64,000 nucleotides of DNA, taken from the NCBI GenBank assembly GCA_903840415.1, contig CAIMFY010000074.1, positions 62,001 to 126,000 on the forward strand. The letters are read 5' to 3'. This document shows positions 1 through 64,000 of this stretch, piece after piece (position 1 is the stretch's first letter; every line of letters begins with the position of its first letter). A program made the position numbers and the translations under genes. The stretch comes from an uncultured Opitutia bacterium. GTDB lineage: Bacteria; Verrucomicrobiota; Verrucomicrobiia; Opitutales; Opitutaceae. Under the pieces are notes generated by a model, which was not told the DNA's origin, ran no database searches, and saw only the letters and a list, made by a program, of their open reading frames with translations.

Positions 1-2043
1 CCACACGGGTTTTCCGAGGGCTCCGGCGAGGTGGGCAACGGAAGTGTCCACGGCAATCACCACGTCGAGCTGAGCGATGGCCGCAGCCGTGTCGGCGAAA
101 TTTCCCAGGTGCGGCGCGAGTTCGGTGACGATGCCCCGGTTGGCGAGGATCGCCGCATTCGTTGGCGTCGTGTCTTTTTGCAGGCTGAAAAATTGCGCGC
201 CGGGCACATCAAACACCCGCTGAAATTCTGCCAACGGGATCGATCGGTTGTGATCATTTTCGTGCCGCGGATTTCCTGACCAGACCACGCCGATGCGCGG
301 CTGATCGGTCGAGGTGAACCGCTCAGCCCATTCCGCCAGTTTGTCGGAAGGCGGAAAGAGGTAGGGCGTAGCCGACGGAATGCTGCCGATCTCAGTGCCG
401 AAGCCGAGCGGCAGGCTCAGCATCGGACAGTGGCAATCGAATTCCGGCAACGGCTCGCCGCGGGCAAAGACTGCACTTGCTCCCGGAAGATTCGCGAACA
501 ACGACTTTAGTGAGGGCTGCACTTCTAAGAATACGGTCGCACCTCGCGCGGCGAGCAACGGGGCGTAGCGCGCAAATTGAATCGTGTCGCCGAGGCCCTG
601 TTCCGCGTGAACAAGGATCGTTTTGCCCGCAAGTGTTTCGTCGATTTGCCAGCGCGGCCGCGTGAAACGAAACCTTTCCGTGACAGGCGTTTTGTAAAAA
701 CGAAACTCGTAGTTCCTCCAGCCCCGCCGATAGTCTCCCGTGAGCAGCAGGGCGATACCCTCGTTGTAATGTGCGGCGTGCAGATCTGGGTTGAGTGCGC
801 CGGCGGTGTGAAACTTCTCGATGGCTTCACTGGCGCGGCCGATGGCGAGCAGCAGGTTGCCCAAATTGCTGTGCGTCGCCGCATCGTATGGTTTGAGCGC
901 CATGACTCGGCGGAGAACGGATTCCGCCTCCACCGTCTCGTGCTTCGAGGTCAGGGCCACTGCCAAGTTGTTTAATCCATCGATGTCATCGGGATAAAGC
1001 GCTAGCAACTGGTGGGCAACTGCCAGCGCTTCGTCCCAAAGCTTATCGGACCAGAGAGCGATGCCCAAATTGTTCAGGGCGTTGCGCCCGTTCGGCTCGA
1101 GTGCTAGCGCCTGCCGGTAAGCCTGGGCGGCCTCGGTGAATCGCCGTTCCTTCTGGAACGTCGTCCCGATGTTGTTCCATGAGCTCGAAGATTCCGGGCG
1201 CAGCGTCTGGTGCCGCACATAGGAGCTCCGGGCCTCGGCCCAACGCTCGAGCTTCTCAAGCGCGACGCCAAGTTCGAGCCAGGTGTCCGCGTTGTTTGAA
1301 TCAAGTGAGAGCGAGTGGTTGTAAGCGGCCACGGCGGCATCGTGCTGGCCGGCCGCGTAGTGCGCCAAGCCGAGCCGATAATACGTGGTCGCGCCATGGG
1401 GATTCAGGGTCGCGAGTTGGCGATAAGCCGCGATCGCGCTTTCGAAATCCTTGGCTGCCTCGCAGGCGAGGCCGAGGTTTTTCAGCGCGTCGCAGTAATC
1501 CGGTTCTTCTGTGATCGCCCTGTTTGCGAACGACACTGCGTCCGGCGTCCGGCCCAGTTTCAAACACGCCACGCTGAGATTGTTGAGCACGAGGGCCGCA
1601 CGGGGTTGGAGCGTCAGGGCGGCGAGATAAGCTTCAATGGCCTCCTCCCATCGCTCCAGTGCGGCCAACGCGTTGCCGAGATTGCAGAGCGCTTCGGGAA
1701 ATTCTGGCCGAAGCTTGATCGCCTGACGGTAGCAGGCCACGGCCTCCGCCAGCTCGCTCTTGGCCTGCAACGCGTTTCCAAGGCTATAGTTAGCCTCGGG
1801 AGATTTCGGTTGGTAATGGAGAGCTGACCGCAATACGGAAACGGCCTCATCCGGCCTGCCTTGCGCAATGAAAACTGAGCCCTGCAAACGCAGGGCGTCG
1901 GCATCGCTTGGTTGCAGCCGCAGCACTTGCGCATAGGCCAATTGGGCTTCCTCAAATCGGCCTGCGCGGTGCAACATCAGGCCGCGCTCCAAGGCCACTC
2001 GCGCACCTTTGGCCGGAGGTTGTTTCAAAAAGCTATGCTGCAT
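1..2043 (-). CDS. TPR protein with GT9-like glycosyltransferase C-terminus (3' end cut by window)
   Basis: The minus-strand frame is open from an ATG at 2043 to the window edge, giving 681 codons without a stop. Residues 1 to about 420 are degenerate 34-residue TPR units, with repeated patterns such as EAAQAYRQAL and NNLG. A linker with WRNYEFRF lies near 437, followed by a sugar-nucleotide-binding domain with AEQGLGDTIQFARYA, GVVWSGNPRHEND and, near 665, VDTSVAHLAG. These motifs are those of TPR-ADP-heptose/GT9-like proteins and SPINDLY-like transferases. By comparison with the paralogue at 7477-9111, only about 70 residues are missing. It is transcribed divergently from glf. A role in protein or surface-glycan glycosylation is inferred; donor and acceptor are unknown. 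No Shine-Dalgarno is seen before the ATG; the other nearby ATG (2051) runs into a stop after eight codons. Confidence 0.85.
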   Translation of the reverse strand, partial: MQHSFLKQPPAKGARVALERGLMLHRAGRFEEAQLAYAQVLRLQPSDADALRLQGSVFIAQGRPDEAVSVLRSALHYQPKSPEANYSLGNALQAKSELAEAVACYRQAIKLRPEFPEALCNLGNALAALERWEEAIEAYLAALTLQPRAALVLNNLSVACLKLGRTPDAVSFANRAITEEPDYCDALKNLGLACEAAKDFESAIAAYRQLATLNPHGATTYYRLGLAHYAAGQHDAAVAAYNHSLSLDSNNADTWLELGVALEKLERWAEARSSYVRHQTLRPESSSSWNNIGTTFQKERRFTEAAQAYRQALALEPNGRNALNNLGIALWSDKLWDEALAVAHQLLALYPDDIDGLNNLAVALTSKHETVEAESVLRRVMALKPYDAATHSNLGNLLLAIGRASEAIEKFHTAGALNPDLHAAHYNEGIALLLTGDYRRGWRNYEFRFYKTPVTERFRFTRPRWQIDETLAGKTILVHAEQGLGDTIQFARYAPLLAARGATVFLEVQPSLKSLFANLPGASAVFARGEPLPEFDCHCPMLSLPLGFGTEIGSIPSATPYLFPPSDKLAEWAERFTSTDQPRIGVVWSGNPRHENDHNRSIPLAEFQRVFDVPGAQFFSLQKDTTPTNAAILANRGIVTELAPHLGNFADTAAAIAQLDVVIAVDTSVAHLAGALGKPVW

Positions 2044-2151
2044 CCAGCCATGTATCGTCCATTTTTGCAGGGAGCGTAGTTGAAATAGCTCAAGCTTGGT
2101 TGAATTGACGCGTGCCCCGGCACCACCTGCTCGACCTAAGGAGGAAGCTTT

Positions 2152-2285
2152 GTGCTAGTCGGGTCGAAAGCTCGAGCGAGTGCCCGTGTTATTATCGTTC
2201 ACACCCTATTATGAGTATGTCCGTGTCTCGCGTCGCAAAGCGTCCGCAGCAATACCGACCGAAGGTGAATCTTCTCGCCACCTAA
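2152..2285 (+). other. Two overlapping micro-ORFs upstream of glf, the first with a perfect Shine-Dalgarno
   Basis: The 359-base gap between the TPR gene and glf holds a taaggagg sequence seven bases before a GTG at 2152. That GTG opens a 20-codon frame ending at 2214. An ATG at 2211 overlaps its stop (ATGA) and opens a 24-codon frame ending at 2285. This is the best ribosome-binding site noticed in a window where most genes have none. It could be a leader peptide controlling glf, a small protein, or chance. No homology is recognised and the rest of the gap shows no clear promoter. Confidence 0.25.
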
Positions 2286-2402
2286 AGGAAAAAACTGTCC
2301 TCGCGTCCGGCGGAAGCGCCGCCAATGCCGCCGGAAACTTGCCCTAAAGACCGGCGGCTTTTGCGCCGAAGGAAACGAAACAGCTCGCACTCCTCCCGAT
2401 CT

Positions 2403-3578
2403 ATGCACGTTGATTTCCTTATTGTTGGGGCCGGGTTTTCCGGCCTCGTGTTGGCCGAGCGTTTGTCCAACGAGCTGGGTGCCTCTTGCCTCCTCGTCGA
2501 GCGCCGCGCCCACATCGGTGGTAACGCCTACGACGAATACGATGACAACGGCGTGCTGATCCATAAATATGGACCGCACTATTTCCGGACCGACAAACAG
2601 CCCGTCCTCGACTATCTGGGTCGCTTCACAGCGTGGCGGCCGGTCGACTACCGCGTGCTCTCCTGGACTCGGGATCGCTACTGGCGGTTTCCAGTCAACC
2701 TCAACACCTACGAGCAGCTCATCGGCAAGCCATCGAGCGAAGTGGAGTTCAAGGCTTATCTAGAAAAGGTCCGCGTCCCGATCACCGCGCCCGCCAACTC
2801 TGAAGAGGTTATCGTCTCGCAAATCGGCTGGCAACTCTACGAGTTGTTCTTCAAAGGCTATACACAGAAACAGTGGCGCAAGAGTCCCGCGGATCTCGAT
2901 GCGTCCGTCTGCGCGCGCATTCCGCTCCGCACAAACCGCGACGACCGTTACCTCCGCGAGTCGTTTCAGGCGCTTCCGGCGGCGGGCTACACCCGGATGT
3001 CCGAGCGGATGCTTGCCGCCTGCTCGCGCACGAAGGTGCTACTAAACGCCGACTACCGTGAAGTGCGCCAGCAAGTGACCTGCCGGAAGCTCATTTACAC
3101 CGGAGCGATCGACGAATTCTACGACTTTTGCGCGGGTGTGCTTCCCTACCGCTCGCTGCGCTTCGAGGCCGAGCACTTCACCGCAGTGCAACTGGCCGAC
3201 CGGAGGGTCGTGGCCGGACGCACGGGCGTCTGGCAGCCGGCCCTACAGGTGAATTATCCCAACGAGCGCGACTACACGCGCATCGTCGAGACCAAGCACA
3301 TCACCGGTCAGACGTGCGATGGCTCAACGATCGTGCGCGAATACCCGCTCGACTACCAGCGCGGTGGCGAGGCCTATTACCCAATCCCGACCGCCGAGGC
3401 GCAGCGCCAATACGAGACCTACGCCGCCATTGCCGCGGGTCACCCAGAGATCTACTTCGCCGGCCGGCTCGCAACATATCGCTACTACAACATGGATCAG
3501 GTGGTCGATGCCGCGCTCGCTCTCGCCGAACGGATCAAGGCCGACTGGCTGGCGGCAGCGCAGCGCCGCGTGGCGTGA
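2403..3578 (+). CDS. glf: UDP-galactopyranose mutase
   Basis: This flavoenzyme interconverts UDP-galactopyranose and UDP-galactofuranose, the donor for galactofuranose-containing glycans, in the cytoplasm. The 391-residue product is of family length. It has the FAD dinucleotide motif GAGFSG at residues 9-14, KYGPHYFRT near 60, RYWRFPVNLNTYEQL, GYTQKQW, and late YPIPT and MDQVVDAAL segments typical of Glf. The ATG at 2403 is chosen because the Rossmann strand begins directly there; the 26 codons before it in frame are not protein-like for this family. A large glycosyltransferase gene follows after 43 bases, so the two are probably co-transcribed and that enzyme may use UDP-Galf. The reaction is well supported; the acceptor glycan is unknown. 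Confidence 0.93.
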   Translation: MHVDFLIVGAGFSGLVLAERLSNELGASCLLVERRAHIGGNAYDEYDDNGVLIHKYGPHYFRTDKQPVLDYLGRFTAWRPVDYRVLSWTRDRYWRFPVNLNTYEQLIGKPSSEVEFKAYLEKVRVPITAPANSEEVIVSQIGWQLYELFFKGYTQKQWRKSPADLDASVCARIPLRTNRDDRYLRESFQALPAAGYTRMSERMLAACSRTKVLLNADYREVRQQVTCRKLIYTGAIDEFYDFCAGVLPYRSLRFEAEHFTAVQLADRRVVAGRTGVWQPALQVNYPNERDYTRIVETKHITGQTCDGSTIVREYPLDYQRGGEAYYPIPTAEAQRQYETYAAIAAGHPEIYFAGRLATYRYYNMDQVVDAALALAERIKADWLAAAQRRVA

Positions 3579-3621
3579 GCGCCACTCTGGTTCGAGCGCA
3601 TCCGGTTTTTCCACGCTTCCC

Positions 3622-6600
3622 ATGATCTTTCCGCCCGTCACAGTTGTTGTTCCGGTTTACAACGACGCTGCCACACTCGGCGCCTGTGTGCGCAGCGTGC
3701 TGCAACACACCCAATATCCCGACTGGCAGTTGCTCGTTGTCGATGACGGTTCCACCGATGGCGGTGTGGACGAAGTGCGGGAGTGGGAGGGCGTGCACTG
3801 CGTCAGGATCGCCGCGCGCGGCGGGGTCGCCGGTGCGTTGAACGCGGGGTTTGCCGCCGTGCCCGGTCGCGATGTGGTCCGGCTCCACGCCGATGTGGTA
3901 GTCGAGACACCCGAGTGGCTCACGCTGTTGGTCGAAACCGCCCAGACTCAGCCGCGTGCGGCGGTCGTCGGTGTGCGCTTGCTGTATCCAGACGGACTAA
4001 TCCAGTCGGAGGGCCGGCATATTGTTTCCGGCTTTGGTTTCCACACGGCCCACGCCGACTGCAAAGCTTACCAACCAGATCTCGGGGCCGGTGCCGTCCG
4101 CGAGGTGGATTCCGTCGCGGGCGCCCTGGCCTATTACCGGCGCGAGGCGTTCGATTGCGTCGGCAGCCTCGATGAACGCTATGGGCCGGCGTGGCTCGAG
4201 GACGACGACTACTGCATGGCCGTGCGCCAGCTCGGCTATAAAGTTTACGTCCACCCCGGGGTGAAGGCGGTCCATTACGTCCGCTCTTGTCCGCCGCTCA
4301 TGCGGGGGCTAGTCTCCGATTCGAATTCCCTCCTTGCCCGGATCACGCGCGAAATCAAAGAGCGGACTAAGCGCGTCCAAGCCGACTATTGGGAGGCAAA
4401 GTGGGGCTGGCATCCTTACCATCCGGACGTCTCGGAAATCCGGCGGCTCTACGGGCACACCGAGATTTGCTGGCAGATTGGCGAAGTGCTGCGCTTCAAG
4501 CCTACGGAGGAGTTTCCTGCTGTCGACTGCTGCCTCGTGACTTGGAACAACCTAGCCATGGTCCGCCGCACCTTGGAGAGTCTAGCGCGAACCGACTATC
4601 CCGCCGGAAAAGTCCGCGTCTGGGTGACCGACAACGGCAGCACCGATGGCACCGTGCCCTACCTGGAATCGCTGGCGCGCACCTATCCATTCGATCTCAA
4701 CGTCATCGAGCTACAGCTCAACACCGGAGTCGCCGCCGGCCTGAATCACGCCATCGTCGCCGGCAAGGCGGCGCTCGTCGCCCGACTTGACGACGATATT
4801 ATCCTGCCGCCGCTATGGCTGAAGACGCTGCTCGCGGATCTGCGCCGACGGCCCTTTGCCGGATGCGCCGGCCCCAAGACGATCCACGACGATCAGCGTG
4901 CGGCCATCCAATGGGGCTGCGAATTCTTCTTTCCGATCCACTATACCTGCGGCGAAGAACCCGACCAAGGGCAGTCCGACCACCTCTCCCGGGTCTATCA
5001 TGTCCCTGGTTGTTGCAACCTGTATCGCCGCGAAGTCTTCGCCCGTTGTGGCCTGATCGACATCCGTTACAGCCCGACCCAGGCAGATGATCTCGATCAC
5101 CATCTGGCGCTGTTCCATGCCGGTTACGAGGTGATCTACGACGGTCGGATCACCGTCGTTCACAAACGCATCACGGGCTTGGACCAATCCTCCGCCGGCC
5201 GGACCAACTCCAGCGCCAACAGCGCCAAGGTGTTCGGCAAGTGGGGCAACAACTGCATCGAGATCGCCGAGAATTCGCTGCTCTACTCTCGCGAAGGCCG
5301 CACGCTGCCGGATGACGGCGACACCTTGGTGCTGCTAACCCAAGCGCCGGCACCGAGCGAGTTCCCACGGGCAGCCGCACTAGCGAGGCCCGCCATCCGG
5401 TTTGTGATCCGTGGCTATGAGGAACTGAACGGCCGCGTTGTCCCGGGATCTCACGCCAGCCAATTGTGCAGCGAATACCTCGCCCTCGCCGCGGCGCAGC
5501 CAAGGCTCAGCAGCGCGGTCGAGATCACGGTGGTCGCGCTCGCGAGCACACCCACCAGCATGGAGGCGTTTCGCGCTCTGGCCGATGTTCTCCATCGATC
5601 TGGCGACACGACCCGGGCCACGCAGATCGCTCGGCGGGGACTGCACCTGTTTCCTGACGACATCGTCCTGAAGGAACTTGCAACGGCGACGTGGCAGCAG
5701 TATGCCGCCCGGCAATCTCACGCCGGATTTACCGTCCCGGACTTGCGTCTGCCGGAGCCCGCCCGGTCGACGCCGCTGGTGCAGACGGAGCGGGCCGGTC
5801 TGCGCGTGCTCATGGTGCATTCGTTCCAGCCGCAGATCGCGGCGACGGAGGTCTCGCCCCTGCGACAACTCGCGCAGCAATTGCAGCACCGCGGCGTTCA
5901 CGTCGACATCTGCGGCACGGCGCACCCCAACCCGCGCGGCTACGACCTCGTCCATTTCTGGGGCACGGCGTTTCCCTTCCAGATACTGGCGCAAATGAAG
6001 GCGGTCCGCACGCAAGCCCCGGAGGTGCCGCGCGTGCTCACCCCGTGCCATATCGACGAACGCGCCCTCGCTTGGGATATGCAGGTCGCAGCGTCGGTTT
6101 TCGCGAACGCTGCCGCCGTCCCACAGATCGAACAGCATCTGCAGCAGTTCGCGGCCGGCGGCATGACGCTCAAAGGCGCACCGCGACCGCCCGCAACACG
6201 CGAATCGTTCAACTTGAACGGGCGCGACACCTGCCTGCAAAAAGTTTTTCAACTCGTAGATTATCTCCTGCCCGGCAGCCGGCTGGAAACGGCGGAAATC
6301 AACTCCTGCTACGGCGTGCAATTGCCCGGCATGATCGTGCCGACGGGCGCGGCACCGGAGGCGTTGGCGGGCGTCACCCCCGCGCCGTTCGTGGAGCAGC
6401 ACAAGGTGAAGGACTTCATTCTGGCGGTCGGCCCGATCGAGCCGCGCCAGAATCAGGTGATGCTGCTATTCGCCGCCCGGGCGATCGGCCTGCCCATAGT
6501 CGTCGTCGGTCCGGTGGTGGATTCCATCTACGCCAGACGCTGCTTGGAATACGCCCCACCGGGAACGCTGTTTCTACCGCACCTGTCGCCCAAGCTGTAT

Positions 6601-6963
6601 TCGTCCGCGCTCAAGGCGGCGCGGGTCTTCGTCCTGCCGGCTTGGGCGGCCGCCTCGGCGCCACATGCCGTGGAGGCTGGATTGGCCGGCTGTCCGCTGG
6701 TGCTCAGCGACCGGCTGCTGGAGAAGGAGCACTTTGAGAACGACGCGGTCTTCTGCGGTCCAGCACATTGTAAGGCGATCCGCGATGCAGTGGCGAAGGC
6801 GCACAGCCGGTTTGACGCCGATGCGCCGAAGCGCGCCCGACTGCAACAACACTTGGCCGCCCGTTGCTCATGGGAGCAGGTGGTCGAACGCACGCTAGCC
6901 GGATATGACGCCGCCCTCGCGGTGCGTGCTTCCCATCCGGAAGGCGCGTGCGCGGCAGTGTGA
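3622..6963 (+). CDS. Three-domain glycosyltransferase (GT2-GT2-GT4-like)
   Basis: A 1113-residue protein with three glycosyltransferase modules. The first GT2 domain (about 5-250) has the opening strand with PVYND and a DDGSTDGG motif at 41-48, with EDDDYC late. The second GT2 domain (about 298-560) has TDNGSTDGT near 336, RLDDDI near 388 and YRREVF late. A linker follows, then a group-1/GT4-like module (about 725-1110) with LRVLMVHSFQPQ, a GPIEPRQNQ strand near 937 and HAVEAGLAGCPLVLSD near 1015, the usual GT-B donor-site helix. The start is the ATG at 3622; the longer upstream frame overlaps glf in another frame. Co-directional with glf at 43 bases, it probably builds a surface polysaccharide or glycoprotein glycan, possibly containing galactofuranose. 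The exact sugars cannot be read from sequence. Confidence 0.88.
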   Translation: MIFPPVTVVVPVYNDAATLGACVRSVLQHTQYPDWQLLVVDDGSTDGGVDEVREWEGVHCVRIAARGGVAGALNAGFAAVPGRDVVRLHADVVVETPEWLTLLVETAQTQPRAAVVGVRLLYPDGLIQSEGRHIVSGFGFHTAHADCKAYQPDLGAGAVREVDSVAGALAYYRREAFDCVGSLDERYGPAWLEDDDYCMAVRQLGYKVYVHPGVKAVHYVRSCPPLMRGLVSDSNSLLARITREIKERTKRVQADYWEAKWGWHPYHPDVSEIRRLYGHTEICWQIGEVLRFKPTEEFPAVDCCLVTWNNLAMVRRTLESLARTDYPAGKVRVWVTDNGSTDGTVPYLESLARTYPFDLNVIELQLNTGVAAGLNHAIVAGKAALVARLDDDIILPPLWLKTLLADLRRRPFAGCAGPKTIHDDQRAAIQWGCEFFFPIHYTCGEEPDQGQSDHLSRVYHVPGCCNLYRREVFARCGLIDIRYSPTQADDLDHHLALFHAGYEVIYDGRITVVHKRITGLDQSSAGRTNSSANSAKVFGKWGNNCIEIAENSLLYSREGRTLPDDGDTLVLLTQAPAPSEFPRAAALARPAIRFVIRGYEELNGRVVPGSHASQLCSEYLALAAAQPRLSSAVEITVVALASTPTSMEAFRALADVLHRSGDTTRATQIARRGLHLFPDDIVLKELATATWQQYAARQSHAGFTVPDLRLPEPARSTPLVQTERAGLRVLMVHSFQPQIAATEVSPLRQLAQQLQHRGVHVDICGTAHPNPRGYDLVHFWGTAFPFQILAQMKAVRTQAPEVPRVLTPCHIDERALAWDMQVAASVFANAAAVPQIEQHLQQFAAGGMTLKGAPRPPATRESFNLNGRDTCLQKVFQLVDYLLPGSRLETAEINSCYGVQLPGMIVPTGAAPEALAGVTPAPFVEQHKVKDFILAVGPIEPRQNQVMLLFAARAIGLPIVVVGPVVDSIYARRCLEYAPPGTLFLPHLSPKLYSSALKAARVFVLPAWAAASAPHAVEAGLAGCPLVLSDRLLEKEHFENDAVFCGPAHCKAIRDAVAKAHSRFDADAPKRARLQQHLAARCSWEQVVERTLAGYDAALAVRASHPEGACAAV

Positions 6964-7220
6964 ACATCCGGCCACAGGCCACCACCTCCAATTAATGGGC
7001 ACTGATCCCCAAGCCGTTGCGGTGCATCTCATCCCTCCCCCCCCACACACTACCCACCCGATTCTGCATCCGAAATCCCGCCGGTGATCGCAGAACCGGA
7101 ATCGGTTCTGGCGATGGACTTGCGCCTCTATCGCCCGCCGTCCCCGGAATACCGGCAGGCCGGCGCATCCAAGGGCACCCCGGCTTTTGTTCATCGTGGC
7201 CGGTTATCTGTCCGCATCGT

Positions 7221-7416
7221 TTCAGCATCGGCGCGTTGCTGTTTCGGCGGCAGTTGTGGGACGACATCAGTGGGTTTAGTGTTGCGGCCGAAGGCGAACT
7301 CGGCGTCGAGGAGTCCGACTTCTGCGCGTATTGCTGGCGATCAGGCGCGGCTGATGTTGGTGAGCCACAGGACGTTTGCGGGCCATGTCGGCTTCTTCCC
7401 ACAAGCGCCCACATGA
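7221..7416 (+). pseudogene. Frameshifted remnant of a GT2-like glycosyltransferase C-terminus
   Basis: The 513-base gap 6964-7476 has no intact gene, but one frame from 7221 reads GALLFRRQLWDDISGF, then GVEESDFCAYCW. Near 7336-7345 the similarity passes to another frame, which reads ARLMLVSHRTFAGHVGFF and ends at a stop at 7416. Together they resemble the end of a GT2 catalytic domain (RR..W....GF, an acidic E(E/D)SD segment, a G...V strand and a GH.GFF segment). A frameshift plus loss of the N-terminal part explains the pattern. Sequence before 7221 contains a C-run at about 7027-7036 and nothing else recognisable. Confidence 0.45.
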
Positions 7417-7476
7417 TCCGATCGCTCGCCGAGCGCCCGCTCAACAAGGCGCCTTGAGCGCGGGGCGGAAGTCTGG

Positions 7477-9111
7477 CTACGATTGGGCGAAGAGGAGGGC
7501 TGTGGATGCGACCCGGCGGCGCAGTTCGTGGCAGACGGAGGCGACGACCGTCTCCCAGTCGCCGATCGCGGGTTGGCGGAACAGGCGCATCGTCGGATAC
7601 CATGGGCTGTCGTCGCGGTTGAGCAGCCAGCGCCAGTCGGGCGAGAAGGGTAGCAGCACCCAAGTCGGCTTGCCCAGCGTGGCGGCGAGGTGGGCGACCG
7701 AGGTGTCAACGGCCAGCACGAGATCGAGCTGGGAAATGATCGCGGCGGTGTCGGAGAAATCGGCGATTTGCGACGTGGGATCGGAGCAGTGGACGTGGGT
7801 GGCGAGGGCGGCGGCTTCGGTGGCATTGGGGCCGACTTGCAGGCTCACGAATTCGCAACCGGGCACATCAAACACCCGACGAAACAGCTCGAACGCGATT
7901 GAGCGGTTGGCGTCGTTGGCATGCTTAGGATTGCCGCGCCAGACGACGCCCACGCGCATCCGCTCCGTTGGGACGAGGCGTTGCTGCCATTTTGCGAGCC
8001 GCTCAGGCGGAGCCTGGAGGTAGGAGGCAGCGGCTGGAATGGTGGCGAGTTGGGTGTCGAGCGCGAAGGGGGCGCTCAGCAGCGGACAATGAAAATCAAA
8101 CGGCGGCAGCGGTTCGCCCATCGCGATGATCGAGGTGGCACCGGGCGTGCCTTGCAGGATGGCCTTGAGCGCAGGCTGGACTTCGACGTGCACGGTGGCG
8201 CCGAGCGCGGCGATGACGGAGGCGTAGCGGATAAACTGAATCGTGTCGCCCAAGCCCTGCTCGGCGTAGAGCAGGAGGGATTTGCCGGCAATGGGTTCGA
8301 TGCCCCGCCAGAGCGGCTGGGTGAAACCGCGGTGAGGATTATAGTTCAACGTCACCCAACGATATTCGTATTTCAGCCAGGCTTCCTTGCTGAGGTTGCC
8401 TTGAAGCAGCCAGACGAGGGCGAGGTCGAATTTGGCGAAAGCGTTTTTCGGATTGAGGGCGAGTGACTGCCGGTAGGCGACCAGCGCTTCGTCGAGTTGG
8501 TTGAGCGCGCGGAGGGCGTTGCCAAGGTTGGTCCACGCCTGGAAGAGCTTGGGATTGAATTTGATCGCTTGGAGATAGACCTCGACGGCTTGAGCCGGGC
8601 GGCCGCGGGCGGAGAGCACCACGCCAAGGTGGTTGAGCGTCTCGGGTCGGTAGGTGCGAAAGGTGAGGGCGTGTTGCAAAGTAGCCTCGGCCTCGTCGAA
8701 TTGCTTCATCGCCCCAAGCGTATGTCCAAGGTGGCTCCAAGCCTCGGCCCAGTCGGGTTTCAGTTCAGTCGCGATGCGAAAACTGACGATGGCCTCGGCG
8801 GGGCGGTTAGCCCCCTGCAGCGACAGGCCGAGCGAGAAATGCGCGTCGGCGACTACAGGCTCTGCCTCGACTGCGCGCGCCCAAACGGCGGCCGCTTCCG
8901 AATAGCGATTGGCGCGAAGCAGCGTTTGGCCGAGATGTCGGAGAGCTTGCGAGTGCCTTGGGTCGTCGTGGAGCACGCGTTGAAAGCACGCGCAGGCGTC
9001 GGTCAGCTTGCCGGCGGCGGCCAAAGTTGCTCCCTCTTGAATGTGCCGGGTGGCGGTGATAGCACGGGGGCGCGCAGGGGCGGGAGTCGACATGACGTAG
9101 GCCTGAGTCAT
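7477..9111 (-). CDS. TPR protein with GT9-like glycosyltransferase domain
   Basis: A 544-residue paralogue of the protein at the left window edge. About six TPR units fill residues 25-240, with repeats such as NLGNALRALNQLDEALVAYR. The C-terminal half carries AEQGLGDTIQF near 280, GVVWRGNPKHANDANRS near 390 and LAVDTSVAHLAATLGKP near 470, the GT9/heptosyltransferase-like nucleotide-sugar fold. A second in-frame ATG at codon 7 (9093) is an equally possible start. It lies downstream of a flagellin gene on the same strand, separated by 263 bases with strong hairpins. This neighbourhood suggests it may glycosylate flagellin or another surface protein, but that is inference from location and family. 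Confidence 0.87.
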   Translation of the reverse strand: MTQAYVMSTPAPARPRAITATRHIQEGATLAAAGKLTDACACFQRVLHDDPRHSQALRHLGQTLLRANRYSEAAAVWARAVEAEPVVADAHFSLGLSLQGANRPAEAIVSFRIATELKPDWAEAWSHLGHTLGAMKQFDEAEATLQHALTFRTYRPETLNHLGVVLSARGRPAQAVEVYLQAIKFNPKLFQAWTNLGNALRALNQLDEALVAYRQSLALNPKNAFAKFDLALVWLLQGNLSKEAWLKYEYRWVTLNYNPHRGFTQPLWRGIEPIAGKSLLLYAEQGLGDTIQFIRYASVIAALGATVHVEVQPALKAILQGTPGATSIIAMGEPLPPFDFHCPLLSAPFALDTQLATIPAAASYLQAPPERLAKWQQRLVPTERMRVGVVWRGNPKHANDANRSIAFELFRRVFDVPGCEFVSLQVGPNATEAAALATHVHCSDPTSQIADFSDTAAIISQLDLVLAVDTSVAHLAATLGKPTWVLLPFSPDWRWLLNRDDSPWYPTMRLFRQPAIGDWETVVASVCHELRRRVASTALLFAQS

Positions 9112-9156
9112 CGGCGTGGAGCCGGCGAACTTGAGCCCAGATTTTCACGCTGCGTC

Positions 9157-9205
9157 AAAAGCCCAAACGCCGAAGGCCCCGGCGTTGAGCCGGGGCCTTG
9201 TGGGC
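9157..9205 (-). terminator. Rho-independent terminator after flagellin
   Basis: An 11-bp perfect stem (aaggccccggc/gccggggcctt, loop gttga) is extended by an outer gccca/tgggc pair. Read on the minus strand it is followed directly by TTTT. It lies between the flagellin stop (9375) and the TPR gene start (9111), so it probably ends the flagellin transcript. Confidence 0.7.
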
Positions 9206-9241
9206 AGAACACGAAACGAACAGACTGGACTACCCCTTGCG

Positions 9242-9267
9242 TGGGCCGGCCCAGAAGGGCCGGCCCA
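9242..9267. repeat. Perfect 11-bp inverted repeat (hairpin)
   Basis: tgggccggccc and gggccggccca flank the loop agaa. It is the middle of three GC-rich hairpins in the 3' region of the flagellin gene at 9375-10154. No T-run follows on either strand, so an RNA-stability or repetitive-element role is as likely as termination. Confidence 0.6.
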
Positions 9268-9308
9268 ACGTCGGGGCCTCCGCAGAGGTCATCTTAGATC
9301 CCCCCTTA

Positions 9309-9340
9309 GGACCGGCCGCCACTGTTGTAGCGGCCGGGCC
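9309..9340. repeat. Inverted repeat (hairpin) just downstream of flagellin
   Basis: ccggccgc (9312-9319) and gcggccgg (9330-9337) form an 8-bp perfect stem around a 10-base loop, extendable by gg/cc outside a mismatch. It starts about 35 bases after the flagellin stop and is the first of three hairpins on the flagellin mRNA. Confidence 0.55.
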
Positions 9341-9374
9341 TTGGGCGAATCAGGACAATCCCTGATGAAGGACC

Positions 9375-10154
9375 TTACTGGAGCAGCTTCATCGCGCTTT
9401 GGGCGCTCTGATTGGCTTGCGACAGCATCGCGGTGCCGGCTTGGACGAGGATGTTCCAGCGGGCGAGCTGGGTCGATTCACTCGCGACGTCGACATCACT
9501 GATACGGCTGTTGGCCGCTTCGAGGTTGGTCTTGTTGACCGTCAACACTTCCGAGGCGAAGCCAAGGACGCTCTGCATTGCACCGTTGGTGGCGCGATCT
9601 GTGGCAATATTTTTAATAGAGTCGGTGATCGTGCTCAGGGTGCCGATGTCGGCTGCGCTGGTTGCGGTTGCGAGGTCAATCGCGGCGAGGGTGGCTGTCT
9701 GCGCACCATCTTCGCTAGTTTGGACCGTAAGGTCGCCACCAGCAAAGAGCGAGATACCGTTGAACGAAGAGGCGGCGAGATTCCCCAGCTCAGTGGAGAG
9801 CTGGTCGAATTCCGCGCTGTAGTTCGCCGTATCATCGGTGTTCTTGGTCACGTCCGTATGCAGCGTCGCGAGCTCGCTCATGCGGTCCAGGATCTTGCCT
9901 GCCACCTTCATCACACCGTCCTGAGCCTGCAGGAAGGACGTCGCGTTGCCGATGTTGTTGGCAGCGGCGGCCGACCGTTTGGCCGCAGCGGACAACTTCA
10001 TCGAGACCGCGAGACCGCCAGCGTCATCGGACGGGTTGACGATTTTCGATCCGCTCGAAAGCCGGTTGAGGCTCTTTTGCAGATTGCCGTTGGAGATGGC
10101 GAGGTTGTCTGAGGCAACCGTCGCCGCGTAGTTGGTATTAATCACGACTGACAT
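9375..10154 (-). CDS. Flagellin (short form)
   Basis: A filament subunit secreted by the flagellar type III system. The 259-residue product has the conserved N-terminal D0/D1 helices (VINTNYAA, NLQKSLNRLSSGSKIV, DDAGGLAVS) and the C-terminal helix (LVQAGTAMLSQANQSAQSAMKLLQ in part). With only about 90 residues between them, it lacks large D2/D3 domains, as many short bacterial flagellins do. An AAGGAAAG ribosome-binding site precedes the ATG at 10154, one of few clear ones here and fitting for a highly expressed gene. It is a tandem paralogue of the flagellin at 10447-11226, identical in length. No sigma-28 or sigma-54 promoter matching consensus was found in the 292-base gap upstream. Confidence 0.96.
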   Translation of the reverse strand: MSVVINTNYAATVASDNLAISNGNLQKSLNRLSSGSKIVNPSDDAGGLAVSMKLSAAAKRSAAAANNIGNATSFLQAQDGVMKVAGKILDRMSELATLHTDVTKNTDDTANYSAEFDQLSTELGNLAASSFNGISLFAGGDLTVQTSEDGAQTATLAAIDLATATSAADIGTLSTITDSIKNIATDRATNGAMQSVLGFASEVLTVNKTNLEAANSRISDVDVASESTQLARWNILVQAGTAMLSQANQSAQSAMKLLQ

Positions 10155-10228
10155 GGTATTTCTTTCCTTGATCTAATGCGACTATCCGTCGTCGCCACGG
10201 GTCCTGATAGACGGCGTGGACCGCGCCG

Positions 10229-10248
10229 TTTGCGGCAAATGCCGCAAA
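10229..10248. repeat. Perfect 20-bp palindrome between the flagellin genes
   Basis: tttgcggca and tgccgcaaa flank a two-base centre (aa), giving a perfect 9-bp dyad about 75 bases upstream of the downstream flagellin start. It could bind a dimeric regulator or act as an RNA element. It lies in the 292-base flagellin intergenic region. Confidence 0.5.
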
Positions 10249-10260
10249 GAGGTTCCGAAT

Positions 10261-10285
10261 CGCCGCGCATGTGGAGTGCGCGGCG
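10261..10285. repeat. Perfect 9-bp hairpin between the flagellin genes
   Basis: cgccgcgca and tgcgcggcg flank the loop tgtggag. On the minus strand no T-run follows, so it is not a classical terminator. It may stabilise the 3' end of the upstream flagellin mRNA. Confidence 0.45.
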
Positions 10286-10446
10286 GGAGAATCTTATGGG
10301 GGAGTGAACTCTCAATGAACGGAACTGACCTAGCCTAACAAACTGGCCTTGGCCCCTTGACCCCGAGACAGACAAACCGCGAAGAGTCGGGCACTGTGCG
10401 ACCGGCAATCACTCCAGCCGCGCAGTGGGGGGACAGGTCAGGAAAC

Positions 10447-11226
10447 TTACTGGAGCAGCTTGAGCGCGCTCTGCGCGCTCTGGTTGGCCTGCGAGAGCAT
10501 GGCCGTGCCGGCTTGCACCAAAATGTTGAAACGGGCGAGTTGCGTGGACTCGCTGGCGACGTCGACGTCCATGATGCGGCTGCTGGCCGCCTCGAGGTTC
10601 GTCTTGTTGACCGTCAGCACTTCACCGGCGAAGCCAAGGACGCTTTGGGCCGCACCATTGGTGGCGCGATCCGTGGCGAGATTCTTGATGGCGTCGGTTA
10701 TAGTGCTCAGAGTGCCGATATCAACGGCACTGGTCGCGGTCAGGAGGTCGATCGCGGTGAGCGTAGCGAACTGCGAGCTGTCCTCATTGGTTCCGACCGT
10801 GAGGTCGCTGCCGCCAAAGAGGGAATTGCCGTTGAACTGTGTGTCGGCGAGGCCCGCGAGTTCGGTTTGGAGTTGGGTGAACTCCAACGAGTAATTCGCG
10901 GTGTCGTCGGTGTTCTTGGTCGGGTCGGTCGCGAGGGTCGAGAGCTCGCCCATACGATCGAGGATCTTGCCGGCGACTTTCATCACGCCGTCTTGCGTCT
11001 GGAGCAGCGAGACCGCGTTGCCAATATTAGTGGCGGCGGCGCCGGAGCGACGGGCTGCGGCGGTCAGCTTCATGGACACGGCGAGACCACCAGCGTCGTC
11101 TGCCGGGTTAACGATCTTCGTGCCGCTGGAAAGCCGGTTAAGGCTTTTCTGCAAACTTTCGTTGGAGGCGGCGAGGTTGTTCGCGGCGACGGTGGCCGCG
11201 AAGTTGGTATTAATGACAACTGACAT
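10447..11226 (-). CDS. Flagellin (short form), second copy
   Basis: A 259-residue flagellin closely similar to its neighbour: VINTNFAATVAANNLAASNESLQKSLNRL at the start (given here in part), DDAGGLAVSMKL, and the C-terminal AGTAMLSQANQSAQSALKLLQ helix. The start is the ATG at 11226, which matches the canonical flagellin N-terminus and has AAGGAAG at Shine-Dalgarno distance; the 38 upstream in-frame codons are not flagellin-like. It is divergent from fliD across 253 bases. Two flagellins of equal length suggest a mixed filament or conditional expression. A GG-N10-GC arrangement near 11320-11340 on the minus strand resembles a sigma-54 core but matches poorly otherwise. Confidence 0.96.
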   Translation of the reverse strand: MSVVINTNFAATVAANNLAASNESLQKSLNRLSSGTKIVNPADDAGGLAVSMKLTAAARRSGAAATNIGNAVSLLQTQDGVMKVAGKILDRMGELSTLATDPTKNTDDTANYSLEFTQLQTELAGLADTQFNGNSLFGGSDLTVGTNEDSSQFATLTAIDLLTATSAVDIGTLSTITDAIKNLATDRATNGAAQSVLGFAGEVLTVNKTNLEAASSRIMDVDVASESTQLARFNILVQAGTAMLSQANQSAQSALKLLQ

Positions 11227-11416
11227 GGTGATCTTCCTTGATGCTAAGTGTGGCGTCCGGGCCACAGTCGTAATCGGGGGAGCGGCTCCGATTCGCGCCG
11301 GTCTTGGCGTTTGCCTTGACAGGGGGAGCAATCGGAACACCGCGCAAAAATCTTTATGTGAACTTGCAAGAATAATTTTCAGGACTTGCGCCGATTTCGC
11401 TAAACTTTTTCGGCCT

Positions 11417-11442
11417 TAATCCGCCCGCCCGTGTGCCGATAG
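11417..11442 (+). promoter_or_regulatory. Weak sigma-28-like promoter for fliD
   Basis: gccgatag at 11435-11442 matches 7 of 8 bases of the FliA -10 element (GCCGATAA). The -35 side has only TAAT at 11417, so the match is one-sided. The -10 ends about 38 bases before the fliD ATG, a reasonable 5' leader. Confidence 0.35.
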
Positions 11443-11479
11443 GGGTAAGGGCGAATTGCGCCTCCACACACCTCCACCC

Positions 11480-13414
11480 ATGGGCATTCAAATCTCAGGT
11501 CTCGTCGCCAATCAGTCGTTCGACTGGAAATCCATCGTCGATCAGCTCATCGCGGCGGACAGCATTCCGGTCACCACGCTCCAGACGAGCAAGACGGCCA
11601 ACACCGACAAGGTCACTGCGCTGACCGCGCTGCAAACCTCGCTGCAGGCGTTGCAGGACTCCGTGCAGGCCATCCGGGCAAACGATGTGTTTTCCCAGCG
11701 CATGGTGTCGTCCGACACCGCCAGCACGACGTGGAAATCCAGCTCTGTCACTGGCACGGCCGTCGGTAGCTACAAAATCGCGGTCTCCCAACTTGCCTCG
11801 GCGGCACAGCTCAATGGAGCGAGCGATATTGGCGCAACGTTGAGCGGCAGTTCCGACGTGAGCAGTGTGACGCTCGCCTCGGTGCGCACTGCGACTGCCG
11901 TGACTGCCGGCACGTTCAGCGTCAACGGCAAGCAGGTGACGATCGCCATTACTGACTCGTTGCAGGACGTTTTCGACAAAATTTCCACCGCCACCGGTGC
12001 GAAGGTGACCGCCAGCTACAATCCGGCTGCCGATGGCATCAAGCTGACGAGCACCAGCGGCCCGGTCGTCCTCGGTGCGGCCAATGACACCAGCAACTTT
12101 CTCGCGGCGATGAAGCTCGCCAACAATGGCAGCGCGACGACTGTGTCGAGCTCGGCTCCGCTCGGCACCGTCGCGACGACCGCGGCGCTCGCCAATTCCG
12201 GTTTAACCGGAAGCTTCACCAGCGGTGGTTCCTTTCAGGTCAATGGTGTCTCGTTCAACTACACCAGCACCGACAACCTCGGTGCCATCATCAACCGCAT
12301 CAACAATTCGACCGCGGGCGTCACTGCGGCCTACGATTCGGCAAATGACCGCGTGACGCTCGTCAACAAATCGACTGGCGACATGGGCATTGGCGTCAGC
12401 GATACGACGGGTGGCCTGCTCGCGGCGCTCGGGCTGACTTCTGCCGCCGGTGGGACGCTCCTGCACGGCAAGAACGCTCTCTTCACCATCAACGATGGGG
12501 CGACGCTCTCCAGCACGAGCAATACGCTCGACTCGTCGGTCCACGGCATCGCCGGACTGAGCGTGACCGTCAACAGCGCGACCACCCAGACCCTGCAGGT
12601 CCAGAGCGATACCACCACAATGCAGAGTGCGATCCAGGACTTCATGGATAAGTTCAACGCCACCCAGGATTTGATCGAAACCGACACCAAAACCACCGTC
12701 ACGGGCAGCACCGTAGCGACTTCAATCCTCTCGGACAACCGCGAAGTGCAGGACTGGGCCCGCCAACTCCAGTCTCTCGCCTTCGAGACGGTCAGCGGAC
12801 TGACCGGCACGGTCACTCACCTCGATAATCTCGGGATCGATTTCGACAGTATCACCGGGCATCTTATGATCAAGGACAGCGCCAAACTCGCCACTGCCCT
12901 CGGCGACCACCCGGATGACGTGCATTCGTTTTTTCTCCAGCCCAGCGGAGGATTCGTCAGTAAAATATATGGCTACCTGACGACGATCAAAGCCTCTGAC
13001 CTCTCGCAACAGAGCAAGCTCACCAAGAACAACACCGACATCGATACGCAAATTGCGACCCTGCAAGCCCGCCTCGATAGCGAGCGGACCAACCTGACCG
13101 ATTCCTTTATGGCGATGCTCGACGCGCAATCCAACGCGCAGAGTCAGAACACCTATCTCAACGACACGTATTTCAAAAGCACCGCGGCCTATTGCTGGGT
13201 GGCCCGTTTGGTTTACGGCGCACGCAACCCCCGCTGGCTGGTGTTTCGCCACTGGCTGCTCCATTGTGCGCCGCCGTGGTTCCGCGCCCTTTACATTCGG
13301 CACGGCGAAGGTTTCGCCGCCTGGCTGGCCGACAAGCCTTGGCTGCAAGCCATCATCCGCCGCTGGATGGATGCCCGGATCGCCCACCTCGTGCCGGCTC
13401 TTTCCTTACCCTGA
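11480..13414 (+). CDS. fliD: Flagellar filament cap protein FliD with unusual C-terminal extension
   Basis: FliD caps the filament and promotes flagellin polymerisation outside the cell. The start ATG at 11480 gives the typical opening (GIQISGLVANQSFDWKSIVDQL). The 644-residue protein has the FliD N region, Ser/Thr-rich central repeats, and the C region ending with a coiled segment (LDAQSNAQSQNTYLNDTYFKST). Normal FliD proteins end close to there. From residue 571 (nt 13190) another 74 residues follow, rich in Trp, Arg and Cys (YCWVARLVYGARNPRW... RRWMDARIAHLVP), unlike any FliD part. This looks like fusion to a different small protein. The next gene starts on the fliD stop (TGATG). The FliD assignment is firm; the tail's function is unknown. 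Confidence 0.92.
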   Translation: MGIQISGLVANQSFDWKSIVDQLIAADSIPVTTLQTSKTANTDKVTALTALQTSLQALQDSVQAIRANDVFSQRMVSSDTASTTWKSSSVTGTAVGSYKIAVSQLASAAQLNGASDIGATLSGSSDVSSVTLASVRTATAVTAGTFSVNGKQVTIAITDSLQDVFDKISTATGAKVTASYNPAADGIKLTSTSGPVVLGAANDTSNFLAAMKLANNGSATTVSSSAPLGTVATTAALANSGLTGSFTSGGSFQVNGVSFNYTSTDNLGAIINRINNSTAGVTAAYDSANDRVTLVNKSTGDMGIGVSDTTGGLLAALGLTSAAGGTLLHGKNALFTINDGATLSSTSNTLDSSVHGIAGLSVTVNSATTQTLQVQSDTTTMQSAIQDFMDKFNATQDLIETDTKTTVTGSTVATSILSDNREVQDWARQLQSLAFETVSGLTGTVTHLDNLGIDFDSITGHLMIKDSAKLATALGDHPDDVHSFFLQPSGGFVSKIYGYLTTIKASDLSQQSKLTKNNTDIDTQIATLQARLDSERTNLTDSFMAMLDAQSNAQSQNTYLNDTYFKSTAAYCWVARLVYGARNPRWLVFRHWLLHCAPPWFRALYIRHGEGFAAWLADKPWLQAIIRRWMDARIAHLVPALSLP

Positions 13415-14115
13415 TGAGCTGTCACCACCTCCGTTCTCTCCGGTGGCCGCTGGTCGCAGCGCTCCTCACGCTTCTGCCCGGTTGTATGACTCCCTCCGTC
13501 GACGATCCGGCACGGCGCGGTCCGTTTTTCACCCCGATCAACCACCGTGGCGAGCCGAGCCTCGGAGGGATGCGCCGTGTGGTGCTCCTGCCGGTCTGCG
13601 GCGGCGCGCTCGCGCCCGTCGAAACCGTGGCCTCGCTCGACCCCGTGATTGTCGCCGCACTCCAGCAACAGCACCGCTTCGAAGTCGTGGTGCTATCGCG
13701 TGAACAGTGCCGCCGTCAGTTTCACGTGGAGGAATTTTCATCTGTCGCGGCGCTGCCGCACGATTTTCTCGGCACCCTCCAGCGCGAGTTTGCCGCCGAT
13801 GGCGTGCTGTTCATCGATATCACGGTCTTCCGCCCCTACCGACCGATCGGCCTCGGTCTCCGCGCCAAACTCGCCACGCTGGACGGAAGTGCGCGTCTGG
13901 TCTGGACGTTCGACAACGTCTTCTCCGCCGACGATCCTGCTGTCGCCAACAGCGCCCGTGCCCACTTCCTCGGCAGCGACCGCGGCGGTGTGCCTGCCGA
14001 CCTCAGCCCGGGCGTCCTCCAGTCGCCGGAACGTTTCGCCGGCTATGCGGCCGACGCCATGTTTGCCACGCTTCCCCCCGTCATCGCCCCAGTGGTGGTG
14101 CCGGCGAAACGCTAG
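13414..14115 (+). CDS. Predicted lipoprotein in the flagellar cluster
   Basis: A 233-residue protein with a signal peptide ending in a lipobox (LLTLLPGC, Cys at about residue 24), so probably anchored to a membrane facing the periplasm. The ATG at 13414 overlaps the fliD stop by one base and is preferred over a 74-codon in-frame extension inside fliD, because the signal peptide begins right there. The body shows alternating beta/helix stretches (VVLLPVCGG, AADGVLFIDITVF, ARLVWTFDNVF) and no family I can name. Translational coupling to fliD suggests a flagellar or envelope role, such as a basal-body-associated lipoprotein; this is inferred from position only. Confidence 0.75.
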   Translation: MSCHHLRSLRWPLVAALLTLLPGCMTPSVDDPARRGPFFTPINHRGEPSLGGMRRVVLLPVCGGALAPVETVASLDPVIVAALQQQHRFEVVVLSREQCRRQFHVEEFSSVAALPHDFLGTLQREFAADGVLFIDITVFRPYRPIGLGLRAKLATLDGSARLVWTFDNVFSADDPAVANSARAHFLGSDRGGVPADLSPGVLQSPERFAGYAADAMFATLPPVIAPVVVPAKR

Positions 14116-14151
14116 GCGCATGGATTCTTTCCATTCTGGTGCAAACGACCC

Positions 14152-14178
14152 TAAAGTTTGCACTCGTGCGACCGATAT
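14152..14178 (+). promoter_or_regulatory. Sigma-28 (FliA) type promoter
   Basis: taaagttt at 14152-14159 matches the FliA -35 exactly. The spacer is 11 bases, the consensus length, and accgatat at 14171-14178 matches 6 of 8 bases of GCCGATAA. It points into the flgM-like/fliS/fliT-like operon about 80 bases before the first start codon. Confidence 0.7.
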
Positions 14179-14258
14179 TCAGCCCAGCAACCAACGGCGT
14201 TCCCTGTAACCGACCTCAGTGGCAGACCGTTTAGTCCTCCGCCATCAGTCACTCGCCA

Positions 14259-14543
14259 ATGATTTCCTCAATGTCTTCGTCTGACCGTGCCGCCCGTCCG
14301 GAACTCGTTTCCGCGCCAGGCCCGGTCTCCGCGCGTTCCGCACCGTCTCGGCCCGATCAGATTTCGACCGAGAGCGCTGCGTTTCTGCGCGCCGAGCTGG
14401 TTCGCCAACCTGAAATCCGTCCTGAAGTCGTCGAACGCGGCCGCGCGCTCGCGGCCGATCCCAACTACCCGTCTTCCTCCGTGATCCAGAGTGTCGCCGG
14501 CAAAATTCTGGCGTCGCCTGATCTCAGCGAAGACGCCAGTTAA
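14259..14543 (+). CDS. FlgM-like anti-sigma-28 factor (putative)
   Basis: A 94-residue protein (or 90 if the ATG at 14271 is used). The N-terminal third is low-complexity and rich in Ser, Ala and Pro. The C-terminal half (DQISTESAAFLR, RPEVVERGRALAADPNYPSSSVIQSVAGKIL) has the FlgM pattern: R..VV..., a spaced tyrosine and a final helix ending VA..IL. FlgM binds FliA to block late flagellar genes until it is exported. Two contextual facts support this: a near-perfect sigma-28 promoter lies upstream, as for flgM of enterics, and fliS starts 8 bases downstream. Short length and weak conservation keep the call tentative. Confidence 0.55.
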   Translation: MISSMSSSDRAARPELVSAPGPVSARSAPSRPDQISTESAAFLRAELVRQPEIRPEVVERGRALAADPNYPSSSVIQSVAGKILASPDLSEDAS

Positions 14544-14551
14544 GCGTTCTC

Positions 14552-14980
14552 ATGCTTGCGCAAGGTTACGCGCGGACCTACCGCGCCAACGCTGTGCTCA
14601 CGGCGAGTCCTGGCCAGCTCGTGCTCATGCTCTATGACGGCGCGCTCAAAGCTCTGGCGATCGCGATCGATGCCTTCGCTAAACCGCCGGAGGACTTCCA
14701 AAGAATCGAGATCATTCACACGCAATTGATCAAGGCGCAGGCGATCATCCACGAACTCCAAGGCGGCCTCAATTTCGAGGCGGGCGGCGAGTTCGCCCAT
14801 TCGATGAACCGGCTTTACGACTATCACAACCGCCGCCTGTTCGAGGCCAACCTCCGCAAGCAGATCGAGCCCGTGATCGAGGTGGAGCGGCTTATCCGCG
14901 AACTTCGTGACGCCTGGGCTGAAATGCTCTGCAAGCAAGGGGCTGAAACAGGAGGCGAGCGCCTCCACAGTGTGGCCTGA
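14552..14980 (+). CDS. fliS: Flagellin export chaperone FliS
   Basis: FliS binds the C-terminal helix of flagellin in the cytoplasm and keeps it unpolymerised until export. The 142-residue product shows the conserved opening (Y....V.TASPGQLVLMLYDGALKAL), a central LI.AQ.II.ELQGGLNFE segment and the YDYHNRRLFEAN helix, the standard four-helix layout. It starts 8 bases after the FlgM-like gene and ends 2 bases before the FliT-like gene, so the three form one operon. Both flagellins next door keep the C-terminal helix that FliS recognises. Confidence 0.95.
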   Translation: MLAQGYARTYRANAVLTASPGQLVLMLYDGALKALAIAIDAFAKPPEDFQRIEIIHTQLIKAQAIIHELQGGLNFEAGGEFAHSMNRLYDYHNRRLFEANLRKQIEPVIEVERLIRELRDAWAEMLCKQGAETGGERLHSVA

Positions 14981-14982
14981 CC

Positions 14983-15348
14983 ATGGAAACGCCCGCGCAA
15001 ACCTGCGCGCGGCTCGTCGCCGCGCTTGAGGAGTTGGTGGCCCGAGAGGCCGCAACGCTGGAAGTGCGCGATTTCGCGGCCGTCGTTCACTTGCAGAAAC
15101 GCTGTGCCCCACTGGTCGAGATGCTCGGCGCTCACCAGGCCGACGTCACCGATCCCGCGCTACGCGAGCGTATTCGCGCGCTGATCGCCCGCCGGCGACA
15201 AACCGGCGAATGGCTTGGCGAACAGATTGAGAAGACGAAACAGGCGCTACAGGAAACGAATGAGAGCCGCCGTCGCATCGCCCAGATCGCGCCCGTTTAC
15301 GGTGGTGGAAGCGCGCCGGCCCCACACCAGTGGTGCGCGGTGGGGTAG
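14983..15348 (+). CDS. FliT/FlgN-like flagellar chaperone (putative)
   Basis: A 121-residue, almost entirely helical protein (VAALEELVAREAATLEVRDF, then RERIRALIARRRQTGEWLGEQIEKTKQAL in parts), ending in a Pro/Gly-rich tail. Length, helicity and position directly after fliS match FliT- or FlgN-type chaperones for FliD or the hook-filament junction proteins. These families diverge strongly, so sequence alone does not separate the two. It starts 2 bases after the fliS stop, indicating translational coupling. Nothing notable follows in the 181 bases to the next gene. Confidence 0.6.
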   Translation: METPAQTCARLVAALEELVAREAATLEVRDFAAVVHLQKRCAPLVEMLGAHQADVTDPALRERIRALIARRRQTGEWLGEQIEKTKQALQETNESRRRIAQIAPVYGGGSAPAPHQWCAVG

Positions 15349-15529
15349 GGCCAGGCGGCGATCGGCGCGCGGAAACCCGATCAATCGATCAACGGATTAC
15401 GCGGGTAAATACGAATGGCTAATCGCGCCGTCGGATCGTCGCGAAAGCCGCCGTGAAAACGGATTGGCCGTTCGCATCGCCACCGGACTCCCGCGCCGGC
15501 ACCGACGCAAAAATTTTGTGGCCCCAACT

Positions 15530-15940
15530 CTAACTCCCGACCGCCATGAGCGGCTCGAGATGCGTTTCGGTCTCGGACTGGAGTGTCGTGATCGACGCGG
15601 ACGTCGGGCCCTCGAGAAACGCCGATGCGATGCGCGAGGCTGCTAGCTTCCAGTTCAACGACGGAATCGCGTAAACCGGAATCACGGGCTGAGCGTCGCT
15701 GTCTTTCCAGTTCAGCGTGGCCTTGAGACAGAGTGAACCGTCGGCGAGCGCGAAGCTTTGGAGAAAAATCGTGCCGCCCGTAACTGGCAACTCGGCCGCT
15801 GGGCGAGCTTTCAAGCTCAAGCGCGCGAGGTGGGAGTGAAAATTGACCATCCGTGTGCTTTCCCAAGCACCACCCTCGACAATGGGGGACTCGGCCAACA
15901 ACGCGTTTTCGATATCGTTCAGGAAGGAGAGTAGGCGCAT
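15530..15940 (-). CDS. Conserved-looking hypothetical protein
   Basis: A 136-residue protein not recognised. The ATG at 15940 (MRLLSFLNDIENALL) is chosen because the 102 in-frame codons before it cross the divergent promoter region and read as non-coding. It looks soluble, with beta-rich middle segments (GGTIFLQSFAL, SLCLKATLNW) and no signal peptide or membrane span. It lies between the FliT-like gene and the sigma-54 activator, convergent with the former. A role in motility is possible by position only. Confidence 0.6.
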   Translation of the reverse strand: MRLLSFLNDIENALLAESPIVEGGAWESTRMVNFHSHLARLSLKARPAAELPVTGGTIFLQSFALADGSLCLKATLNWKDSDAQPVIPVYAIPSLNWKLAASRIASAFLEGPTSASITTLQSETETHLEPLMAVGS

Positions 15941-16181
15941 GGGGGATTCGAGGCTAGTTATCGGCACAATCCAGTTTGGCTTGAAAATTTTTCTAAAGAT
16001 TTTTTCGGACTGCCGACCTGCTCTGCCAAGTGCCTTTCCGCCGCCATCGGTGGGGTAGCGCGGCGGTGCGATTTCCGCCAAAATCCGAGTAGAACATTTG
16101 TTTGAACTGCCGCGGACAGTGTTGCTAGCTAGAGATTGTATCGTCGTTTGTCTTGCCCGCCCTGCTCCAAACACCCGCACC

Positions 16182-17654
<1,473 letters not shown>

Positions 17655-17786
17655 CCTTTGCGCCGGCTTCCAGAGCCGACTCTGGCCTGACATCCGGAAA
17701 ATGTCAGTGGCACATCGCCCATCAAGGTGCACGGCGAAAGAACTGAAAAGAAATTGCGCAAATTTCTGCGCCGATGCTTTCTTCGT

Positions 17787-17813
17787 TAAACTGCGGAGTA
17801 AACGGGTCGATAG
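17787..17813 (+). promoter_or_regulatory. Sigma-28-like promoter for cheX
   Basis: taaactgc at 17787, an exact 11-base spacer and gtcgatag at 17806-17813. The -35 keeps TAAA plus one base (5 of 8) and the -10 matches 6 of 8 bases. The -10 ends 28 bases before the cheX ATG. Confidence 0.45.
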
Positions 17814-17841
17814 AGCGAGGAACCCGCCACCACACCCTCCT

Positions 17842-18366
17842 ATGCCTTCTACTGTGGAAATTACCGAGTCGCTCATCCGCGACTATATCAACCGCGCCGT
17901 CACTGATGTCTTCAAAACGATGCTCGGTCGCGTTCCCACCTTCAGTTCCCCAGCAGACTGGGTTGCGGGTGAACCCCCTAAACCGGTTGGGCCCGTGCAC
18001 CGGCCCCAAGTGGTCGGCACGGTCGGGTTTATTGGCGAGGTTAACGGACTGATTTACCTCCATCTCGATTTGGACTTTGCCCGTCTCTGCACGCGCAATC
18101 TACTTGGGATGACCGAGGCCGAACTCGATGAAGCCGGCGACGAAGTGATCAACGATGCCATCGGCGAGCTGACCAATATGACGGTCGGTAGCTTCAAGAA
18201 CGGTCTCTGCGATTCCGGCTATCCGTGTATGCTAACGATTCCATCGATTCTGCGCGGCACGAATTTTTCCATCGAACCCACTAGTTCTGTTGTCCGCCAC
18301 GTTTACCACTTTGACTGCGAGGAGCACCGCGTCGTGGCGGACATCCTCATGAAGCCGAGCGAGTGA
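17842..18366 (+). CDS. cheX: CheX-type CheY-phosphate phosphatase
   Basis: A 174-residue protein of the CheC/CheX/FliY family that dephosphorylates CheY-P. It shows the ITESLIRDYINRAVTDVF opening helix, a GEVNGLIYLHLD strand pair and the phosphatase motif E-L-T-N (Glu109, Asn112) in DAIGELTNMTVGSFKN. There is a single motif, as in CheX. The ATG at 17842 is used; a 128-codon extension overlaps the upstream gene in another frame. A receiver-STAS gene follows after 21 bases and is probably co-transcribed, which makes its receiver a candidate substrate. Confidence 0.85.
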   Translation: MPSTVEITESLIRDYINRAVTDVFKTMLGRVPTFSSPADWVAGEPPKPVGPVHRPQVVGTVGFIGEVNGLIYLHLDLDFARLCTRNLLGMTEAELDEAGDEVINDAIGELTNMTVGSFKNGLCDSGYPCMLTIPSILRGTNFSIEPTSSVVRHVYHFDCEEHRVVADILMKPSE

Positions 18367-18387
18367 ACCTCTGACTTTTTTCCCACC

Positions 18388-19542
18388 ATGCGTTACAAAG
18401 TTCTTACCGTGGACGACTCCAAGACCGTCCGCATCATCGTGCGCAAGGCTTTCAAGCCTTATGACTGCGACATTATCGAGGCCGGCAACGGGGTCGAGGG
18501 CCTCGCGGTCGCCGCAAAAGAAACGCCTTCACTCATTCTTCTCGACGTGACGATGCCTGTAATGGACGGCGTCGAAATGCTGACCAAGCTTAAGTCGGAT
18601 CCGGCCCTGAAGGGCATCCCCGTGATCATGCTTACCGCCGAGGGCGGCCGCGAACACGTGCTCAAGATCGCAAAGATCGGAGTGCGCGACTACTTGGTGA
18701 AGCCCTTCAAGGAGGAAGTGCTTATTGAGAAATGCGGTCGCGTGCTCGACCTAAAACCAATCGCTGAGGCCCCGGCGAAGGCGCGCTCAATTTTCGATCC
18801 CGCCGATATTCTCATCGTCGAGGACAAGCCCGCCATCATCCAGCAAATCCAAGAGGGACTCCGTCATACACCTTGGAAAATCAAGGGCGTGGGCACCCAG
18901 GCAGAGGTGCTTGGGCACTGTGTGCACACTACTCCGGATTTAATCCTCGTCAGTCTCTCGCTGCCGGAAGAGGCGGCGTTTACCCTCTTCCGTCACATCC
19001 GCACCGGCATCAAGACGAAATACACGCCCGTCTTCGGGTTGGTCGTAAAAACGGAACTGGGGCAGCAACAGCAGGCGCAGACAGTAGGATTCTCCGCGAT
19101 CATTACCAAACCGATCGACATGGCTGAACTCGAAACTAAGATCGCGAAGGCGATGAACCTCGATACGTCGCTGCGTTACTACTCGATGGAGGGTGATGTG
19201 ATGGTCATGACGTTGCCGGAAAACTGTGCTCCTGCCGTGCTCGCCGAAGTTGGTGCCTACCTGAAGCCGAAATTCGCCGAGGCCGTGGACTCCGGATACA
19301 ACAAAGTCGTGCTCGATGTCCACCATGTCAAAGCCCTGCACATGGGCATCATCAAACTTCTTTTTCAGGCGATGCAGACCTGCCGCGAACTTGCGATCCA
19401 GTCGGCCCTCGTCGGGCACGCGCAAATCGTCTCCGAATGCAAGAGCTTCGAGGACACGCGCGGCTGGACGTTCCACGATTCGCTAGAGGACGCGAAAGCG
19501 AGCTTCGGCCGCTCGTCGCCGCAGCTCGCGGCGGTGAGCTGA
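18388..19542 (+). CDS. Response regulator with receiver, degenerate receiver and STAS-like domain
   Basis: A 384-residue protein. The first receiver (1-120) is intact: DD at 9-10, Asp53 in LLDVTMP, MLTAEGG and DYLVKPF. The second receiver-like domain (about 138-255) begins ILIVEDKP, but the expected Asp is Ser (LILVSLSLP), so it is probably not phosphorylated. The C-terminal region (about 265-372) has a STAS/anti-anti-sigma pattern (KVVLDVHHVKALHMGIIKLL, then FHDSLEDAKA); the usual DSSG phosphosite is replaced by LHMG. It likely signals by protein contact rather than DNA binding, since no HTH is present. It sits 21 bases after cheX and is followed by a terminator. Confidence 0.8.
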   Translation: MRYKVLTVDDSKTVRIIVRKAFKPYDCDIIEAGNGVEGLAVAAKETPSLILLDVTMPVMDGVEMLTKLKSDPALKGIPVIMLTAEGGREHVLKIAKIGVRDYLVKPFKEEVLIEKCGRVLDLKPIAEAPAKARSIFDPADILIVEDKPAIIQQIQEGLRHTPWKIKGVGTQAEVLGHCVHTTPDLILVSLSLPEEAAFTLFRHIRTGIKTKYTPVFGLVVKTELGQQQQAQTVGFSAIITKPIDMAELETKIAKAMNLDTSLRYYSMEGDVMVMTLPENCAPAVLAEVGAYLKPKFAEAVDSGYNKVVLDVHHVKALHMGIIKLLFQAMQTCRELAIQSALVGHAQIVSECKSFEDTRGWTFHDSLEDAKASFGRSSPQLAAVS

Positions 19543-19582
19543 ACCAGACTTGTTAGGGGGTGTGAAAGTTAGATTACGCCAG

Positions 19583-19627
19583 TGAGCGGGCGGTGCGCAA
19601 TGTGGGCGCACCGCTCGCCTTCTTTTT
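19583..19627 (+). terminator. Rho-independent terminator after the cheX operon
   Basis: gagcgggcggtgcgc pairs with gcgcaccgctcgc with one mismatch around a short loop and is followed by ttctttttgg. It lies about 40 bases after the stop at 19542. Confidence 0.75.
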
Positions 19628-19661
19628 GGAAGGTTGGTCCGCGCGGCCGTGCAGCGTCGGG

Positions 19662-20243
19662 CTAGAACCCGCGTTGCTGGAGCGCCAGGGTCAGCTCCTG
19701 CATAAAGGCCTGGGCATCGGCGGCCGAGGGGCGGTAGCCGGGCTGGCTGATTTTAGAAAATCCAGGACGTCCATATTGATCGACCACCCAAGTGCCCGTC
19801 ACGCCATCGCTGAACGTCACACTTCCACTCGCGATGGCGCCGGGAATAAGGGTGGCTTTGTCGACGCTGACAGTGAGTTTACTTTCGCCGCCCGCGGGCA
19901 GATCGTCAGCCAGTTCGGCGTCGGCTACTGAAACTTCTTCGTCCGGGGCTTCGCTTTTGGCGAGGCCGAGCTTTTCCTTGGCCTTGTCGAGAAACCCTTT
20001 TTTCTCCGCAGGCTTTTCGGCGGCGGTAGGTTTCGCGGGCGGTGCTTTGGAGACGTCCGACGCGTCGACTTTCGGCGCAGGATCTTTGAGCGAGAGATTA
20101 AGGTCGTCCACGAGGAAGCGGACGTCGCGGTAGGTGAGCGAGAGTTTGAACTGCTCGGCAAGTTTTTTCTGGACCGCGGAAAGATTATCACCGGCGGCGA
20201 CCCAACTGGCGACGGCGGTGGATTGCTCGGGAGTTAGCTGCAT
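19662..20243 (-). CDS. Hypothetical protein, acidic/Lys-rich linker
   Basis: A 193-residue protein with three parts: an N-terminal helical region (TPEQSTAVASWVAAGDNLSAVQKKL, given in part, reminiscent of a small HTH-like fold), a Pro/Lys/Ala-rich linker (about 55-95), and a C-terminal beta domain (KLTVSVDKATLIPGAIASGSVTFSDG, in part; then WVVDQYGRPGF) ending in a helix. No family is assigned and there is no signal peptide. It is downstream of dnaA on the same strand, 123 bases away. Confidence 0.7.
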   Translation of the reverse strand: MQLTPEQSTAVASWVAAGDNLSAVQKKLAEQFKLSLTYRDVRFLVDDLNLSLKDPAPKVDASDVSKAPPAKPTAAEKPAEKKGFLDKAKEKLGLAKSEAPDEEVSVADAELADDLPAGGESKLTVSVDKATLIPGAIASGSVTFSDGVTGTWVVDQYGRPGFSKISQPGYRPSAADAQAFMQELTLALQQRGF

Positions 20244-20366
20244 GGGAGGAAAGTTGAGGAATGAGTGTTGAGGATTGAGAGACTAAATCAAGCTGCGCGC
20301 AATGCACGCGACTCTAACTCTCGCCCACAAACACCCAATGCTCAACTGCGGCCCAATGGGCGCCGC

Positions 20367-21767
20367 TTACTTCGAGAGTTGGGTCTTCAGAAACTCGACC
20401 GAACTGCGCGTGGAGGCGTCCTGCTCGCACATGTTATCGACGGCCTTGCAGGCGTGGATGACTGTTCCGTGGTCACGACCGCCGAAGGCATCGCCGATTT
20501 CCTGCAGGGAATGCTTGGTGAGCGTGCGGGCAATATACATCGCGATTTGGCGCGGGATGGCAATGTTGTTGGGCCGGCGCTTGCTCGTCATGTCGCTGTG
20601 ACGGATCTGGAAGTGATCGGCCACGCGCTTCTGGATCGTCTCGATCGTGAGGATGTTCTGAGCCTGCTCCATCAGCACGTCGTGCAGGAGGCGTTCGGCG
20701 GTCGCGAGGTCAATGGGTTTGTTGGTGAGACCGGAATAACTGGCGACCTTGATCAGCGCGCCTTCAAGGCGGCGGATATTTTTTGTGATGTGCTGCGCAA
20801 TGAAATTCAGGACGTTTTCAGGCAGGTCGCACTTGAGCGTTGCGGCCTTGGCGCGAAGGATGGCTTGGCGCGTTTCGAGATCGGGCGCCTGAATGTCGGC
20901 GGGCAGGCCCCACTCGAAGCGGGAGACGAGGCGGGCCTCGAGTTTTTGAATTTCGGAGGCGCGCCGATCGCTGGAGAGAACGACCTGTTTGCCGGATTCG
21001 AAGAGGTCGTTGAAGGTGTGGAAGAACTCCTCCTGAATGCGTTCCTTGCCGGCGAGGAATTGGACGTCGTCGATCAGGAGGACGTCGACGTGACGGTAGC
21101 GCTGGCGGAACTTCGTCAGCGAATTTTCCTGCAAGGCTTGGATGAACTCGTTCGTGAATTTTTCCGTCGAGAGGTAAGCGACGCGAGCGTCGGGGTTGGC
21201 CCGAAGGATGGCGTGCCCAATGGCGTGCATCAGGTGAGTCTTCCCGAGGCCGGTCTCACCGTAAAGGAAGAGCGGGTTGTAAGCCTGCGCCGGCGCCTGT
21301 GTGACGGCAAGCGAGGCGGCGTGCGCCATCTGATTATTTGAGCCAACCACGAAGGTTTCAAAGGTGTTGCGCGGATTAAGCGAGCCGGTCGACGGGCCAC
21401 GCTCATCGTAGCGCGTGGTGCGCCGGGGTGCGGCGGTTGCGCGGCTCCGGCCCACTGCTCCAGCATCGGACGCGGCCCGTGCGGCCGCGGCCGCAGGGGA
21501 ACGACTGGAGGAATCAGCTTTGCGCAGTGTGACGTTGACCATGCGGCCCGCGGTCAGCCGCAGCCGCTGGGTGATCAAATCGAGATAGTTGTCGTGAATC
21601 CAAATCGCCGCGAAGTCATTGGGGACGCCAAGCGTCATCGAATCGCCGGTTGTCTCCAAGCACACCACGGGCTCGAACCACATCTGGAAAACGTCTTCCG
21701 GAAAGAGCGACTTAAAGTCGCACTTGACGGTTTCCCAGAGGCTGGGAGTGAGGGACAAAGAGGGCAT
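20367..21767 (-). CDS. dnaA: Chromosomal replication initiator DnaA
   Basis: DnaA binds DnaA boxes at oriC, opens the duplex and loads DnaB. The 466-residue product has domain I (LWETVKCDFKSLFPEDVFQMWF, in part), a Ser/Ala/Arg-rich domain II (about 95-140), an AAA+ domain with Walker A GETGLGKTH and Walker B LLIDDVQFL, and domain IV with the signature GGRDHGTVIHACKAV. The ATG at 21767 is chosen because domain I starts there. An ATG at 21839 would add 24 unlike residues and put an exact DnaA box inside the coding region. dnaN, recF and gyrB are not adjacent. A DnaA box (21790-21798) just upstream suggests autoregulation. Confidence 0.95.
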   Translation of the reverse strand: MPSLSLTPSLWETVKCDFKSLFPEDVFQMWFEPVVCLETTGDSMTLGVPNDFAAIWIHDNYLDLITQRLRLTAGRMVNVTLRKADSSSRSPAAAAARAASDAGAVGRSRATAAPRRTTRYDERGPSTGSLNPRNTFETFVVGSNNQMAHAASLAVTQAPAQAYNPLFLYGETGLGKTHLMHAIGHAILRANPDARVAYLSTEKFTNEFIQALQENSLTKFRQRYRHVDVLLIDDVQFLAGKERIQEEFFHTFNDLFESGKQVVLSSDRRASEIQKLEARLVSRFEWGLPADIQAPDLETRQAILRAKAATLKCDLPENVLNFIAQHITKNIRRLEGALIKVASYSGLTNKPIDLATAERLLHDVLMEQAQNILTIETIQKRVADHFQIRHSDMTSKRRPNNIAIPRQIAMYIARTLTKHSLQEIGDAFGGRDHGTVIHACKAVDNMCEQDASTRSSVEFLKTQLSK

Positions 21768-21789
21768 GGAGGCGGGCGATTGGGCAGCT

Positions 21790-21798
21790 TTATTCACA
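21790..21798 (+). promoter_or_regulatory. DnaA box
   Basis: ttattcaca, an exact match to TTATNCACA, 23 bases upstream of the dnaA start. Confidence 0.7.
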
Positions 21799-22073
21799 CT
21801 GCACCGAGACGGGACTTTCGCCATGCCGATCTGCAACACATCCGAATCTCCTCGCCGTGCAAAAATTCATGTCCAGCCATCACTGAAATAAGACGCCAAT
21901 TGATGAAATCATAAACTGTTGATGGCCAGTTAATACCGGTGCACTTGGGTGCGAGATATACTGGATGGGGTTCAAACGACATGGGAAAGAACGAAAGGGC
22001 AGAACGAGACAACTGAACGAGGGCGCAGTAACTGTGAACCAAAAAATCATTTCAAGAGCAACTTTCCGACATC

Positions 22074-22082
22074 TTATTCACA
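22074..22082 (+). promoter_or_regulatory. DnaA box
   Basis: ttattcaca, an exact match to TTATNCACA in the dnaA-ispG intergenic region. Confidence 0.7.
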
Positions 22083-22132
22083 GGCGGGCTGGGCATAACT
22101 TTTCTGCTTTTTTCGTTGCCTCGCGGTGGCGG

Positions 22133-22181
22133 ACTTAGGTCGAAAAATCAGGACGCGGTGCGCGCGTAATCCGACCTAAGT
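22133..22181. repeat. Long-spaced 10-bp inverted repeat in the oriC candidate
   Basis: acttaggtcg (22133-22142) and its exact complement cgacctaagt (22172-22181) flank 29 bases that include gcggtgcgcgcg. It may be a protein-binding site pair or an RNA stem. Confidence 0.5.
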
Positions 22182-22242
22182 TACATGACCGTGAAAGTGG
22201 CTTCACAAGCCACGCGTGCGGTTACAATCGTGTGACGATCAG

Positions 22243-22274
22243 AAAAGCCCGCCTGCGTTCATGAATACGCGGGC
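22243..22274 (-). terminator. Terminator after ispG
   Basis: On the minus strand GCCCGC...GCGGGC forms a stem, with partial pairing inside, followed by TTTTCT, just after the ispG stop at 22280. It would end the uppS-to-ispG operon. Confidence 0.6.
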
Positions 22275-22279
22275 GCGCA

Positions 22280-24307
22280 TCACGGATGCGCCGGTGTCGG
22301 CTCGACCCATTTTCCGTGCTCCTTAATCAGGGCAATTAGCCGCGCGTCTGCTTCCGCTTGCGGGAGGTTGTATTGGACGCAATTTTTTCCGACGTAGAGA
22401 TTGATCTTCCCCGGAGCCCCGCCGACGTAGCCGAAGTCGGCGTCGGCCATCTCGCCCGGGCCATTCACGATGCAGCCCATGATGGCGAGTTTCACGCCCT
22501 TGAGGTGCCCAGTCTGGGCGCGGATACGCTGCGTGGTCGTCTGGAGATCGAAGAGGGTCCGGCCGCAGCTGGGACACGCGACAAACTCGGTCTTGGAGAT
22601 GCGGGCGCCGGTGCCTTGGAGGACGTTGTAGGCGAGCTTCGTCGCGCGCACCGGATCTGCCTCGGTTTCGAGGCTCACCAAATCACCCAGGCCATCGCAC
22701 AGCAGCGCGCCGGTGAGGAACGAGGCTTCGAGGAGTTTGGAGAGAAAAGAATTTTCGCCGCGCACAGCGGTGGCGGCCGTGTTGCGGATCCAAAGCGGCG
22801 CGCGCGAGCCGGCGCGATCCAGTGCCGCGCTGAGATCGCGATAGGCGCCGACGCTGTGGGTGGAGGGCGCGTGGACTGTGTCGAGCGTGATGATGAGGTG
22901 TTGGTCGCCGACAGTTTTAAGTGTTTCGCGGAGTGCGGTCACTGAGGCGGCGGTGAGTGCGCACACGAGGATGTGGCGGTGGCGCGCAACCAGTTCGCCG
23001 AACGCCACGAGTTGCTCCGCCTCGTGCGCCGCGAATGGCCGCACGAGAACCAACCGGCCGCGACTCATCGCGAGCAACGGTTCCAAAATGTCCGGCGTGA
23101 GCGTGGTCGAAAGCTCCAGAGCCAGAAACTCGACTGGCAACGGCGTGCTCGCCGCCGCTTCGCACAACGCCGCCAGATCGCCGGGCGTCGCCACGGGGAC
23201 GAGCAGGCCCTCGGCAGGCGTGTCGGCGAGCGTGCGGGCAGCGAGTTGGTGTGCCGCGTCAGCGAGTTTTACGATCGACTCGACCCGCACAATCACGCGG
23301 GGCGGCAGCTCCGGCCCGACGGAACAGTGCTCACTCAGAGCGACCGTTGTCGTCTCGCGTTTGACGAAATGGTAGGGATCGATGCCGTCGGTCTCCGGAT
23401 TTTCGGTATATTTTTCCGCGCCCCAAAGAGACATCGCCTTGTCCGCGATTGCACGGGCGACGGGGATTTCGTAAACGCTGTCCTCCGTCAGCGAAACGCG
23501 AATCGTGTCACCCAGGCCGTCGAGGAGGAGCGAGCCGATGCCGATGGCGCTCTTGATGCGGCCGTCCTCGCCGTCGCCTGCTTCCGTGACGCCGAGATGC
23601 AGAGGATAGTGCATGTCCTCCTGCGTCATTCGCGCCACGAGCAGCCGATAAGCCTGAATCATCACCTTGGGATTCGAGGCCTTCATCGAGAGAATGATTT
23701 GATCGTAGCGGTGATCGCGGGCGATGCGGAGAAATTCCAACGCACTCTCCACCATGCCGAGCGGCGTGTCGCCGTAGCGGTTCATAAGCCGATCGCTGAG
23801 TGAACCGTGGTTCGTGCCGATGCGCATCGCCCGACCTAGTTCCTTGCACCGCCGGACGAGTGGGGAAAACGTCTCGTGCAACCGCTGCAATTCCTCGTCG
23901 TAGGCGGCGTCAGAATATTCGCGGACGACAAATCTTTTCTTGTCGGCGTAGTTGCCCGGATTCACGCGAATTTTTTCCACGTGTTCGACGGCTTCCATCG
24001 CGGCGCTGGGCAGGAAGTGGATGTCGGCCACCAGCGGCACGTGCGCAAAACCCGCCGAGGAAAACTGCGCGCGAATTTCCTTCAGGCAATAAGCCGCGGC
24101 GACATTGGGCGCGGTGATGCGGACGATTTCGCAGCCGACCTCGGCGAGCGCGATCGATTGCGCGACGGTGGCGGCTACGTCCTGCGTGTCGCTCGTCGTC
24201 ATCGACTGGATCCGAATGGGATGAGTGCCGCCGACGCCCACCCCGCCGACCTTCACCTCGAGAGTGGGACGGCGGACGGTGCGAAATCGGGAGGCGCAAT
24301 ACGACAT
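22280..24307 (-). CDS. ispG: 4-hydroxy-3-methylbut-2-en-1-yl diphosphate synthase (long form)
   Basis: The IspG/GcpE [4Fe-4S] enzyme of the MEP isoprenoid pathway converts MEcPP to HMBPP. At 675 residues it is the long form, as in plants, chlamydiae and Bacteroidetes. The N-terminal TIM barrel (about 10-285) opens with VGGTHPIRIQSMTTSDT. A large insertion domain spans about 300-560. The C-terminal cluster domain has CPSCG (Cys578, Cys581) and MGCIVNGPGE (Cys612). It is the last gene of the minus-strand run uppS-cdsA-dxr-rseP-ispG, 41 bases after rseP, so two MEP-pathway genes share this operon with undecaprenyl-PP synthase. Confidence 0.95.
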   Translation of the reverse strand: MSYCASRFRTVRRPTLEVKVGGVGVGGTHPIRIQSMTTSDTQDVAATVAQSIALAEVGCEIVRITAPNVAAAYCLKEIRAQFSSAGFAHVPLVADIHFLPSAAMEAVEHVEKIRVNPGNYADKKRFVVREYSDAAYDEELQRLHETFSPLVRRCKELGRAMRIGTNHGSLSDRLMNRYGDTPLGMVESALEFLRIARDHRYDQIILSMKASNPKVMIQAYRLLVARMTQEDMHYPLHLGVTEAGDGEDGRIKSAIGIGSLLLDGLGDTIRVSLTEDSVYEIPVARAIADKAMSLWGAEKYTENPETDGIDPYHFVKRETTTVALSEHCSVGPELPPRVIVRVESIVKLADAAHQLAARTLADTPAEGLLVPVATPGDLAALCEAAASTPLPVEFLALELSTTLTPDILEPLLAMSRGRLVLVRPFAAHEAEQLVAFGELVARHRHILVCALTAASVTALRETLKTVGDQHLIITLDTVHAPSTHSVGAYRDLSAALDRAGSRAPLWIRNTAATAVRGENSFLSKLLEASFLTGALLCDGLGDLVSLETEADPVRATKLAYNVLQGTGARISKTEFVACPSCGRTLFDLQTTTQRIRAQTGHLKGVKLAIMGCIVNGPGEMADADFGYVGGAPGKINLYVGKNCVQYNLPQAEADARLIALIKEHGKWVEPTPAHP

Positions 24308-24348
24308 GGCAGCATCCAGCGTGTCGCGGTTGCCCGCGACCGCAAAAA

Positions 24349-25806
24349 TTATTTGACCGGTGCCGGCTGCGGCTGCGCCGGAGCCGTGGCCTCGACGCGG
24401 TCGGCTTTCAGATCGCGCCGCCAGCGCTGCACGTCAAAAAAGCTCACGTAAACGATGAGCGAGAGAATCAGCACGAAGAAAGCGCTCTGCGTCGCGATGA
24501 TGAAGTTGGCCGGGAGTTCGCGGCGGCGGAGGCGCCCGATCGTTGCGAACAGCACCTGGCCGCCGTCGAGCACTGGCACGGGCAGCAGGTTGAAAATGGC
24601 GAGGTTGACGTTGACGAGGATTACGAACCACAGCGCCCGGCGGAAGTCCCACTGCGCCTGTTGATGCAGCGCGCGGGCGATGCCGATCGGGCCACTGAGT
24701 TTCGATGGGCCGATGTCGGAGGACGGGCTGAGGAGCGCGCCAAGCGTGCGGAAGGTAGAGACGACGTCGTCGGAGATTTGCGCCCAAGGCGCAGGATGGA
24801 GGACGATGATGACGTCACGGTAGCGGAGGCCGATGCGGGCGACGGGTTTGCCGCCAGATTCGTCCGGGTCGAGACGCGGCTGGATTTTGAGGGCGATTTT
24901 CTCGGCACCGCGTTGGAATAAGAACTCGGTCGGGCGGCCCGGATTTTTGGCGAGGTGTTCGCTGACAGCCGCACGTTGAAAGACCGGTATGCTGTCGAGC
25001 GCGAGGATGCGGTCGCCGGATTTCACGCCGGCGGCCTCGGCGGGCGAGCCGGGCAAGATTGATTCCGCGGTGAGCATGTTTTCGACCGGCTCAATGCCGG
25101 CGACGCGGATCTTGTCCTCGCTCATCAGTCGGGGAAAAAGGGTGACGTTGATTTTCTCACCGGCGCGCTCGATGACAAACTGCGACTGCGGGCGACCGTT
25201 GGCGGCACGGCCGTTACCGAGCATGACTCCGTTCCAGATGTCCTCGAAATTGTTCACCGCGTGGCCGTCGATCGACCGGACGTTGTCGCCTGCCTGCAGG
25301 CCGGCTTCAGCGGCGGGGTTGGTGACCGAGGTGCCGTCGGGGAGTTTGATGGTGGGCGAGATCGCGCCGATTTTGGTCGTGGCGAAGTCGGCGATCATGG
25401 GTTGGCCGACAAACCACACGACGCAGGCGAGCGTGAACGCGAAGAGGATGTTGAACGTGGCGCCGGCGACGAGGATGATGAGCTTGGAAACGTAGCCAAT
25501 CGGCGGGAGTTTCTTCACGTCGGCGGCACTCTCGCCTTCAATGGGGCCGAGGTCCGCGAGTTGCGGCAGCAGCACGTAGCCACCGAGCGGAATCCACGAG
25601 AGGCGGTATTCGACGCCATCCTTGCCGCGCCACGACCAGATTGCCGGGCCGAAGCCGATCGAGAAACGCTCGACGTGTGCGCCCCGGCGGCGGGCGGCGA
25701 GGAAATGACCAAGCTCATGGACGAAGATCGAGCCGCCGAAAAAGACGACGACGAGGACAAACGACCAAGTGTTGGAGAGGAGGACTTGAAGGGCGTCGGA
25801 GGACAC
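24349..25806 (-). CDS. rseP: RseP-type site-2 intramembrane metalloprotease
   Basis: A zinc protease that cleaves transmembrane anti-sigma factors or signal-peptide remnants within the membrane. The 485-residue protein has HELGH at 30-34 in the first membrane helix, two PDZ-like modules in the middle (EAGLQAGDNVRSIDG and EAAGVKSGDRILALD) and the second active-site motif NLLPVPVLDGG near 412, followed by membrane helices. The start is GTG at 25806. It is 14 bases from dxr in the usual uppS-cdsA-dxr-rseP order. Its target in this organism is unknown. Confidence 0.94.
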   Translation of the reverse strand: MSSDALQVLLSNTWSFVLVVVFFGGSIFVHELGHFLAARRRGAHVERFSIGFGPAIWSWRGKDGVEYRLSWIPLGGYVLLPQLADLGPIEGESAADVKKLPPIGYVSKLIILVAGATFNILFAFTLACVVWFVGQPMIADFATTKIGAISPTIKLPDGTSVTNPAAEAGLQAGDNVRSIDGHAVNNFEDIWNGVMLGNGRAANGRPQSQFVIERAGEKINVTLFPRLMSEDKIRVAGIEPVENMLTAESILPGSPAEAAGVKSGDRILALDSIPVFQRAAVSEHLAKNPGRPTEFLFQRGAEKIALKIQPRLDPDESGGKPVARIGLRYRDVIIVLHPAPWAQISDDVVSTFRTLGALLSPSSDIGPSKLSGPIGIARALHQQAQWDFRRALWFVILVNVNLAIFNLLPVPVLDGGQVLFATIGRLRRRELPANFIIATQSAFFVLILSLIVYVSFFDVQRWRRDLKADRVEATAPAQPQPAPVK

Positions 25807-25820
25807 GGTGGAGCGCGAGA

Positions 25821-27002
25821 CTACGATTGAAAATGGGCAAGCATAGCGGTGGCAGCGCGACGGGCGTCGGCATCCACGGCTAAGACTGCAGCAAGGCCGG
25901 TGGGTTCGAAATTAGGGATGGTGCCGAGAGTGTGCTCGACGACCCGCGGGATCGCAAGGAAGGGAATTTGCGCGTTTAGGAAAGCCGCGACGGCGACCTC
26001 GTTAGCGGCATTAAATACGGCGGGCGCGATGCCGGCAGACGTCATCGTCTGTCGCGCCAGCCGGAGCATCGGGAAGCGTGCTTCGTCGACCGGCCGAAAT
26101 TCGAGGCCGATCGCTTTCGTGAAATCGAGCGTGGTCTCGACGCCCGGTGCGCGGGCCGGGTAGAGCAGGGCGTGCTGGATCGGAAACGTCATCGACGGCG
26201 GCGAGAGCTGCGCGAGCATCGTGCCGTCCGTGAATTCGACGAGGCAATGCACGATGCTCTGAGGATGTAGCACCGCGGTGCATTGCTCGGGGCGCAGGCC
26301 GAAGAGCCACTGCGCCTCGATGAGTTCGAGGCCCTTGTTCGCAAGCGTCGCAGAATCGACGGTGATTTTCGGGCCCATCGCCCAGTTTGGGTGTTTGAGC
26401 GCGTCGGCCGGCGTGGCGTGTGCGAGCTGGTCGGGAGTCCAGTCGCGAAACGCCCCACCACTCGCCGTGAGCACGATGCGGCGCACACCGGCATGCGGGT
26501 GGCCTTCGAGGCATTGGAAGACGGCGTTGTGCTCACTGTCGACGGGGAGAAGCTTCACGCCGTGCTGCTTCGCCGCGGCCATCACGAACTTGCCCGCGAG
26601 AACGAGGATTTCCTTCGAGGCGAGCGCGAGATCCTTGCGGGCTGCGAGGGCGGCGAGGGCGGGTTCGAGCCCGGTGGTGCCGACGACGGCGACCAGCACG
26701 ATGTCGGCTTCGGGTAACTGTGCGAGTTCGACGAGGCCGGCGAGGCCGCCGACGAGGCGCGTGTTTTTTGGGAACGCCGCGGAATTCTTCCGTGCGTCAG
26801 CGAAGGCTGCATCCTCGAACACGCCGATGTGCCGCACGCCGAAGCGGTGCGCGATGGCGGCGAGTTTTTCCCAATTCGCCCGCGCGGCGATGCCGACAAG
26901 TTCGAGCTTGTCGCGGTGCGCGGCGATGACGCGGAGGGCGTTTTCGCCGATGGAGCCGGTCGCGCCGAGGAGGACGACGCGTTTTTTCGTGGGCGCGGTC
27001 AT
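25821..27002 (-). CDS. dxr: 1-deoxy-D-xylulose 5-phosphate reductoisomerase
   Basis: Converts DXP to MEP with NADPH and a divalent metal, the committed step of the MEP pathway. The 393-residue product is of family length. It has the NADPH loop LLGATGSIGENAL at 11-23, the metal/substrate segment LLPVDSEHNAVFQCL, LTASGGAFRDW, the MGPKITVDSATLANKGLE segment and EAQWLFGL. It is 6 bases downstream of cdsA and 14 bases upstream of rseP. The ATG at 27002 begins with the Rossmann fold. Confidence 0.96.
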   Translation of the reverse strand: MTAPTKKRVVLLGATGSIGENALRVIAAHRDKLELVGIAARANWEKLAAIAHRFGVRHIGVFEDAAFADARKNSAAFPKNTRLVGGLAGLVELAQLPEADIVLVAVVGTTGLEPALAALAARKDLALASKEILVLAGKFVMAAAKQHGVKLLPVDSEHNAVFQCLEGHPHAGVRRIVLTASGGAFRDWTPDQLAHATPADALKHPNWAMGPKITVDSATLANKGLELIEAQWLFGLRPEQCTAVLHPQSIVHCLVEFTDGTMLAQLSPPSMTFPIQHALLYPARAPGVETTLDFTKAIGLEFRPVDEARFPMLRLARQTMTSAGIAPAVFNAANEVAVAAFLNAQIPFLAIPRVVEHTLGTIPNFEPTGLAAVLAVDADARRAATAMLAHFQS

Positions 27003-27008
27003 AGCGCG

Positions 27009-27839
27009 TCAGGGCAGGCCGAACAGAAAATAGCCGAGCGGCGCGGCGAGAATGAGGCTGTCGCTGAGGTCAAACATTCCGCCGATGCCGGGCACCGTCC
27101 GACCTGAATCCTTGAAATTAGCGCGGCGCTTGATGACCGACTCGATGAGGTCCGACACGATGGCGATCACCGCGAGAGGCGCGGCCATGAGCGCGGCGAC
27201 GAGCGGCGTCATATGCCGCGGTAACGACTCCTGTGCGACGGAGGCGAAGATCGCGCCACTCGCCATCGAGACCAGCACGCCACCAATGGCGCCCTCCCAG
27301 GTTTTCTTCGGCGAGATTTCCGGCGACATCTTATGGCGGCCGATCGCCAGGCCGGTGACGAGCGCGCCCATATCGCAAAACTTCGCCACCATGATCAACC
27401 ACACCGCGAGCAGCAGTCGGCCGTTGGCCGTGATGGTGTCGCCCGGCAGCGGAGTGACGATGCGCACGAAATATTGCAGCAGCACCGAAACGTAAACGAG
27501 CCCGACGATGGTCGAGGCGAGTGATTCTACGCGATTTTCCGGCTTCCGCTCTCCGAGCAATCGCACCGCGATGACAATGGTGGCGAGCGCCAGCAACAGG
27601 TGTTCTTGATGGCCAAACTGCGCCTCGGCCCACGGCGCGAGCGTGATGAGCACGCCGAAGGTCATGCCGACTTTGTCAAACGGCGTGTAGCCGGCGCCCC
27701 GCATGAGCTGGTAGAATTCCCGCAGCGTGAGCGCCGAGATGACGGCGATGAGAACGAGGGCGCCGTTGGTGCGGAAAAACCACAGGGTGCCGATGATGAT
27801 GGCCCAGAGGACGATGGTGCTAAAGATGCGTTTCGTCAC
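27009..27839 (-). CDS. cdsA: Phosphatidate cytidylyltransferase
   Basis: Makes CDP-diacylglycerol from phosphatidic acid and CTP in the inner membrane. The 276-residue protein has about seven hydrophobic spans and the C-terminal signature SVIKRRANFKDSG followed by TVPGIGGMFDLSDS. In the PROSITE-type signature the last part is normally PGHGG..DR.D; here His is Ile and Arg is Leu. The start is GTG at 27839, 15 bases after uppS. Membrane topology, signature and operon position together make the call firm despite the two substitutions. Confidence 0.9.
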   Translation of the reverse strand: MTKRIFSTIVLWAIIIGTLWFFRTNGALVLIAVISALTLREFYQLMRGAGYTPFDKVGMTFGVLITLAPWAEAQFGHQEHLLLALATIVIAVRLLGERKPENRVESLASTIVGLVYVSVLLQYFVRIVTPLPGDTITANGRLLLAVWLIMVAKFCDMGALVTGLAIGRHKMSPEISPKKTWEGAIGGVLVSMASGAIFASVAQESLPRHMTPLVAALMAAPLAVIAIVSDLIESVIKRRANFKDSGRTVPGIGGMFDLSDSLILAAPLGYFLFGLP

Positions 27840-27854
27840 GGCGGTGTCGGGAAA

Positions 27855-28607
27855 TTATTTTGTCGCCGCCGCCGGCTTGAGTTGCTCGCTCGTGAGGCCG
27901 AAACGCCGCTCGCGTTTGTTGAACTCCGCGATCGCCGCCGCGAGATCCGCCTTCGTGAAATCGGGCCAGAGCACCGGTGTGAAAATGAACTCCGCATAGG
28001 CCGCCTGGAGCAGGAGAAAATTGCTGATGCGCGTCTCGCCCGAGGTGCGGATGACGAGATCCGGATCGGGTAGGTCGGCGGTCGTGAGGTAGCGGCTGAA
28101 TGTCTCCCACGAGCTGTCGTTGAGCTTTTCCTTGCCGGCGGCGACGGCCGCCGCATAGGCCCGCGCGGCATCGACGGCCTCTGTGCGCGCGCCGTAATTG
28201 AGGGCGAGCACGAGAGTGTAGTCGGCGAAATTTTTCGTCTCCTCCATCGTCGTGCGGAGGAGTTTTTGGATGCTGGCCGGCATTTCGTCCGTGCGCCCGA
28301 TGGTGCGGAGGCGAACACGATCGCGGACGAATGTCTCGAGTTCCTTCTTCAGATAATACTCCAGCAGACCCATCAGCGCGCCGACCTCATCCTGCGGGCG
28401 CTTCCAGTTCTCGACGGAAAACGCATAAAGCGTGAGCACCTTCACTCCGAGATCGCGCGCGGCGAAGGTCGTCGTGCGCACCGTCTCAACGCCGCGACGG
28501 TGACCCTCGATGCGCGGCAAACCGCGCGACTTTGCCCAGCGTCCGTTGCCGTCCATGATGATGGCGACATGGTGGGGGACGTGGGTGGGCGCGGGCGCGT
28601 GGCTCAT
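27855..28607 (-). CDS. uppS: Isoprenyl (undecaprenyl) diphosphate synthase
   Basis: A cis-prenyltransferase that makes the C55 lipid carrier for peptidoglycan and O-antigen. The 250-residue product has the active-site start IIMDGNGRWAKSRGLPRIEGHRRG (in part; Asp at about 18), TLYAFSVENWKRP and the C-terminal DLVIRTSGETRISNFLL. The ATG at 28607 begins about ten residues before the catalytic strand. It heads the operon, with cdsA 15 bases downstream. Confidence 0.96.
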   Translation of the reverse strand: MSHAPAPTHVPHHVAIIMDGNGRWAKSRGLPRIEGHRRGVETVRTTTFAARDLGVKVLTLYAFSVENWKRPQDEVGALMGLLEYYLKKELETFVRDRVRLRTIGRTDEMPASIQKLLRTTMEETKNFADYTLVLALNYGARTEAVDAARAYAAAVAAGKEKLNDSSWETFSRYLTTADLPDPDLVIRTSGETRISNFLLLQAAYAEFIFTPVLWPDFTKADLAAAIAEFNKRERRFGLTSEQLKPAAATK

Positions 28608-28675
28608 GCTTGAAGGCGAGAGTTAGGTTGGCGGGGTGCGCCTTGACAAGGTGGAAGACCGCGCGCCCGACCGGC

Positions 28676-29656
28676 TCACAGTCCGAGCATGAAATTAAAT
28701 GTCCGATCGATCTGGCCGGGTAGGTTTTCGTGGACGAAGTCCGGGTAGATCACCACGTCCTTCTTGGCGGTGATTTTGTTGAACGCGGCGAATTGCGAAC
28801 TTGCGGGACAAATCGTGTCCATCAGTCCGGTGAACATCAGCGTTTCGGCCTTGATGCGCGGCGCGAGGTGCTGGCAGTCGATGTAGCCGAGTTTTTGGAA
28901 AATCTCTGCCTCGCGCTCGTGCCGCGGATCGAACACGCGAAAAAACAGCCGCAGTTCCTCGTAGGCATCCTTCGCCTGATCCATTTCCCACACTCGTTGG
29001 TAATCGCAGAGGAACGGAAAAACCGGCGCGGCGCGCCTGATGCGCGGTTCGAGCGCGGCGCACGCCAGCGTGAGCGCGCCGCCCTGCGAGTTGCCAAAGC
29101 AGCCGACACGGTCCGCATCGACCTCGGCGAAACTCATCACCACCCGCGCGAGTTGCGCGGTGTCGAGGAAGATCTGGCGAAACGCCAGCTTCCTCGGATC
29201 GGGATCGTCGAGGCCACGCACGATGTGGCCACGGAGCGTCGTGCCCTTGACCTGGCCGGTGTCCTCCGAACGCCCGCCCTGACCGCGGCAATCCATCGAG
29301 GCAAAACAGAAGCCGGTGGCGGGCCAGCCCAGCTTGTCGTGCCAGTCGCCGCTGTTGCCCGAGTAGCCGTGAAACTGGAGCACGGCGGGATTTTTCGGGG
29401 TGACGCTGCCCGCGGCCGGATTCTTTGGCCGGAGGTATTTGGCGTAGATGCGCGCCCCGCCGACCCCCGTGAACCACAAGTCGAAGCATTCGATGTCACG
29501 CCCCGCGACGGTCGGATTCGGTCGCAGTTCGGGCCGCGGATCGGTGGCATCGAGTTCGCGCAGCGCGGCGGTCCAGTAGGTGTCGAAGTCGGCGGGGCGG
29601 GGATTGCGGCCGGCGTAGCGGTGGAGTTCGGCCAGCGGAAGATCGATGAGCGGCAT
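28676..29656 (-). CDS. Acetyl xylan esterase / cephalosporin-C deacetylase family hydrolase
   Basis: A 326-residue alpha/beta hydrolase of the AXE1 family (CE7), which removes acetyl groups from xylo-oligosaccharides and related esters. The opening LPLAELHRYAGRNPRPADFDTYW is typical (cited in part). The catalytic serine is in GNSQGGAL, the acid in TGLMDTICP and the histidine in FVHENLPG. There is no signal peptide, so it is cytoplasmic and acts on imported oligosaccharides. The ATG at 29656 is chosen as the family start; a longer frame overlaps the upstream lipoprotein gene. It is 37 bases downstream of that gene on the same strand. Confidence 0.88.
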   Translation of the reverse strand: MPLIDLPLAELHRYAGRNPRPADFDTYWTAALRELDATDPRPELRPNPTVAGRDIECFDLWFTGVGGARIYAKYLRPKNPAAGSVTPKNPAVLQFHGYSGNSGDWHDKLGWPATGFCFASMDCRGQGGRSEDTGQVKGTTLRGHIVRGLDDPDPRKLAFRQIFLDTAQLARVVMSFAEVDADRVGCFGNSQGGALTLACAALEPRIRRAAPVFPFLCDYQRVWEMDQAKDAYEELRLFFRVFDPRHEREAEIFQKLGYIDCQHLAPRIKAETLMFTGLMDTICPASSQFAAFNKITAKKDVVIYPDFVHENLPGQIDRTFNFMLGL

Positions 29657-29693
29657 GCGCAGATGTGACGAGCGACCGGCGACTTGTGACAAG

Positions 29694-30449
29694 CTAGAAC
29701 ATCCGCAGCAGTGAACGTGTCCCAACGTCGAGAAACGCCGCGACTGGTGCCAAGGTGCGGAGCAGCCGACCATCGTCGCCAAAGACTCCAATTCCGTTCG
29801 CGCTGGCCAGTGGTGCGTAGATTTCGCGTTGATCGGCGTCGTAGCCCAGCGCGCCCGCCGCCACCGCGCGTTCCAGTGCGATTGTCGCGACCACCTGTCC
29901 ATCGAGATCAAAGGCGATTACGCGGGTTTCCGGGCCGCCGGTGAGCACCAGGAGTCGGTCTCGCACGGCATCGTAGGCGACGCCCGCAGGCGCTTTGTTC
30001 AACCCCGCGAGTGCGACGGTGCGGACGAATTTTCCGAAGCGATTCAGCTCCACCAGCACGGGCTCACTCGGGTGCGTGAGAAACAAATGCCCATCGCGCT
30101 GCCGCACCGCGAGATCGCCACCCCCAGTGGCGGGCGTGCTTTCTGCGGTAAATTCGCGCTTCACCACCCGGGCCGGTCGATCGACGACGCGGATGCGGTT
30201 GCCGGGCGCGAGCCGCAGAAAAAAATGATCCGTGAATGGATCGTAGGTGAAGCCGGTGAGCGTTTCGCCGGCAGCAAGGAAACTCGGCACGTTCGTCGCC
30301 TGAGCCGGACCGTCATCGCGGATCTCCTGCGCGGTGGTGCTTGCGAGTGAGTAGATATGCAGCGGCCCGGGCGTCGCGCAGCCGGCGAGCGTCACCGTGA
30401 ACGCGACCAGCGCGACGAAGCGCGCCGAAATTTTTTTTCGCGTTGTCAT
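29694..30449 (-). CDS. Predicted lipoprotein with beta-propeller-like repeats
   Basis: A 251-residue protein with a signal peptide and lipobox VTLAGC (Cys at about 24). The mature part has repeating strands (LTGFTYDPFTDHFFLRL, GDLAVRQRDGHLFLTHP, PAGVAYDAVRDRLLVLTGG) like YncE/SMP-30-type propellers, probably four or five blades. It may bind or sense a ligand on the periplasmic face. It precedes the AXE1-type hydrolase and is divergent from the nucleoside phosphorylase. Function not assigned. Confidence 0.75.
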   Translation of the reverse strand: MTTRKKISARFVALVAFTVTLAGCATPGPLHIYSLASTTAQEIRDDGPAQATNVPSFLAAGETLTGFTYDPFTDHFFLRLAPGNRIRVVDRPARVVKREFTAESTPATGGGDLAVRQRDGHLFLTHPSEPVLVELNRFGKFVRTVALAGLNKAPAGVAYDAVRDRLLVLTGGPETRVIAFDLDGQVVATIALERAVAAGALGYDADQREIYAPLASANGIGVFGDDGRLLRTLAPVAAFLDVGTRSLLRMF

Positions 30450-30477
30450 TGCCGGAGCCTAGCGCGTGATTCGCCGG

Positions 30478-31176
30478 ATGAAAGTCGCATTCATCAGTGG
30501 CACGAGCATCGTCAACTCCCAGCTTTTCGCCGCGTGGGAGGTGAAAACGATCGAGACGAAATTCGGCGCCGTGACCTACAAGTCGCGCGGCGAACAGGTG
30601 CTCATCAACCGCCACGGCTACGCCTATCCGCTCCCGCCACATTCGATCAATTACCGGGCGAATATCCGCGCGCTCGCGGATCTCGGGTTCGAGGATGTGG
30701 TGTCACTCAACTCGGTCGGTTCGCTTAAGCGGGATCTGCCGCCGGGGACGTTTGTTTCGTGCAGCGACTACGTCGGACTGCAGCAAGGGCCGGCGACGTA
30801 TTTTGATCACGAGTTAAAAGGCGGCGCGCCGGTGATCGCCAACAACCTGATCCCGAAGCTCGTCGGCGAACTGGCGCCGGAATTCAGGATTCACGCGGGG
30901 AAAGTTTACGTGCAGATGCGTGGCCCGCGGTTCGAGACGAAAGCCGAAATCAAAATCGTGCAGCACTGGGGGGACGTGATCGGCATGACGGCGGCGCACG
31001 AGGCCGACCTCTGCACCGAGCTCGGCCTGCGCTACAACAGTCTCGCGCTGATTGATAATTATGCGAACGGCCTCGAGGGCACGGAAATCGACTTCGCGAA
31101 GTTCAAGGACCTGGTGAAGTCGAATCAGGAGCGCGTGAACCGGCTCTTCACTCGGATGCTGGAGATTTTGGGATGA
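30478..31176 (+). CDS. MTA / purine nucleoside phosphorylase family protein
   Basis: A 232-residue phosphorylase of the PNP/MTAP group, cleaving a purine nucleoside (possibly 5'-methylthioadenosine) with phosphate. Recognisable segments are VAFISGTS (phosphate-binding strand), INRHGYAYPLPPHSINYRANI (in part), SLNSVGSL, VQMRGPRFETKAEI and VIGMTAAHEADLC, matching MTAP positions. The usual N-terminal GGTG is SGTS. A GTG at 30466 could add four residues; the ATG at 30478 begins at the first strand and is preferred. Exact substrate, MTA or another nucleoside, is not decidable here. Confidence 0.85.
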   Translation: MKVAFISGTSIVNSQLFAAWEVKTIETKFGAVTYKSRGEQVLINRHGYAYPLPPHSINYRANIRALADLGFEDVVSLNSVGSLKRDLPPGTFVSCSDYVGLQQGPATYFDHELKGGAPVIANNLIPKLVGELAPEFRIHAGKVYVQMRGPRFETKAEIKIVQHWGDVIGMTAAHEADLCTELGLRYNSLALIDNYANGLEGTEIDFAKFKDLVKSNQERVNRLFTRMLEILG

Positions 31177-31246
31177 TGACAAAAATGTAATCAGGTTTTC
31201 GCTGGTTCGGGTTTCCTTTCTGCGGCGCATTCGTCTAGGCTTTTCC

Positions 31247-32305
31247 ATGAACGCTTCATCTCGGTTCGTTGTTTCCGTGCTCGGTTTGTTCGCCTCGGTC
31301 GCGCGGGCGCAACCGACTGCGTCGGGTCCTTACAAGGTGGTCGCTTCGGCCCGTGTCGGCGGCGCCGGCGGTTTCGATTACGTGACGGCAGACGCCGACG
31401 CACGAAAACTCTACATTCCGCGCGGTAACCGCGTCACGGTCTTCGACCTCGATACACTCAAGCCGGCGGGAGAAATCCCCGATACGGCGAGCGTGCACGG
31501 CGCCGCCATCGATCCGAAGACCCACCACGGTTTTAGCAGCAGCAAACCGGTCGTGATGTGGGACACGCAGGCGCTCGCGACGCTCAAGTCCATTCCGGTC
31601 GAGGGCAACCCCGATGGCATCCTATTCGACCCGGCGACTTCGCGCGTGTTTGTGCTCAGTCACCGCGCGCCGAACGTCACCGTGCTCGATGCGGGCGACG
31701 GTTCCATCGTCGGCACCATCGATTTGGGTGGCGCGCCTGAGCAGGCGCAGAGCGACGGGCAGGGGCGCGTGTTCATCGACATCGAGGACAAGGATACTAT
31801 CGCGGTCGTAGATGCGAAAACGCTCAAAGTCACCGCCACCTACAGTCTTGGCGGCAAAGGCGGCACGCCCGCTGGTCTCGCGCTCGATGCGAAAAACCAC
31901 CTGCTCTTCGCGTGCTGCCGCAACCCGGCGACGTGTGTCGTGCTCAACGCTGACGACGGGAATATTCTCGCCACGCTGCCGATCGGCGCGGGCACCGACG
32001 GTGCGACGTTCAACCCGGCCACCATGGAAGTGTTCAGTTCGCAGGGCGACGGCACACTGACGGTGATCAAGGAAAATAGTCCGACGAGTTTCGCGGTCGC
32101 GCAGACGGTGACGACCAAAGCCGGCGCTAAAACCTGCACGCTCGATCTTAAGACCAACCGGATCTTGCTGATCACGGCGGAGCGTGCGCCGGCCCCGGCG
32201 CCCGCCGCACCGGCACCGGGTGAGGCGCCACCGGCGGCGAAGAAGGGCGGTCGCGGCGGCGCGATGGTGCCGGACTCGTTCACGATTCTGGCGGTTGCGC
32301 GCTGA
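31247..32305 (+). CDS. Secreted YncE-like beta-propeller protein
   Basis: A 352-residue protein with a signal peptide (LGLFASVARAQ, cleavage about residue 21) and six to seven blades with the YVTN pattern: KLYIPRGNRVTVFD, RVFVLSHRAPNVTVLD, RVFIDIEDKDTIAVVD, LLFACCRNPATCVVL, MEVFSSQGDGTLTVI. A Pro/Ala/Gly-rich low-complexity insert lies near residues 308-335, before a final strand. Members of this family are periplasmic or outer-membrane-associated and of unclear biochemical role. It is 70 bases after the phosphorylase gene. Confidence 0.82.
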   Translation: MNASSRFVVSVLGLFASVARAQPTASGPYKVVASARVGGAGGFDYVTADADARKLYIPRGNRVTVFDLDTLKPAGEIPDTASVHGAAIDPKTHHGFSSSKPVVMWDTQALATLKSIPVEGNPDGILFDPATSRVFVLSHRAPNVTVLDAGDGSIVGTIDLGGAPEQAQSDGQGRVFIDIEDKDTIAVVDAKTLKVTATYSLGGKGGTPAGLALDAKNHLLFACCRNPATCVVLNADDGNILATLPIGAGTDGATFNPATMEVFSSQGDGTLTVIKENSPTSFAVAQTVTTKAGAKTCTLDLKTNRILLITAERAPAPAPAAPAPGEAPPAAKKGGRGGAMVPDSFTILAVAR

Positions 32306-32327
32306 CGCGGCTGGCGTGGAGCCACTG

Positions 32328-33069
32328 CTACTTCAGTTCAATTTTGCTGTAGGGACGCGATTGCTCGACGATTCGCAGCCACCAACTCGAATCATCCTTG
32401 ACTCGACCGCGGAGCCGGCTGCGGCACCGGCGGGCAAAGCGCACCAGACAGTCGAAGCTGCGTTCGAACGGCTTGATGCCCTGATCCCGGACGAATGATT
32501 CCGCCCGCGTGCGACAGAGGTCACCGCGGACAAATTCGAACTTGAGCTCACCGTTCCACTGATGGTGCATGATTGCTGATATCGATCGCATCGGATCGCC
32601 GGGATTCGAAGTGGCGGAGCGGAATGACTCTCGACTCGCGATCTAGCTCGCTGTCGTGCTTGGAGTGAAGCAACAGCGTGCCAGCGACCGATTCAACGAT
32701 CCAGTGATGATGCGGGTGCCCACAGGCAGAGGTCTCACGATTCCTGATCCCCTTGGTTTGCTCACTGAAGCGCGAGGGGCACTCGATTACACCGCGCTTG
32801 CCGACCCGAGCCATTTCAAGGAGCAGTGGAGCGGGGTCGGCAAGGTCCTCCACGGTGTGCCCGCAGATGACGAGATCGAAACTTTTGTCGGCGAAAGGCA
32901 GCTGGAAACCGGGTTTTAGGAAGTCGGCCTGATACCAAGTCTCCGACGAAAAGCGTTCGTCGCCAAGACGCTCAAGGCTGAGCTTTGCGCGTCTCGTGGC
33001 CCACGGCATCAAATCGACCACGTGAGTGGCCCGCGGCTCGGGCAGGAACCAGCCGCCTAAGTCGAGCAC
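32328..33069 (-). pseudogene. SAM-dependent methyltransferase with a frameshift
   Basis: The first part (33069 down to about 32640) is a class I methyltransferase: VLDLGGWFLPEPRATHVVDL for SAM binding, PFADKSFDLVICGHTVEDLADPAPLL (in part), RVGKRGVIECPSRF and GHPHHHWIVE. That frame stops at 32548 after about 25 unlike residues. The expected ending (HHQWNGELKFEFVRGDL) lies in another minus-strand frame, open from 32642 to 32328. One frameshift in about 32550-32642, real or a sequencing error, explains both. The N-terminus is also unclear: GTG at 33069 is the first usual start, but the frame is open to the kinase stop, with GGAGG seven bases before an ATT codon near 33105. Confidence 0.6.
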
Positions 33070-33123
33070 AGTGGATGCTCCGTTAAAATCTGCGTCGATG
33101 AGTCTAATTCGCGTGCCTCCGTG

Positions 33124-35973
33124 TCAGTTCACCGTGCCGGCTTCAGGAGCTGCCATCAGCGTCTGATGCACCGCGGTGAGCAGTGTTTGCATGCTGAAGG
33201 GTTTGGTCAGCAGCGGCGGCAGACCGAGGGTGTCGAACCCCTTGAACGTCGCCTGATCGGCCAGCCCGGTCATGCCGAGGATGGGCTGGCGCGCGCCGAG
33301 TTGTTGCAGCGCCCGCACCAGTGCTGTCCCATTCATGCCCGGCATCATCATGTCGGTCAGGATGGCTCTAATCTCGGCGCGGTGCTGGGCGAAGAGCGTT
33401 AGCGCCTCAGTGCCTTCGGCCGCGACGACCACCCGGTAGCCGTGCATCTCGAGCGCGCGCCGCGCCGCGCTGCGGACGGTAGGTTCGTCGTCCACGAGTA
33501 AGATCAATTCTCGATGTCCGCGCGGTGGTAGCGGTTCGGGCTCGTGCGCGGTGGCGGGATTCGTCTCAGGTGCGGCGGGGAAAAAGAGTTCGATGGTCGT
33601 GCCCTGGCCCACGTGACTGTCCACGCGCACCGCGCCGCCGTGTCCGCGCACGACGCCCAGCACGGTCGGCAACCCGAGTCCGGTGCCTTGGCCGATTTCC
33701 TTCGTGGTGAAAAACGGATCGAAGATGTGGTCCAGCTGATCGGCAGGGATGCCGGTGCCGGTATCGGAAACGCTCAGACGCACGTGCGGGCCGGGTTTGG
33801 TGCCAGGCATCTGGGCCGCGGCGGCGGCGTCAAGGGTGATGTTGGCGGCGGCGAGCGTCAGGGCGCCGCCTTCGGGCATGGCGTCGCGGGCGTTGACGCA
33901 GAGATTCATCAGCGCCTGATGCATTTGGGTAGGGTCGCCAATCACCGGCCAGAGTTCGAGGGGCACGGTGACGGTGAGGCGGAGTTCGCGCGGGAAGGTT
34001 TCGCGGATAAGTTTTTCCATCTCACGCAAGAGCTGGCGCACCGGCACGGGGGCGCGCACGCCTGGCTGGCCGCGGGCGAAGGTGAGCAACTGGCGGATAA
34101 TGTCGGCGCCGCGCTGGGCGCTGTTCTCGACGGAATCGAGGATTGCCCGAAGATCGGTAGTCCGGATCGCGTCGCGGAGGAGCGAGGTGGACATCATGAT
34201 CGGCGTCAGAATGTTATTCAGGTCGTGGGCGATGCCGCCCGCGAGCATGCCGATACCTTCCATGCGCTGGGCGCGGAGGAACTGTGCCTCCAATCGGTTT
34301 TTCTCGGTCACGTCGGTATTGATGGCGAGCACTTCCTTGGGCTGGCCCTGTTCGTCGCGCAGCAGAGTCCATCGGCAAAACACGATTCGTTCCGCGCCGT
34401 CTTTGCCGGGCTTTTTTAACTCCCCGGACCAGGTGCCATGGGCGAGGAGTTGCGCGTTGGCGGCGTTGAATGCCGTGTGATCCGAACCGCCAAGATCGGT
34501 GATTTTTCGGCCCACTGCCTGGGCGGGCGTTAAACCGAAGAGCCTCTCTGCTCCGCCGTTCCAGTAAGTGACGGTGTCATCTAGGCTCCGGACGTAGATC
34601 GCGTCGTTGGCGGCATCGAGCAGCGCGGCCTGTCTGCGCAATACCTCCTCCGCGCGTTTGCGCGCAGTGATGTCTTCGGCCACAGCGATCTGGAAATCGT
34701 TCGATTGGCCGGGCAGCCACATGGATGAGACATTGAGATTCACCCAAACCACCGTTCCGTCTTTGCGGAGATACCGCTTCTCCATCGTAAACATCCGGAC
34801 TTTTTCGACACTGAGTGCGTTCATGTGCCCGAGGTCTTCCGTCAGATCTTCGGGATGCGTGATCGATTGGAAATTCAGCGCCAGCATCTCGGCATGCGTG
34901 TAACCGACGAGATCGCAGTAACGCTGATTGACCTGGACGAAACGGCCCGTGGCGGCATCGACCTGCGCGACGCCGACGGCGGCCTGTTCAAAGAGGACGC
35001 GGTAACGATGCTCACCGGCCCGGAGCGCGGCCTCCGCTTGCCGCCGATCAGAAATGACGGTGGCAAGCAACAGTCCGGGCACCGCGGTCACCGCCAGCAG
35101 CAACTGCACGATCATCACGTCGTCCATCACGCCGGACGTATAAGAAAAACCGGTGACACCTCCGGACGCGGCAAATGGCACGGCCATCGCCGCCAAAATC
35201 ACCAGTATGGTTGCAACGCCCCGCACTCCGAAACGCCACGCCGCCCAGCAGACAAATGGCAGGATGCTGTAAGGCAGAAACAAGGCGAAAAGCGGCAGGT
35301 TCGCCCACCAATTGAAGAGTGCGTAGGAAAGCGCTGTGAAGGACACGACCAGCGCCACCCATTCCACCACCCGGTGTTGGATCACTGGGCTCGTCCGGTC
35401 CCGATTCCACGCGATCCAACTGAGCAGGAAGGGTGTCGTCAGCAGATTGCCGACGCCGTCCGCCGTAGTCCATTGCATCCAGGCGCTCCAAAAATTATCG
35501 GGGCCTTCCATCAACCTGCTGACCGCGCCCATGAACGCTCCCGTCATCACGCTGCTGCCCACGACTGACAGAATCAGCCAGCTGAACAAATCGCGCGTGG
35601 TTTGCACAGCAAACTGCCAGCGGAGGAAACGATCCAGCAGCCAGACGCCGAGCACCGCTTCGCCCGCCATGGCCAGAGCGTCAATCAAACCCGGGCCGAA
35701 CGCCGCGCCGGCCATCCAGCCCGCACCGCTATCGACGGCGATCAGCAGTCCGATCAGCAGGGGGCGCAGGTTGCGCCGAGTCAGCAAAATGGCCGACAGA
35801 AAAACGCCGGCCGTCGGGCAGATCGCCGTGATATCCGAAGGCTCGAACGCCAGCAGTTCGCTGAAACGCGCTACGGCAAAATAAAAGACCGCGACGGTGG
35901 CGAGCCAGAGGGCGTTATTTCGCCGGGAAACCCGAAATGGGAACAGCAGTTCAGCGGCATCGGCTGCTTGCAT
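33124..35973 (-). CDS. MASE1 hybrid sensor histidine kinase
   Basis: A 949-residue membrane kinase. Residues 15-310 form a MASE1-type sensor with about eight membrane spans. Two PAS domains follow (about 325-445 and 450-570), the first with YRVLFEQAAVGVAQVD. HisKA has its phosphoacceptor His near 581 (GGIAHDLNNIL), and the ATPase domain has NLCVNARDAMPEGG, DTGTGIP and GTGLGLP. A C-terminal receiver carries Asp near 874 (ILTDMMMPGMNG). There is no DNA-binding domain, so the receiver acts as an internal phosphorelay or off-switch. No cognate regulator is adjacent. MASE1 ligands are mostly unknown. Confidence 0.92.
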   Translation of the reverse strand: MQAADAAELLFPFRVSRRNNALWLATVAVFYFAVARFSELLAFEPSDITAICPTAGVFLSAILLTRRNLRPLLIGLLIAVDSGAGWMAGAAFGPGLIDALAMAGEAVLGVWLLDRFLRWQFAVQTTRDLFSWLILSVVGSSVMTGAFMGAVSRLMEGPDNFWSAWMQWTTADGVGNLLTTPFLLSWIAWNRDRTSPVIQHRVVEWVALVVSFTALSYALFNWWANLPLFALFLPYSILPFVCWAAWRFGVRGVATILVILAAMAVPFAASGGVTGFSYTSGVMDDVMIVQLLLAVTAVPGLLLATVISDRRQAEAALRAGEHRYRVLFEQAAVGVAQVDAATGRFVQVNQRYCDLVGYTHAEMLALNFQSITHPEDLTEDLGHMNALSVEKVRMFTMEKRYLRKDGTVVWVNLNVSSMWLPGQSNDFQIAVAEDITARKRAEEVLRRQAALLDAANDAIYVRSLDDTVTYWNGGAERLFGLTPAQAVGRKITDLGGSDHTAFNAANAQLLAHGTWSGELKKPGKDGAERIVFCRWTLLRDEQGQPKEVLAINTDVTEKNRLEAQFLRAQRMEGIGMLAGGIAHDLNNILTPIMMSTSLLRDAIRTTDLRAILDSVENSAQRGADIIRQLLTFARGQPGVRAPVPVRQLLREMEKLIRETFPRELRLTVTVPLELWPVIGDPTQMHQALMNLCVNARDAMPEGGALTLAAANITLDAAAAAQMPGTKPGPHVRLSVSDTGTGIPADQLDHIFDPFFTTKEIGQGTGLGLPTVLGVVRGHGGAVRVDSHVGQGTTIELFFPAAPETNPATAHEPEPLPPRGHRELILLVDDEPTVRSAARRALEMHGYRVVVAAEGTEALTLFAQHRAEIRAILTDMMMPGMNGTALVRALQQLGARQPILGMTGLADQATFKGFDTLGLPPLLTKPFSMQTLLTAVHQTLMAAPEAGTVN

Positions 35974-36202
35974 GCGCTCCTCCCATCGTCGCTCCGTGAA
36001 AACCTGCAGCAGTCCGACTGGCGGGGTTGCGAACGCCGAAAAAGGATCGTGAGGAGATGAAGGGTAAATTCACGTTCAACGAAGCGGGTGAAGAAATTCT
36101 CCCACTTCGCCAGAGGTGTTGCCAGTGTAAAACGGCGATCTGGGTAGCGTCCGCCCGTGAAAGCGTTTGCGCGGATGGCGACCGTGGTTAGTTTTTCCGC
36201 CC

Positions 36203-37174
<972 letters not shown>

Positions 37175-37185
37175 CCTCCGGGGGG

Positions 37186-38406
37186 ATGAACGCGCGCGAT
37201 GCCAACGTCTGGTCGGGGCCCGGTTCGCGCCGCGCGCGCCGGCCGTTCACGTGGAATGCGTTGTTGTGGTCGCTGGTGTGGCCGCAGCGAGTGCATCGCA
37301 TCGTGCCGACACCGGCCGGCGTGATCCTGTTCGGTTTGTCGATGGGCATCGGCACGGCGGCCTACAACTCGTCGAGCAACATTCTTTTCATAACGCTTTC
37401 GCTGCTGCTGGCGTGCCTGATCCTGAGCGGCGTGCTGTCGTGGTTGAACCTGCGCGGCGTGGCGTGGCGGCTGCAGCTCGCGCCGCCGTGGCGCGCGGGC
37501 CAGGAGGCGGTCGTCGCGCTCGAACTGCGCAACGAAAAAAAGTTCCTGCCGACCTACGGCCTGTGGTTTTCGCTCGCGGCCCGCGTGGTGGCGGACACCC
37601 GCGGTTTTCGGCCGGAGTCAACCTGGACGGGCCGCAACCTCGACGTGCGCAAGATGCTGGCGCAGGCCGATGCGGCGGAACAGCGCGGGCAACTGGCGTT
37701 GCGCACGCGGCTCGATCCGCGCGGCGAGGCGCGGTTGGAATGGGTGTTCAAACCGGAAAAACGCGGCGCGCTCGGCGTGGAGCTGGCGAGCGTGGGTTCG
37801 CTGTTTCCGTTTGGTTTCCTGAAAAAATCGATCGGCACGGGACTGCGCGCCGAGGTGGTCGTGTGGCCGGCGCCGGTGGAATACCAGCGGCACGCCGTCG
37901 CGGCGTGGCGTCGCCCCGCCGGGGGTGAACGCGTGCCTCGCGCCGGCAGCGGCGGCGATCTCTTTGCGTTGCGCCGCTATGAGCAGGGCGACTCGCACCG
38001 ACTCATCCACTGGAAGGCGAGTGCGCGCACCCGCACGCTGCTCGTGCGGCAGTTTTCGGCGGAGAGCGCGGAGGGATTTTCTCTCTGGCTGCGGACTGAC
38101 GCGGCGGTCTGGGCGCGGCCGGAGCAGTTTGAACTGCTCGTGAGTTTTTGCGCGACGCTGGCGGAGGATTTGTTTCGCGCCGGCCGGCTGATGGGCGTGG
38201 CGCTCGACGACGAACCACCGACGCCAGTCCGGCGGATGGCGGATCTCGAGGCGTTTCTGAACAAGTTGGCGCTGGTGCGGCCGCGGCCGGGCACGACGGT
38301 GGTGGGTATGGGAGCAGTGGAAAAACAAAACGTCATGATCTTCGCGCCGGATGGCGCGCGCGGGGTGGCGGCTTACGTCGATGGAAAAAAAGCGGCCTCA
38401 ACTTAG
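37186..38406 (+). CDS. DUF58 domain protein
   Basis: A 406-residue protein with two N-terminal membrane helices (about 40-90, GVILFGLSMGIGTAAY and NILFITLSLLLACLILSGVL) and the DUF58 core near 265-330 (RRYEQGDSHRLIHWKASART), where DUF58 proteins resemble a von Willebrand factor A fold. It sits between the MoxR ATPase (11 bases upstream) and the transglutaminase protein (26-base overlap), indicating translational coupling. Likely the membrane partner of MoxR; precise function is unknown. Confidence 0.88.
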   Translation: MNARDANVWSGPGSRRARRPFTWNALLWSLVWPQRVHRIVPTPAGVILFGLSMGIGTAAYNSSSNILFITLSLLLACLILSGVLSWLNLRGVAWRLQLAPPWRAGQEAVVALELRNEKKFLPTYGLWFSLAARVVADTRGFRPESTWTGRNLDVRKMLAQADAAEQRGQLALRTRLDPRGEARLEWVFKPEKRGALGVELASVGSLFPFGFLKKSIGTGLRAEVVVWPAPVEYQRHAVAAWRRPAGGERVPRAGSGGDLFALRRYEQGDSHRLIHWKASARTRTLLVRQFSAESAEGFSLWLRTDAAVWARPEQFELLVSFCATLAEDLFRAGRLMGVALDDEPPTPVRRMADLEAFLNKLALVRPRPGTTVVGMGAVEKQNVMIFAPDGARGVAAYVDGKKAAST

Positions 38407-40588
38407 CCTCGACGAGTTGCACCAGCTAAAGTGGCTGCTCGGTGGTGGGCTCACACTGCTCGCGCTTTCGACCGTGGCCTATATGGAAATTGAGGCGTGG
38501 GAGCTGATGGGACTCACCTCAGTCTGTGCGATCGACTGCACGCTGTGGCCGACTTTGCCGGCGCGCGTGCCGCCGCTGGTGCATCTGCTGGCTTTTCCGC
38601 TCATCGTGGCGGTTTTTGTCGGCGACCTCTGGCTGACGGCGTCACCGCTGCCGGCGATGGTGCGGCTCGACATGCTGCTCCTGCTCTATCGCAGCGTGAG
38701 CTACCGACAGCGGCGCGACGATTTGCAGGTAATCGTGCTCGGTTTGTTTCTCATCGTGGTAGCCGGCGTGCTGACGGTGTCGCTCCTGTTCGCGGCGCAA
38801 CTGCTGGTTTACACGGCGTGGGCGCTCGCGTTTCTGCTGGTGGTGACGCTCGTCAGCTCAGCCGAAGGTCCGGCGTCGGAGAGCGGCAAGGTAAAAAATG
38901 TCGCGCCGCCGTGGGCGGTGCACGCCGACTGGCCGCGGCTCGCGCGCCGGTTGCGCGCCGTCGCAGACTGGCGCGTCGTGGCGCTCGGCGGCGGGTTGTT
39001 TGCCGGAGTCGTGGCGGTATCCGCGCTGCTGTTTCTCGCGATCCCACGCTTTCAAATTGAGAACAGCCTGTTCCTCGATCGCTTCATGTCGAAGAAGGTG
39101 AAGACGGGCTTCAACGATTCAATCAAGTTTGGCGATGTGACCGAGATTCAGCAGGACACGAGCGTCGCGCTGAGTGTTGATGTGACCGACCGCACGCAAC
39201 TGCCGGCCTCGCCCTACTGGCGGATGCTTGTGCTCGATCAATACGACAACGGCACCTTCAAATTGTCGCCGATCTTGCGGCGCTCGGCGTTTGGATCGGA
39301 GCGGACCGACACCATTGTGCACGGCGAAGTGCGGCCGAAGCTGGGCGCGGCGGTCACGTGGACGTTTTATCTCGAATCGGGCGTGAGCCGCTATCTGCCG
39401 CTGCTCGGAGGCTTCGAAGTCCTGCGGTTTCGCGATCACCAAAATTTCCGGCTGGGTGCGCTGGTCGATGTGCTGGCGCTGCGGGACGAGCCGCTGACGA
39501 TGACCGCCTATCGCGTCGAGGGCTTCGAGATTTCCGACCTGCTGTTCGACCCAAAGTTTCCGACCGCGGCCCGGCGGCGCGAGCATACGATTCAGACTTG
39601 GATCAACGTCAGCCCCGAGGATCACGTGACGCTGGATCGGATGAGCAACGAAATCGCGGGCGGCGCGAAGCTCGGCGCGGAGGCGTTCTCGCGGCGGGCG
39701 ATTGAGTGGCTGCGCAAGAACCACAGCTACTCGATGTCGCCGACGCTACCGCCCGGCACGGGCGATCCGCTCGTGCGGTGGGTGGCCTCGCGCGAGGCGG
39801 GGCATTGCGAGTTTTTCGCCGGCGCGCTCGTGCTGCTGGCCCGCAACGCCGGTTTCGCGGCGCGCGTGGTGACGGGCTTTCGCGGCGGCACGTGGAATGG
39901 TTACTCCGCCAGTTTCACGGTGCGAAATTCCGATGCGCACGCTTGGGCGGAAATCTTCGATCCCGCCGTCGGGGCCTGGCGGCGCGCCGATGCACTGGAA
40001 ATCGCCGCTGCCGCGCAGGGGCCGGAAACGAAAAGCGAAGCGGCCATCGTCGCGCGGAGCGATCGGAGCTGGTCGGCGCGGCTCGATAGCCTGCGAATTT
40101 TTTGGTATCGGCGCATCGTGAATTTCGATCAGCGCTCGCAACTCGAGACGCTCAAGGAAGTGAAGATCGCCGCGCAGTCGTCGGGCCAGCACCTACGCGA
40201 CACGGTGGTGGGTGCGATGGCGGCGTTGCGGGCGTGGCTGGCCGCGCCTTGGAGCTTCACGCGCGGGGTGAAACTGGTCGCGGTGATCGGTGTGCTTCTC
40301 GCCCTGGTCTGGGCGACTTGGCAACATGGCCGCGAAGTGCGGCGCATGTTCTTGCGCGGTGGCCGGGGCGGGTGCGGCGACCCGGTGCGCGCGGATGCGA
40401 GCCGGTGGCTCGCGCGTCTCCGTCCGGCCGAAGATTCGGCCCGTGAAGTGTGCGCCGTGGTCGGCGAGTTGCAGCGATTGCGCTTCGGCGCGCGGACGAC
40501 GTGGCCGGCACCGGAGCCGGTTTTCCGCCGGGCGCGGCAGGCGTGGCGCGCGCAGCGATCGGCGCGGCGGCGCGTCAGTCGGTCTTGA
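38381..40588 (+). CDS. TgpA-like membrane transglutaminase-fold protein
   Basis: A 735-residue protein. The N-terminal part has about six membrane spans (DUF3488-like, 15-235), a periplasmic region follows, and the transglutaminase-like core at about 440-545 has the catalytic triad in EAGHCEFFAGAL (Cys), NSDAHAWAEIFD (His) and the following Asp. A further membrane helix lies near 620-650 with a cytoplasmic tail (DUF4129-like). The ATG at 38381 overlaps the DUF58 gene by 26 bases; a frame start 30 bases earlier is also possible. Family members act as periplasmic peptidase or amidase-type enzymes. Its 3' end overlaps the convergent mrdA gene by 14 bases. Confidence 0.87.
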   Translation: MEKKRPQLSLDELHQLKWLLGGGLTLLALSTVAYMEIEAWELMGLTSVCAIDCTLWPTLPARVPPLVHLLAFPLIVAVFVGDLWLTASPLPAMVRLDMLLLLYRSVSYRQRRDDLQVIVLGLFLIVVAGVLTVSLLFAAQLLVYTAWALAFLLVVTLVSSAEGPASESGKVKNVAPPWAVHADWPRLARRLRAVADWRVVALGGGLFAGVVAVSALLFLAIPRFQIENSLFLDRFMSKKVKTGFNDSIKFGDVTEIQQDTSVALSVDVTDRTQLPASPYWRMLVLDQYDNGTFKLSPILRRSAFGSERTDTIVHGEVRPKLGAAVTWTFYLESGVSRYLPLLGGFEVLRFRDHQNFRLGALVDVLALRDEPLTMTAYRVEGFEISDLLFDPKFPTAARRREHTIQTWINVSPEDHVTLDRMSNEIAGGAKLGAEAFSRRAIEWLRKNHSYSMSPTLPPGTGDPLVRWVASREAGHCEFFAGALVLLARNAGFAARVVTGFRGGTWNGYSASFTVRNSDAHAWAEIFDPAVGAWRRADALEIAAAAQGPETKSEAAIVARSDRSWSARLDSLRIFWYRRIVNFDQRSQLETLKEVKIAAQSSGQHLRDTVVGAMAALRAWLAAPWSFTRGVKLVAVIGVLLALVWATWQHGREVRRMFLRGGRGGCGDPVRADASRWLARLRPAEDSAREVCAVVGELQRLRFGARTTWPAPEPVFRRARQAWRAQRSARRRVSRS

Positions 40589-42536
40589 ACGGATGCGCGA
40601 GCGGCGAGTTGGCGAGGGCCTTCTTCGCGAAATATTTTTTCAGCACGGCGCTGGCAACCGGCGCGGCGTGCAGGCCGCCCTGAAATTCCTCGCCGGCAGT
40701 GTCGCCCTCGATGGCGATGGCCATGGCGATCTCGGGATTTTCGGCGGGAGCGAAACAGATGAACCACGCGACGTTGAGCTTGTTTCCGAATTGCGCGGTG
40801 CCCGTCTTGCCGGCGATGCGCACACCGGGCACGCGGAAATCCTCGACGGTGGTGAGCGGCTTGGCCGTGCCGATGGTGGTGCAGCCGATCATGCCGTCGA
40901 GCAGCGCGGCGCGTTGGGCCACCGTGAGGCCGATGGACTCGGTGTGCTGCGCCGGGCGGTCCGCCTGATGGACGAGCGTGGGCTGGGTGGAAACTTCGCC
41001 ACGCGCGACGGAGGCAGCGAAACTCGCCATCTGCAACGGCGACACGCGGACGGCGCCCTGACCGATGGCCATGTTGGCGGTGTCGCCGGGGAACCATTTC
41101 TCGTGCTGCACGCGCTCCTTCCACGCCGGATCGGGAATGAGCATGTCGCCGCGCTCGTGCGGCAATTCGATGGCGGTGCGCTGGTCGAGATGAAACCGCC
41201 GCGCCTCCTCGGCGACACCGTCGGGTGTGGTCAGCCAGCCCGCGGTGTAGAAATAAATGTCGCAGCTCTTGGCGATGGCTTCGCGCAGCAGCACTTCGCC
41301 GTGATGGCCGCGGCGGTTGTCGCAGACGAAGACGCGGCCATATTTGCTCAGCGCTCCCTCGCAATCGACGATCGGATCGTCCGGCGTGATCGTGCCGCGG
41401 CGCAGGGCGGCAATGGTCGTGAGGATCTTGAAGGTGGAGCCGGGTGGATAGAGGCCGTTGAGCGCGAGGTTCGTCCACGCGTGGCGTGCCTGGATGTCGG
41501 CGACGGTGCCGGGCGAGCGGAATTTCGAGAGATCGTAGTCCGGTTTGCTCGCGAGCACGAGCACCTCACCGGTGGCGACATCGATCGCAACGGCCGCGCC
41601 GGTCTGATCGCCGAGCGATTCCTCCGCGGCAAGCTGGAGATCGATGTCGAGCGACGTGACGAGGTTCTGGCCCTGAAGGGGCAGGCGTTTCTCGAGGGGC
41701 GGGTTGACTTTGTAGCCCGTGGGATCGACGCGGTAAATCATGCCGCCGGCCTCGCCTTGAAGGAGGGAATCGAAATTTTGCTCCAGGCCGTTTTCGCCGA
41801 CGGAGCCTTTCAACTTGAAGGTTTTCAAACCCGCGCCGGGTAAATCCTCGGCGTCGACGTCGTCGGTTGCGCCGACGTAGCCGAGTGTGTGTGCCGCAGC
41901 GGAACCGAACGGATAATCGCGCGCGATCGAAGTCGTGGGCTCAAGCGGCGAGCGAACGGCTAGCCGTTCGAGGAGCTTGGCAAAATCCGCCGGCTCCAGA
42001 TCGGTGAGCAACGGGTAGGGCAGGAGCAGCTGGCGTTCGAAGTGACGTTGGAGCTCGCGCGGATTGACCTGCTCACTGCGCCCAAGGATCGCGTTCAGCT
42101 CATCGAGGTAGTGCTGCACGAGGCTGACGCGCGCGAGTTGCTCGAGCTGCGAGTAGGACGGGACGTCCTTTTTGTCACCGGCGTCGACGAAGTTTTGGTG
42201 AATGCGGATGTGCTCGCGGCGCAGTTCGACTTTGAGCTCGTCAAGGTGGAGCATGACGGCGAAGCGCGGGCGGTTGCCGACGAGGACGGTGGTGCCATCG
42301 CGGGCGAAGATGTTTCCGCGCGGGCCGGGGATGAGGATGCGGCGCTGGTTCTGCACCTTCTCGTCCTTGCCGTGCACCGCGGTTTTGAAAATTTGCTCGT
42401 AGGCGAGCCCACCGACGAGGACGAGCAGCAGCGCGGCCGTCGCGAAATAAAAAAAGATCACGCGCGTGTCGTAGCCTTTGTGGGATTCCACGAGGCTGCC
42501 GGAGCGCTCGGCGAGATTGACGTCGTCAGTGGCCAT
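40575..42536 (-). CDS. mrdA: Penicillin-binding protein 2 (elongasome transpeptidase)
   Basis: A class B PBP that cross-links lateral-wall peptidoglycan with MreBCD. The 653-residue protein has one N-terminal membrane helix (28-50), a dimerisation region with GPRGNIFARDG, and the transpeptidase domain with SxxK in PPGSTFK near 369, SxD in AKSCDIYFY near 430 and KTG in AGKTGTAQ near 574. It is the last gene of mreB-mreC-mreD-mrdA, 42 bases after mreD. rodA does not follow; the 3' end overlaps a convergent gene. Confidence 0.95.
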   Translation of the reverse strand: MATDDVNLAERSGSLVESHKGYDTRVIFFYFATAALLLVLVGGLAYEQIFKTAVHGKDEKVQNQRRILIPGPRGNIFARDGTTVLVGNRPRFAVMLHLDELKVELRREHIRIHQNFVDAGDKKDVPSYSQLEQLARVSLVQHYLDELNAILGRSEQVNPRELQRHFERQLLLPYPLLTDLEPADFAKLLERLAVRSPLEPTTSIARDYPFGSAAAHTLGYVGATDDVDAEDLPGAGLKTFKLKGSVGENGLEQNFDSLLQGEAGGMIYRVDPTGYKVNPPLEKRLPLQGQNLVTSLDIDLQLAAEESLGDQTGAAVAIDVATGEVLVLASKPDYDLSKFRSPGTVADIQARHAWTNLALNGLYPPGSTFKILTTIAALRRGTITPDDPIVDCEGALSKYGRVFVCDNRRGHHGEVLLREAIAKSCDIYFYTAGWLTTPDGVAEEARRFHLDQRTAIELPHERGDMLIPDPAWKERVQHEKWFPGDTANMAIGQGAVRVSPLQMASFAASVARGEVSTQPTLVHQADRPAQHTESIGLTVAQRAALLDGMIGCTTIGTAKPLTTVEDFRVPGVRIAGKTGTAQFGNKLNVAWFICFAPAENPEIAMAIAIEGDTAGEEFQGGLHAAPVASAVLKKYFAKKALANSPLAHPFKTD

Positions 42537-42578
42537 GCGCGGGAAGCGGGGATGGAAGCGGGCGCGACACGGGGAAAA

Positions 42579-43088
42579 TTAAGCGAGATTTTCGCGCTCG
42601 GCGCGGGCGAGCAGGAGCGCGCGGTGTTGCAGGGCAAAGAACCACGGCGCGATCAGGGCGAGGCAGATTTGCGAGCAGACAAGATCGCCGATGAGGCGCG
42701 GCCACGCGATGGCGGGCACCGGCGAGCCACCGATTTGCGTGAAGGAAAAGACGAGGAAGAGCGCGAGGTTGGCGAGCAGCGCGACGATGACGCGCGCCAC
42801 AGTGTCTTCCCGCGGCAGTCGGTCGCGCAAGTGCCACAGCACGGCGAAGGCGGCGGCAAAGAGCAAGAGATGCGTGCCGAACGCGACCGGAGCATTGGCA
42901 TCGCACAGCAGCCCGCCGAGCAGCGAGGTCGCGAGGCCGGCACGCCATGGCAGCATGAGCGCGGCGTAGGTGACAAACAACCCGCCGACGAAAAGGTAAA
43001 CACGCAGATTACTGAGCGCATGGTTGCCCTGCGCGACCAGTGCCCAGAGGAGCACCAAAGTCAGAAAGGTGGCGAGCGTGTGGCGCAT
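42579..43088 (-). CDS. mreD: Rod shape-determining membrane protein MreD
   Basis: A 169-residue integral membrane protein with about five spans (TFLTLVLLWALVAQG, LFVGGLFVTYAALML, LLGGLLCDANAPVAFGTHLLL and later helices). MreD is poorly conserved; the call rests on size, topology, the GLLCD segment and its exact position between mreC and mrdA. Confidence 0.85.
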   Translation of the reverse strand: MRHTLATFLTLVLLWALVAQGNHALSNLRVYLFVGGLFVTYAALMLPWRAGLATSLLGGLLCDANAPVAFGTHLLLFAAAFAVLWHLRDRLPREDTVARVIVALLANLALFLVFSFTQIGGSPVPAIAWPRLIGDLVCSQICLALIAPWFFALQHRALLLARAERENLA

Positions 43089-43172
43089 TGTGGAGGTGAG
43101 GGACGAGAGTGGAGAGAACTGAGGAATGGGCCGCGGTTTAGTGCCTCTCAGTTCTCAACCATAAGCCTATTT

Positions 43173-44003
43173 TCATTCCGGAGTCAGTGGCACGAGGACC
43201 GTGACCTCGGCGACCGAGCCGAGCCGCTCATCGAGTTTCACCTCGCCGGTTTTGAAAAGGCCGTCGGAGCTGAGATCGACGTGCGTGATTTCGCCGATGG
43301 TGAGGCCAGGCGGAAACACACCGCCGAGTCCAGACGTGACGAGGCGTTTCGGTGCGGCGGCGCTGGCGAACACGTCGAGCGGCACGAATTCGACCACGCC
43401 ACGCGGCGGGCCAAATGTCGGGTTGAGCCCGCCTTGGTAACTGATTGGCCGGGTGTCGCCTTCGACCACGCCGGCGAGCCGGACGTTCTGGCTCGTGAGC
43501 AACTCGACGACGGCGGTCGCGGCATGGACTTCCGTCACGCGACCGACCACGCCGCCGGTGAAAATCACGGGCGCACCCACGGGCAGGCCAAAGTTCTTCC
43601 CTTTGCGGATGACGATACGCTGCCACCAACCGGAGAAATCGCGACTCGCGACCCGCACGTGTTCGAGGCGGTAATTCGCGAACGCTGGCAGTCGCAGCAA
43701 TCCCTCCAGCCGCGCGATCTCGGCTTGCATCTCGGTGTTTTGTTGGACGGCGAATTCGTAGGAGGCGTTGAGCCGCGCCAGATCGCGGCCGGCCTCGATG
43801 AGTTCGCCATTCGAGTGGAGCCGCAGCGACCAATATTGCTGGAGGTCGCGCGCGTAGGAGGCGACCACGGTAATCGGCGCGGTCAGCTCGTAAAAACTCG
43901 CGCGAGCCAGCGTCTTGATCGTCACCGGCACGACGATCCACGCAGCGACGACGAGGCCGAGGGTGACAAACGGTTTGGCGGTGGCGAGGCGGCGGAAGGG
44001 CAC
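43173..44003 (-). CDS. mreC: Rod shape-determining protein MreC
   Basis: A 276-residue bitopic protein: an N-terminal membrane helix (about 10-32), a periplasmic coiled coil (about 65-95) and a two-lobed beta domain (about 100-265) with SGWWQRIVIRKGKNFGLPVGAPVIFTGGVVGRV (in part), a standard MreC segment, and a final TVLVPLTPE strand. MreC links cytoplasmic MreB to PBP2. It is 107 bases after mreB; that gap contains a repeat and a hairpin. Confidence 0.92.
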   Translation of the reverse strand: MPFRRLATAKPFVTLGLVVAAWIVVPVTIKTLARASFYELTAPITVVASYARDLQQYWSLRLHSNGELIEAGRDLARLNASYEFAVQQNTEMQAEIARLEGLLRLPAFANYRLEHVRVASRDFSGWWQRIVIRKGKNFGLPVGAPVIFTGGVVGRVTEVHAATAVVELLTSQNVRLAGVVEGDTRPISYQGGLNPTFGPPRGVVEFVPLDVFASAAAPKRLVTSGLGGVFPPGLTIGEITHVDLSSDGLFKTGEVKLDERLGSVAEVTVLVPLTPE

Positions 44004-44024
44004 GGCGTGTCAGGTGGTTTTGCC

Positions 44025-44051
44025 CACGGAACACACGGAAGACACGGAAAA
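44025..44051. repeat. Three tandem 9-mers (cacggaaNa)
   Basis: cacggaaca, cacggaaga and cacggaaaa follow each other without gaps in the mreB-mreC intergenic region. Read on the minus strand this gives a TTTTCCGTGTC...CCGTG pattern. No function is known to me. Confidence 0.5.
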
Positions 44052-44087
44052 ACGCACGCCGAGACGGCGCCTGCTAGCCGAGCGGTT

Positions 44088-44112
44088 GAGCGCAGACGAC
44101 AGTCTGTCGCTC
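44088..44112. repeat. Hairpin overlapping the mreB stop codon
   Basis: gagcg-cagac and gtctg-t-cgctc pair around the loop gaca with one bulge. The last bases coincide with the mreB stop at 44111-44113. No T-run follows, so it may tune mreB versus mreCD mRNA levels. Confidence 0.4.
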
Positions 44113-45124
44113 ACACGTTCTGCATCAACCACGAGAGGTCGTTGAGCACGGCGCCAGTGCCGTTGGCGACGGCGGAGAGTGGGTCTTCGGAGACGGTGAC
44201 GGGCAGGCCGGTTTTGTCGCTGAGCAACTTGTCGATGCCACGGATGAGCGCGCCACCACCAGCCATCACGAAACCGCGGTCCACGAGGTCGGCGGAGAGT
44301 TCGGGCGGGCAGCGCTCGAGCGTCACGCGCACGGCGTCGACGATCGCGGCGATGGTGTCGGCGAGCGCTTCGCGGATTTCCTGCGAGGTGATGTGGATCG
44401 TCTTCGGCAGGCCGGCGACGGAATCGCGGCCCTTGACCTCCATCGTGAGCTCCTCGTCGAGCGGATAGGCTGAGCCGACGCGCATCTTGATCTCTTCCGC
44501 GGTGCGCTCACCGATGAGGAGATTGTAGGCGCGCTTCATGTAATTGATGATCGCCATGTCGAGTTCGTCGCCAGCGACGCGGATCGATTTGGAGAACACG
44601 ATGCCGTTGAGCGAAATGACGGCGATCTCCGTGGTGCCGCCGCCGATGTCGACGATCATGTTGGCGGCGGGTTCGTCGATCGGGAGACCGACACCGATCG
44701 CGGCGGCCATCGGTTCGGGAATCGTAATGACGTCGCGGGCACCGGCGTGCATCGCTGATTCTTTTACCGCGCGTTTCTCAACTTCGGTGATGCCGGACGG
44801 AATCGCGATGACGACGCGCGGCGGGGCGCGGAAAGAGTTGCCCGAGACTTTGCGGATAAAATAGCGGAGCATCGCCTCTGTGACATCGAAGTCGGCGATC
44901 ACGCCGTCCTTCATCGGACGGATGGCGGTGATGTTGCCGGGCGTGCGGCCGAGCATCCGTTTCGCTTCGTCGCCGACAGCGCGGACTTTGCGCGAAACTG
45001 TGTCGAGGGCCACGACAGAGGGCTCGCGCAGAACGATGCCCTTGTCCTTGACGTAAACGAGCGTGTTGGCGGTGCCTAGATCGATGCCGATGTCGTTGGA
45101 GAAGTAGCCGAAGATATTGGCCAT
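44111..45124 (-). CDS. mreB: Rod shape-determining protein MreB
   Basis: A bacterial actin that guides lateral wall synthesis beneath the inner membrane. The 337-residue product starts at the ATG at 45124 ([19 protein letters not shown], with phosphate loop 1 DLGTANT); an upstream extension of 207 codons is out-of-family. Further motifs are [30 protein letters not shown] and the adenosine-loop [13 protein letters not shown]. Family length. It heads mreB-mreC-mreD-mrdA. Confidence 0.97.
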
Positions 45125-45264
45125 GATGTCGGATGCGGGGGAGCGAGTGGCGGCGTTGCCGCCGACGGAAACGAATCGGCGGCGGCGGGGAGTGTCAACG
45201 CGCGAAATACGCCGTGCCGCCGAGGGCGGACTGGATTCGCCCGCGAAAACGTGGCACGATGCGG

Positions 45265-46530
45265 TCAGATCTCGACACTGGGCGGTTCGGCGGCGGCGGA
45301 GGCCGATTGGCGAGTGAGGCGTGCGCCGATGCGACGAACGGTTTCGAGTGCACGCCATCCGGGGTTCGAGCGGATCGCGGCGAGATCGGCGTTGAGTGGC
45401 GCGAGTTGGCGGCGGTTCGCTTCGAGTTCGCGTCGGGTTTCGGCTAGCACGGCGACTTCGTGTTTCCATTGCTCGACTTCGGCGCGCAGCGCGGCGTGCG
45501 CGGTGCGTTCGCGGGTAAGGTCGGCCTGGAGAATTTTTTCGATGGCGAGGAGTTTGTTCGCAAAACGATCGCCGCGGCCGTGTTGTTCGTAGAGGCGATA
45601 AATCCATTTCAGCGCTGGCGTGGCTTCGGAGAGCGGGTCGCCGGTGTCCTTGAAGAGTTCGTAGACCCACTCGGGCAGGCGGCCGCCGACGTCGTCCTGG
45701 AAAAGATGAAATCCGCCTTTCAGAAGATCGGTGCAGTCGTGGCACATTTTGAATGGGAGGCCGTCGTCGATGAGTTGCTGGCGGCGGGCGAGCACGGTTT
45801 CAATCGGCTCGGTCGTGAGATCGCCGAGGAGATGTTCGTCGTGCAGATCGTGGTCGCAGATGTGCGCACGACCGCGCCAGTCCACAAACAACGTGTGCTT
45901 GATGACCTCACAGTGCCCGGAGTCGTCGGGCATCGGCGGCGTGTCGATGACTTCCCGATCGCGGAGATTGCCCCCGCGGCTGTGGCACATCGAAAAGGTG
46001 ATCTGCGTGACACCCTCGTCGTGGAGTAGCCGCTGGACCTGCGTGAGACGGTGGCGATTGGCGCGGGTGACGGAAACGTTCGCATTGATTTGAAGACGGG
46101 TGCCGCGAGCGAGGGCGACGGCCCGGCGAAGGTGGCCGAGAACGCGGTCAAACTTGATGCCGCCCATCATGCGCTCGTAGAGCTCGGGCTCGTCGCCGTT
46201 GAAACTGAGATAGATCACGTCGAGGCCGGCGGCCTGCAGTGCGTGCACATTGGGTTCGGTGAGGGCCGCCCCGTTGCAGGCGAAGCCGGTGAAGGCCTCG
46301 GCCGATACGTGCGCGACGAAGCGCGGCAGCAGCGGGTGCAGCAACGGCTCGCCCATGCCGGAGAACGACAGCGAAAATCGCTCGCCACGGACGTGGCCGC
46401 GGATTTTGCGAACGATGATCTCGAACGTCTCCCACGTCATGCGCCCCCGTTCGCGGCTCATGGTTTCGTGCGGGCAGTGAAGGCAACGTGTGTTGCAGTG
46501 GTTCGTGGCTTCGATTTCGGCGTGAAACAT
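45265..46530 (-). CDS. Radical SAM protein with coiled-coil C-terminus
   Basis: A 421-residue protein. The radical SAM [4Fe-4S] motif C-x3-C-x2-C (CNTRCLHC, residues 12-19) opens the barrel, followed by [12 protein letters not shown] second cysteine-bearing region (about 215-275: [25 protein letters not shown]) resembles SPASM or twitch clusters. The last 100 residues form a coiled coil ending in [17 protein letters not shown], a tail style common in proteins of polysaccharide loci. Substrate unknown. It is 140 bases upstream of mreB on the same strand and divergent from the antiporter. Confidence 0.82.
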
Positions 46531-46715
46531 GGTGGCCTCCGGGAGGATCGTTGGAGAACAGGGTCAAATTATCGGCGGTTCGCGGGAATGTCATTGCTGG
46601 AATCCGAAGAAAATCGCCCGCGGACGGTAGCGGAGGCGACGAACTGGCTTGTCAAAAGCGCGCGGAGCTTGACGCGTCGCGCACTTGACCGCGTTTTCGT
46701 GGTCAGCGCGTTGCC

Positions 46716-49031
46716 ATGCACGGACTTCATTTCATCCAGGATCTCGCGGTCGTGCTCGTGGTGGCGGGCGTGGTGGGCTGGGTGTGCCAGCGGTTTGGGC
46801 TGTCGGTGGTTGTCGGGTTCCTCACGGCGGGTCTTTTGGTGGGACCGCGATCGACGTCGTTTTCGCTGGTGAGGGATGCGGGCAGCATCGAGACGCTCGC
46901 GCAGGTCGGGCTGGTGTTTTTGATGTTCGGCATCGGGCTGCGGCTGAGCGTGCGCAAGATGCGGCGACTCGGGCTGGCGCTGATGCTGGCGACATTTGGC
47001 GGCGCGATCGTGATGTATTATTTGTCGCGCCTGTTCGGCACGGCGCTGGGCTGGGGGACGACGGAGAGTTTGTTTCTCGCGGGTATGCTCATGGTGTCGT
47101 CGTCGGCCATCATCTCGAAAATTTTGCATGAGACCGGGCTGAACCACGAGCGGTCGGGCCAACTCGCGATGGGCATCGCGGTGCTGGAGGATGTCGTCGC
47201 GGTGGTGATGCTCACGCTGCTGACTTCGCTCGTGCAACTCGGCACCGGCGAGGGCGCGGGTCTTCTGCAAACGCTGCTGCTGCTGGGGGCGTTTGTCGCG
47301 CTGGCGAGTGTGGTGGGCTTGCTGTTCGTGCCGTGGTTGCTGAAGCGGATGAGCATCGCGGCGGACGAGGAACTGCAAACGCTCGGAATCGCGGCGATGC
47401 TGTTCGGGCTGGCGGTGGTGGCGCAGGGCGCCGGCTACTCGCTGGCGCTCGGGGCGTTTTTGTTCGACACGATCGTGGCGGAGACACCGCATCGGCATCA
47501 GGTGGAGCGGATTTTCGAGGGGATGCGCGATGTGTTTAGCGCGGTGTTTTTCGTGGCGATCGGAATGCAGATCGAGGTGGGCGAACTGTGGCACGCGGGT
47601 GGTCTCATCGCGGGAGTGGCGGCGTTCACGCTGGTGGCGCGGCCGCTTGCGGTCACGAGTGGGCTGACGTTGATCGGCACGCCGTTGAAGGACGCGTTGC
47701 GGACGGGGCTCACCGCGACGCCGATCGGCGAATTTTCGTTTATCATCGCGCAGTTCGGCGTGGCGAAGGCAGTAGTGCCGGCGGAATTTTATCCGCTGGC
47801 CGTCGGCGTGTCGCTCGTGACGACGCTCGTCGCGCCATTTCTCATCCGGCGTTCCGAAAAGATCGCCGGGGTAGCGATAGCTCGGCAGCCCCGCTGGATG
47901 CGCGACTGGATCGGGGCGTATCACGGCTGGCTGGAGCAACTGCACGTGCGGTCGAAACGAAATCTCCTCTGGCAACTCAGCCGGCGGCGCATCGCCCAAG
48001 TGGGCGTGGGCATGCTGTTCGTGACGGGGGTCATCGTTTTTTCGGGCCAGCTTTTCGCGCTGGCTGAGGGCTGGCTGGGGCGCGACTGGCTGTTTCCCCA
48101 CGGGTTGGAGGTGATGTTCTGGGCGGCGCTGGTCGTCGTGACCCTCGCGCCGCTCGTCGCGATTTGGCGAAATTGCTCGGCGATGTCGCTGCTCTATGCG
48201 GAGGTGCTGACGATGGGACGACCGGACGCGAATCGGTTGCGGCCGGCGGTCGAGGCGGCTTTGAAAATCGGCGTAGCGGGCGGGCTGTTCCTCTGGCTCG
48301 GCGCGATCCTGCCGGCGGAGGACACAGCGCGGTGGTTGCTGCTGGTGAGCGGGCTCATCGCAATCGTCGCGTTGCTCGTGTTGCGGAGAAAATTGATTTT
48401 CTGGCACAGCGAACTCGAAGTTGAGTTGATCAGCGCAATCGAAATGGGCGACCAGAAAATGACGGCGACGACGGCGCCGTGGCTGCAGCCGCACGGCGAA
48501 TGGAATCTTCACATGATCGACTGCACGCTGCCGGATCTCGCGGATTGCCAAGGCAAAAAAATCTCGGAGCTGGCGCTGCGCTCGCGTTTCGGCTGCTCGG
48601 TGGTCGGCATCGAGCGGCAGGGTTTCATGATTCCTTTGCCGCCGCCAGACTCGGTGCTTTATCCGCGCGACAAGGTCCTGCTCATGGGCACGACGGAGCA
48701 AGTGCGGGCGGGGAAAATGTTTTTGGGAGCGGTGTCTGTCGCGCCGGTGGGCGATTCCCTGTTTGAGGAAGTGCGGATGGAAGCGCTGAGCGTACCGCAT
48801 TGGAGTCGCGCCGCGGGCCGGACACTCGGGGAACTGTCGCCGGCGCGGAATCATGGTGTTCAAATTGCCGGCATTCATCGCGGCGGCGTGCGCATCTTGA
48901 ATCCGAGCGCGCAGGAAACGCTGCGGACCGGTGACGAGGTGCTGGCGCTCGGCGCACCGTTGCACATCGCGGAGTTTCGGGAGTGGCTGCGGTCGCGTCC
49001 GGATCCAGTGGGAGATCCGGAGGCGGACTGA
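46716..49031 (+). CDS. CPA2-family cation/H+ antiporter with two RCK_C domains
   Basis: A 771-residue KefB/YbaL-like transporter, probably K+/H+. About twelve membrane spans fill residues 5-385, with characteristic GLRLSVRKM and EDVVAVVMLTLL segments. Additional hydrophobic helices near 430-560 follow. Two RCK_C/TrkA_C-like domains lie at about 590-665 (ELALRSRFGCSVVGIERQG, PRDKVLLMGT) and 680-765 (GELSPARNHGVQIAGIHRGG, TGDEVLALG). No NAD-binding RCK_N domain is visible, so it is not a standard KefC. RCK_C domains bind c-di-AMP in several K+ transporters, and a c-di-AMP synthase is encoded 6.5 kb away. Confidence 0.85.
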   Translation: MHGLHFIQDLAVVLVVAGVVGWVCQRFGLSVVVGFLTAGLLVGPRSTSFSLVRDAGSIETLAQVGLVFLMFGIGLRLSVRKMRRLGLALMLATFGGAIVMYYLSRLFGTALGWGTTESLFLAGMLMVSSSAIISKILHETGLNHERSGQLAMGIAVLEDVVAVVMLTLLTSLVQLGTGEGAGLLQTLLLLGAFVALASVVGLLFVPWLLKRMSIAADEELQTLGIAAMLFGLAVVAQGAGYSLALGAFLFDTIVAETPHRHQVERIFEGMRDVFSAVFFVAIGMQIEVGELWHAGGLIAGVAAFTLVARPLAVTSGLTLIGTPLKDALRTGLTATPIGEFSFIIAQFGVAKAVVPAEFYPLAVGVSLVTTLVAPFLIRRSEKIAGVAIARQPRWMRDWIGAYHGWLEQLHVRSKRNLLWQLSRRRIAQVGVGMLFVTGVIVFSGQLFALAEGWLGRDWLFPHGLEVMFWAALVVVTLAPLVAIWRNCSAMSLLYAEVLTMGRPDANRLRPAVEAALKIGVAGGLFLWLGAILPAEDTARWLLLVSGLIAIVALLVLRRKLIFWHSELEVELISAIEMGDQKMTATTAPWLQPHGEWNLHMIDCTLPDLADCQGKKISELALRSRFGCSVVGIERQGFMIPLPPPDSVLYPRDKVLLMGTTEQVRAGKMFLGAVSVAPVGDSLFEEVRMEALSVPHWSRAAGRTLGELSPARNHGVQIAGIHRGGVRILNPSAQETLRTGDEVLALGAPLHIAEFREWLRSRPDPVGDPEAD

Positions 49032-49090
49032 AGGTTGGGGCGAGTCACGCTGTCGGGTTGGCAGGGCCGGCAGTGGGTGATTTTGCCAAC

Positions 49091-49118
49091 AAAAAAGCGC
49101 GCCGGATCGGGCGCGCTT
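49091..49118 (-). terminator. Rho-independent terminator after tatA
   Basis: On the minus strand AAGCGCGCC/GGCGCGCTT forms a 9-bp stem followed by TTTTTG. It lies between the convergent antiporter and tatA genes. Confidence 0.8.
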
Positions 49119-49143
49119 GCAAAGGGGACGGAGGGCGGCGGGT

Positions 49144-49377
49144 TCAGTTCACGCCAGGGGACGACTTGGTGTCCTCCGCTTTCTTGGCTTCGGCGGGCTT
49201 GGCAGGCTCGTCGTCTTCCTTGGCGGCCTTCTTGAATTCCTTGATCGATTGGCCGAGACCTTTGGCGAGACCGGGGAGCTTTGCCCCGCCGAACATGACC
49301 AAGAGAATGATCAGAATGACAATGAGCTCGGTGGGACCGAGGCCGAACACTGCCAAAACCGCAAAGGAGGAAGTCAT
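49144..49377 (-). CDS. tatA: Twin-arginine translocase subunit TatA
   Basis: A 77-residue Tat pore subunit: a short N-terminus, one membrane helix ([18 protein letters not shown], about 13-30), the [14 protein letters not shown] hinge and amphipathic helix, then a charged Lys/Glu/Ala tail. The ATG at 49377 is chosen because only the sequence from there is TatA-like; the longer frame is antisense to nothing recognisable and overlaps the lipoprotein gene. tatB and tatC are not adjacent. Third gene downstream of dnaG on the same strand. Confidence 0.9.
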
Positions 49378-49430
49378 GATGGGGCAAGTTAGACCGGGAG
49401 GGCCCGCTGTAAAGGGGGAAAGCGGTTTCG

Positions 49431-49808
49431 TCAGGGCGCGTGAAACACAACCTCGTCGTCCAGCGACGGATGGCCGGAAACGATTGTGGTGCCAAGGGTG
49501 CGACCACGGACGTAACGCGACGTGCGGAGGCGCGCGGTCTCGCGCAAATCGTCGGTGCGCACGATTAGCTCGGCCCCGGCGGCGAGCGCAGCGGCAGGTG
49601 GCTCGCTCGCGAGATTGACGAACGCGAAGCCGCGAGCGGCATCGATCGCCAGAATGCGACCGACGAGACGATTCGGGCTCGCCTGAAGCGTGGTCGGCGG
49701 CGGCGATTCGGGCCGTGGTGGCGATGAAACGGGTGCGACGTGGCTGCAGGCACCCGTCCAAAAAATCACCGCCAGCAGCGTGAGCAGTCTGGCGGTGAGA
49801 GTCGTCAT
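49431..49808 (-). CDS. Small predicted lipoprotein
   Basis: A 125-residue protein with a signal peptide and lipobox FWTGAC (Cys about 21). A Pro/Ser-rich stretch is followed by a beta-type domain ([45 protein letters not shown]) resembling small OB- or SH3-like surface proteins. The ATG at 49808 is preferred over one 84 bases earlier, which overlaps the rpoD 3' end. It lies between rpoD and tatA. Function unknown. Confidence 0.65.
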
Positions 49809-49839
49809 GCCACGCAACGCGGGCGTTCGAGCCGTGGTC

Positions 49840-51750
49840 TCAGAATTTCGGCGCAGGAAAACCGAGCCCGCCAGGCAGGCTGCCGGGCCCAAGCGGGCTG
49901 GCCAAGCCGCCCAAACTGCCGCCTAGTCCGGCCAAGCCGGCACCGGCGCCGGCTGGCGCTCCGGCCGGCCGCGCGGTTGCCGCGACTTTCATGAGATTCT
50001 GGGCGTTGTCGATCTGCTCGGCGTCGAAGAAACCGTGGAGTTGGCGGATGCGCGTCGGATGGCGCATCTTGCGGAGCGCCTTCGCCTCGATTTGGCGGAT
50101 TCGTTCGCGGGTCACTTTGAATTGTTTGCCGACTTCCTCGAGCGTGCGACTGTAGCCGTCGATGAGCCCGAAACGCAGCGAGAGCACACGGCGTTCGCGC
50201 TCGGTGAGGGTGTCGAGCACGTCGATGATCTTTTCGCGAAGGAGCGAATAAGCCGTCATGTCGTAGGGATTCTCGGCGGACTTGTCCTCGATGAAATCGC
50301 CGAAGGACGTGTCGTCGCCGTCGCCGACCGGCGACTGGAGCGAGATGGGCTGCTGCGCCATCTTCATGATCTGCTGCACGCGCTCGACCGGGAGATTCAT
50401 CTCGTCGGCGACTTCGTCGGGCGTCGGCTCGTGGCCGTATTCCTGGAGGAGCTGTTTCTGCACCTGCATCACCTTGTTCAGCGTCTCGATCATGTGGACC
50501 GGGATGCGGATGGTGCGCGCCTGATCGGCGATCGAGCGGGTGATGGCCTGGCGGATCCACCACGTGGCGTAGGTGGAGAACTTGTAGCCGCGGCGATACT
50601 CGAATTTCTCGACGGCCTTCATCAGGCCCATGTTGCCTTCCTGAATGAGGTCGAGAAACGACAGGCCGCGGTTCGTGTATTTCTTCGCGATCGAAATCAC
50701 GAGGCGGAGATTGGCCTCGACCATCTCGGTCTTGGCTTTGTGCGCCTCGCGGACGTGGACGAACGTCTGCGCGACCACGCGCAGCAACTCCGCCGGCGCA
50801 ATGCGCTGCGTGGCCTCGATTTGCTTGAGTCGGTGGTTGACGGCGCGGACATCGATAGTGGCATCCTTCTTCGTCTTCGGGTGCTTGGCGCGATCGAGCT
50901 GGCGGTGGAGCGACTCGATTTCCTCCAGGGTAGGGCGGAGAGCGTCGAGGTATTCCTCGTAAACTTTGAGCTTGAAAAAGAATTTCGAGAAGAACGCGCG
51001 GAGCACGTTTTCGCGTTTCCGAAATTTCGAGAGAACTTTTTTCTTCTCGGCGTCGGTCTTGGCTTTTTGGTATTCAGCCCAGGCCTCGGCGGTCCCGGCC
51101 TCGGATTTCTGGGTGTTCTCGACGAGCTTGGGCAGCGTCTTGAAGTAGGCTTCGCGTGAATCGATTTTCTTGTCGATGACGATGCGATCGAAACGTTCCT
51201 CGCGGTTGAGGAGCTTGGCGCCGAGCGTGCCGATGTAGGCGCCGACGGCTGAGGCCTCGAAGAGGGCCGTCTGGGCCTTCAGTTCGGCGTTTTCGATCCG
51301 CTTGGAAATTTCGACTTCCTGCTCGCGCGTCAGCAGCGGCACCTGGCCCATCTGCTTGAGATACATCCGGACAGGATCGTCGAGGATGTCGTTTTGCGAG
51401 GTGCGGCTCTCCTCCTCCTCGGCTTCCTCCATGCGCTGCTTGTAATCCTCGACCTGATCCGGCTCGAGGATTTCGATTTCGAGATTCTGGAGAATTGAGA
51501 GGACGTTATCGATTTCCTCCTGGTTTTCGACGGACTCGGGCAGCGCCTCGTTAATGTCGTCAAACGTGAGATAACCCTGCTCCTTCGAGAGCCGGATGAG
51601 ATTGCGGATCTTGTCGTTGATGCCGCCTGCGGGAATATCCACGCCCGGCGCCCCGCCCTCTGCGGGAGCGGTTTTGGCGAGGACGGCCTCGACGGCTTCG
51701 GACTGGGCAGTATCGACGGGGGCAGGGGACGGCTTGGCTTTGCGCGGCAT
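49840..51750 (-). CDS. rpoD: Primary sigma factor RpoD (sigma-70)
   Basis: The housekeeping sigma factor. The 636-residue protein has region 1.1 (about 50-125, [23 protein letters not shown] in part), region 1.2 ([16 protein letters not shown]), a long non-conserved region, region 2 ([26 protein letters not shown] in part; [14 protein letters not shown]), region 3, and region 4 ([24 protein letters not shown] in part). After region 4 comes a C-terminal tail of about 45 residues rich in Ala, Gly, Leu and Pro, longer than usual. dnaG lies 70 bases upstream, the common macromolecular-synthesis order without rpsU. Confidence 0.96.
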
Positions 51751-51820
51751 GGTTTAAAATGGATAGGTCTCTAATATACGCGAAAAACGCGGATAAGTTT
51801 ACGCGTGGCGCCAAAATGGC

Positions 51821-53686
51821 TCACACTGCCAGGTTCAATACGATGGGCTGGCGGAGCAGACGGTGAATTTCGGAACGTTCTTTCAAGAGAGAAATTGGGT
51901 CAGATTCAATGTCCGCATGGGGGTTGGCCAAGGCAAGTTCTATTTGGCGGAGACGTGGTTCGAGCCCCCGGGCGCGGAGTTGGCGCAGTCCTTCGGCGGC
52001 GACCTTGGCCGGATCGTCGAGCACGGGGGACTCGAACATCAGGGTGGCGACGAGCGCGCGTTCGTCATCGTTTTCGAGTAGCGCCTCCAGATGATCGCGG
52101 CCGGGCCAGACGCCCTGTTCGAATTCACCGATAAAGCGGTTCAGCAGCAAACCGGCCACGTGCCCGGTGTCGACCCACCCGTGATGAAGTTCCCGACTGA
52201 GCGGGCGGTGCAGGACGTCGTAGTGCAACCAGAGGAGCAGCAAGTGGTGTTCGGACGATTGGGACAGGTTCTCGGTGGCAGGTCGTGGTTCCGCGGCGAC
52301 CGCGGCCGGCCGCGCCGCCGCCTGACGGCTAAGTCGGGCAGAAAAGCTCTGAAAGTCCTTTTGCGCCGCCGCCACCGGCAGTCGCAAATGCCCGGCCGCC
52401 TCGGCGATGAACTGCGAGCGCGCGACCTCACTTTCCGCGGCGGCAATGATTTCGAACACAGCCTGCGCCGCGCGTGATTTCGCCTCCGCCGATGCGCCGG
52501 CAAGATCCGGCAGCACCGCCCCGCAGGCGAACGCCATCGCGCTCTGCGCTTCGCGGCGCACTTCGTCGTAGGCGGCAAGGCCGCGCTCCAGAAACAGCAA
52601 ATCCGGATCGAGTTTGGTCGCGCCGGCGAGGGTGAGGAAGCGAAGCTCAAGCCCCGCTTTTAGCGCCATCGGCAAAAATCGCAGCGCGGCTTTTTGCCCA
52701 GCGCTGTCGCTGTCGAAGAAACATTCCACCTGCGTGTGGTAGCGCCGCAGCAGCACAAGCTGACCCTCGGTGATCGAGGTGCCCTGTGGCGCGATGGCAG
52801 TCTTCAGCCCGACGGACCAGCACCGCAGCGCATCGAGCTGGCCCTCGACCATCACGAAGGGTTTGCCGTCGCCGACGTTTGAGCGCGCGCGATCGAGATT
52901 GAACAAGAGATTTCCCTTCGTGAAGACGGGCGTCTCGGGCGAGTTGACGTATTTCGCCTCCTTTGCCGGATCGTCTTCGGGAGTGAGTTCGGTCTGCCGC
53001 GCGGTGAACGCACACACCCGCCCCTGGTGATCGCGGATTGGAATCATCAGCCGGCCGCGGAACCTCGGGCGCAGCGAGTGCAGCGTGATCGCGGTGTCGT
53101 CGTAGATGAAAAACAGTCCGCAGCGACGCAGCGCTTCCTCGGAAAATTTCCGTCGCAGCATCGCCGCGCCCAGCCCGCCGCCCAGCGCATCGGCCGCACC
53201 GATCTTGAATTCGTCGGCGAGCTCCGGCGAAAATTTCCGTTTCTCCGTCCACAGCTGGCGGAAAAAATCTCCCGTCGCATCCTTGGCCTTGAACGCCTGA
53301 TAAAAATGCTCTGCCGCCACGTCGTGCAGATCGAAGACTTCCTGCCGCAGCGTGCGGTCGGCGCTGCTCGGCCCGCCCGAACCTTCCTCGTATTCGATCG
53401 GAATGCCGAAGCGCTGGCCGAGCGCCTCGACGGCCTCGGCGAAAGCGAGCTGCTCCGTCTCGCGCACAAACGCGATTATGTCGCCACTTTTTCCGCAGCC
53501 GAAACAATGGAAAAGACCCTTGTCGGGATCGACGTTGAACGACGGCGTCTTTTCGTTGTGAAACGGACACAGCCCCTTCAGCCGCGAACCGCCGGCCTTC
53601 CGCAGTGTCACCACACGCGACACCACATCGGCGAGGTTCACGCGCAACTTCAGGTCGCGGACGCAGGTGGGCTTGATGACGGGCAT
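51821..53686 (-). CDS. dnaG: DNA primase
   Basis: Makes RNA primers for replication. The 621-residue product has the CHC2 zinc finger (Cys40, His43, Cys61, Cys64 in CPFHNEKTPSF and HCFGCG), the catalytic core with GRLMIPIRDHQGRV, the TOPRIM segments MVEGQLDAL and CFFDSDSAGQKAAL, and a C-terminal DnaB-interaction region. The ATG at 53686 (PVIKPTCVRDLKLRVNLADVVS, in part) is chosen because the family starts a few residues before the finger; an upstream extension crosses a pair of hairpins. It is followed by rpoD. Confidence 0.95.
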   Translation of the reverse strand: MPVIKPTCVRDLKLRVNLADVVSRVVTLRKAGGSRLKGLCPFHNEKTPSFNVDPDKGLFHCFGCGKSGDIIAFVRETEQLAFAEAVEALGQRFGIPIEYEEGSGGPSSADRTLRQEVFDLHDVAAEHFYQAFKAKDATGDFFRQLWTEKRKFSPELADEFKIGAADALGGGLGAAMLRRKFSEEALRRCGLFFIYDDTAITLHSLRPRFRGRLMIPIRDHQGRVCAFTARQTELTPEDDPAKEAKYVNSPETPVFTKGNLLFNLDRARSNVGDGKPFVMVEGQLDALRCWSVGLKTAIAPQGTSITEGQLVLLRRYHTQVECFFDSDSAGQKAALRFLPMALKAGLELRFLTLAGATKLDPDLLFLERGLAAYDEVRREAQSAMAFACGAVLPDLAGASAEAKSRAAQAVFEIIAAAESEVARSQFIAEAAGHLRLPVAAAQKDFQSFSARLSRQAAARPAAVAAEPRPATENLSQSSEHHLLLLWLHYDVLHRPLSRELHHGWVDTGHVAGLLLNRFIGEFEQGVWPGRDHLEALLENDDERALVATLMFESPVLDDPAKVAAEGLRQLRARGLEPRLRQIELALANPHADIESDPISLLKERSEIHRLLRQPIVLNLAV

Positions 53687-53699
53687 GAGGCGGGTCGAG

Positions 53700-53743
53700 C
53701 GGAGCCGCTTTCGGCTCCGCGCGGAACGGAAAAGCCGTTCCGC
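53700..53743. repeat. Two adjacent perfect hairpins upstream of dnaG
   Basis: cggagccg-cttt-cggctccg (53700-53719) and gcggaacgg-aaaag-ccgttccgc (53721-53743) lie head to tail in the 192-base divergent region between dnaG and the DUF362-like gene. They resemble a dispersed repetitive element or dual stem. No T-run. Confidence 0.55.
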
Positions 53744-53878
53744 GACGGCAACGAAGAGAGCGCGCGGCGAAGAATGCACTTTCAACCCGCGCACCCGGCT
53801 GTCAAGTTCGCCGGCCTTTCGCGTGGTTTTTCGCTGCGCGAGGAAACTTCCTCCTCCCATAGGCGACATATCACCATC

Positions 53879-54913
53879 ATGCGTCCGCTGACTGTCTTGT
53901 TCCTCTGCCTCCTTGCCGCCACGTCGATTGCCGCTGCTCCGGCCACCGCGCCGAAACCCGCTGCGGGCGAGCCCGTCTGGCAGGCCCGGCTCGCCGATTT
54001 TGGCGAAGCCGCCTACGCGCAGCAGGTCGAGAAACTCATGGCGACCTATGAAGCGGCCACCGGACGCAAGCTCGTCCCCGGCGCCAAGAAAAAAGTGGGT
54101 CTGAAAATTTACACGGACTCCGGTCCCGGTATGGCGACCCCGCTGCCGCTGGTGAAAGGTGTTATTGCCGCGCTTGAGCGCCGCGGCTTCGAGTCGAAGA
54201 ATATTTTTCTCGTCGGCCTCAACGCCCTACGTCTCCGCATGACCGGTTTCCTCCCGTCGCTCTCGTCGGGTCAGACCCCGTTCAAGGACCATCCGGTTTA
54301 CGTGCTCGAATCCAACCGTTACTATGACCCTGTGTGGTTCTACGACTCGCCGCTTCCGCAGCGTTTCGATCCGATCTTTGCGGAGAAACAGACGGCTGAC
54401 AGCGCGAACAGCTCGACCAAGGACGAAGATCGCAAGAGCTTCCTCGCCACGCCGTTATTCCTCGACGCCGATTTCTGGATCAATCTTCCCGTTTACACCG
54501 ATCATCCGACGCTCGGCATCAACGGCGCCCTCGTGAATGCCACGCTCTGGAACGCCTCCAATACCGCGCGCTTTTTCCGGTCGCCCGCCAACGCTCCGGC
54601 CGCCGTCGCCGAGATGAGCGCGATTCCCGAGCTCACGCAGACGTGGGTGTTCACGCTCACCAGCCTCGAACACTACCAGTTCATCGGCGGCCCGTTCTTT
54701 AACTCGCTCTACACCGTGAACGAGCCCGTCGTCTGGCTCAGCAAGGATCCGGTGATGATGGATTCGCTGATGCGCGATCGCATCAACTCGCACCGCAAGC
54801 AGTCGGGCTTCGAACCCGTCGACGAGGAGATTCGCACGCTGGAGTTTGCCGAGACGCTTGGCGTCGGCTCGACGAAGACGAAGAACGTAAAGATCATCCG
54901 CGTGGATGAGTGA
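53879..54913 (+). CDS. Secreted DUF362-like protein
   Basis: A 344-residue protein with a signal peptide (LTVLFLCLLAATSIAAAP, cleavage about residue 21). The body has KKKVGLKIYTDSGPGMATPLPLVKGVI (in part), ALERRGFESKNIFLVG and FWINLPVYTDHPTLGINGAL, the layout of DUF362 proteins, which contain a conserved INLP.. strand and a GI.GALVN segment. No ferredoxin cysteines are seen. The ATG at 53879 is chosen as the start of the signal peptide. Function unknown. Confidence 0.7.
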   Translation: MRPLTVLFLCLLAATSIAAAPATAPKPAAGEPVWQARLADFGEAAYAQQVEKLMATYEAATGRKLVPGAKKKVGLKIYTDSGPGMATPLPLVKGVIAALERRGFESKNIFLVGLNALRLRMTGFLPSLSSGQTPFKDHPVYVLESNRYYDPVWFYDSPLPQRFDPIFAEKQTADSANSSTKDEDRKSFLATPLFLDADFWINLPVYTDHPTLGINGALVNATLWNASNTARFFRSPANAPAAVAEMSAIPELTQTWVFTLTSLEHYQFIGGPFFNSLYTVNEPVVWLSKDPVMMDSLMRDRINSHRKQSGFEPVDEEIRTLEFAETLGVGSTKTKNVKIIRVDE

Positions 54914-55000
54914 GGTGCGGTATCACGCTTTCTCGCCGCGTCGAAATTCCCTCTTGCCGCCTGCGCGCCGGTGGGGCCAATTGGTTGTCCGTCAACCGTC

Positions 55001-55375
55001 ATGAACGCCGCCGCGTATCTTCCATTTCTCATCCAAGCCATCCTCGCCGCACTCATCACCGGCGGGATCATCGGAGCGAGCCACCTCTTCGGCCAGCGCG
55101 CGAAGCACACGCCGATCAAGGACTCCGCCTACGAATGCGGCATCGCTGGCAGCGGCCTCGCGCATACGCATTTTTCGGTGAAGTTTTATGTGACAGCGCT
55201 GCTCTTCATGTTGTTCGATCTGGAGGTCGTTATCCTCGTGCCGTGGACGTTTATCTACCGCGAATTTCTGCACAACGGCATCGCGATTCTCGGGCCGATT
55301 TTGTTTTTCCTCGGCGTGCTCGTGCTCGGGCTCGTTTACGAAATTAAAAAAGGCGCGCTCGAGTGGGAAAAGTGA
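55001..55375 (+). CDS. nuoA: NADH-quinone oxidoreductase subunit A (stand-alone)
   Basis: A 124-residue membrane subunit of complex I. It has three membrane helices and the conserved loop DSAYECGI with the Cys used in quinone-site studies, then FSVKFYVTALLFMLFDLEVVILVPW (in part). The ATG at 55001 is chosen; ten in-frame codons before it are unlike the family. No nuoB follows; the next gene, 115 bases on, is the diadenylate cyclase fusion. It may be a duplicate or part of a split nuo set. Confidence 0.92.
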   Translation: MNAAAYLPFLIQAILAALITGGIIGASHLFGQRAKHTPIKDSAYECGIAGSGLAHTHFSVKFYVTALLFMLFDLEVVILVPWTFIYREFLHNGIAILGPILFFLGVLVLGLVYEIKKGALEWEK

Positions 55376-55490
55376 GCAGGCGAACGGCGGAAATTCTGAA
55401 AATTAGAAAAAGAAAGAAAAAACACCGCTGTCATCGCTGCTTTCCGGTTCTTCTTTCTGACGTTTCTACCTTCTCTGGTTTTTCATCCTC

Positions 55491-56834
55491 ATGCGGCTCG
55501 ACAAAATCATCGCGCGCAACCGCATCGTCGACTTGCGCAGTCACGATCTTGAGGGGGCGTTGCAGGAGTTGCTGGCGGTTTCCGTCGAGAGTTTTCCGGA
55601 TCTAAAGCCGGAGTCGCTGCTCAAGGGCCTGCTGGCGCGCGAGAGCACGATGACGACTTACCTCGGCTTCGGCGTCGCGCTGCCGCACGTGCGGGTGAAG
55701 ATGAGCCGCCGCTACATCCTCGCCATCGGTCGCAGTCGCACCGGTATCCGTCACGATGGTGCGATGGACGAGGAGCGCGTGCACCTGATTGTCATGCTCA
55801 TCGCGGGAGAAAAGGCGCGCGATTACCTGCAAGTGCTGGCGTCGATCGCGCGGCAGGTGAAAGAGAAGACGCTGGTCGAGAATCTGGTCAACGCCTCCGA
55901 TCTCGACGCGCTGCACGAGTTGCTCGTCGGCGGTTTCGGCGGCATCCGGCCGGTGCAGGCGCAGCAGAATCGGGTCAATCGGCTGATGTTTCGCGAGGCG
56001 GAGCGTGTGGCCAAAGGCGCCGATTGCAGTGCGATCATGGTGTTTGGCGACACGTTCATCGGCGGCATCCAGCGCGACGCGATCGAGTCGAAGCTCAAAA
56101 CAATCCTCGTTACGCGCAATCCGATCGAACCGAGCGGCGAAGGGGAGGAGTTTGCCGAGACGATTCAGGTGCGCTCGTTCTCGAACCAGCGCATGGCGCA
56201 GCTCCGCAGCGCGATCCTCGTGGCGCTCACCCGTGGCGTGATCAAGTTTACTGATCGCATCTGCTGCCTCGATGGGATGACGGGCAGCAACCAGTTCGAC
56301 ACGCTCGTGGTCATCGACATCGAGCGCGAATTCCAGACGCTGCTCACGGGTCAGACCGCGGATTTGCTGCCGGAGGACGTGAAACCCGAGGTGCTCGAGC
56401 GTGTGATCGCGGTGGCGACGGAGCTGGCGGTCGAGGGTCGCGAGGGTCGCCCGGTGGGCTGCCTCTTCGTGATCGGCGACAACGAGAAGGTTGGCACCTT
56501 CACCAAGCCGCTCGTGCTCAACCCCTTTTTCGGCTATAAGGAGGAAGATCGGAATATTTTGAATCCGTTCATGGATGAAACCGTGAAGGAGTTCTCCTCG
56601 ATCGATGGGGCGTTCATTTTGCGCGGCGACGGGGTAGTGGAGTCGGCGGGCAGTCTCATTCAGGCGACCGATGGCGACTATTCGCTGCCGAGCGGCCTGG
56701 GGAGTCGGCATGCGGCGGCGGCGGGTATCAGTGTGGCCGCGAATTGCATCGCCATCGTGGTGTCGTCGAGCACGAGCCAAGTGACGCTCTTTCGGCGCGG
56801 GGTGATGCTGCCCTTGACGGAAAAGCGCCGTTGA
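55491..56834 (+). CDS. Diadenylate cyclase fused to PTS EIIA and PK_C-like domains
   Basis: A 447-residue protein with three parts. Residues 1-150 resemble a PTS EIIA type-2 (fructose/nitrogen) domain with the phosphorylatable His66 in GVALPHVRV. Residues about 155-300 look like the pyruvate-kinase C-terminal (PK_C) fold (ADCSAIMVFGDTFIGG, KTILVTRNP). Residues about 310-447 are a DisA_N/DAC domain with DGA at 372-374 and GLGSRHAAAAGIS (Arg406, His407). PK_C-DAC is the archaeal DacZ layout, where the RHR motif also lacks the second Arg. Expected to make c-di-AMP from two ATP, perhaps tuned by PTS phosphorylation. No membrane span. Confidence 0.85.
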   Translation: MRLDKIIARNRIVDLRSHDLEGALQELLAVSVESFPDLKPESLLKGLLARESTMTTYLGFGVALPHVRVKMSRRYILAIGRSRTGIRHDGAMDEERVHLIVMLIAGEKARDYLQVLASIARQVKEKTLVENLVNASDLDALHELLVGGFGGIRPVQAQQNRVNRLMFREAERVAKGADCSAIMVFGDTFIGGIQRDAIESKLKTILVTRNPIEPSGEGEEFAETIQVRSFSNQRMAQLRSAILVALTRGVIKFTDRICCLDGMTGSNQFDTLVVIDIEREFQTLLTGQTADLLPEDVKPEVLERVIAVATELAVEGREGRPVGCLFVIGDNEKVGTFTKPLVLNPFFGYKEEDRNILNPFMDETVKEFSSIDGAFILRGDGVVESAGSLIQATDGDYSLPSGLGSRHAAAAGISVAANCIAIVVSSSTSQVTLFRRGVMLPLTEKRR

Positions 56835-56907
56835 GGCGCCGGAAGCACTTTGGGGTTGCACCGGCCCCGGGCGGCCTTTCTTCTGACCGTTCAACTATTT
56901 TACCACC

Positions 56908-57072
56908 ATGCAAGAACTCGTCACCTTGGAGTGCACAGAAGCCAAAAAAGAGGGCAAACCCGTCTCGCGTTACCTCACGTTTCGCAACAAGAAGACCGTG
57001 ACGGAGCGCATCGAGAAGAAGAAATATAACCCGCATCTTAAGCGCCACACCCTGCACAAGGAGATAAAGTAA
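56908..57072 (+). CDS. rpmG: 50S ribosomal protein L33
   Basis: A 54-residue bL33: [19 protein letters not shown], then [20 protein letters not shown] and HTLHKEIK. One cysteine (Cys9) remains; the other zinc-ligand positions are absent, so it is a zinc-free form. It starts 73 bases after the DAC fusion gene and ends just before a terminator. Confidence 0.93.
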
Positions 57073-57111
57073 ATCTCCGTCAGGGGTCGCTTCCGCGACG
57101 TTAGCGACTCC

Positions 57112-57138
57112 AAGCCGGATTTCCGTCCGGCTTTTTTC
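57112..57138 (+). terminator. Rho-independent terminator after rpmG
   Basis: aagccgga pairs with tccggctt around a short loop and is followed by a run of T (ctttttt). It lies 40 bases after the rpmG stop. Confidence 0.85.
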
Positions 57139-57155
57139 GTGGGCGCGCCCAGGCG

Positions 57156-57437
57156 TTACCCGCTTTTCTTCTCCAAAGTTGCCGTGGCAAACGGCGTCGT
57201 GGAACCGACCGGATTGTGGGCCGCCTGCTGCTGCCGGCGCGCCGCCCGCCAGCTCTCGCGGTGCTTGCGGATCCAGTCGAGGAGCGCGCGTTCAAAGCCG
57301 ATGTCGTAGCCGAGCCGCTCCGACTCAAGCCACTTGTGCTTCAGGATTTCCTCCCGCTCGGCCAGAAACTCCTGGTAGAGGCTGGATTGTTTGACGAATT
57401 CGCGAGAGGTCGCGGGCTCTTGAGCAGGAGAAGTCAT
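57156..57437 (-). CDS. Small conserved-looking hypothetical protein
   Basis: A 93-residue protein, mostly helical, with SLYQEFLAEREEILKHKWLES (in part) and GYDIGFERALLDWIRKHRESW, patterns suggesting real conservation. No signal peptide or membrane segment. ATGs at 57437 and 57446 are both possible; the former is used. Oriented toward the rpmG terminator and downstream of mrp. Function not assigned. Confidence 0.65.
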   Translation of the reverse strand: MTSPAQEPATSREFVKQSSLYQEFLAEREEILKHKWLESERLGYDIGFERALLDWIRKHRESWRAARRQQQAAHNPVGSTTPFATATLEKKSG

Positions 57438-57514
57438 GCAGATCATTCAGAAGCGGCGGACTCAGATGAGAGCGACCATGCGGGCGCTGTCAATGCCTGC
57501 AATTTTCCCAATTG

Positions 57515-58600
57515 TTACAATGGTTTCGCTGTGGGCTTGACCAGCCGCGCCAACAACTCTTCGGCGATCTCGCGGAACGCGGTGGCGGCGGCGCCCTGAG
57601 GTTCACCGACGACCACGGGCACGCCAGAGTCACCACCTTCGCGAATCGCCGGAATGAGCGGCACTTGTCCGAGGAGCGTCGTGCCCAGCTTTTCCGCAGT
57701 GATCAGACCGCCGCCCGAGCCGAAGAGCGCATGTTTGTTGCCGGCGGGGTCGATGAAGAAACTCATGTTTTCCGCGACGCCCAGCAGCGGCACATTGACC
57801 TTCTGAAACATCAGGCCGCCCTTGCGCGCGACGTTAGTCGCGGCGGGCTGCGGAGTGGTGACAATTACCGCGCCGTCGAGCGGCAGCGTTTGCACGAGCG
57901 AAAGCTGGGCGTCGCCGGTGCCCGGCGGCAAGTCGACAAGCAATACGTCGAGCTCACCCCAGCGGACGTTTTGCACGAACTGCTGAATCGTCTTCATGAT
58001 CATCGGGCCGCGCCAGACGACGGGAGTGTTGTCGTCGACGATGAATCCCATGCTCATCACCTTCACACCGTGACGCTCCATCGGCACGAGCGTTTCGCCA
58101 TCCACCTCGGGTCGGGCTCCATGCAATCCGATCATCAGTGGCACACTCGGCCCGTAAATATCGCAGTCCATCAAGCCCACGCGTCCGGGTCGGCCCTGAA
58201 ACTCGAACACCTGGGCCAGTGCGCAGGCGAGATTTACGGCGAAGGTGCTCTTGCCCACGCCACCCTTGCCCGACGCGATCGCGACGGCGAACTTGATCGC
58301 TTTCGGAGCGCCGTCGTTGCCGGCGAGATTGGCGCCATTGGCCGGGGCGGCGGCCTTGACCGGTGCCACCGAGATTTCCACGAGCGTCTCTTTCACGCCC
58401 GGAATCGCCCGCAGGCATTTTTCAACTTCGCCTTTCAGGTGGAGCGGGATTTTGGGATCGTTGGTGGTGAGGGCGAGCGAGACTTTCGCCACGCCGTCCA
58501 GCAGGCCGGCCGTCCGCACGAGCCCGAACGACACGATGTCGCGGCTGAACCCGGGATACTTCACTTGCTTGAGGTGCTCTTTGATTGCGTCGGTCGTCAC
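57515..58600 (-). CDS. mrp: Mrp/NBP35-type iron-sulfur carrier ATPase
   Basis: A P-loop ATPase involved in assembling or delivering Fe-S clusters. The 361-residue product has an N-terminal MIP18/DUF59 domain (about 1-85, KYPGFSRDIVSFGLV) and the Mrp ATPase domain with the deviant Walker A ASGKGGVGKST, GLMDCDIYGPS, DVLLVDLPPGTGD and GVAENMSFF. The start is taken as GTG at 58600 (TTDAIKEHLKQ), where the DUF59 domain begins; a 40-codon upstream extension is not family-like. Divergent from tolB. Confidence 0.92.
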   Translation of the reverse strand: MTTDAIKEHLKQVKYPGFSRDIVSFGLVRTAGLLDGVAKVSLALTTNDPKIPLHLKGEVEKCLRAIPGVKETLVEISVAPVKAAAPANGANLAGNDGAPKAIKFAVAIASGKGGVGKSTFAVNLACALAQVFEFQGRPGRVGLMDCDIYGPSVPLMIGLHGARPEVDGETLVPMERHGVKVMSMGFIVDDNTPVVWRGPMIMKTIQQFVQNVRWGELDVLLVDLPPGTGDAQLSLVQTLPLDGAVIVTTPQPAATNVARKGGLMFQKVNVPLLGVAENMSFFIDPAGNKHALFGSGGGLITAEKLGTTLLGQVPLIPAIREGGDSGVPVVVGEPQGAAATAFREIAEELLARLVKPTAKPL

Positions 58601-58713
58601 GTGATTTGGAGGAGAAATTGGAAAAAGGGGAAAATTCGATTGTGAGCAAATAAGAGTTGTTATGCCGCGCCTCCGCGCAAATAGAAATGCGCACCGCTCA
58701 CCCGTCGCCACCC

Positions 58714-59904
58714 ATGCCAACTTTTTTTCGCTTCCTTTTGATCGCTGTCGTCTTGGCCGCGCCCGCCGCCTTCGCGCAGCGCAAGATCGGCGATGTCACC
58801 ATCAACGTCGATAAACACCAGATCCCGGTGCACGTGAGCGGCTCGACTCCCGAGCTCGACGCGCTGGCGCGGCTGGCGTTCGGCGCCCACGGCCGCTACC
58901 GGCTAGTGCCAAGCGGCGGCGACTACGACATCCGCTTCTCTCCGATCACCGGCACGCAGGTGCAGGTCGACATCAGCAAGGGCCTGACCGCGGCGCCCGT
59001 GGTCTCCGAAATCGCGACCGGCACGAATCTCCATCACGCACTCTACCGCGCGGCTGACATCGCCGTGGAAAAAACCAACGGCCTAGGACTGCGCGGTTTC
59101 TTCACGGCGAAGCTGGCGTTCATTGGTGAGAGCACCGGCAAGAAGGAAGTCTACACCTCCGATCTTTTTTTCAGCCCGGGCAGCGTGTCAAAAATCACGT
59201 CGGACAACGCCCTCGCGCTTTCGCCCCGCTGGTCGCCCGACGGCGCCAAAGTGATCTACACGAGTTACCTCAAGGGCTTCCCGGATATTTACGAAATCGA
59301 CCTCGCGAGCCGGCAGCGCACGACGTTTGTGAGTTTCCGCGGCACCAATATGAGCGCGCGGTTCAGTCCGAATGGTGCGCAGATCGCGATGGTGCTGACC
59401 GGCGAGGGCAACACGGAAATTTACGTGAGCAATGTGCAGGGTCGCCAGGTCGCACGCCGCACGCGGTCCGACGCTGTGAAATCTTCGCCATGCTTTTCGC
59501 CGGACGGCTCGCGCCTCGTGTTCGCGATGGAGCCCGGCCCACAGCTCTACGTGATGCCGGCCGCCGGCGGCTCGCCGCAGCGTCTCACGACCGGTTTCTC
59601 CTACGCCGCCGAACCCGACTGGAGCCGCGCCAACCCGAACAAGATCGTCTGCACCGTCAAAGTCCCCGGCCATTACCAGATCGCGGTCTACGATCTATCG
59701 AAAGGCTCGGCGTTGGTCGTCCCGACTGCGGATTTTGACGCGATCGAGCCGAGCTGGCTCGCTGACGGCCGCCACATCGTCTACACCGCGCGTGATCGCA
59801 GCTCGAGTGTGCTTTGCATCCTCGACACCGAGTCCGGCCAAAGCCGACGCATCTCGGCGCCGAGTCTGGGTCCGACGATGGGCGCGAGTGTGTGGACGCC
59901 GTGA
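58714..59904 (+). CDS. tolB: TolB-like periplasmic beta-propeller protein
   Basis: A 396-residue secreted protein with a signal peptide (FFRFLLIAVVLAAPAAFA). An N-terminal alpha/beta domain is followed by a six-bladed WD40-like propeller with repeated SPDG and LVFAMEPG-type strands (SPRWSPDGAKVIYTS, SARFSPNGAQIAMVL, SPCFSPDGSRLVF). This is the TolB architecture of the Tol-Pal system. pal, tolA, tolQ and tolR are not adjacent, so the symbol marks the family. ATG 58714 is used; one at 58687 would extend before the signal peptide. Confidence 0.82.
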   Translation: MPTFFRFLLIAVVLAAPAAFAQRKIGDVTINVDKHQIPVHVSGSTPELDALARLAFGAHGRYRLVPSGGDYDIRFSPITGTQVQVDISKGLTAAPVVSEIATGTNLHHALYRAADIAVEKTNGLGLRGFFTAKLAFIGESTGKKEVYTSDLFFSPGSVSKITSDNALALSPRWSPDGAKVIYTSYLKGFPDIYEIDLASRQRTTFVSFRGTNMSARFSPNGAQIAMVLTGEGNTEIYVSNVQGRQVARRTRSDAVKSSPCFSPDGSRLVFAMEPGPQLYVMPAAGGSPQRLTTGFSYAAEPDWSRANPNKIVCTVKVPGHYQIAVYDLSKGSALVVPTADFDAIEPSWLADGRHIVYTARDRSSSVLCILDTESGQSRRISAPSLGPTMGASVWTP

Positions 59905-59913
59905 GGAAATAAA

Positions 59914-59938
59914 AAGCCGCACCTCGCGGGTGCGGCTT
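59914..59938 (-). terminator. Terminator after sodA (possibly bidirectional)
   Basis: aagccgcacc pairs with ggtgcggctt around tcgc-type loop bases. On the minus strand it is followed by TTTTTATT, so it mainly ends sodA; it also lies 9 bases after the tolB stop. Confidence 0.8.
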
Positions 59939-59965
59939 CGGTCCGAATTATTCTGGTGGGCCTAT

Positions 59966-60598
59966 TTACGCGATCGCGGCCGCGTAATTGGCCTCGACGG
60001 CTTTCCAGTTTACGATGCTCCAAAACGCCGCGATGTAGTCGGGGCGGCGGTTCTGGTAGTTGAGATAGTAGGCGTGTTCCCAAACATCGAGTCCGAGGAT
60101 GGGTTTGCCCTCGATGCCGGCGACCGCCTTGCCCATGAGCGGGCTGTCCTGATTAGCGGTCGATCCGACGGCGAGTTTCTTGTCGGCACCGACGTAGAGC
60201 CACGCCCAGCCGGAGCCGAAACGCGTTGCTCCGGCCTTGGCGAAGTCTTCCCGGAACTTGGCGAGACCACCGAGCTGGGAGTCGACGGCGGCGGCGAGCG
60301 CACCGGTCGGCGCATCCTGATCGTGGGGCGCCATAACCGTCCAGAAAAACGAGTGGTTCGAGTGACCGCCGGCGTTATTGCGCACACCGCCGCGAATCGC
60401 CTCGGGCACTTTCGAAAGATCGGCGATTAGCGTGTTTACGTCGAGCGCCGCGAGGGCGGGATGATCCTTGAGGAGATTGTTGGCGTTGGTGATATAGGCT
60501 TGGTGGTGCTTGCCGTGATGGATTTCCATCGTGCGCGCATCGATGTGCGGTTCGAGGGCGTTGAGGGCGTAGGGCAGTTTCGGGAGTTCGTAGGCCAT
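59966..60598 (-). CDS. sodA: Superoxide dismutase (Mn/Fe family)
   Basis: Dismutates superoxide in the cytoplasm. The 210-residue product has the four metal ligands His27, His82, Asp171 and His175 ([30 protein letters not shown]). Gln150 in ANQDSPL sits where Mn-type enzymes place their active-site Gln, favouring Mn, though cambialistic use is possible. Family length. The ATG is at 60598; convergent with tolB. Confidence 0.95.
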
Positions 60599-60724
60599 GG
60601 CAGTGATGTGGTTTTCGGGTTGGAAGGAAACGCGTGGGAGGCTGCAACCTATGCACCGGTCAGCGCTTGCGTCAACTTTCGGGTGTGTCTTGCGGGTGAG
60701 GTCTTCACCTACTCCTCGCGAGTT

Positions 60725-60791
60725 GTAGGAGCCTGTTTGCAGTCGATGGGACGCTTCATGCGCAACGAATCGCCTGCAAGCAGGCGCCTAC
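60725..60791. repeat. REP-like inverted repeat at the tadA 3' end
   Basis: A 22-base arm (60725-60746, gtaggagcctgtttgcag...) matches the complement of 60770-60791 at 19 of 22 positions, around a 23-base loop. It resembles bacterial repetitive extragenic palindromes of the type gtagg.gcctg.ttgcag.cga. The right arm contains the tadA stop codon (60788-60790). Confidence 0.65.
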
Positions 60792-61309
60792 ATTTCATCA
60801 GCGCGCCGCTTCAGTTGGAAAAATTTCTGGAGCAACTCTCGGCACTCGCTTTCAAGCACGCCGCCGGCGGTAAGCTCGACGTGATGATTCACCCGCGGCA
60901 GATCGTTGAGATTCGTCGCACCGCCGAGACAGCCCATCTTCGGATCGGGCACGGCATAGCAGACACGTTTCACGCGCGACATCAGCATTGCGCCCGAGCA
61001 CATCGGGCACGGTTCCTTGGTCACATAGACCGTCGCGCTCTCCAGTCGCCAGTTGCCGAGCTTGGCGGCCGCCTGAGTGATCGCGAGCATCTCGGCGTGA
61101 GCCGTTGGGTCGTGCGCGCCCTCGACCGTGTTGTGCGCCGCCGCGACGACCTCGCCACCGATTTCGATCACCGTGCCGACGGGCACTTCATCCGCGCGCC
61201 ATGCGTCGATGGCTTGGTTGTAGGCGAGGCTCATGAAGAACGCGTCGTCGCGCACGAGTTGCGACGGAAAGCGTTTTTCGAACGGGCAGGGCAGGGGCGA
61301 ATCAGGCAT
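60788..61309 (-). CDS. tadA: tRNA adenosine deaminase TadA-like protein
   Basis: A zinc deaminase that probably converts A34 to inosine in tRNA-Arg. The 173-residue product has HAE (71-73) and PCPMC (Cys101, Cys104), plus VPVGTVIEIGGEVVAAAHN and the C-terminal GVLESECRELLQKFF typical of TadA. An N-terminal extension of about 20 residues precedes the core. The ATG at 61309 is chosen. A guanine-deaminase-type role is a less likely alternative. The stop codon lies inside a REP-like repeat. Confidence 0.85.
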   Translation of the reverse strand: MPDSPLPCPFEKRFPSQLVRDDAFFMSLAYNQAIDAWRADEVPVGTVIEIGGEVVAAAHNTVEGAHDPTAHAEMLAITQAAAKLGNWRLESATVYVTKEPCPMCSGAMLMSRVKRVCYAVPDPKMGCLGGATNLNDLPRVNHHVELTAGGVLESECRELLQKFFQLKRRADEM

Positions 61310-61381
61310 GGGACGGCGTTTACCGAGGGAGGTGTTGATTGGAAACCGAACTTTTCTGGCGCCTAACTGCCTGAGCACTAT

Positions 61382-61504
61382 TCAAATCCTCGCTACCACA
61401 AACACGATGGCTCCACCCACGACCATCGCCGCCAAGGCCCCAAACATAAATTTTATGGCGCGACGATACCGATACTCCTGTGCCGGAGGTTCCACGGATT
61501 TCAT
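61382..61504 (-). CDS. Putative 40-residue single-span membrane protein
   Basis: A minus-strand ATG at 61504 opens a 41-codon frame. It has a charged N-terminus (QEYRYRRAIKF) and one hydrophobic helix (FGALAAMVVGGAIVFVVARI), a standard small membrane-protein pattern with positive-inside charges. It is 72 bases upstream of tadA on the same strand. No ribosome-binding site or homologue is evident, so it may be chance. Confidence 0.4.
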   Translation of the reverse strand: MKSVEPPAQEYRYRRAIKFMFGALAAMVVGGAIVFVVARI

Positions 61505-61654
61505 GACGTCAATTGTCACATATCATCCGGCGATTCAACAAGCTTTCCGAGGGAAACCTTGACTAGAGCGGGGCGGATCTGCCTTACAAGGTGCTTCTTT
61601 TGACGACTGCACCTATGACTCTTCGACTCGCGTCCCAACTCCGCGTTCACCACC

Positions 61655-61915
61655 ATGGCTGACGGCAACGCGATTGAAGTGGAGGGCAAGGTCATCGCCG
61701 TGCTCCCCGGCACGATGTTCAAGGTGCAGCTGTCCAACGGCCACGTCGTGCTCGCACACATCTCCGGCAAGCTCCGGAAAAATTTCATCAAGATCGCCGC
61801 GGGCGACATGGTGAAAATGGAAATGAGCCCCTACGATCTCGAGAAGGCGCGCATCACGTTCCGCATGAAAGAGGCGACGACTTACGTGCCGCCGCCACGC
61901 CGCCGGCAATACTGA
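61655..61915 (+). CDS. infA: Translation initiation factor IF-1
   Basis: An 86-residue OB-fold factor that binds the 30S A site during initiation. [23 protein letters not shown] (in part), [15 protein letters not shown] and [20 protein letters not shown] are the standard IF-1 strands. A C-terminal tail ([10 protein letters not shown]) extends about 14 residues beyond enteric IF-1. A terminator follows. Confidence 0.96.
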
Positions 61916-61942
61916 GCGCCGCATCGCCGCGCATTTGAGATC

Positions 61943-61974
61943 GACGCCGCCGTCTGTGCGGCGTCTTTTGTTTT
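61943..61974 (+). terminator. Rho-independent terminator after infA
   Basis: gacgccgc pairs perfectly with gcggcgtc around cgtctgt and is followed by ttttgtttt, ending 6 bases before the recombinase ATG. Confidence 0.85.
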
Positions 61975-61979
61975 CCGCC

Positions 61980-62909
61980 ATGCGGGTCGATCACAGCCAG
62001 GCGCCGGAGGTCTTCGCCACCGATATTGAATCATTCCTCAGCTACATCAGCCTCGAACGCGGGCTGTCGAAAAACACCGTCGCCGCCTACCGCCGCGACC
62101 TCGATCAGGCGGCGCAGTTTTTGAAACGCCGCGGTGTGGCCGACTGGCGCGCCGTCTCGGCGGCGCAGGCGGCGGAGTGGACCTACTCGCTGACAAGCGA
62201 TCGCTACACGGCGACCAGCCTCGCACGAAAACTCACCGCGTTGCGGATGCTCGCACGCCATCTCGTTCGCGAAAAGGTCCGCGCTGACGATTTCACCGCG
62301 CTCCTTACCGGCCCAAAGCTTGCGCGCAAAATTCCCGGCACGCTCAACGAGACCGAAGTCGCCCGTCTCCTCGCTGCGCCGACTGGCGGCGATCCGCGGG
62401 CGCTGCGCGATCGGGCGCTGCTGGAGCTGTTTTATTCGAGCGGCCTGCGCGTGTCCGAACTCGCCGGCCTCATGCTTCAGCAAGTCGATCTCGAGAATAA
62501 TTTTCTCCGCGTTTTCGGCAAAGGCTCGAAGGAGCGCGTCGTGCCGATCGGCGGGCGGGCGCGCGATGCGCTCGCGACTTACCTGACGTCGGGCCGGCCA
62601 CATCTCGTGAAGCCGAAGACCGGCAGTCAGTTCTTCCTGAACAACCGCGGCACGGCGCTTTCGCGCGTGATGCTCTGGATGCTCGTGAAGAAATACGCTC
62701 AGCGTGCCGGTCTCACGAAAAACGTGAAGCCGCACGGCTTGCGCCATTCGTTCGCCACGCACCTGCTTACCGGCGGCGCCGACCTCCGCGCGATTCAGGA
62801 AATGCTGGGCCACGCAAGCATCTCGACGACGCAAATTTACACCGCGGTTGAGCCCCAACGGCTCGTTGATCACCACGCCAAGTTTCACCCGCGCAATCGG
62901 GAGAAATAG
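61980..62909 (+). CDS. Tyrosine recombinase XerC/XerD
   Basis: A 309-residue site-specific recombinase, probably resolving chromosome dimers at dif. The N-terminal SAM-like core-binding domain (about 15-105, FLSYISLERGLSKNTVAAYRRDL in part) is followed by the catalytic domain with Arg near 156 (SGLRVSEL), Lys in GKGSKERVVPIG, HGLRHSFATHLL, GHASISTTQIYT and Tyr near 286. All catalytic residues are present. The ATG at 61980 is used. XerC and XerD cannot be separated here. No dif-like site was found nearby. An infA terminator lies directly upstream, so its promoter must overlap or follow that hairpin. Confidence 0.88.
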   Translation: MRVDHSQAPEVFATDIESFLSYISLERGLSKNTVAAYRRDLDQAAQFLKRRGVADWRAVSAAQAAEWTYSLTSDRYTATSLARKLTALRMLARHLVREKVRADDFTALLTGPKLARKIPGTLNETEVARLLAAPTGGDPRALRDRALLELFYSSGLRVSELAGLMLQQVDLENNFLRVFGKGSKERVVPIGGRARDALATYLTSGRPHLVKPKTGSQFFLNNRGTALSRVMLWMLVKKYAQRAGLTKNVKPHGLRHSFATHLLTGGADLRAIQEMLGHASISTTQIYTAVEPQRLVDHHAKFHPRNREK

Positions 62910-62987
62910 CGGGTCTGCCCGAAGCAGCCTTGTGACCGACTATTTCCTTCCAATCTTTGGGCAGTTAGGAATGTTCGCTGGTGCGCC

Positions 62988-63839
62988 ATGGCCATCGAGA
63001 CGATCATTTATGTGACGAACATCCTGATCGGAGGGATTCTCGCGAGTTTGATGACGCACCACTGGCTGCGGCAGGAACACTCGGAGCGGGTGCGCTACTG
63101 GATGCTGGCGACTTGGGTGATGACGGTGGCCGACGTGCTATTCGCGATGCGGCCGGTCGTGCCGTATTGGTTCGCTCGGGTCGTGCCGACACTGTTTGTC
63201 ACGGTGGGTCACGGCGTCCTGTTGCTGGGTGCGCAAAAAACGGCCGACGTCCCGCGTCGATGGAAACTCGTGCTCGGCGCGATTGGCCTGCATGCGGCGG
63301 GCCTCATTTTGTTTCTCGCGATCGGGCGGTCGTCTAACTGGCGCATGGTCTTCAACGGACTGATTTGGGCCTCGCTCTCGCTGGCGTCGTCGTGGTGCTT
63401 CCGCCGCGCCGCGCCGGTTTTTTGGCGACCGTTGCTGGGTCCGGCCAACGTCTTCTTGGCTCACGGCCTCTTTCACTGCCTGCGTGTTTCTTCGGCCGTG
63501 CTGTTTGAGATGCTCGGCTGGACGGAAGCGTCCGTGTGGCTGCAGACAGTCGGCGATCTCGAAGTGAGCCTCTTCATGGTGGCGCTGTTTGTCAGTCTGC
63601 TCGTTGCGCACCTGCAACTGCGCAACGAGGAACTGGCGCGCGCGCTCGCCGAGGTGCAGACGCTCTCGGGCCTGCTGCCGATTTGCGCGTGGTGCAAAAA
63701 AATCCGCGACGACGACGGTTACTGGCAGAAACTCGAAGACTACTTCCAATCGCATAGCCAAATCAAATTCACCCACGGCATCTGCGCGGACTGCTACCAA
63801 GAGCAGACTGGGCGGCGTCCCTCGGCAAAGTCAGTCTAA
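62988..63839 (+). CDS. Membrane protein with C-terminal cysteine-rich sensor-like tail
   Basis: A 283-residue protein with about seven membrane spans in residues 1-215, a linker helix, and a C-terminal 60-residue segment: LLPICAWCKKIRDDDGYW, then FTHGICADCYQE. That CxxC...CxxC segment is common at the ends of bacterial PAS or GAF signalling proteins, usually attached to kinases. Here no kinase, cyclase or receiver domain follows. The 7-span front may be a sensor. Function unknown. The nearest gene upstream is a Xer recombinase, 78 bases away. Confidence 0.75.
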   Translation: MAIETIIYVTNILIGGILASLMTHHWLRQEHSERVRYWMLATWVMTVADVLFAMRPVVPYWFARVVPTLFVTVGHGVLLLGAQKTADVPRRWKLVLGAIGLHAAGLILFLAIGRSSNWRMVFNGLIWASLSLASSWCFRRAAPVFWRPLLGPANVFLAHGLFHCLRVSSAVLFEMLGWTEASVWLQTVGDLEVSLFMVALFVSLLVAHLQLRNEELARALAEVQTLSGLLPICAWCKKIRDDDGYWQKLEDYFQSHSQIKFTHGICADCYQEQTGRRPSAKSV

Positions 63840-63855
63840 CTGGCGGAGCGACTCG

Positions 63856-64000
63856 TTACAGGCTCTTGATCCGAATGACCCGAAACGCCACCGGATCGTT
63901 GTGGCCGGCGAAACCGAATGAGCCCGACGTGCGGTCTTTGCCAGGGTGCGGCTTGTTGGCCAGAAATTCGGTCACCTTCGCGAGGTCCCCATTCAAAATC
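63856..64000 (-). CDS. DUF1080-type (3-keto-disaccharide hydrolase-like) protein, C-terminal end
   Basis: The minus-strand frame entering at the right window edge shows 47 residues before a stop at 63856: VTEFLANKPHPGKDRTSGSF (in part), then GFAGHNDPVAFRVIRIKSL. Ending in GH.DPV.FR.IRIK.L is the standard close of DUF1080 domains, common in Verrucomicrobiota and Planctomycetes. The N-terminal part is outside the window. Confidence 0.65.
   Translation of the reverse strand, partial: ILNGDLAKVTEFLANKPHPGKDRTSGSFGFAGHNDPVAFRVIRIKSL

Follow-up and report, generated by a model that had tools for sequence, protein, structure and literature searches.

An EIIA-DacZ_P-DAC diadenylate cyclase of Opitutales as a putative receiver of a phosphotransferase relay

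Introduction

To our knowledge, few of the signals controlling c-di-AMP synthases have been identified. The locus described here raises the question of whether one such enzyme carries its sensor in its own chain. In the window (the whole stretch of 64,000 nucleotides that was analyzed, from an Opitutaceae genome of 4.9 Mb), one gene joins an EIIA domain of the phosphotransferase system (PTS) to a diadenylate cyclase (DAC) domain. A first-pass annotation, made from the sequence alone, read its product as a c-di-AMP synthase wired to the PTS and considered the architecture undescribed. The presumed input domain shares a chain with the cyclase and comes with a defined phosphorylation site and a defined upstream relay (Enzyme I and HPr), so that three purified proteins and a single point mutant could reveal what a diadenylate cyclase senses. 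We therefore asked what the protein is, how widely it is kept, and whether its EIIA domain is likely to receive phosphate and to what end.

Results

One gene encodes EIIA, DacZ_P, and DAC domains

The open reading frame, on the forward strand, starts with ATG and encodes 447 residues, as first annotated. Met1 is unchanged in 48 of 48 diverse orthologues, taken from an alignment of 125 rows that was thinned to 48 rows of less than 85% identity. A chance open reading frame was rejected for 55491-56834. The EIIA, PK_C-like, and DAC domains that had been called from motifs were matched by three Pfam models (74, 104, and 75 bits against cut-offs of about 27), and the EIIA and DAC domains, on which that reading depended, both lie far above their Pfam cut-offs. 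The features to which we refer below are the following:

54971..55375, + strand: nuoA (complex I chain 3), lone, upstream neighbor; PF00507, E 2.6e-28
55491..56834, + strand: EIIA-DacZ_P-DAC diadenylate cyclase, very probably of the DacD class; 447 aa, ATG start
55530..55925, + strand: PTS_EIIA_2 (PF00359), residues 14-145; Pfam E 1.7e-20, 73.9 bits against a cut-off of 27
55638..55640, + strand: Arg50, EIIA active-site arginine; kept in 47/48 orthologues
55686..55688, + strand: His66, predicted phospho-acceptor; kept in 46/48, Ser in L122 and L123
55824..55826, + strand: Tyr112, aligned with the second EIIA histidine; 43/48 have Tyr
55968..56339, + strand: DacZ_P (PF21755), residues 160-283, akin to the C-terminal domain of pyruvate kinase; E 5.5e-30
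56427..56804, + strand: DAC (DisA_N; PF02457) catalytic domain, residues 313-438; E 3.7e-21, 75.4 bits against 27
56604..56612, + strand: DGA motif, residues 372-374; Asp372 and Gly373 invariant
56706..56711, + strand: Arg406-His407 of the GxRH motif; invariant, with Ala replacing the third R of RHR
56763..56771, + strand: Ser425-Ser426-Ser427 at the SEE site; Ser425 and Ser427 invariant, Ser427 in place of the metal-binding Glu of CdaA

The only DAC protein and the only DacZ_P protein of the window genome are one and the same, this 447-residue fusion. An AlphaFold model of the protein, built from 48 sequences, has a pLDDT of 82.5 and a pTM of 0.59, with low confidence at residues 151-159 and 213-218; in this model the domain folds are reliable and the domain arrangement is not. 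The best fold match of residues 1-150 is PtsN (1a6j, Z 21.8, rmsd 1.7 over 146 residues), followed by mannitol IIA (Z 16.9). Residues ~290-445 match the CdaS-type structure 2fb5 (Z 16.6), DisA (16.3), and CdaA (15.2), with matches ranging from Z 14 to 16.6. The structure prediction proposed as a check of the annotation thus gives an EIIA part folded as PtsN and a DAC part folded as DisA, CdaA, and CdaS.

The fusion is kept by nearly all Opitutales

We surveyed 289 genomes of the phylum Verrucomicrobiota for orthologues. Full-length orthologues were found in 25 of 25 genomes of the window's family and in nearly all other Opitutales genomes, the listed exceptions being G102 and G146, as well as in four genomes from two other families outside Opitutales (32-35% identity). 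The window genome is most closely related to metagenome assemblies of Opitutae and Opitutaceae, with protein identity reaching 96% in the closest of them. The taxonomic survey that had been suggested alongside the domain calls therefore places the EIIA-DacZ_P-DAC architecture in nearly all Opitutales and a few other Verrucomicrobiota, and its near-universal spread in Opitutales indicates a vertically kept core gene rather than a chance fusion.

The upstream neighbor is conserved too: in 90 of the 91 Opitutales loci with enough sequence, the gene directly before the cyclase, on the same strand, is nuoA, at a median gap of 60 bases. A gene for a PgpH-type phosphodiesterase (PF07698) is present in 17 of 18 genomes tested and absent from G102 alone, a 99%-complete genome that also has no DAC-level match; co-loss of the cyclase and the PgpH-type gene is therefore seen in one genome. 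The other exception, G146, is a small fragmented assembly in which the cyclase is absent and the PgpH-type gene is present. An Rfam scan of the whole 64,000-nt window returned no match, and thus no c-di-AMP riboswitch there.

The EIIA domain retains its phospho-acceptor histidine

The first-pass annotation had assigned an EIIA type-2 domain with its phospho-His at residue 66. The Pfam match agrees with this assignment, and the phospho-His motif of PtsN (GIAIPHGKL) aligns with His66 of the window protein. Among the NCBIfam EIIA models, fructose IIA scores best (51 bits), narrowly over PtsN (49); against the PtsN equivalog TIGR01419 the window protein reaches 48.7 bits, below the cut-off of 138.7.

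The acceptor is nearly, and not entirely, universal. The annotation had named loss of active-site residues in homologues as a point that would count against it; the DAC motifs are not lost, whereas His66 is lost in one lineage (Ser, 2/48). The two orthologues, both from family f3 (L122, 6997-8373; L123, 6479-7852), have Ser66 and Cys68 in place of His66 and Arg68. We considered loss of His66 as a consequence of PTS loss and rejected it, as the genomes concerned (G149 and G176) still contain Enzyme I and HPr. Since this lineage keeps both proteins, phosphorylation is evidently not universally needed. In the window protein, His66 is probably phosphorylated.

The same pattern bears on a different role, in which EIIA would be an interaction module that binds partners (K+ transporters, as PtsN does) and recruits or coordinates the cyclase, leaving DAC activity unchanged. 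In proteobacteria, PtsN works through binding to K+ transport proteins and to others, e.g., YcgO (PMC11808508); K+ is also governed by c-di-AMP (PMC7900238); and one lineage lost His66 yet retained the EIIA domain. However, nearly all orthologues preserve both His66 and Arg50, a conservation that a mere dock would not need. We consider this role unlikely.

The middle domain resembles the pyruvate kinase C-terminal domain

DacZ_P scores 104 bits against a cut-off of 27.4, with the profile matched over its full length, and a DacZ_P-DAC profile matches pyruvate kinase C-terminal domain structures (3eoe, E 7.7e-4). These two matches account for the PK_C-like region of the first-pass annotation. 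Among the fold-search matches listed, which EIIA and DAC matches fill, none showed a pyruvate kinase likeness of the middle domain; that likeness is supported by the sequence profile.

DacZ_P-DAC proteins also occur without EIIA, in L131 and L129, and L127 has an unrecognized N-terminal region instead; the cyclase unit thus does not need EIIA. The single-sequence structure prediction for L131 (pLDDT 40) was unusable. The DAC protein at L129 2-835 lies at a contig edge and its first 43 residues match GroEL 209-251, perhaps a misassembly.

Pyruvate kinase C domains bind effectors. It is conceivable that a small ligand on DacZ_P mainly sets DAC activity, with EIIA as a minor or vestigial input: DacZ_P, with its resemblance to those domains, is common to the EIIA-less L131, L129, and L127, and the phospho-His was lost in one lineage. 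Yet practically all Opitutales retain EIIA and its acceptor site, and EIIA is conserved about as well as DacZ_P (mean column conservation of 0.65 in both), which makes this account improbable in our judgment.

The DAC domain has the active-site marks of the DacZ clade

The DGA motif lies at residues 372-374 and the RHA motif is exactly as first annotated, where CdaA and DisA have RHR. Asp372, Gly373, Arg406, His407, and Ser425 are invariant in the 48 diverse and 125 total rows, and Gly404 and Ser427 are also invariant across the 48 orthologues. With the CdaA active site taken for comparison from PMC7288161, most ATP-contacting residues of CdaA are invariant among the orthologues; the third residue of RHR and the SEE glutamates are replaced, giving RHA and SSS in the window protein. 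Haloarchaeal DacZ proteins (from two plasmids) have RHH and SES at the same two sites, and DacZ of H. volcanii is an active, essential cyclase (PMC6741144). Because deviations of these kinds are common to haloarchaeal DacZ, the RHA and Ser427 of the window protein are better seen as marks of the DacZ clade than as decay, and the RHR and SEE residues are not defining in this clade.

Scores of the DAC part against NCBIfam models also favor DacZ (112 bits) over CdaA (32) and DisA (20). The match to the DacZ equivalog NF041371 covers the C-terminal part only, and its 112 bits fall below the cut-off of 430. The kinship with DacZ-type cyclases proposed earlier therefore finds agreement in three respects: the nearest NCBIfam model, the PK_C-related region, and the common active-site deviations.

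A catalytically dead DAC acting as a nucleotide sensor would fit the invariant Ser found in place of CdaA's metal-binding Glu, and the change of RHR to RHA. We find this very improbable and rejected it: haloarchaeal DacZ, a proven active family, has Ser and a non-Arg residue at the same positions (PMC6741144), the orthologues leave most of the residues by which CdaA contacts ATP unchanged, and the window genome, which has a PgpH-type gene, encodes no other DAC. The window protein is very likely a working c-di-AMP synthase.

The window genome encodes relay proteins and lacks a PF02378 permease

Besides the cyclase, the window genome has a single gene each for Enzyme I (602 aa) and for HPr, whose histidine is present, and three further EIIA-like genes. 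A profile search with the EIIC family PF02378 found no match in this genome; the same family is absent from 41 of 47 related genomes and present in 6. Of 50 related genomes searched, all 50 have Enzyme I and 49 have HPr. Two EIIA-like proteins are of separate interest. At L004 1441-2253, in the window genome, a 270-aa EIIA-domain protein directly follows an apparent P-type cation ATPase gene, another possible link between the PTS and ion transport, and L005 1117-1827 encodes a protein that is N-terminally helix-turn-helix and weakly EIIA-like in its C-terminal part.

According to a review (PMC13104625), transport EIIAs use the second EIIA histidine for phosphate transfer to EIIB, and in PtsN this residue points away. 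With this histidine replaced by Tyr and PF02378 EIIC absent, the EIIA of the window protein looks like a regulatory end-point, as PtsN is. These observations point to an EIIA that ends the relay rather than passing phosphate to a sugar permease. A PtsN-like working is also what the fold and the genome context look like, with the equivalog score under its cut-off. That EIIA is instead a working transport component handing phosphate to an EIIB/EIIC permease, as the best NCBIfam model might suggest (fructose IIA, 51 bits against 49 for PtsN), is scarcely credible and was rejected on the absence of PF02378 EIIC from the genome and the Tyr at the second histidine, the fold also being nearest PtsN.

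A gene cluster in family f24, a sister lineage (L125 4710-11669, L128 3742-12720) sets the cyclase among PTS genes. It begins with pntA and pntB (NAD(P) transhydrogenase), a zinc ribbon-EIIA protein, and a radical SAM protein (the zinc ribbon and radical SAM calls were made on the L125 copies), and continues with EIIA-DacZ_P-DAC and an APC amino-acid permease that carries EIIA at its C terminus. In L128 (G160), the cyclase and permease genes are separated by a gene for Enzyme I. Of the independent evidence that the cyclase EIIA is part of a PTS relay, this linkage is the strongest. Taken with Enzyme I, HPr, and the absence of PF02378 EIIC, it leaves the proposed wiring of the cyclase to the PTS better supported than before.

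Discussion

Of the first-pass annotation, the domains, the phospho-His, and the relationship to DacZ have stood, but the architecture is not undescribed: Opitutales proteins were already listed as DacD, and Pfam has a DacZ_P model. The DacD representatives listed in 2019 are proteins from Lacunisphaera limnophila, a Puniceicoccaceae bacterium, Coraliomargarita, and Opitutae; the other classes there are DacA, DacB, DacC, DacE, and DisA, with Corrigan & Gruendling 2013 cited (PMC6741144). Lacunisphaera is, by taxonomy, a genus of Opitutaceae, and the window protein is therefore very probably DacD, an assignment based on the clade of the representatives and on orthologues throughout Opitutales. 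Galperin 2023 (J Bacteriol) reportedly sorted DAC architectures into classes and defined domains of a DacZ_N superfamily that are related to PK_C. A full-text literature search for EIIA and c-di-AMP, to which Corrigan & Gruendling 2013 and Galperin 2023 were external, returned nothing on EIIA-DacZ_P-DAC. The literature searched likewise contained no experimental work on the DacD class and no case of covalent PTS input to a diadenylate cyclase. The architecture is thus known in kind.

On balance, we favor the reading that the protein is the sole housekeeping c-di-AMP synthase of its genome and that its EIIA would be the receiver of a regulatory, apparently transport-free PTS relay controlling DAC. 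Three domains with conserved acceptor and catalytic residues are present, as are Enzyme I, HPr, and a PgpH-like protein, and PF02378 EIIC is absent. In the proposed mechanism, PEP would phosphorylate Enzyme I, then HPr, then His66, whose phosphorylation state would follow the PEP:pyruvate ratio. That state would pass to DAC through the pyruvate-kinase-C-like DacZ_P, by changes in DacZ_P and in how DAC pairs, and the conversion of ATP to c-di-AMP would be raised or lowered; c-di-AMP would in turn be removed by the PgpH-type phosphodiesterase. We infer that HPr phosphorylates His66, that this changes cyclase activity, whether up or down, and that the cyclase makes c-di-AMP. Counting against the relay are the Ser66 orthologues, the EIIA-less DacZ_P-DAC proteins, and the other EIIA proteins of the window genome, which could take the phosphate.

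We put forward only tentatively, as a possibility, the fuller proposal of a direct PTS-to-c-di-AMP phosphorelay in Opitutales and related Verrucomicrobiota, in which PEP:pyruvate would act through His66 to switch the only synthase and thereby K+ and osmotic control. If true, a PTS with no evident permease would gain a clear output, PtsN-type EIIA and c-di-AMP, two systems that separately control K+, would be joined, and K+ and osmotic control would take direct input from carbon and energy state.

Several known systems provide a comparison. With the DacD class the window protein has in common the Opitutales representatives and its place as the single DAC of an Opitutaceae genome, a comparison made by clade rather than by sequence alignment. 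It has the DAC fold and the catalytic DGA and RH residues of CdaA and DisA; unlike these, it has neither the membrane helices of CdaA nor the DNA-binding part of DisA, and its regulatory domains are others. DacZ of Haloferax volcanii and relatives (NF041371) is closer, with a PK_C-related N-terminal region, the nearest NCBIfam DAC model, and, as in the window protein, a non-Arg third residue in RHR and a Ser at the metal Glu. It differs in having no EIIA and in its N-terminal Pfam family, DACZ_N, and the window protein scores 112 against its cut-off of 430. PtsN (EIIA-Ntr) is the nearest counterpart of the input domain, alike in fold (Z 21.8), in the phospho-His motif, and in that the window genome is without a PF02378 permease. 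In the Enzyme I of the window genome (602 residues), the PTS_I_fam match begins at residue 27, which leaves no room for a GAF sensor, in this respect unlike the PtsN system. Finally, PtsN is free-standing, whereas the window EIIA, far under the PtsN equivalog cut-off, is joined to a cyclase.
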